Below are positions 1 through 8,715 of a stretch of DNA of 8,715 nt, piece by piece. Positions within the stretch are counted from its first letter, which is position 1. The number at the start of each line of letters is the position of its first letter. The notes beneath the pieces were generated by a model. The model did no database searches, was not told the origin of the DNA, and was given only the letters and a program-made list of their open reading frames with translations. The position numbers were made by a program, and so were the translations under genes. Source of the stretch: JBFJWU01 sp041623475 [NCBI: bacterium] (GTDB lineage Bacteria > J088); NCBI GenBank assembly GCA_041623475.1, contig JBFJWU010000131.1, positions 1 through 8,715 on the forward strand. The letters are read 5' to 3'.

Positions 1-1804
1 CATCATTGGCACCCCAGCACAGCAGCTGCCCATCGGTCCGGACCCCGCACGTGTGGTCCGTCCCGGCATCAATCGCTCGCCACAGGTTGGCCCCTGTAAC
101 CAAAGACGGTACCCAGGTCGAGGCGGTTGTTCCGTCGCCCAACTGCCCCCTGTCGTTGTTGCCCCAGCACCAGGCGCTGGCGTCGCCACTGACCGCGCAG
201 GCATGCGCCGGGCCAACCGTCACGGTTACCCAGTCCGAGAAATCGCCCACGGTCGTTGGAATGGTGACCTGCGATTGGACCGTATCTGTTCCAGCCTGAC
301 CGGAATCGTTGTTGCCCATGCATCGAACCGTGCCGTCGGTCCGTATGGCGCAGGTTGTGGTGCCCCCGGCATCCAGCGCACTGCCGCCGGTTTGCCAGTC
401 CATCAGTCCAAGTTGCTCACTGATTGGATTCGAACCGCCCCCGGAAATATTGCCATCGCCAAACTGACCATCCTGTTGCAACCCCCAGCTCCATAACGAT
501 CCATCCGCACTGATTGCAACGGAGTATCGTTCTGCAGCGGCCAGCGCCGTCCAACTGCCGGGCCATGGCCCTGTGATCGGCACAGCACTGCGTGCTGGCT
601 GGGATTGTCCCAACTGTCCAAAAGAATTATTGCCCCAGCAGTAAGTGTTTGCACTGCTATCCAGCGCGCATCCATGGTCCTCGCCTGCGCGAACCGCCGA
701 CACAGGCTGGCCGAAGCCCACGGTCCCGGGTCGAGTCAGTGAGTGGGAATACCCAATCCCCAGTCCGCCATCCTGATTCGTCCCCCAGCACGCCACTTGT
801 TCCGGTCCGCGCACACCACAGGACCGGTTGCCACCGACGCTGACTTTGTTCCAGTCTGAGCCGACTGCCACCTGCAATGGCGCGACAGTTGCGGCAGGCA
901 CGCCGGCCTGTCCCTGGGCCAATTCACCAAATACGTCAGTTCCCCAGCACCACAGCGTCCCCGACTGTCGCGTTCCACAGGTATGGGTCACACCGGCGCC
1001 GACCGACTGCCAGTCACTGAATCCATTAACTTCCATAACCGGCAACTCGCGACTGGTCGCGGTCCCGTCACCCAGCATGCCCGCCGTGTTCCAGCCCCAG
1101 CACCACAATTGGCCAGCCTGATCGATGGCGCACGCGTGATGCCAGCCAACATCAATGGACCGGAACGACTGCGGCCCTTCAATCACGGCGACCGGTACCG
1201 TACTGCAGGAGCTGCCGCCATCGCACGTCTCAGGCCCGGCAAATACGCCACTTCCCAGGTTTCCCGCGTGGTTCCGCCCCCAGCACCATGTTCCGCTCAT
1301 TGAAACTGCACACGAGTAGCTGTCGCCGGATCCAATGTCCAGCCAGCGTCCCGGGATCGTCAGCGGCATCGCATGCGCAGCCGTGTCGGTGGTGCCCTGT
1401 CCCAGTTGCCCGTGGGCATTGGCTCCCCAGCAATACAGCGAATGGTCAACGGCAATCGCGCAGGTGTGATCGATCCCGACGGCAACGTCACGCCACTGGC
1501 TGGGGCCGCCAGTCACCGTTGCCGGCTGTGTCAGCGCTGCGACTGCGGTCCCCTGTCCGGCCATGCCCTGCCCATTGGACCCCCAGCACAACAGCGTCAG
1601 GCTGTCATCAATCGCACAACTGGTGCTGCCGTTAGCGCTGACATGCAGCCAACTGGCTGCGGCGCCCGATACCTGCGTTGGCACGCTGGCCCCCAACGAG
1701 GCCCCGGTACCCAGCTGGCCGGTACTGCCCTGCCCCCAGCACGACAGCGTGCCCGTCGAATTCGAAACCGCGCAACTGTGCGAAATCCCCACCGACAACC
1801 GCTG
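1..1804 (-). repeat. Array of twelve RCC1 repeats inside the lipoprotein gene
   Basis: The plus strand shows CCCCAGCA-like words about every 150-180 bases (near 12, 161, 631, 783, 941, 1096, 1278, 1425, 1581 and 1733). They are the reverse complement of codons for Cys-Trp-Gly. Each unit also has an upstream H/x-(S/T/A)-C-(A/G) motif about ten residues before the CWG Cys. The units near 322 (Cys-Met-Gly) and 484 (Ser-Trp-Gly) are degenerate. RCC1 domains usually have seven blades, so twelve or more implies two propellers or an extended array. The array continues past the left edge. Confidence 0.9.
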
Positions 1805-3160
1805 CGGCACCTGGATCAACACGGTCATCGTCGCCTGGGCGGACCACGTGACACCATCACTGACCCGGTACGAGAAGCTCCCGTCCTGAATACTGTCAGT
1901 GGTTGGCGTAAACAGGAATGAACCCGACATCGAATCAACGATGACCGCAGTGCCGCCTGCCGGCGCACCGGTCAATTCGTAGAACAGGGCATCCCCGTCC
2001 GGATCCGACGCTGGCAGCAAATCAGTCACAGCCACGTTGGACAATGTCGCGGAATAACCACCTGTCGCAACGGGCGGATCATCGTCCCCGGTGATTGTGA
2101 TCGCCACACTGACCGCAGACGCCGCAGTTACACCGTCATTGACGGAGTACCAGAACACATCGCCGCCAGTAAAGTCTGTCGCCGGCAAATAGAAAAAACC
2201 ACCATCGGTTTCCAGCGTCAAGCTGCCCTGGGCAGGTCCGGTGACCAGTGTCGCCATCAATGTGTCGCCGTCAATGTCGATGTCATTGGCGACAACGCCT
2301 GGTCCTGCGACCGCCAACCACGTATCTTCAGCACCGGCGTAGGAATCTGCGACGCCCACCGGTGGATCATTTGTATTGATAACATTGATCGACACGGTCC
2401 CCAGGTTCGACGACGCGGCACCGTCTGTTGCTTGGACACGAACAATATCCATCCCCGTAAAATCCGCGTCCGGCGAATAGGTCAGTTCGCCAGTCAGGGC
2501 GTCGATGACGGCCAGGCCGTTGGTCGGGGCACCGCCCCCCGGGATAAAAAACGTAATTGCGTCGCCGTCCACGTCCGTGCCGGTCACGGTCCCGGTCACG
2601 GTCCCTTCTTCCAGGACATTAATGGCCAGGTCGTCGACGGTCGGGGGATCATTAACTGGCGTGACCGTGAAATCCAGGCCCACTGGTAACGAAGCTGACG
2701 TGCCGGTTTCGGCAAAAACAATCAGCCGATCAGGTCCGAAAAAATTTGAGTCCGGCCGGTACCGATACGTACGCTCGACCTGGTCTGTTGCACCCGACGC
2801 GCCAGCATCGACGACACTGATTGCACCGCCGCGCGGCAGCCGCTCGAATCGCAACTTGACCAGGCTGCCGTCGGTCACCGGATCAATCGCTACAGTCAGC
2901 AGGAAATCCAGGGTGCCGTCCTCGGCCAGCGTGCCGCCCGTCCCGGTGATCGTCAGGCCATATTCAATGCCGGACGACCCACCCGATCCATCAACGGTAT
3001 CGGTAACGGTCGAAACAACTTCCGTTATTGACGTCGGGCCCGTCGCCGGGTCGCCGCCCTCGAAACCGGGTCCACGCACGCAGCCCACCAGCACCGCCAG
3101 CGCGGCCCCGACCAACAATCGCGCCGACTGCGCGCGGTATCCCGGATAACCCATTCCCAT
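1..3160 (-). CDS. Large lipoprotein with cadherin-like domains and RCC1 repeats (partial, C-terminus beyond left edge)
   Basis: An uninterrupted minus-strand frame runs from an ATG at 3160-3158 to the left edge, giving 1053 codons with no stop. Residues 15-27 form a hydrophobic stretch ending in the lipobox L-V-G-C (Cys27), so it should be lipidated and exported; there is no Asp at +2, which in enterobacteria would favour the outer membrane. About four tandem cadherin/Ig-like domains follow (roughly residues 55-168, 169-263, 264-359, 360-450). They carry recurring motifs such as NDPP, DxDGD and Y-x-P-x(3)-F-x-G-x-D. From about residue 453 on there are twelve RCC1 repeats of about 50-54 residues (CWG-x-N-x-x-G-Q-L-G type), which normally fold as beta-propeller blades. 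Expected role: surface binding or adhesion; the ligand is unknown. An in-frame ATG at 3154 is an alternative start; no clear ribosome binding site separates the two. It is divergent from the pilin operon, so a joint function is inferred only. Confidence 0.93.
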   Translation of the reverse strand, partial: MGMGYPGYRAQSARLLVGAALAVLVGCVRGPGFEGGDPATGPTSITEVVSTVTDTVDGSGGSSGIEYGLTITGTGGTLAEDGTLDFLLTVAIDPVTDGSLVKLRFERLPRGGAISVVDAGASGATDQVERTYRYRPDSNFFGPDRLIVFAETGTSASLPVGLDFTVTPVNDPPTVDDLAINVLEEGTVTGTVTGTDVDGDAITFFIPGGGAPTNGLAVIDALTGELTYSPDADFTGMDIVRVQATDGAASSNLGTVSINVINTNDPPVGVADSYAGAEDTWLAVAGPGVVANDIDIDGDTLMATLVTGPAQGSLTLETDGGFFYLPATDFTGGDVFWYSVNDGVTAASAVSVAITITGDDDPPVATGGYSATLSNVAVTDLLPASDPDGDALFYELTGAPAGGTAVIVDSMSGSFLFTPTTDSIQDGSFSYRVSDGVTWSAQATMTVLIQVPQRLSVGISHSCAVSNSTGTLSCWGQGSTGQLGTGASLGASVPTQVSGAAASWLHVSANGSTSCAIDDSLTLLCWGSNGQGMAGQGTAVAALTQPATVTGGPSQWRDVAVGIDHTCAIAVDHSLYCWGANAHGQLGQGTTDTAAHAMPLTIPGRWLDIGSGDSYSCAVSMSGTWCWGRNHAGNLGSGVFAGPETCDGGSSCSTVPVAVIEGPQSFRSIDVGWHHACAIDQAGQLWCWGWNTAGMLGDGTATSRELPVMEVNGFSDWQSVGAGVTHTCGTRQSGTLWCWGTDVFGELAQGQAGVPAATVAPLQVAVGSDWNKVSVGGNRSCGVRGPEQVACWGTNQDGGLGIGYSHSLTRPGTVGFGQPVSAVRAGEDHGCALDSSANTYCWGNNSFGQLGQSQPARSAVPITGPWPGSWTALAAAERYSVAISADGSLWSWGLQQDGQFGDGNISGGGSNPISEQLGLMDWQTGGSALDAGGTTTCAIRTDGTVRCMGNNDSGQAGTDTVQSQVTIPTTVGDFSDWVTVTVGPAHACAVSGDASAWCWGNNDRGQLGDGTTASTWVPSLVTGANLWRAIDAGTDHTCGVRTDGQLLCWGAND
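2581..2604. repeat. Two perfect tandem copies of a 12-base unit in the cadherin-like region
   Basis: The unit CGGTCACGGTCC occurs twice head to tail. On the coding (minus) strand it encodes Gly-Thr-Val-Thr twice, in the loop just before a DxDGD motif of the second cadherin-like domain. The unit length is a multiple of three, so gain or loss of a copy keeps the frame. It looks like a recent small duplication. Confidence 0.8.
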
Positions 3161-3208
3161 AAAACACCATTCTACTTGGTCCCCCTAAACCCACCTGCGC
3201 AAAAGCCT

Positions 3209-3237
3209 TTGCCAGCCTGCCGCCGGGTCGGTAAACT
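3209..3237 (+). promoter_or_regulatory. Candidate sigma70-type promoter of the pilin operon
   Basis: TTGCCA at 3209-3214 (five of six matches to TTGACA) is followed after exactly 17 bases by TAAACT at 3232-3237 (four of six matches to TATAAT). Transcription would start near 3244 and leave an untranslated leader of about 75 bases before the ATG at 3318. It lies in the only intergenic gap upstream of the operon. No convincing promoter for the minus-strand lipoprotein gene could be picked out in the same gap. The assignment rests on motif match and spacing only. Confidence 0.5.
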
Positions 3238-3304
3238 TTATGCGTTGCGCCGGACAATTCTGCGCCGGCAAGCTGCCATACATTTGAATCAATGGTTATC
3301 TCGT

Positions 3305-3310
3305 GGAGGG
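3305..3310 (+). promoter_or_regulatory. Ribosome binding site of the pilin gene
   Basis: GGAGGG sits seven bases before the ATG at 3318. This decides the start: the in-frame GTG at 3303 overlaps the Shine-Dalgarno itself and is not credible, and the ATG at 3324 is spaced too far. Confidence 0.85.
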
Positions 3311-3317
3311 AAATCCA

Positions 3318-3533
3318 ATGCGCATGAACTCAGCCGCTCGCAAACAGCAGTCTGGCCAGGGGATGTTGGAGTACATCCTGATCGTCGTCTTTGTCGCCGT
3401 CGCCGGGATTGTCATCTGGCGTACGTTTGGACAGACGGTCAAGGAAACAGTGACCGAGTCCAACAAGGTCATAGGCGAAGAAACATCTGAAATCCTGAAT
3501 CAGGCCCAAGAAGACGCCGACAAATCTCGGTAG
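3318..3533 (+). CDS. flp: Flp-type (type IVb) pilin
   Basis: A 71-residue protein that fits the major pilin subunit of a Flp/Tad pilus. The start at 3318 is set by the GGAGGG ribosome binding site. A short basic leader (residues 1-13, with Arg8 and Lys9) ends in Ser-Gly, followed by QGMLEY. Cleavage after Gly13 would place Glu at +5 and Tyr at +6, the classic Flp processing pattern G|xxxxEY. A single hydrophobic helix follows (about residues 20-37), then an acidic amphipathic tail rich in Glu, Asp and Gln (residues 44-71). The mature form would be 58 residues, within the usual Flp size. It is the first gene of the rightward operon and alone has a strong ribosome binding site, as expected for the most abundant product. 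The prepilin peptidase and assembly ATPase are not in this window. Confidence 0.85.
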   Translation: MRMNSAARKQQSGQGMLEYILIVVFVAVAGIVIWRTFGQTVKETVTESNKVIGEETSEILNQAQEDADKSR

Positions 3534-3650
3534 CCGGGACGAGAACAATCGACATCCGATCACCAAGATTCGGCCGACTGTTCAAATCCGAAAAACGCCC
3601 CGAACGCCAACAAGCTCTACTGAAACGGGCGACATCGCAGTCTGGCCAGG
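3347..3650 (+). repeat. 14-base identical words at the processing sites of the pilin and TadE-like genes
   Basis: GCAGTCTGGCCAGG occurs at 3347-3360 and again at 3637-3650, a spacing of 290 bases. Both copies are read in frame as Gln-Ser-Gly-Gln, the peptide that spans the predicted prepilin cleavage site in both proteins. The identity extends over synonymous positions, which suggests common descent by duplication, or gene conversion, rather than protein-level selection alone. Confidence 0.7.
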
Positions 3651-4435
3651 TTTTCCTGGAAACAGCAGTTATTCTGCCGATCTTCCTGTTCGTCGTAATG
3701 GGACTGGTCCAGCTGCTGCTGTTAACGCACGCGATAGTCCGGCTGGAGGCCGCCGCCGATTTTGCCGCCCGGTCCTACCTGGTCCACGCCAGGCAGACAT
3801 CGGTTCGCATCGATGTCCGGGGATCCTTGCGCGCTCATGAATCGGCAGCGATGTTGCTGGCGCCAGCCAGTCCGACAGCTACAGGTGCCGCTCGCAGTAT
3901 CGCTGGGCAGTTCCTCGAATGGGGCGGCGACCGCGTCGGTTTCGGTGGCCGTGCGGCCAACGTTATCGACCGAGCCGTGTCCGGTGCCGTCAATTCGATG
4001 GACCGCGTGCCGGTAGCCGGCGACCTGTTCATCGGCCTCGACAAGTTTATCTATGCGTACGACTATTCCACTATTGGCGTCTGCCACCTTGCAAAACCAG
4101 ATGGCGATCAGAACGACTGGACCGACACCGCGCTCCGGATGACAGTGTCGTTCAGCTACCCGCTGTTGGTGCCGGTTGTCGGTCCAATGCTTGCCGACGG
4201 GACAAAGGCACCCGGGTCAATGGCGGGATTTCGCAGCAGCCATATCGCGTCGGGCCTGAACACGTTAACAGGGACCAACTTGTCCGATGCCATCCAGAGC
4301 CTCGCCGACATTGCCCACCCGATATTTGCGGCATTCCCGAAACGCCAATTGCGCGCGACCGTTGACTTTCTCTGGCCCCACGCGGACCCGCCGGAACCTC
4401 GTCATCAGCACGCCTGCAAGGGTGCAAAAGCGTGA
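3548..4435 (+). CDS. TadE-like pseudopilin with no canonical start codon
   Basis: This frame is open from 3491 to the TGA at 4433-4435. The conserved TadE-type N-terminus is coded at about 3638-3730: QSGQVFLET, then ILPIFLF and a hydrophobic helix. The first ATG, at 3698, lies after this motif and would remove the processing site. No ATG, GTG or TTG occurs between 3534 and 3697. The start at 3548 (ATC, weakly preceded by GGGACGAG) is therefore provisional; ATC 3554, CTG 3578 or CTG 3620 are alternatives. With the 3548 start the protein has 295 residues, with predicted cleavage after Gly33 and Glu38 at +5. The rest is a soluble, probably periplasmic domain; a segment SFSYPLLVPVVG near codons at 4150-4180 resembles the strand region of TadE/G proteins. 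TadE proteins are minor pseudopilins needed for Flp pilus assembly. The stop overlaps the next start (GTGA). Confidence 0.75.
   Translation: MDIRSPRFGRLFKSEKRPERQQALLKRATSQSGQVFLETAVILPIFLFVVMGLVQLLLLTHAIVRLEAAADFAARSYLVHARQTSVRIDVRGSLRAHESAAMLLAPASPTATGAARSIAGQFLEWGGDRVGFGGRAANVIDRAVSGAVNSMDRVPVAGDLFIGLDKFIYAYDYSTIGVCHLAKPDGDQNDWTDTALRMTVSFSYPLLVPVVGPMLADGTKAPGSMAGFRSSHIASGLNTLTGTNLSDAIQSLADIAHPIFAAFPKRQLRATVDFLWPHADPPEPRHQHACKGAKA
4418..4422 (+). promoter_or_regulatory. Ribosome binding site of the TadG-like gene
   Basis: AAGGG lies nine bases before the GTG at 4432, inside the end of the TadE-like gene. It supports the GTG start that overlaps the upstream stop as GTGA, so translation is probably coupled. 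Confidence 0.55.
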
Positions 4436-6279
4436 ACCACGGACGAGCAAATGGCTCGCTCCAGGGCCCGGCCGTCGTGGCCATCCTGGTCGTTTTTGTG
4501 ATGATCCAGGTGGTAATCGCCACGGTATCGTCGACCAGCCGGAAGATCCGCAACCAGGCCGCTGTCGACGCCACGGTGTCCAGCGCCGCCAGCGTCCAGG
4601 CGCTGGCGCTCGACGTCAACGCGGTGGTTAATGACGCGGTCCTGGCATTGCACGGAATCGAGGCACTCGTCCTGATGGTCGGTGCGATTGATGGCCTGGC
4701 CAAGGTGGCATCGACGCGGCAGATGCCCGAAGGCATTCGCACGGTTGGTGAGGCCCTTGACCTGGCAAAGGAGTTGTTCAAGTCGAACCAGGACATCGCG
4801 GCGTTTCGCGACGATCTAAACCGGTACATATTCCCCGCCGGTACCTTGCTGACAATGCAGGCCGCCAGCCTGGCGGACCAATCTGGCGCGACAATTCCAT
4901 ACCCCACCGGTCGTGATGATTTTGGAGATCCCGAGCCCCGAGACAATGCAGATTCCGGTGGACCATCCTGCGTGGACAGTATTACCGGCAGTGGACGAGC
5001 CGAACTGCCGCAACCCGACACACCTTCGCGCAACCTTCCGCCCGCGGCTCTTGCGATCCAGGCCGTACCGATTGACAGCGCCCATCTGTTGGGTGCAATG
5101 CTGTTCAAAATGATACGTGGACCAATTGACGACGGTACGGGACAGGTTTCCAGCAAACTGCAGGAACGACTGGACCTGGACGCGGCAATCCAATCCTGGC
5201 TGGGCCGACTCGAAGAACAGGTCGAGGATTCGATCCAGACAGCAATTGACGAAACCATCGGCAAGTTGCCTGATTTCTCCTCACCTTCGGTCGATCGCCA
5301 GATCGATTATCTGTGCGATTTGACACCCCAGGTCATTTCCGACATCGATGGAGGCTCGTTTCCGGACCGGACCTGGCAGCGGGAATTATCCCGGTTGCAG
5401 CAGGATATCGGCCTGGACGCCGAACTCGGCGATGCCCTGGATGGCAATCGCCTGGAAACAGCGCTCAGCCAGAGCGTCCTTGGATCCCTGGACATTGACC
5501 TGGGCAGCGGATCGGTCCTGTCTGCAATGTCGGCGCTGGACGCCGGCAGCGATGCTGTGAATCAGATGAAATCCGGGATTCGACGCCAAATTGCAGCCGT
5601 CGCCGGTAACAGTTGGGAAACATTGGCGGCTGACGAGGTCAATTGGCGCCTGGGACAATCCCGGAACTATATCAGCGCCAAGTGGATCCGGGGTGTGGCG
5701 ATACTGGGTCCGGACCAGCAGGAACGATCAAAGGCCGAAGCCGCGGACATGTTGTGCGGCCGCCTGCGCGGGTTCGGGAAAAGCCTGGCAACGCTGGAAC
5801 AGGATATTCGCGCGTCGATCGAATCTGCCGTCGCTGCAGCAATCAGTGTTGCGATCAGCAAAGTGACCCTGTTTTCCGAACAGCTCAAGCTCGAAGCTGC
5901 GGATGCCGTCGGCGATGCCCAGGCCAGGGCCATGTCCAAAATGGACGAATGGGCCGCGAGGATCATCTGTGCGAGCGTAGGCGACAAAGGACTGAATAAC
6001 CTGGTTGACGGCGATTTTCCGATGCCGACCGTAATGACGCCGGACTTTTACGACCGTCAGGTCCTGGCAGCTGCGCGGGTCAGTGGCTTCGGGTCCAGAG
6101 ACATTGGCATTTCAACCGCACAGGCCCAACCTGTTGCCAGTCGCCGGTCACAACAACCGGGGTTTCCGATACTGGTCCCGGGATTCACGACCCGCCTGAT
6201 TCCCGTGGATTTTCCTGAACGAGTGCCTGAACTGCCGTCCCAGATCAAGGGGTTTGCCCGAGATGCGTTACAGCACTGA
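4432..6279 (+). CDS. TadG-like membrane-anchored protein
   Basis: A 615-residue protein starting at GTG 4432, overlapping the upstream TGA. Residues 13-32 form one transmembrane helix (PAVVAILVVFVMIQVVIATV), followed by RNQAAVDATVSSAAS at residues 40-54. This matches the start of the Tad domain of TadG/PilX-like proteins (hydrophobic helix, then Q-A-A-x-D and an Ala-rich helix). Ala occupies the +5 position after Gly12, where the pilin and TadE-like proteins have Glu, so prepilin-peptidase cleavage is not expected; known TadG proteins are also thought not to be processed. The remaining 550 residues are mostly helical, Ala/Asp/Gln/Leu-rich, with only four Cys and no von Willebrand factor A metal-site motif seen. 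Likely role: inner-membrane-anchored periplasmic component of the pilus machine. Family assignment rests on the N-terminus; the body is not recognised. Confidence 0.75.
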   Translation: MNHGRANGSLQGPAVVAILVVFVMIQVVIATVSSTSRKIRNQAAVDATVSSAASVQALALDVNAVVNDAVLALHGIEALVLMVGAIDGLAKVASTRQMPEGIRTVGEALDLAKELFKSNQDIAAFRDDLNRYIFPAGTLLTMQAASLADQSGATIPYPTGRDDFGDPEPRDNADSGGPSCVDSITGSGRAELPQPDTPSRNLPPAALAIQAVPIDSAHLLGAMLFKMIRGPIDDGTGQVSSKLQERLDLDAAIQSWLGRLEEQVEDSIQTAIDETIGKLPDFSSPSVDRQIDYLCDLTPQVISDIDGGSFPDRTWQRELSRLQQDIGLDAELGDALDGNRLETALSQSVLGSLDIDLGSGSVLSAMSALDAGSDAVNQMKSGIRRQIAAVAGNSWETLAADEVNWRLGQSRNYISAKWIRGVAILGPDQQERSKAEAADMLCGRLRGFGKSLATLEQDIRASIESAVAAAISVAISKVTLFSEQLKLEAADAVGDAQARAMSKMDEWAARIICASVGDKGLNNLVDGDFPMPTVMTPDFYDRQVLAAARVSGFGSRDIGISTAQAQPVASRRSQQPGFPILVPGFTTRLIPVDFPERVPELPSQIKGFARDALQH

Positions 6280-6679
6280 CCTGGACTCCGGATCTGGCCA
6301 TTCGGGCCTGGCAATGGTTGAAGGCCTGATTGTCATCCCGATCCTGGCACTGTTATGCCTGGCACTGGTGCACTTCGCCCATCGCGCCCGCATTGCTGTG
6401 ACACTGGAACGCACCGTCCACCAGGTGACGATGATTCGCGTCCAAAACGGGCCGGAAGGACTCCTCAAAAGGCTGTCTGCGCTGGCCACGCCGAATGGTG
6501 GGCAGTGTTCCAGGCGGGGCGCACGACGGCGCAAGGTCGTTTGCGACCTGGGCAACGGGATTCACGTATCCCGCCAGGAAACGATTGGTCACCAGCCGAT
6601 TACTGCCTGGGTTGAACATCCGGACGGCTCACGCCTGATGCAGCGAACCGGCGCGCGCTACGACATCTGGCCGCAATGA
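6263..6679 (+). CDS. Small TadE/TadF-like pseudopilin
   Basis: A 138-residue protein. The ATG at 6263 is preferred because AAGGGG (6247-6252) precedes it by ten bases; the in-frame TTG at 6254 sits directly after that motif. The gene overlaps the TadG-like gene by 17 bases. A leader of 15 residues ends in His-Ser-Gly, followed by LAMVEG and a hydrophobic helix with Pro26. Cleavage after Gly15 places Glu20 at +5, as in the other two pilin-like proteins. Residues 38-138 form a basic, soluble domain with two Cys (about residues 79 and 91) that could form a disulphide in the periplasm. Size, position after a TadG-like gene and sequence pattern fit the minor pseudopilins TadE/TadF. Which of the two it corresponds to cannot be said. 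Confidence 0.75.
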   Translation: MRYSTDLDSGSGHSGLAMVEGLIVIPILALLCLALVHFAHRARIAVTLERTVHQVTMIRVQNGPEGLLKRLSALATPNGGQCSRRGARRRKVVCDLGNGIHVSRQETIGHQPITAWVEHPDGSRLMQRTGARYDIWPQ

Positions 6680-8715
6680 CTGGATCGGCACCAAAGACCT
6701 GGCTGGTGGCAGTTATCTGCCTGTTAATACCGCCTGCCAACAGTCTGGGCAAATGGAATGACGTCCAGCAATGCAATCAGCCCGGCAACCTGGCCGACCT
6801 CAGCGGCGGAGCCAACTACGGGACCTCGTGGATCGATACGTTCATGTGCGGTGCAGACCCGTCCCAAGGCGGCGAGTCGTTCCTGGACTGGTACAAACGT
6901 CCTGCGTCTGAACTGATGGCAACGACCAGCAGCATGTACCAGTTGGGGTACCTGAACCTGAACGGACTGCTGGATGGATCGATCGACACGTGGCAGCGAC
7001 AGGGCACGTCCGGCAACGCCGCCGGTGTACTGGATGACTTGATTGATTCCTACTATCCAGATGAACTGAACATCCCCGAAGACATTGAACTGGGCGGGAC
7101 CGAATGTGTCGGCCCGCTGGCCGTCGCCTGTACGTATCAGATGGACGATCTGCGGCGGTTCCACACCGGTGGCAGCGGTCACATGGACCGTCAACTGTGC
7201 GGTGTCCGTGGAACGACCGACAACCTGGCAAAACAGGGTGCCCGCTACAGCGCTGGCCTGGGCCTGCAAACCATGGGCAAGCTGCGCGACCTGAGTATCC
7301 GCCTGTATGCGATCCAAATGGCGGCATTGCAGGCCAGTACCGCCATGCAATGGGACCAGGACGATCCGTTCGCCAACCATGTTCCCGTGATGCGACTGCC
7401 CGAGTCAGGGTCGTCAAACACGGCCCGGGTCGTTGACCTGTCCCGGAGCGGCAACGCTGACACGCTGCCACGGATGACACTGAAATTCCAGGACGAATCC
7501 TACGTTTTCCGATCCCCCCTGTTGTGGGCCATCAAGCCGGATTCGTTTCGCCGCAAGTTGGAATTAGAGAACCATTGCACGTGGAAGCAGGATTTTGCGG
7601 ACATCGTTGTTGATGCGTCGGACAAAGAGTGCCAGAGGTTGTCTTCAGCCCGTTTGAATCGCCGGGACAACCTGCGCGACACGTTCAGCGACGACGACCG
7701 CGGCGAACCCGAAGAGGTGTATCGCGGAATCAACGCGCGTGTCGAAAATGGCCAATGCCGTATGTCCGGCAGTATCCAGGTCCGCGAAGACTGGAAGACC
7801 CGGGTCCGGATTGCCACAGAGGACGCCGATCCATGGTTGCGGTCAATGTGGTGGTTTGATGCGGACAACCAACTGAAGTTCCGCCCTGCGCCGATGGATT
7901 ACCAGACGTGGTTTCGCCTGAAACGCTGGGACAATCTGTTCCAAACCTTTTACCAGCTGGAGCTGGACAATATTCGCAACAGTGGCCTGTTGAATATTGA
8001 CAACCAGGTCAGGTTCCAGAAGGTCGTTCGCCTTGATTTCGACAATATCGCGATTGCGTTCGTATTCCGACATTTCCGGTTTGACGCGAAACGCCTGGTC
8101 GCCGAGTTCTGGCGCTGGCGCACCAAAGCTCTGAAAGCGCTGTTTCACGATGGACTAAAGGGCAAACTTGCGGCCTCGGCGTTGGTTGCGATGGGGCCGG
8201 CCTCGGGGGTCGTCTGCGCAATGCCCGAGGCACTGATGCTCACGCAACAATCACCCTACAAGCTGGAAACCTATACCAATGTCGATCCAGTCAGTGGACT
8301 GGGAATACCGGGTGCCAATGCAATTGGCAAGCTGGGAGGCGACTTTGTCCTCAAGAAAATTGGCCAATGGTGTCGGAAACTGACCACATTGGCCGGAAAA
8401 CAAATGGATTATGCATCGCCGGAAGACTTTGCCGACCACCTCGAAAATGACCTGGGTTTCAGGATCGAAGGATTTGTCGCGGCTGCGTTTCGGACGTCCC
8501 CTAGACGTACCGGAGGAGTCCGGGTGTTTCGACTTCAACTGCCTGATGCGCGGCGCTTTCTGGCGCTGCACGCGGCACTGACGATGCAGATGATGACTCC
8601 GACAGACCTGTTTCCCAACGCGTATAAAGATATTGATCCCGGCGACTGGGCACGGTCTGCGAATTTCCGGCCGGAATTCCTGGTTGGTGCCATGATGCGA
8701 CCGGGTTCAGTACCC
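6676..8715 (+). CDS. Large secreted protein of unknown family (partial, C-terminus beyond right edge)
   Basis: The ATG at 6676 overlaps the upstream stop (ATGA) and no Shine-Dalgarno is visible, so translation probably depends on the preceding gene. The frame stays open for 680 codons to the right edge. The N-terminus is a Sec signal peptide: Lys7, hydrophobic core WLVAVICLLIPPA, likely cleavage after Ser23 (A-N-S). Cys15 is not in a lipobox. The mature part has ten Cys (33, 58, 144, 152, 175, 301, 319, 361, 514, 566) and many Trp and Tyr, typical of a disulphide-bonded extracytoplasmic protein. A strongly basic, aromatic stretch (about 460-497, with FWRWR) precedes a mildly hydrophobic segment (498-516) that might insert in a membrane. 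No family was recognised. As the last visible gene of a Tad-like operon it could be an outer component, tip protein or exported substrate; this is inference. Confidence 0.85.
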   Translation, partial: MTGSAPKTWLVAVICLLIPPANSLGKWNDVQQCNQPGNLADLSGGANYGTSWIDTFMCGADPSQGGESFLDWYKRPASELMATTSSMYQLGYLNLNGLLDGSIDTWQRQGTSGNAAGVLDDLIDSYYPDELNIPEDIELGGTECVGPLAVACTYQMDDLRRFHTGGSGHMDRQLCGVRGTTDNLAKQGARYSAGLGLQTMGKLRDLSIRLYAIQMAALQASTAMQWDQDDPFANHVPVMRLPESGSSNTARVVDLSRSGNADTLPRMTLKFQDESYVFRSPLLWAIKPDSFRRKLELENHCTWKQDFADIVVDASDKECQRLSSARLNRRDNLRDTFSDDDRGEPEEVYRGINARVENGQCRMSGSIQVREDWKTRVRIATEDADPWLRSMWWFDADNQLKFRPAPMDYQTWFRLKRWDNLFQTFYQLELDNIRNSGLLNIDNQVRFQKVVRLDFDNIAIAFVFRHFRFDAKRLVAEFWRWRTKALKALFHDGLKGKLAASALVAMGPASGVVCAMPEALMLTQQSPYKLETYTNVDPVSGLGIPGANAIGKLGGDFVLKKIGQWCRKLTTLAGKQMDYASPEDFADHLENDLGFRIEGFVAAAFRTSPRRTGGVRVFRLQLPDARRFLALHAALTMQMMTPTDLFPNAYKDIDPGDWARSANFRPEFLVGAMMRPGSVP

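Follow-up and report, generated by a model that had tools for sequence, protein, structure and literature searches.

A Flp/Tad pilus gene cluster with a fifth gene for a large protein that is apparently exported and matches no known family

Results

The window, by which we mean the whole stretch of DNA analysed here (8715 bases), is apparently a contig whose two ends both fall within genes. On the minus strand, an open reading frame (ORF) runs off at base 2, and on the plus strand the ORF that begins at 6676 is still open at 8715. As shown in Table 1, five genes follow one another in the order flp, TadE pseudopilin (tadE1), TadG-like gene, second TadE/F-like pseudopilin (tadE2) and a 680-codon open ORF. 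The initial annotation had given these five genes and their coordinates, together with an overlapping stop and start before the last gene, and analysis of the ORFs, junctions and motifs confirmed them. The overlaps amount to 4 bases (GTGA) between tadE1 and the tadG-like gene, 17 bases between the latter and tadE2, and 4 bases (ATGA) between tadE2 and the fifth gene; the flp-tadE1 junction has no overlap. A GGAGGG ribosome site lies just 5' of the flp start. GC content is fairly constant over the contig, at 0.54-0.66 per 500 bases, and third-codon GC is nearly equal across all six genes (0.67-0.70). To the left of the operon, the minus strand carries an unrelated, lipoprotein-like gene with tandem-95/cadherin-like and RCC1 repeats. 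One sigma-70-like site was found at 3209-3237, where 0.4 such sites are expected, and was given no weight. The window had no match in Rfam and no tRNA.

Table 1. Predicted features of the operon and the evidence for each
Feature	Position	Strand	Evidence
flp: predicted 71-aa major pilin (type IVc, Flp/Tad)	3318..3533	+	PF04964, prepilin motif, alignment
Gap between flp and tadE1	3534..3619	+	No ATG, GTG or TTG in any frame
tadE1: predicted long TadE-type pseudopilin, 271 aa from CTG 3620	3620..4435	+	PF07811, prepilin motif, alignment
tadG-like: likely large minor pilin (Tad-domain-like), 615 aa, GTG start	4432..6279	+	Small profile, pairwise comparison
tadE2: predicted short TadE/TadF-type pseudopilin, 138 aa, ATG start	6263..6679	+	Prepilin motif; weak PF07811
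Fifth gene: large, apparently exported protein, no known family, 680 residues, open	6676..8715	+	ORF, library searches

Closed ORFs of 60 aa or more were scanned for the prepilin motif, defined as G/A-x4-E plus a hydrophobic stretch. The motif was found in Flp, TadE1 and TadE2, that is, in three of the five operon proteins, and in none of the 55 other closed ORFs of the window. In a reference check on six plasmid loci, 13 of 619 ORFs were flagged; by comparison with the annotation, 12 of them were at Tad operon genes (four of the 12 are annotated as hypothetical) and one was elsewhere. The sensitivity of the scan is limited, as all pilins of the Caballeronia locus were missed, and also some TadE/F/G genes elsewhere. 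A Halomonas locus had no recognisable Tad operon among its ORFs, and an Ensifer locus carries a type III secretion annotation. The Cupriavidus and Rhizobium sullae loci are unannotated and were left out of the gene-order comparison.

The prepilin site of Flp, SG^QGMLEY, is the G^-x4-E-Y of the small Flp pilin and comes with a hydrophobic helix. Flp reached Pfam PF04964 (Flp_Fap) with an E-value of 2.7e-4 and 21.1 bits, short of the 32.2 bits set as curated cut-off, and its best pairwise match among 17 reference proteins was the Flp of a Moraxella bovis plasmid (z 20.8). Read from the in-frame CTG at 3620, TadE1 matched PF07811 (TadE) at 4.4e-7 and 30.4 bits, above the cut-off of 22.9; read from the first ATG (3698), it had no Pfam match. 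Its alignment to an Agrobacterium TadE gave z 11.8. Since ATG, GTG and TTG are absent from 3481-3697 in every frame, tadE1 has either a rare start codon or a sequence fault. Candidate starts are the in-frame CTG 3620, CTG 3578 and ATC 3548 or 3554. TadE2 has the prepilin site SG^LAMVE; it reached PF07811 with E 0.088 and 13.4 bits, below the cut-off, and the TadE2 of Rhizobium with z 5.1. The motif in three of the five proteins, the TadE match above cut-off and the Flp similarity together bear out the earlier proposal of a Flp/Tad structural operon.

The same proposal had counted four pilin-type genes, of which three are recognised by motif and the fourth, the tadG-like gene, by weaker profile and pairwise evidence. 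Its product carries no prepilin motif, had no Pfam match, including PF13400, and showed neither a VWA match nor a D-x-S-x-S motif. In pairwise comparison it gave z 5.6 to the Moraxella TadG-like protein and z 1.2 to an Agrobacterium TadG, and the Rhizobium Tad protein was outside its best five. Plain shuffling inflates the z of membrane proteins; when only the part past the membrane segment was compared, the alignments were weak, and a fraction of 0.031 (Moraxella), 0.211 (Rhizobium) and 0.915 (Agrobacterium) of the shuffles scored as high. Against a Tad-domain profile made of three sequences, two of them near-identical (Rhizobium) and one from Moraxella, it scored 12.6 bits, and the other proteins of the window scored at most 4.7 bits or were unlisted. 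This score was reached by 1 of 2000 shuffles in which the first 34 residues were kept, and by 45 of 2000 in which only those residues were shuffled. By these sequence comparisons, we consider the TadG-like label likely but not secure.

The frame of the fifth gene is free of stops for 680 codons, which has a probability of about 1e-11 per frame by chance at this base composition. The initial annotation described the product as Sec-secreted; a signal-peptide-like start is recognisable when the N-terminus is read, and export itself would follow from that start. Ten cysteines come after this start, a second hydrophobic stretch lies near residue 498, and no lipobox was seen by reading. The G/A-x4-E scan found no prepilin motif, and the best N-terminal 19-residue window averages 1.38, versus 2.59-2.99 in the other four proteins.

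In agreement with the earlier statement that this protein could not be placed in any family, searches of Pfam, NCBIfam, PHROGs and PADLOC-DB with a limit of E 1 gave no match, and the single match among PDB sequences (E 0.3) was short and at chance level. When the protein was searched in three pieces at E up to 10, a single Pfam match appeared, at chance level (E 0.16), and nothing was matched in NCBIfam. No Tad component model of Pfam or NCBIfam was matched, nor was a PilY1/PilC beta-propeller or VWA domain in these two libraries, including Pfam by three pieces. A conjugation component was rejected, with no NCBIfam match. Three other candidates were set aside. A VWA/MIDAS reading has a lone D-x-S-x-S at residue 254, where 0.2 are expected by chance; a relationship to the TadG-like protein gave a best BLASTP E of 0.037 over 43 residues and was not accepted; and one to TadE1 gave a best E of 1.7. 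Single-sequence AlphaFold models of the whole protein and of residues 280-440 had mean pLDDT values of 30.9 and 38.8, too low for the models to be used.

We then looked for relatives of the operon proteins in other DNA. The fifth protein had no match among plasmids at E 0.01 and four chance-level records at E up to 10 (best E 3), and among phages four chance-level records (best E 1). A close-relative scan of species genomes gave six pattern stretches, none confirmed, and one of viral contigs gave none; both scans need exact 8-residue identities, so that only close relatives are visible to them. Compared with 17 proteins, including those in the corresponding slot of the Rhizobium and Moraxella loci described below, its best z was 1.1. 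Regarding the other operon proteins, the TadG-like protein, TadE1 and Flp gave 7, 3 and 36 pattern stretches in viral contigs, of which none was confirmed, and the Flp motif pattern of the window gave 0 stretches in species genomes, the pattern being too narrow (Leu/Phe fixed after GQGM). Among plasmids, Flp, the TadG-like protein and TadE2 had no match, and TadE1 had one at E about 1. As to recurrence across genomes, these searches thus gave no credible relative of the fifth protein, the scans being weak for distant ones; a similar gene order was found in Rhizobium plasmids.

The closest layouts are in Rhizobium plasmids pRL11 (R. johnstonii 3841) and p42e (R. etli CFN 42), where the order is pilin-like gene, peptidase, TadE, Tad and TadE2, followed in both records by an apparently exported protein, CpaB, an ATPase, two platform proteins and an FHA protein. 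Like the window, they have a pilin-like gene, TadE, a Tad-domain gene, TadE2 and an unplaced exported protein in the same order. They differ from it in that a prepilin peptidase stands between the pilin-like gene and tadE, and in that the pilin-like protein, unlike the Flp of the window, is annotated as hypothetical and has no PF04964 match. The exported protein after TadE2 (308 aa, with a signal-peptide-like start) is far shorter than the 680-residue product of the window and has no detectable similarity to it; in Pfam it reached only a non-credible viral family (E 0.0085, below cut-off). A relative of this protein was present in 89 plasmid records, all of them Rhizobium or Neorhizobium, and in 22 of the 25 matches listed a CpaB-named gene was also overlapped.

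In a Moraxella bovis plasmid (NZ_CP087831), the genes after flp encode, in turn, TadG-like and TadE-like proteins, an apparently exported protein of 208 aa, a small pilin-like protein and CpaB. The likeness to the window lies in Flp and then TadG-like, TadE-like and apparently exported proteins, the latter three annotated as hypothetical; the Moraxella locus has one TadE fewer ahead of the exported protein, which again shows no detectable similarity to the fifth protein. Hence, Rhizobium and Moraxella offer precedents for an order in which the structural genes come first and an unplaced, apparently exported protein is encoded next to the pseudopilins. Other arrangements were seen as well. The Azospirillum and Photobacterium loci run from Flp through peptidase, CpaB, secretin and others, with TadE/F/G at the end, and in the Caballeronia locus the TadE/G genes precede Flp. 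An Agrobacterium plasmid has TadG, TadE and TadE with no annotated motor gene in the 24 kb shown (within about 12 kb), from which it follows that Tad minor pilins without neighbouring motor genes exist.

These loci bear on two further points of the initial annotation. It had contrasted the window with characterised tad loci, in which the pilin is normally followed by the peptidase, secretin and ATPases; this contrast holds for the usual order, but that of the window is not unprecedented, because the two Rhizobium plasmids that share it continue to CpaB, an ATPase and two platform proteins. It had also held that the grouping is limited to fibre and pseudopilin parts and the novel protein, which is not supported: the contig stops inside the fifth gene, so the absence of motor genes cannot be inferred.

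Discussion

The best reading of the sequence is that these genes form the structural end of a locus for a Flp/Tad (type IVc) pilus, in which the flp product would form the pilus fibre, and tadE1, the tadG-like gene and tadE2 would encode minor pilins, namely a long TadE, a large TadG and a short TadE/F. The reading of these three as a trio follows from accepting the TadG-like label. A model for such a trio is found in Myxococcus, where, according to PMC12075869, the TadE/F/G-like minor pilins KilL4, KilN4 and KilM4 (mxan_4658-4660) are modelled as a heterotrimer that forms the pilus tip. Through four complexes of this kind, used in combinations, diverse prey are detected and killed, and the paper proposes similar trios for the Tad pili of other bacteria. 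As in KilL-KilN-KilM, an extended TadE-like protein is followed in the window by a large TadG-like protein and a short pilin (271, 615 and 138 aa), a likeness of gene order and size pattern. By analogy with the Kil work, the trio of the window may prime polymerisation and cap the pilus.

The window adds a candidate for something that the available portion of the same report does not name in the Kil tip cluster, an exported non-pilin partner (PMC12075869). The 4-base overlap makes translational coupling of the fifth gene to tadE2 probable, and the product would be a Sec-exported, soluble and probably disulfide-bonded non-pilin. Our preferred reading, which we put forward tentatively, is an operon of Tad pilin and probable tip trio, arranged as KilL-N-M, together with a partner, exported by Sec, that may dock at the tip. 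By analogy with PilY1 on type IVa pili and with TcpF, which docks on TcpB, the fifth protein would most likely dock on the minor-pilin tip as an adhesin or cargo. In PMC12607857, PilY1 is described as a non-pilin that has a VWA domain and is attached to the minor pilins at the tip of type IVa pili, and Caulobacter CpaL, the TadG counterpart, as a VWA-carrying protein modelled at the Tad tip. The fifth protein resembles PilY1 by analogy only, as a large exported non-pilin that would work with minor pilins, and is unlike it in that neither PilY1/PilC nor VWA was matched in Pfam and NCBIfam. Whereas CpaL has a VWA domain, none was matched in the TadG-like protein of the window, and a separate exported protein could therefore supply the binding. 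In the open-licence literature, we found no description of an exported non-pilin partner of Tad pili. In favour of this reading, the position after TadE2 is taken in the two Rhizobium plasmids by a protein whose start likewise resembles a signal peptide and for which Pfam gave nothing credible. Against tip docking, neither a relative nor a structure places the fifth protein, which is cut short by the contig end and is not similar to the proteins in the corresponding position of the Rhizobium and Moraxella loci. One locus alone cannot show a conserved association of this protein with Tad genes.

The main rival, which we regard as rather unlikely, is that the fifth protein acts off the pilus, helping to assemble or anchor the Tad machine in the periplasm or outer membrane, for instance in alignment, associated with the secretin or bound to peptidoglycan. 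Its slot in the two Rhizobium plasmids, between TadE2 and CpaB, is beside envelope machine parts, and its cysteine-containing, apparently exported character suits such a role equally well. The searches against Pfam and NCBIfam, which matched no Tad component model, and the lack of a lipobox by reading argue against it. Known lipoprotein accessory factors, moreover, are far smaller than the fifth protein.

Distinctly less probable is that the fifth protein, although encoded in the operon, is no part of the pilus but an effector or enzyme that leaves the cell through the Tad system or is exported by Sec. PMC12075869 and PMC8460266 link Tad-like systems to contact killing in Myxococcus, and no structural family was matched by the fifth protein; the same searches (Pfam, NCBIfam, PHROGs, PADLOC-DB and PDB sequences) gave no credible enzyme or toxin domain, and no immunity-like gene is visible up to the contig end. 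It is very improbable that the protein is a highly divergent TadG-type minor pilin, since the position after the pseudopilins, the large size and the hydrophobic N-terminus that favour this are offset by the missing G/A-x4-E motif and long N-terminal hydrophobic helix, and by the TadG-like gene, itself without the motif, that the operon already has. That the genes were brought together by an assembly error or are neighbours by chance, as the cut contig ends and the tadE1 start could suggest, is most improbable of all in view of the steady GC along the contig, the even third-codon GC and the ATGA overlap that links tadE2 to the fifth gene.

Returning to a tip-docking partner, a wider view, which we think unlikely but worth stating, is that the fifth protein is the first member of a family of Tad tip proteins that are exported by Sec and are not pilins, equivalent to PilY1 in type IVa pili, and that unrelated proteins fill this slot beside the TadE-TadG-TadF trio across bacteria and set the target. 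How Tad pili choose targets through their minor-pilin tips is only now being worked out (PMC12075869). If a secreted non-pilin is made together with the trio and docks on it, a PilY1-like layer would be added to Tad pili, and the gene after the last pseudopilin would be a simple place to seek target-specific proteins. The locus as such is an ordinary, known pilus system with one unplaced part.

When all frames were scanned, no ATG, GTG or TTG was found in window positions 3481-3697, upstream of the leader peptide of TadE1, the long TadE-type pseudopilin of the pilus operon. Because these codons are absent, translation of TadE1 must start at CTG, ATC or a similar codon, or else this interval contains a sequence fault.

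To the left of the operon lies a large lipoprotein-like gene, truncated by the contig start and transcribed away from the operon. A Pfam profile search matched it to PF25390 (1.7e-90), PF13540 and PF17963, and in a plasmid search its RCC1 part matched 66 plasmid records from many phyla, at identities below 60%.

Genes in the window and in Rhizobium plasmid Tad loci
Feature	Location	Strand or source	Remarks
Large lipoprotein-like gene	window 2-3160	minus	tandem-95/cadherin-like repeats and many RCC1 repeats
Apparently exported protein, ~300 aa	L006 14196-15122	Rhizobium plasmid	slot between TadE2 and CpaB
Apparently exported protein, ~300 aa	L013 11298-12212	Rhizobium plasmid	slot between TadE2 and CpaB

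An Ensifer plasmid stretch (L011 7793-15551), matched by the Tad secretin search, was rejected as a Tad locus, being instead a type III secretion gene cluster. On a Moraxella bovis plasmid (L005 22104 onward), an RHS-repeat gene comes next after the Tad locus, immediately behind a distal TadE gene.

Neither ~300-aa Rhizobium protein had a credible Pfam match. The same two loci also encode an FHA-domain protein; FHA proteins are likewise noted in the Myxococcus Kil system (PMC8460266).
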